Assembly (NCBI GenBank): GCA_012513195.1
Contig: JAAZCR010000003.1
Location: 1-10,910, forward strand
Length of the DNA: 10,910 nucleotides
Reading direction: 5' to 3'
Source of the DNA: Bacilli bacterium
Lineage (GTDB): Bacteria; Bacillota_I; Bacilli_A; Haloplasmatales; Haloplasmataceae
Shown here: positions 1 through 10,910 of the stretch, piece by piece
Layout of the letters: every line of letters begins with the position of its first letter
Position numbering within the stretch: the first letter of the stretch is position 1
Program-made: the position numbers and the translations under genes
The notes under the pieces: model-generated
What the model saw: only the letters and a program-made list of their open reading frames with translations
Databases searched by the model: none
Told to the model about the DNA's origin: nothing

Positions 1-2727
1 ACTTTTCTTTGGTGGGCAAATCCAGCATTCCCAGCGAACGATTACACGCAATCAATTTTTCCACCAGATGTAAATGCGGTTTTAGATCATGGTAAACGAG
101 CTGTATCTACTTTTCCAATCGCTACGGGAACTTATTATAAAGTTGATTATTCAAAAGGTGTAGATATTTCTCGATATAAAAATATTCCTGTTCCCACCTC
201 TTATATGGCTTATCACTCTGATTTTGATTTTGTTGGGGCTTATGATCATCAAAAACGAGCAGGAATAATGCATTATGCAAGTCACCATATTTCACCTGGT
301 AAAAAGCAATGGACCTGGGGTAATGGTGATTTCGGTCATGCTTGGGACCGCAATTTAACAGATGAAAATGGTCCATATATTGAGTTAATGACTGGTGTGT
401 ACACAGACAATCAACCTGACTTTACCTGGTTACAACCTTATGAAGAGAAAACTTTCAAACAATACTTCATGCCATATAAGCTAGTAGGCAATGTCAAAAA
501 TGCTACGCTTGATGCGATGGTTAACCTTGACGTAAATGGTGATGAAGTATATGTTGGCGTTTATGTTACTAGTGAATTTAAAGATTTACGGATTCTCTTA
601 ACGGATACAATGAATAATCAAGTACTGTTAGATGAAACACTAACACTTACCCCTGAAACAGCTTATGAAAAGACATTAAAAGCTTGCGGTGTAGTATACA
701 AGAACCTCTTAGTTCAAGTTATATCTCGTTGTGGTCGGGTATTAGTCGCTTATCAACCACAGGAATACAACAATCCAGTACCTGATCCAGCTGAACGTGC
801 ATTAGAACCAGAAGAATATCAAACAAATGAAGAACTATATCTAACTGCTCTACATCTCGAACAATATCGTCATGCGACTTTTGAACCAGATCGGTATTAT
901 TTAGAAGGTCTAAAACGAGATAAGACTGATTTCCGCATCAATAATGCATATGGTTTATTACTATATCGGCGCGGATTATTTGAACAATCATTACAATATT
1001 TTGATGCAGCGATTAAGAAAGCCACATGGCGTAATCCTAATCCTTATGATAGTGAACCATTCTATAATAAGGGTTTAGCATTATGGAAACTAGGACGGTT
1101 AGAAGAAGCCTATGCGGCCTTCTATAAAGCAACTTGGAGTGCGCATCAGCAAGAACCTGGATTTTATTCCATTGCTTGCATCGATGCTATCCGTGGCAAT
1201 TATCAACTAGCATTAGAACATGTTGAAAAAGGTTTAATTAAGAATAGCCATAACATGAAGGCCCGGGGGCTTAAAGCAAGTATATTAAGAAAGTTAGAAC
1301 GTCATGAATGTGCACTTAACTTTGTTAAAGAGAGTATTAAAATTGACCGTTTAGATCATTATGCACGATATGAGTTATACAAGTTAACTAAAAATGAGGA
1401 AGATTTAGCTGATTTTCAACGCTTAATGCGTAATTATGTTAATAATTATTTAGTATTAGCATTAGATTACGCCCAAGCAGGATTCTACCAAGAAGCCATT
1501 GAAGTGCTAGATTTATGTCAAGTTGAATCACCACTAATTTACTACTATAAAGCATATTTCTATGACAAGATGGAAAACAGTGAAAAAGCGAGAGAAAATC
1601 TTAAACTAGCTAGTGAAGCAGATCCATCTTACTGTTTCCCTAATAAGTTAGATGAAATCATTATTCTACAAAGAGCAATCGAACTCAATCCTAACGATGC
1701 TTTCGCTTACTATTATTTAGGAAATATCTGGTACGATAAGAAGCAATATGCAGAAGCAATCAAGTGTTGGGAGCAAAGTGCAAAGTTAAATCCTAATTAT
1801 CCAACTGTTCAACGGAACTTAGCTTTAGCTTACTACAATAAAGAAAATAATCCTGAAAAAGCTCGTAAAGCTCTAGAAACAGCCTTCTATTTAGATCCTA
1901 CTGATGCTCGAATTCTATTAGAATTAGACCAATTATACAAAATTACCAATGTACCACATGAAATACGATTGGCTTTCTTAAATAAATATTATGATACTGT
2001 GGTTAAACGCGATGACCTCTACTTAGAATATTGTGCACTCCATAACTATGTAGGAGATTTTGATAAAGCATACGAGTTAATCATGGCTCGCAAATTCCAT
2101 CCATGGGAAGGTGGAGAAGGAAAAGTTCCTGCACAATATAAACATGCGTTGTTAAAGAAATTTAAGCGTGCATATCAAAATGAGAATTATGAAGAAGCAT
2201 TAACCTACCTACAACAATCCTGTGTTTATCCTCATAACTTAGGTGAAGGTAAACTCTACGTCGACAGTGAAAACAACATTCATTACTACTTAGGTCTTGT
2301 TTATGATAAGTTAGGTAGACACAAAGAAGCAATAGCTGAGTTTGAAAAAGCGACACTTGGTATAGGGGAAATCACCGCAACCATGTACTATAACGACGTA
2401 CCAGCTGACTATGTTTTTTTCAAGGGTCTAGCATTAGAAAAACTTGGTAAACATGATGAAGCTAAGGAAATCTTTAATAACTTAATCAACTATGGCAAGG
2501 AACATATGAATGACAATGTGAAGATTGACTACTTCGCTGTAAGTTTACCAGATTTCCTTATCTTCGAAAGTGACTTAAACAAAAATAACGTTGTACATTG
2601 TAATTACTTAATTGGTTTAGGTCTATTAGGCTTAAATAATAAAGAAGAAGCAAAAGAACATTTTGAACGAGCATTAAAACTCGATATCAATCATTTAAGC
2701 GCAAAAACCTTCTTAGAAGAATTGTAA
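1..2727 (+). CDS. DUF5107 domain plus TPR-repeat protein, 5' end outside window
   Basis: The frame is open from base 1 to the TAA at 2725-2727, giving 908 visible residues; the ATG at 205 is internal because conserved sequence (WWANPAF, residues 4-10) precedes it. Residues 1 to about 170 resemble the mutarotase-like DUF5107 fold: PGKKQWTWG at 99-107 and DENGPYIEL at 121-129. A second beta-rich segment follows, then from about residue 290 to the end a long array of tetratricopeptide-like helical pairs (for example around AYYYLGNIWYDKKQYAEAI and YYLGLVYDKLGRHKEAI). Inside the array lie HPWEGGEGK (700-708) and a related LGEGK (747-751), which look like a conserved site rather than TPR filler. 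No reaction is established for this family; the mutarotase-like fold and glycosidase neighbours suggest carbohydrate binding or processing. It is the first visible gene of the operon, 61 bp before the GH2 start. Family call confident, function unknown. Confidence 0.85.
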   Translation, partial: TFLWWANPAFPANDYTQSIFPPDVNAVLDHGKRAVSTFPIATGTYYKVDYSKGVDISRYKNIPVPTSYMAYHSDFDFVGAYDHQKRAGIMHYASHHISPGKKQWTWGNGDFGHAWDRNLTDENGPYIELMTGVYTDNQPDFTWLQPYEEKTFKQYFMPYKLVGNVKNATLDAMVNLDVNGDEVYVGVYVTSEFKDLRILLTDTMNNQVLLDETLTLTPETAYEKTLKACGVVYKNLLVQVISRCGRVLVAYQPQEYNNPVPDPAERALEPEEYQTNEELYLTALHLEQYRHATFEPDRYYLEGLKRDKTDFRINNAYGLLLYRRGLFEQSLQYFDAAIKKATWRNPNPYDSEPFYNKGLALWKLGRLEEAYAAFYKATWSAHQQEPGFYSIACIDAIRGNYQLALEHVEKGLIKNSHNMKARGLKASILRKLERHECALNFVKESIKIDRLDHYARYELYKLTKNEEDLADFQRLMRNYVNNYLVLALDYAQAGFYQEAIEVLDLCQVESPLIYYYKAYFYDKMENSEKARENLKLASEADPSYCFPNKLDEIIILQRAIELNPNDAFAYYYLGNIWYDKKQYAEAIKCWEQSAKLNPNYPTVQRNLALAYYNKENNPEKARKALETAFYLDPTDARILLELDQLYKITNVPHEIRLAFLNKYYDTVVKRDDLYLEYCALHNYVGDFDKAYELIMARKFHPWEGGEGKVPAQYKHALLKKFKRAYQNENYEEALTYLQQSCVYPHNLGEGKLYVDSENNIHYYLGLVYDKLGRHKEAIAEFEKATLGIGEITATMYYNDVPADYVFFKGLALEKLGKHDEAKEIFNNLINYGKEHMNDNVKIDYFAVSLPDFLIFESDLNKNNVVHCNYLIGLGLLGLNNKEEAKEHFERALKLDINHLSAKTFLEEL

Positions 2728-2730
2728 TAT

Positions 2731-2767
2731 TTTGAGTCAATCACAGATAACCTGTGATTGACTCAAA
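2731..2767. repeat. Perfect 16-bp inverted repeat (intergenic hairpin, no U-tract)
   Basis: TTTGAGTCAATCACAG (2731-2746) is exactly complementary to CTGTGATTGACTCAAA (2752-2767), with the 5-nt loop ATAAC. It begins 3 bp after the stop codon of the DUF5107-TPR gene and ends 11 bp before the next Shine-Dalgarno. The sequence after the stem (GTTAATAATG) has no run of T, so it is not a canonical intrinsic terminator. It may be an mRNA-stabilising or processing hairpin, a weak attenuator, or a dyad bound by a protein; the sequence does not decide between these. Confidence 0.85.
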
Positions 2768-2778
2768 GTTAATAATGT

Positions 2779-2784
2779 GGAGGG
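2779..2784 (+). promoter_or_regulatory. Shine-Dalgarno site fixing the GH2/CBM32 start
   Basis: GGAGGG lies with its GGAGG core ending 5 nt before the ATG at 2789. A GTG at 2777 in the same frame would overlap this site and has no ribosome-binding sequence of its own, so the ATG is chosen. Confidence 0.85.
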
Positions 2785-2788
2785 CATT

Positions 2789-5700
2789 ATGATTATTAAT
2801 TTAGCTGGCGAATGGCTCTATGAATTAGATTATCAAGATCAAGGACTCATAGAAAAATGGTATGAAAAAAAGTTATCTAATACAGGCTTTAAACTTCCTG
2901 GAACAACAGCATCTAACTTTGTTGGCGATAAATTAGATATGGAACTCAATTATGAACGCGAAACCTTAAGACATCTGCGCCAACATTACCGATATGTTGG
3001 TGCTAGTTGGTATCAACGTAAGTTTTTTGTGCCTGATGCATCTAATAAAGTATATCGCTTGTTCTTAGAACGGGTAATGTTTGAATCTCGAGTATATATT
3101 AACGGCAAAGAAGTAGGTAAACGTGATAGTTTATCAACACCTCATATTTATGATATTACACGGTTTGTGATACCTGGACAAGAAAACGAAATCACTATCA
3201 GAGTTGATAATCGTGATGTGCAAAAACTTGGACCATATCCCTCAGCATACACGGATGAAACACAAACCATTTGGAATGGTGTTATCGGGAGAATCGAAGT
3301 TCAAGTATTAAATCGCATTTATGTTGATCAAGTTCAGATTTATCCTAATATCCATGAAAGTAATATTAAAGGCACATTTGTGCTATGTAATCCGTTGGAA
3401 AAGAAAACTACTGTTAGAGTTAATATAAGAGTTCATTATCAAGACAAAGAGTTTAAGACTCTATCATTAATTAAACATCTCGAAAAAGTCGAAGAATTTG
3501 TAGAATTTATTTATGATATCGAAGAACTCCATCTTTGGGATGAGTTCACACCTAATTTATATGAACTAGAAATAGAAGTTGAAGATTATGATGTGCGGAA
3601 GCAACGTTTTGGCATGCGGGAATTCACTACTAAAGGTACCAAGTTTGTCATAAATGGGAAAACAACTTTCCTACGTGGTACTCTTGAATGTTGCATCTTC
3701 CCAATTACAGCTCATCCTAGTATGGAACGCTCAGAATGGGAACGCATCTTTAGTGTTGTAAAAGAATATGGATTAAATCATGTCCGTTTCCATTCTTGGT
3801 GTCCACCAGAAATCGCCTTTACAGTAGCTGATGAAATGGGATTGTATTTGAATGTGGAAGGTCCCGTTTGGATGGACAACTGGAATAAGACGCTCGTCGG
3901 TCAATATCCTGAGCACTATGAATATCTACCAGAAGAATCCTTAAGAATCGTTGATACTTATGGAAATCACCCAAGTTTTGTCATGTATTCTTTAGGAAAT
4001 GAGTTGCGTGGCAGTTTTGAATTGATGAGCGATATTATTCGCCGTTGTAAAAAACGTGACCGTCGTCACCTATACACTTTAACAACAAACTGGGATCGGA
4101 AAGTTGATAAAGAGGACGATTATTTTGCGGCACAAACCGTTGATGGTGTTCCTGTAAGAGGTCAATATAAATTGCATGAAATGGTGACAACGACAAAATT
4201 AACTTTTGATGAAGCAGTAGCCCAAAGAAACATCCCTGTTGTTAGTCACGAAGTAGGTCAATATTCTGTTTATCCCGATATTTCCGAAATTGAGAAATAT
4301 ACAGGTGTTTTACGCCCAATAAACTTTGAAAGTATCAAAAAGAATTTAGAAGAACACAACTTAATTAAATATGCGAAGGATTTCACCTTAGGGTCAGGTA
4401 AGTTAGCTTTATACCTTTATAAAGATGAGTTAGAAGCAGCAATTAGAACAAAAGGTCTAGGAGGAATTCAGCTTCTTGACTTGCATGATTTTCCTGGACA
4501 ATCTACCGCTACAGTTGGTATTTTGAACTGCTTCTGGGAATCTAAAGGAATTACTACTAGTGATTACTTTCGAAAATTCTGTAACGCCATTGTACCATTG
4601 GCGTTGTTAGATAAACGCATTTTTTTAAACAATGAAACTTTAAAAGTAGAAACACAAGTAGCGAATTACTTTCAAGAAGACTTAGTTGATGTCGAAGTAC
4701 TCTATGAAATAAACGACAAAGAAGAAGTAATCTTTAGTAATAGCTTAGGTAAAGCGAACATTAAGCAAGGTGAAGTCGCGACAGTAGGGTCATTTGAAAT
4801 AAATTTAGAAAAAGTAACTGAACCTAAAGAATTAGTTTTAAAGTTAATTATCAAGAATACACCTTACCAAAACGAATGGAATATTTGGGTATATCCTGAT
4901 GAAACGGTTGAACTAAATGATGATGTTATCCATGCTGATAAGTTTGATGATGAGGTTATAAAAGCGTTAAAAGAAGGAAAGAAAGTCTTATTAACACCAA
5001 AAGAACAAGATGTATATCGGACAACTTATGGCAAGTTTTTCCCAGTATTTTGGAGTCCAATTCACTTTATCAGCAAGGACCCTTGTGGCATCATTGCGAA
5101 TAAACATGTTATCTTCGATCGTTTCCCAACTGATCGTTACATCAATTATCAATGGAAAGATATCGTTGAGAAGTCTTATTCCATTAATATTGATGATTTA
5201 CCGCTTGATTTTGAACCAATCGTTCAGGTTATCCCTAACTTCTATAACAATGCGAAGTTAGCTAATCTTTTCGAATGTAAAGTAGGTAAGGGTAAATTAT
5301 TCGTCACTTCAATTGATTTAGAAACTGATATTGATAAACGTATTACAGCGAAAGCTTTAAGAAACAGTATTTATCGCTATTTAAATAGTGATGCGTTTGA
5401 CCCTAGACAGAGTCTAGAACTTGCTAGTTTAGTTAAAGTTTTCACTCCAAAACCACAATATGAACTTGATTTAGTTGATGTTGCCCTATATAAAAAGGCC
5501 TTTGCGTCAAGTGAAATGGAAGGCCATCCAGCAAGTTATGGTAATGATAATAACTTAAATACCGCTTGGGAAGCAAAGGATTTTAGCAATGGACAACATT
5601 GGACTGTTGACTTAGGTCAAGTATATGAAATCGTGGGTACAAAAATTACTTTCAGTGAAAAGGCTAACTATCTTTACGCGATTCAAACTTCAGTGGATGG

Positions 5701-5869
5701 TAATGAATATAAAATTGTAGTTAATCAAACAGGTCAAACAAGTACAGATCAAGAACGTTTTGATGAATTCACTGATCAAGCAAGATTTATCCGCATCGTC
5801 TACAATGGTCTACCTGAAAATGTCAAAGCTAGTCATAAAGAAGTGAAAGTATATATAAAAAAGAAATGA
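2789..5869 (+). CDS. GH2 family glycosidase (beta-galactosidase-like) with C-terminal CBM32-type domain
   Basis: This is a 1026-residue retaining glycosidase of family GH2, likely an exo-acting beta-galactosidase or related enzyme. Domain order: N-terminal jelly-roll sugar-binding domain (about 1-175, starting INLAGEWLYELD), Ig-like domain (about 180-280), TIM barrel (about 285-590), beta-rich linker domains, then an F5/8C (CBM32-type) module from about residue 897 to the end (ASYGNDNNLNTAW, HWTVDLGQVYEI, FIRIVY). The acid/base is E405 in NHPSFVMYSLGNEL; the nucleophile is probably E488 in PVVSHEVGQ, a spacing of 83 residues, normal for GH2. There is no signal peptide, so it should be cytoplasmic, which is unusual for an enzyme with a binding module. 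CBM32 domains often bind galactose, which agrees with the GH59 gene next door. Exact sugar specificity cannot be read from sequence. The gene ends with TGA, showing that UGA is a stop here. Confidence 0.88.
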   Translation: MIINLAGEWLYELDYQDQGLIEKWYEKKLSNTGFKLPGTTASNFVGDKLDMELNYERETLRHLRQHYRYVGASWYQRKFFVPDASNKVYRLFLERVMFESRVYINGKEVGKRDSLSTPHIYDITRFVIPGQENEITIRVDNRDVQKLGPYPSAYTDETQTIWNGVIGRIEVQVLNRIYVDQVQIYPNIHESNIKGTFVLCNPLEKKTTVRVNIRVHYQDKEFKTLSLIKHLEKVEEFVEFIYDIEELHLWDEFTPNLYELEIEVEDYDVRKQRFGMREFTTKGTKFVINGKTTFLRGTLECCIFPITAHPSMERSEWERIFSVVKEYGLNHVRFHSWCPPEIAFTVADEMGLYLNVEGPVWMDNWNKTLVGQYPEHYEYLPEESLRIVDTYGNHPSFVMYSLGNELRGSFELMSDIIRRCKKRDRRHLYTLTTNWDRKVDKEDDYFAAQTVDGVPVRGQYKLHEMVTTTKLTFDEAVAQRNIPVVSHEVGQYSVYPDISEIEKYTGVLRPINFESIKKNLEEHNLIKYAKDFTLGSGKLALYLYKDELEAAIRTKGLGGIQLLDLHDFPGQSTATVGILNCFWESKGITTSDYFRKFCNAIVPLALLDKRIFLNNETLKVETQVANYFQEDLVDVEVLYEINDKEEVIFSNSLGKANIKQGEVATVGSFEINLEKVTEPKELVLKLIIKNTPYQNEWNIWVYPDETVELNDDVIHADKFDDEVIKALKEGKKVLLTPKEQDVYRTTYGKFFPVFWSPIHFISKDPCGIIANKHVIFDRFPTDRYINYQWKDIVEKSYSINIDDLPLDFEPIVQVIPNFYNNAKLANLFECKVGKGKLFVTSIDLETDIDKRITAKALRNSIYRYLNSDAFDPRQSLELASLVKVFTPKPQYELDLVDVALYKKAFASSEMEGHPASYGNDNNLNTAWEAKDFSNGQHWTVDLGQVYEIVGTKITFSEKANYLYAIQTSVDGNEYKIVVNQTGQTSTDQERFDEFTDQARFIRIVYNGLPENVKASHKEVKVYIKKK

Positions 5870-5880
5870 CCCACAAATTA

Positions 5881-5909
5881 AATAATATCCGATTATATCG
5901 GATATTATT
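5881..5909. repeat. 12-bp inverted repeat in the GH2-GH59 spacer
   Basis: AATAATATCCGA (5881-5892) pairs exactly with TCGGATATTATT (5898-5909) across the 5-nt loop TTATA. It starts 11 bp after the GH2 stop. The stem is mostly A-T, and what follows (AATCAATC) is not a T-run, so it is a poor terminator in the + direction. It lies just upstream of the cre-like site and may mark a segment where operon expression is partly interrupted or restarted. Confidence 0.75.
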
Positions 5910-5919
5910 AATCAATCAT

Positions 5920-5934
5920 ATGTAAGCGATTCCA
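5920..5934 (+). promoter_or_regulatory. cre-like operator (CcpA/LacI-family type)
   Basis: ATGTAAGCGATTCCA matches every fixed position of the Gram-positive catabolite response element consensus WTGNAANCGNWNNCW. It lies 27 bp upstream of the GH59 ATG, in the widest spacer between adjacent genes here, as expected for a glycan-use gene under carbon catabolite control or a local LacI-family regulator. No convincing -35/-10 pair is visible around it, so it may act as a roadblock inside the operon. The match is by consensus only; CcpA presence in this organism is unknown. Confidence 0.5.
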
Positions 5935-5945
5935 ACCTAAAAACG

Positions 5946-5951
5946 AAAGGA
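5946..5951 (+). promoter_or_regulatory. Shine-Dalgarno site fixing the GH59 start
   Basis: AAAGGA ends 10 nt before the ATG at 5962. An in-frame TTG at 5953 is only 1 nt from it and is too close to be used, so the ATG is preferred; this also gives a clean signal peptide beginning MKKPIIL. Confidence 0.7.
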
Positions 5952-5961
5952 TTTGGATAAT

Positions 5962-8052
5962 ATGAAGAAGCCAATTATACTTAGTGTATTTATCATACTA
6001 CTGTTACTAATAGGTTGTCATAAAAGAGGAGGACAAATAACAACAACTCCTCTTGAAACGACTGTAACTACTCCTAATCAAACTACCACAAAAGATTCTA
6101 CCACCACGAATAAACCAGTGATAACGACAACAACTCAGGGAATAACTCTTCCTGATACGATAATCGAAATTGATGCAAATGATAATGGACCAGAATTTGC
6201 TGGGTATGGATTAGTCGCAACTGGTACAGATGCTCTATTAGTCGATTATGATGACGAAACACGACGACAAATACTTGAGTATCTCTTTAAAGATAACTAC
6301 GGTCCCGAAATTAAATTATTAAAGTTGGAAATCGGTGGCGGTAGTAATAATACCAATACTTCGGTAGCAAGTCATATGCCTACCCGCGATATCGAAAACT
6401 ACTATGCAAGTTATGGATGGAAGATTCTCAAAGAAGTACAAGAAATTAACCCTGATGTTAAGTTGATGGGGTTACATTGGTCATTACCAAGTTGGGTAAA
6501 GACTCCTAGTGATGAAGCATATTACATCTATAAATGGGTTGATGGCATGAAACGTGTTCATGGCATCGATATTGATTATATTGGTGGGCAACGTAATGAA
6601 GAAGAACCAATGAATCGTTACTTTACTATCGAGTTAAGACGATTATTAGATGAAAACGGTTATGGACATGTAAAAATCGTGGGTGGGGAAGCAGTTTATA
6701 GTAAATGGTCTGTCGCTGATTTAATGATGAAATTCCCTGATTATAACGCAGCTATTGATGTTATTGGTGGTCATTATGTTTCACCTCATTATCCAAATCC
6801 TATTTATTTCCAACTAAATAAACCAATATGGGAATCCGAAGCTGGAGGTTGGAATGGTGAGTATAACACTTATGGTAATTTCCGTAAATTCCTTATTAAC
6901 TATGTTAATGGAGGATTAAGTGGGTTACAAACATGGGGATTATCAGCTAGTGTTTATGAAAATAGTTGGTGGCATATGATAGGAATTATTACAGCCAAGA
7001 ATCCTTGGAATGGTAATTGGACGTATTACAACCAAAATTGGGCGATAGCTCATATTAATCAATTTGGTGATTTTGGTTGGTACTTTATGAAAAACGCCAG
7101 TGGAAGAACAGCAATTGAAAAAAGCTATTTTGCAACCATTAAATCTCCAGATAATAGTGATTACTCGATTTTAATTGAAACTTTTGAAGCAAAGACTGAT
7201 GAAGAAATTCTTATTAAAGTAAATGATAATATGCCTAAAGATAAAAAGGTTTATGTTTGGTCTACAGATATTAATGCGACCAACCATAACAGTATATTTG
7301 TTAAAGTTGATGAAATAACTCCGAAAAATGGTGAGTATCGTTATGTATTAAAACCTAATCGTATGTATAGTTTCACAACCACAACAGGTCAAAGCAAAAA
7401 AGGACTAGAAGTTAATATTAAACCAGATACCTTCTGGTCACCTAATTATGTTGAAGATTTTGAATCTTACGACATTGGACATCGTCCTAAATACTTCATT
7501 GATATTGAAGGTGCTTTTGAAGTAGCTCAAGCAGGTGGAGGAAGAGAAGGTAAAGCCTTAAGACAAGTAGCTATTGGTGAACCAATTAGATGGTATGGTG
7601 CCTTTACGGATCCTTATCCATATACATTATTTGGTGAACCATTCTGGACTAATATTAAAGCTAGTGTGGATGTGTTGTTTGAAACTAATGGTTATGTTGA
7701 TTTAGCGATACGTGCAAGCGAAGATGCCATGAAAGAAAAACTTAGCCGTAAAGGGTATTACATTCGTCTTCACAATAGTGGTAAATGGGAAATCCTTAAA
7801 TATACATTGAATCAACAAACCAAGACAAACGTTAAGAAGGTACTTGCTAGTGGTACTATCAATCCTATTCCCCTTAATGAATGGAATACAATATCAATTG
7901 CAGCCAAAGGTGGGAGCATTACAGCTTTCTTAAATGGTGAAGTGCTGACTACAGTTCAAGATTACTCTTATATGTCAGGCAATATCTTCTTAGCGACTAG
8001 TGGATATAAATATTTCCAATTCGATAACTTAATTATTGAACCATTTAACTAG
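5962..8052 (+). CDS. Surface lipoprotein of family GH59 (galactocerebrosidase-like beta-galactosidase)
   Basis: This 696-residue protein should hydrolyse beta-galactosides outside the cell membrane. It opens with a lipoprotein signal (MKKPIILSVFIILLLLIGC, lipid-anchored Cys at 19), then a Thr-rich linker (about 26-60). A TIM barrel follows (about 65-370) with GH59 landmarks: the acid/base Glu in IGGQRNEEE (E213), matching the NER site of human GALC, and the nucleophile Glu in PIWESEAGG (E293), matching GALC's SSED. DVIGGHY (266-272) and GLQTWGLSASVYENSWW (320s-330s) also fit. A beta-sandwich (about 375-480) and a C-terminal lectin/LamG-like domain (about 490-696, with DPYPYTLFGEPFWTN) complete the same layout as GALC. 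Family assignment is strong; whether the substrate is a glycolipid or a galactan is inference. It is followed 15 bp later by the SGNH gene and preceded by a cre-like site. Confidence 0.88.
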   Translation: MKKPIILSVFIILLLLIGCHKRGGQITTTPLETTVTTPNQTTTKDSTTTNKPVITTTTQGITLPDTIIEIDANDNGPEFAGYGLVATGTDALLVDYDDETRRQILEYLFKDNYGPEIKLLKLEIGGGSNNTNTSVASHMPTRDIENYYASYGWKILKEVQEINPDVKLMGLHWSLPSWVKTPSDEAYYIYKWVDGMKRVHGIDIDYIGGQRNEEEPMNRYFTIELRRLLDENGYGHVKIVGGEAVYSKWSVADLMMKFPDYNAAIDVIGGHYVSPHYPNPIYFQLNKPIWESEAGGWNGEYNTYGNFRKFLINYVNGGLSGLQTWGLSASVYENSWWHMIGIITAKNPWNGNWTYYNQNWAIAHINQFGDFGWYFMKNASGRTAIEKSYFATIKSPDNSDYSILIETFEAKTDEEILIKVNDNMPKDKKVYVWSTDINATNHNSIFVKVDEITPKNGEYRYVLKPNRMYSFTTTTGQSKKGLEVNIKPDTFWSPNYVEDFESYDIGHRPKYFIDIEGAFEVAQAGGGREGKALRQVAIGEPIRWYGAFTDPYPYTLFGEPFWTNIKASVDVLFETNGYVDLAIRASEDAMKEKLSRKGYYIRLHNSGKWEILKYTLNQQTKTNVKKVLASGTINPIPLNEWNTISIAAKGGSITAFLNGEVLTTVQDYSYMSGNIFLATSGYKYFQFDNLIIEPFN

Positions 8053-8067
8053 ATAGGATGTATCGTT

Positions 8068-8721
8068 ATGATAGCAGATAAACAAACCTATTTACGTTCC
8101 TTAGTAATTGAATTAACAAAAACATGGCCACAAAACCGCTTCATTAATCTGGTTTTCCATGGTCACAGTGTCCCAGCTGGATATTTCCTCACTCCTTATG
8201 TGAATTCGTATGGTTCTTATCCATATATATTACACAAAAAACTCAAAGAACGTTTCCCCTTTGCGATAATTAACCCAATTGTTACCGCAATAGGTGGAGA
8301 AAATAGTGTCCAAGGGGCAAAACGGTTTGATAGTGATGTATTATGTCATAAACCCGATTTACTTACTATCGACTATGGTTTGAATGATCGTTATGTCGAT
8401 ATCAATGCTTGTGTGTTGGCTTGGCAAGAAATGATCGAAAAAGCACTTGCCAAAAACATCCCGGTAATTCTATTGACTCCTACTCTAGATAATTCTTATT
8501 ACAAACAAGATGCAAACTGGGAGTTATTAAGTAAACATAGAGAGCAAATCAAAAAACTAGCTGATATTTACAATGTAGGTTTAGTCGATAGTTTTCAAGT
8601 TTTTCTAGATTACATAAATAACGGTGGTGCATTAGAAGATTTACTTTCCCAAAGTAACCATCCAAGTGAAAAAGGTCATGCATTAGTTGCGCAAGAACTA
8701 TATCGTTATTTTCCAATCTAA
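8068..8721 (+). CDS. SGNH/GDSL-type hydrolase (probable carbohydrate esterase)
   Basis: This 217-residue protein belongs to the SGNH hydrolases, which cleave acyl esters such as O-acetyl groups on sugars. Block I is FHGHSVPAGYF with the nucleophile S34 (GHS in place of the usual GDS). Block II is AIGGENS (Gly 77/78), block III is DYGLNDR with N106, and block V is SNHPSEKGH with H198. The position three residues before that His, usually Asp, is Gln195, so the catalytic acid is missing from its usual place or supplied elsewhere. There is no signal peptide, so the enzyme is probably cytoplasmic and would strip esters from imported fragments. The start is the ATG after AGGAT (8055-8059, 8-nt spacing), just downstream of the GH59 stop, which indicates co-transcription. 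Substrate unknown. Confidence 0.82.
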   Translation: MIADKQTYLRSLVIELTKTWPQNRFINLVFHGHSVPAGYFLTPYVNSYGSYPYILHKKLKERFPFAIINPIVTAIGGENSVQGAKRFDSDVLCHKPDLLTIDYGLNDRYVDINACVLAWQEMIEKALAKNIPVILLTPTLDNSYYKQDANWELLSKHREQIKKLADIYNVGLVDSFQVFLDYINNGGALEDLLSQSNHPSEKGHALVAQELYRYFPI

Positions 8722-8786
8722 TGTACAAACTTACTGTTGATCATCAAATATTCTCAAGATTACTTACCATTTCAAATTTGACATAT

Positions 8787-8791
8787 AAGGA
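8787..8791 (+). promoter_or_regulatory. Shine-Dalgarno site favouring the 8802 start of the second GH2
   Basis: AAGGA ends 10 nt before the ATG at 8802. The in-frame ATG at 8721, which overlaps the SGNH stop codon as TAATG, has no such site upstream (TATTTTCCAATCTA), so the later start is preferred. Confidence 0.65.
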
Positions 8792-8801
8792 AGTGATTTC
8801 A

Positions 8802-10715
8802 ATGCATCGTTGGAAATATTTATTAGCTGAGTATACACAAGAACCCATGGAAACCCATACCAAGAACATTGATGGTATTAATGTACTTTTTCAATATGAT
8901 AAAGTAGTGCCAAGTTTTGATACTTATAAACTAGATGAGCCAACACGAAAATATCTAAGTCTTAATGGTGAATGGAAGTTTATCTTTGATGTCAATAATC
9001 GAGTTCTTGAAGATAAATATTACACTATCGATTTTGATGATTCACTTTGGCAAAATGTAACAGTACCGCATTGTTATGAAACTTTAGAACGAGAGTATTT
9101 TCAAAGTTTTTCGAAAGATGATTATGGTAAGGGGCCAGGATTTATCGATGGCTATGCATGGTATCGAAATTGGTTTAATCTAGATTCTTCCTGGAAAGAT
9201 AAAGCAATTACGTTTAAATTTCTTGGTGCTTACTACAGTGTTTGGATCTTTATTAATGGAGAATATGTGGCAGTTCATGAAGGTGGACATACTTCATTTT
9301 CTCTTGATATTACTGATTATGTTAATGAAGGAGAAAACCTTATAACTGTTCGAATTCTTCGTGCTAAATGGTTTGATGATTACCTCGCACCAAATCCTCA
9401 ACCAATAACACACAAAACACATATTGTTCATTCACCTGTAGATTTATGGCCTTATGGTGGTATAACGCGTGATGTCTATCTTGAAGGAACTGAAAAAGTA
9501 TATATTAGTAAAATCTTAGTTAATGCTCGTGAAGGTACATTAGAAATCAAAACAATCATTTCTAATGATACTCTAGAAGAACAAAATATAGCAGTAACAA
9601 TTAATCCAGGTGAAAATACTGGGGGAGAGGTTAGTAAACAAGAGATCACACTAAAACCTGGAGCTGTTAGAGTACTTTGTGATCTAATCTCTATCCCAAA
9701 TGCAGAAACCTGGGAACTAGATAACCCTAAATTATATGAAGCACGTGTTACTTTAAGTAATGGTGATAGTCTTAGTGTTAAATACGGCATGCGCACGTTT
9801 AAAGTCGATGATACGCGTTTATTATTAAATGGTAAAGCAGTCTTCCTAAAAGGTATAAATTGGCACGAAGAATCTTATGTAAATGGTCGTGCTATGACAA
9901 AAGAAGAATACGATCGCGAGTTCGCATTAATTCAAGAATGTGGCTGCATCCTTTTACGAAACTGTGTTTACAATCGTCATCCATATGCCTATGAATACTG
10001 TGATGCACATGGATTATTGATGCTTGATGATGTTGATCACTTCTGGATTACATGTGCAATGCAGAAGTTTCAATTAGAGGAATATGGTCTAAGTCGAGCT
10101 ATGGTATTAAAAATGGCTTGGAATAATATGAATCATCCTGCTGTTGTAATGTGGTGTGTCCAAAATGAATGCGAAATGGCTAATCCTGATGTTTTCCGAA
10201 CTTGGGTATATGACCTTGTAAATGCGATAAGAAGCATTGACATTCATAATCGTCCAATAATCCAAGCCCAACAAAGCATCCGTTGGTATGATCCTTCCTT
10301 AGATATTTGTGTCGTTATCGGGGTAAATGAGTACTTAGGCACACATCATGAAACCGATAAAGAGCATGAACTAGCCCTAAGATTAGCGAAACTTCATAAA
10401 CAATATCCTCATAAACCAATTTTAATCACAGAAAATGGCGCTTGGTCGATTAAGGGGGATGAGGAAAGTGAAAACTGGCATGTTGAAAGATTTCTTGCTC
10501 ATTATGAACAAGTATTGCAGGTTAGTGATTTTGTGGTTGGTTATGTGATGTGGGTTTTCAAAGATTATAAAACCCGTCATCCATATGCTCGCAAGAATAA
10601 TGGTGTTTCGATGATGGGGATAGTCACGTTTGATAAGTTAGAAAAGAAGAAAATATTCAATGTTTATAAAGAAGCAAGAGTACCGAAATACCATTTGCAG
10701 AAAGTGCCTAAGTAA
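8802..10715 (+). CDS. GH2 family glycosidase (beta-glucuronidase/beta-galactosidase-like)
   Basis: A 637-residue retaining glycosidase of family GH2, shorter than the first and without a C-terminal binding module. Domains from the 8802 start: jelly-roll (about 45-230, starting YLSLNGEWKFIFD), Ig-like (about 230-335), TIM barrel (about 340 to the end). The acid/base is E456 in NHPAVVMWCVQNECEM, the canonical GH2 signature; the nucleophile is probably E544 in KPILITENGAWS, 88 residues later. Asn follows the nucleophile where Tyr is commonest (EYGA), a possible subfamily mark. The size and lack of an extension resemble beta-glucuronidases, but the substrate cannot be told; galactose-related context favours a beta-galactoside, or a uronic acid side chain. 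No signal peptide, so cytoplasmic. An alternative start at 8721 would add 27 residues that look unlike a GH2 beginning and lack a ribosome site. It ends 27 bp before the next, IS-disrupted gene. Confidence 0.85.
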   Translation: MHRWKYLLAEYTQEPMETHTKNIDGINVLFQYDKVVPSFDTYKLDEPTRKYLSLNGEWKFIFDVNNRVLEDKYYTIDFDDSLWQNVTVPHCYETLEREYFQSFSKDDYGKGPGFIDGYAWYRNWFNLDSSWKDKAITFKFLGAYYSVWIFINGEYVAVHEGGHTSFSLDITDYVNEGENLITVRILRAKWFDDYLAPNPQPITHKTHIVHSPVDLWPYGGITRDVYLEGTEKVYISKILVNAREGTLEIKTIISNDTLEEQNIAVTINPGENTGGEVSKQEITLKPGAVRVLCDLISIPNAETWELDNPKLYEARVTLSNGDSLSVKYGMRTFKVDDTRLLLNGKAVFLKGINWHEESYVNGRAMTKEEYDREFALIQECGCILLRNCVYNRHPYAYEYCDAHGLLMLDDVDHFWITCAMQKFQLEEYGLSRAMVLKMAWNNMNHPAVVMWCVQNECEMANPDVFRTWVYDLVNAIRSIDIHNRPIIQAQQSIRWYDPSLDICVVIGVNEYLGTHHETDKEHELALRLAKLHKQYPHKPILITENGAWSIKGDEESENWHVERFLAHYEQVLQVSDFVVGYVMWVFKDYKTRHPYARKNNGVSMMGIVTFDKLEKKKIFNVYKEARVPKYHLQKVPK

Positions 10716-10730
10716 AATGGGTGATATAAC

Positions 10731-10737
10731 AAGGAGG
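10731..10737 (+). promoter_or_regulatory. Very strong Shine-Dalgarno of the IS-disrupted gene
   Basis: AAGGAGG, a near-perfect complement of the 16S rRNA 3' end, stands 5 nt before the ATG at 10743. It is the best ribosome site in the window and shows that a real gene once followed the second GH2 gene. Confidence 0.85.
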
Positions 10738-10742
10738 ATATT

Positions 10743-10775
10743 ATGGTAATTAAACGCAGTTTTGCTTACTGTTAA
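10743..10775 (+). pseudogene. Stub of a sixth operon gene truncated by an IS21-family element
   Basis: From the ATG behind the strong Shine-Dalgarno the frame reads MVIKRSFAY and then stops within TGTTAA, where the insertion-sequence end begins (about 10770). Only about nine native codons remain on this side, so the product cannot be identified; the rest of the gene, if it still exists, should lie beyond the far end of the element. It begins 27 bp after the second GH2 gene and so was probably part of the same operon. A genuine 10-residue leader peptide is possible but less likely given the IS boundary at this spot. Confidence 0.6.
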
Positions 10776-10789
10776 TGTCAATATAAAAA

Positions 10790-10825
10790 TTACCAATTTT
10801 GAGCGTGAGATATTTACCAATTTTG
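10790..10825. repeat. Two direct copies of TTACCAATTTTG at the IS end
   Basis: The 12-mer occurs at 10790-10801 and 10814-10825, offset by 24 bp. Such spaced repeats at the termini are typical of IS21-family elements and are presumed transposase-binding sites. The second copy also forms the apex of the terminator-like hairpin. Confidence 0.75.
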
Positions 10826-10850
10826 GTGAAATTCTCATGCTCATTTTTTT
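10801..10850 (+). terminator. Terminator-like hairpin with T7 tract at the IS end
   Basis: GAGCGTGAG (10801-10809) pairs with CTCATGCTC (10834-10842) with one G-T wobble, and the inner segment pairs again around TTTACCAA/TTGGTGAA, giving a long interrupted stem with a small loop. It is followed by A and seven T residues (10844-10850), so in the + direction it reads as a rho-independent terminator, stopping host operon transcripts that enter the element. The T-tract is the Lys-Lys end of istB read on the other strand. Termination in the minus direction, after istB, is less clear because no T-run directly follows the stem. Confidence 0.65.
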
Positions 10851-10910
10851 GATAGTTCAATATTTTGAATTTTGTCTTTGATACGGTATGACCTTCCAGT
10901 GATGTTGATG
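10841..10910 (-). CDS. istB: IstB-like ATPase of an IS21-family element, C-terminal 22 codons only
   Basis: Read on the minus strand, the window edge yields INITGRSYRIKDKIQNIELSKK followed by TGA (complement of 10841-10843). The GxSYR(I/L)(K/R) pattern close to the stop is what IstB helper proteins of IS21 elements usually show at their C-terminus (compare SHV-INI-x-G-x-SYRL-type endings). IstB is the AAA+ ATPase that assists the IstA transposase in target choice and strand transfer. Only the tail is visible, so ATPase motifs cannot be checked. The non-coding repeats just beyond its stop support the assignment. Most other explanations (a host gene ending by chance in this pattern) are less likely. 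Confidence 0.65.
   Translation of the reverse strand, partial: INITGRSYRIKDKIQNIELSKK

Follow-up and report, generated by a model that had tools for sequence, protein, structure and literature searches.

Most of what is known about family GH59 comes from the lysosomal enzyme affected in Krabbe disease; GALC is its best-known member, and the family belongs to the same clan as GH30. GALC acts on galactosylceramide, a lipid presented by saposin A in the complex whose structure has been described (PMC5764952). Its nucleophile is E258 and its acid/base E182, the hydroxyls of the sugar are contacted by W135, G48, T93, S261, R380, N181 and E258, and W524, supplied by the lectin domain, shapes the pocket (PMC4445328).

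Among bacteria, Ccel_1238 is a cellulosomal GH59 protein of Ruminiclostridium cellulolyticum, encoded in the xyl-doc cluster; it has been labelled a putative alpha-galactosidase, and its CBM6 has been examined in binding studies (PMC6556953). Elsewhere GH59 is treated as a beta-galactosidase or galactosylceramidase family (PMC6637243, PMC11739564), listed under animal/proteoglycan targets in a Streptomyces paper (PMC11475409) and placed in a table of pectinolytic enzymes from an apple-pomace metagenome (PMC5568718). A literature search, to which subscription journals were mostly closed, found no assayed bacterial GH59. The second system of relevance is BT4151. A review describes it as an exo-beta-1,4-galactosidase active on the galactan of pectin oligosaccharides, which in the periplasm, together with BT4156 and BT4160, cleaves their galactan substituent (PMC8002723).

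The window analysed here is a whole contig (C124, 10,910 bases) of a Bacilli MAG, the assembly of which comprises 1.84 Mb in 314 contigs and is 91% complete. The family, GH59, is a known one; the enzyme itself is a divergent member of it, and its locus looks like one for plant-glycan use. From mouse GALC it differs by a lipoprotein anchor, a missing R380 loop, a shortened G48 loop and Gly in place of S261. Ccel_1238, by its published description, is a secreted GH59 of a clostridium that adjoins a GH2 in a plant cell-wall cluster, but it carries a dockerin and CBM6 and is not a lipoprotein (PMC6556953).

The GH59 gene and its neighbours

All five genes of the window lie on the + strand. A DUF5107-TPR protein comes first, the GH59 stands third, between a GH2 and an SGNH hydrolase, and a second GH2 closes the series (Table 1).

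Table 1. Positions in the window of its genes and of the parts of the GH59 protein (residue numbers refer to the latter)
Feature	Position	Strand	Evidence
DUF5107-TPR protein, open at contig end	1..2727	+	PF17128 63 bits
GH2, BT4151 type, C-terminal F5/8 domain, no evident signal peptide	2777..5869	+	NF049890, PDB
GH59 lipoprotein gene, 696 aa	5962..8052	+	ATG 5962, TAG 8052; profile and fold matches
Signal peptide, ends in lipobox LIGC (residues 16-19), Cys19	5962..6018	+	sequence reading
Thr-rich linker, residues 21-62, Thr 18/42	6022..6147	+	sequence composition
TIM barrel, residues 79-367	6196..7062	+	PF02057 248 bits
N212-E213, acid/base pair	6595..6600	+	profile alignment; one-residue insertion before pair
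E293, nucleophile	6838..6840	+	alignments
Central beta-domain match, residues 414-477	7201..7392	+	PF17387 20 bits, cut-off 28
C-terminal lectin-like domain, residues 516-693, with W544 (GALC W524)	7507..8040	+	PF21708
SGNH/GDSL hydrolase, 217 aa, no evident signal peptide	8068..8721	+	PF13472 77 bits
Second GH2, beta-galactosidase/beta-glucuronidase-like	8721..10715	+	profile matches

Membership in GH59, claimed in an earlier sequence-only reading of the window, is borne out by predicted fold and by the catalytic-domain profile PF02057, which was matched over its full length (cut-off 27). That reading had also seen the complete three-domain layout of GALC and had named a predicted structure devoid of the C-terminal lectin domain as a sign of error. 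The lectin-domain profile PF21708 exceeds its cut-off (65.5 bits against 27) and the structural match extends to residue 696; the central PF17387 match lies below its cut-off, and the structural match to GALC spans the same region. GH30, suggested at that time as the alternative family, was rejected, both profile and fold matching GH59 better. AcXbh30A, XynC and glucocerebrosidase of GH30 share the barrel and beta-sandwich fold with the window protein, but their structural match stops at about residue 476 and contains no lectin domain. On profile and predicted-fold evidence the window protein is a genuine, though divergent, bacterial counterpart of the Krabbe-disease enzyme. PF02057 was also matched in 10 of the 98 other relatives and by two further proteins of G001, the second genome of the window genus; these were set aside as probable GH30-type because their scores (20 to 61 bits) and lengths (frames of 434 to 527 aa) were insufficient. 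Between the window gene and its sister copy in G001 strong purifying selection is seen (dN/dS 0.045, linker excluded).

The proposed attachment to the membrane through a lipobox Cys and a Thr-rich linker agrees with our analysis, which supports a surface-anchored lipoprotein as read from the N-terminus; we take the lipobox rule to apply to LIGC at Cys19, and the lipobox of the sister copy is LIGC as well. Similar N-terminal starts occur on other open reading frames of the sister contig (a GH2 at 50336 and proteins at 47960 and 55277), so this kind of anchor seems to be usual for the lipoproteins encoded there.

The GH2 at 2777 reaches 802 bits with NF049890 (E 6e-241), below the equivalog cut-off of 1500, and matches PDB 8u01 at 6e-165. 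It resembles the RG-I galactosidase BT4151 and, from these scores, would be of a type related to NF049890 (BT4151 exo-beta-1,4-galactosidase), not an established equivalog. For the second GH2 of the window an assignment as beta-glucuronidase is doubtful: it scores 182 bits with the respective model (cut-off 544), and N-x-K, the uronate motif, was not seen in it by eye. Both acetyl xylan esterases and lipases are among the matches of the SGNH protein. Inspection by eye revealed no evident signal peptide in the GH2 at 2777, the SGNH protein or the GH35 of the sister contig. The DUF5107-TPR protein stands beside glycan genes, and the DUF5107 part of its sister copy matches a solved TPR-domain protein (5cd6). 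The gap upstream of the GH59 gene contains, as read by eye, an inverted repeat (5881-5909) with 12-base arms and a 5-base spacer, followed by no T run; a similar stretch occupies the same place in the sister contig, and it may be a terminator or an operator.

The whole block recurs in G001 (C6:25005-35775) at about 79-80% DNA identity, and contamination of the MAG is for that reason thought an unlikely source of it. Around the block the sister contig encodes UxaC (uronate isomerase), a second BT4151-type GH2, a GH35, an AraC regulator, RDD and Yip1 proteins, ABC transporter components (a solute-binding-domain protein and four permease-like genes, three of which match Pfam families), an NHL-repeat protein, a DUF5696 protein and a GH2 lipoprotein. 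In both genomes two TAA codons interrupt the profile match of the second BT4151-type GH2 (G001:C6:18326-20833 and G000:C66:5-1924), so that the protein may be truncated at, or may lack, its C-terminal part. Genes upstream of the glycan locus in the sister contig (L016:4839-16156) look by eye like arginine/ornithine breakdown genes.

The host had been described as Mollicutes-like. Mollicutes are not known to have peptidoglycan transpeptidases, and many of them read TGA as Trp. A profile search gave three matches to the transpeptidase PF00905 in each of two genomes of the window genus (G000 and G001), and a GH2 gene of the window ends in TGA; a wall-less, code-4 mollicute is therefore an unlikely host. 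Kinship with Mollicutes is possible, given the many genomes of 0.7-1.0 Mb within the host class. The surprise expressed earlier at a surface GH59 in such an organism was overstated, in view of these transpeptidases, of relatives at 385 loci of named genomes and of the secreted clostridial Ccel_1238 (PMC6556953). What stays of interest is an altered sugar pocket and a link with one type of GH2.

Catalytic residues and sugar pocket

Residues were compared in a MAFFT alignment of 89 sequences: the window protein, its sister (P0003), mouse GALC, 78 of the best-80 loci and 8 database proteins. L019 (the sister protein itself), L028 (short frame), P0002 (sharing 99% identity with the window protein) and P0012 (distant) were excluded. 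Both catalytic Glu named in the sequence-only reading, 213 and 293, are in place. At the acid/base MAFFT aligned E214, whereas the profile of the 87 other rows aligned N212-E213 and left R211 as an insertion; the clan rule, Asn-Glu for the acid/base, favours E213. Further residues of the GALC pocket are kept as well, T93 as T131, W135 as W173, N181 as N212, E182 as E213, E258 as E293, W524 as W544 and W291, which we take to be a pocket residue, as W325.

At other contacts the window protein departs from GALC. S261 corresponds to G296, Gly being found in this column in one other row; G48 falls in a two-residue gap of the window pair, the loop being shorter by two residues, and is Ala in five rows. 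R380 is not diagnostic, because the alignment has a gap for its loop not only in the window pair but in every one of the 86 other bacterial or metagenomic rows. The GH59 proteins of L097, L044 and L084 keep Ser-Arg in a pocket loop one residue shorter than that of GALC and carry F5/8 domains, whereas the window GH59 lacks both. Altogether, of the 116 columns in which the 87 other GH59 sequences show at least 95% conservation, the window protein differs at 39, among them GALC S46, G49 and R53 in the shortened loop and G95 and E97 near T93. The sister deviates at 37 of these 39, keeping the common residue at 150 and 286. The AF2 model has pLDDT below 50 in three short stretches (213-216, 297-301 and 333-336), two of which lie beside the catalytic Glu. 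GH59 catalysis is probably intact, judging from alignment and model; the choice of substrate is less sure. Since so many near-invariant columns differ, some of them in the sugar pocket, the specificity may have shifted.

Distribution and related loci

With the GH59 protein as query (1e-10), only 2 of 395 genomes of the class match, both of the window genus, and PF02057 (1e-30) finds the same two among 392 of the phylum. At 1e-40, GH59 is present in 7 of 240 genomes of the G528 phylum (Verrucomicrobiota), 1 of 246 of the G527 phylum (Planctomycetota) and 2 of 345 of the G529 phylum (Bacteroidota). The best 80 of the 385 loci of named genomes that encode relatives are mostly from Actinomycetota; two protein database searches, each with 7993 candidates scored, gave 11 and 9 rows. 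From this patchy spread we infer that horizontal transfer is suggested. The earlier proposal of a GH59 phylogeny with bacterial members was taken up in a tree of 41 rows, where the window pair falls, apart from Actinomycetota, into an 8-row set (100/99) that also holds Verrucomicrobiota, Planctomycetota, Bacteroidota, P0007 and mouse GALC. The branch leading to the pair measures 2.57 changes per column and its nearest grouping, at 90/91, is tentative, in a tree with long branches. Mouse GALC, itself on a long branch, clusters with a verrucomicrobial GH59 (L051) and P0007 (98/92). This is a lead as to where the animal enzyme arose, though long-branch error may be at work.

Gene neighbourhoods were collected for 13 non-actinobacterial lineages with usable flanks (the window genus, L044, L051, L084, L097, L130-L136 and L138); L021 (3.5 kb) and L137 (3.4 kb, the second GH59 of G530) had too little flank. 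Neighbouring open reading frames were picked mechanically and scanned in part, and some are spurious in high-GC loci. Among those scanned, another glycan-degrading gene lies within about 10 kb of GH59 in 10 of the 13 lineages, and none was found in L134, L135 and L138. As in the window, GH59 stands among glycan genes (GH2, GH43, GH35, GH28, GH78 or PL4-type) in loci of Verrucomicrobiota, Planctomycetota and Bacteroidota (L097, L044, L084, L130-L133, L136). The neighbours include several GH2, GH43 (L084, L097, L133), GH35 (sister, L132), GH78 with GH106 (L130) or GH88 (L097), GH30 (L044), SusD with GH29 (L136), GH1 (L051) and a PL4-type rhamnogalacturonan lyase (L133). GH28 and GH115 lie close to GH59 in two verrucomicrobial genomes (L131 and L133), a recurrent pectin-type arrangement. 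The best solved relatives of the L097 GH43 are galactan 1,3-beta-galactosidases; the solved chain nearest to the L084 GH43 is named endo-1,4-beta-xylanase, and for the L044 GH43, which falls short of the Pfam threshold, no solved relative was found at 0.001. L084, and probably L130 too, has sulfatases close to GH59, which suggests other substrates in these loci. These neighbourhoods, which provide a substrate list for bacterial GH59, suggest that it is often a plant-glycan enzyme.

The Actinomycetota neighbourhoods were mostly probed with 14 query proteins besides GH59. Nine loci in all matched, to the L097 GH43 (L083, L088, L038), the L084 GH43 (L052, L085, L093), the L097 GH3 (L034, L065) and GH35 (L090). 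Pfam confirmed GH43 in three scanned loci (L083 and L038, of one MAG, and L052); a weak GH2 match in L088 (56 bits) was not upheld as GH2 by NCBIfam. In Bacteroidota, L084:9884-14940 holds a tandem GH59 pair in a locus with SusD, GH43, GH2, sulfatase and GH116. An alpha/beta hydrolase adjoins GH59 in L135 (L135:3-8420), the only one of the related loci where it is directly beside it, and an Exo_endo_phos protein lies about 6 kb off; both families include lipid enzymes, and this is a possible lipid setting.

BT4151-type GH2 genes, called at 400 bits or more in phmmer, lie within 10 kb of GH59 in three of the best 80 of the 385 loci, L019, L097 (two copies) and L044. In L097, from a Verrucomicrobiaceae MAG, they flank GH59 on both sides; in L044 (6524-12367), from a Planctomycetota MAG, a single open reading frame of 1948 aa encodes one protein made up of a BT4151-type GH2, F5/8 domains and an entire GH59. 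A general partnership was tried and rejected: the two occur together in 3 of 13 lineages (window genus, G527 and G528) and apart in 3 (G649, G674 and G746, with none of 7 matches on the GH59 contig), the GH2 was not found at 1e-40 in 7, and G528 has two further copies far from GH59. The partnership is therefore only a lead. NF049890 stays below its curated cut-off in the window GH2 and in every relative scored.

Possible substrates and roles

We propose that the window protein is probably a surface-anchored, retaining GH59 exo-beta-galactosidase that trims terminal beta-galactose from plant cell-wall glycans outside the Bacilli cell, with RG-I galactan or arabinogalactan side chains as the favoured candidates. 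The computed basis comprises GH59 sequence and predicted fold, the catalytic pair by alignment, the lipobox, gene order and purifying selection. The GH59 lipoprotein would act outside the cell, the ABC importers of the locus would take up the products, and the GH2 and GH35 enzymes without evident signal peptides would complete breakdown inside. The sequence-only reading had asked whether galactose is removed from galactolipids or from galactan. Galactan is favoured because of the glycan-degrading genes near GH59 in 10 of the 13 non-actinobacterial loci; the galactolipid half of the question found little support and looks unlikely. Against galactan stand the loss in the window pair of two sugar contacts (G48 loop, S261), the BT4151-type GH2 accompanying GH59 in just 3 of 13 lineages with NF049890 scores below cut-off throughout, the GH43 of L084 and L044, which do not point to galactan, the sulfatases of L084 and probably L130, and the three loci whose scanned frames hold no glycan gene.

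The altered pocket could mean that GH59 catalysis is kept while the -1 pocket has been remodelled, so as to accept a different terminal sugar of these plant glycans (alpha-L-arabinopyranose or beta-D-fucose, for instance) or a different linkage in them. To this we give a minor yet appreciable chance: the 39 deviant columns (S46, G49, R53, G95 and E97 among them, 37 shared with the sister), G296 at S261, the long branch and the low model confidence beside the catalytic Glu speak for it, but the tryptophans, T93 and both Glu are kept, the neighbouring enzymes match beta-galactosidase families, the R380 loop is missing from all bacterial or metagenomic rows, and Gly at S261 and Ala at G48 recur elsewhere. 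That the enzyme strips galactose from plant MGDG or galactosylceramide at the cell surface, possibly in partnership with the SGNH protein as an acylhydrolase, would fit the substrate of GALC (PMC5764952), the SGNH/GDSL gene directly downstream and the setting of L135; it is improbable, the SGNH protein having no evident signal peptide and matching acetyl xylan esterases too, no saposin A-like partner having turned up among the scanned genes of the window and the sister contig, and glycan genes standing at 10 of 13 loci. A catalytically weak or dead GH59 serving as a surface galactan-binding protein is very improbable. The one-residue insertion directly before the Asn-Glu pair and the low-confidence acid/base loop are in its favour, but both Glu are kept in both species and dN/dS is 0.045.

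The outlier position of the window protein could reveal which pocket residues set specificity in GH59. We further put forward, as a doubtful conjecture, that the lineage forms a GH59 subfamily of its own, in which a remodelled -1 pocket goes with a specificity, for sugar or for linkage, that is new for GH59, and which acts with the BT4151-type GH2 on a pectic side chain, and that GH2 and GH59 form a two-enzyme unit for an as yet unassigned galactan structure. If true, this unit would occur as neighbouring genes in Bacilli and Verrucomicrobiaceae and as one polypeptide in the planctomycete.
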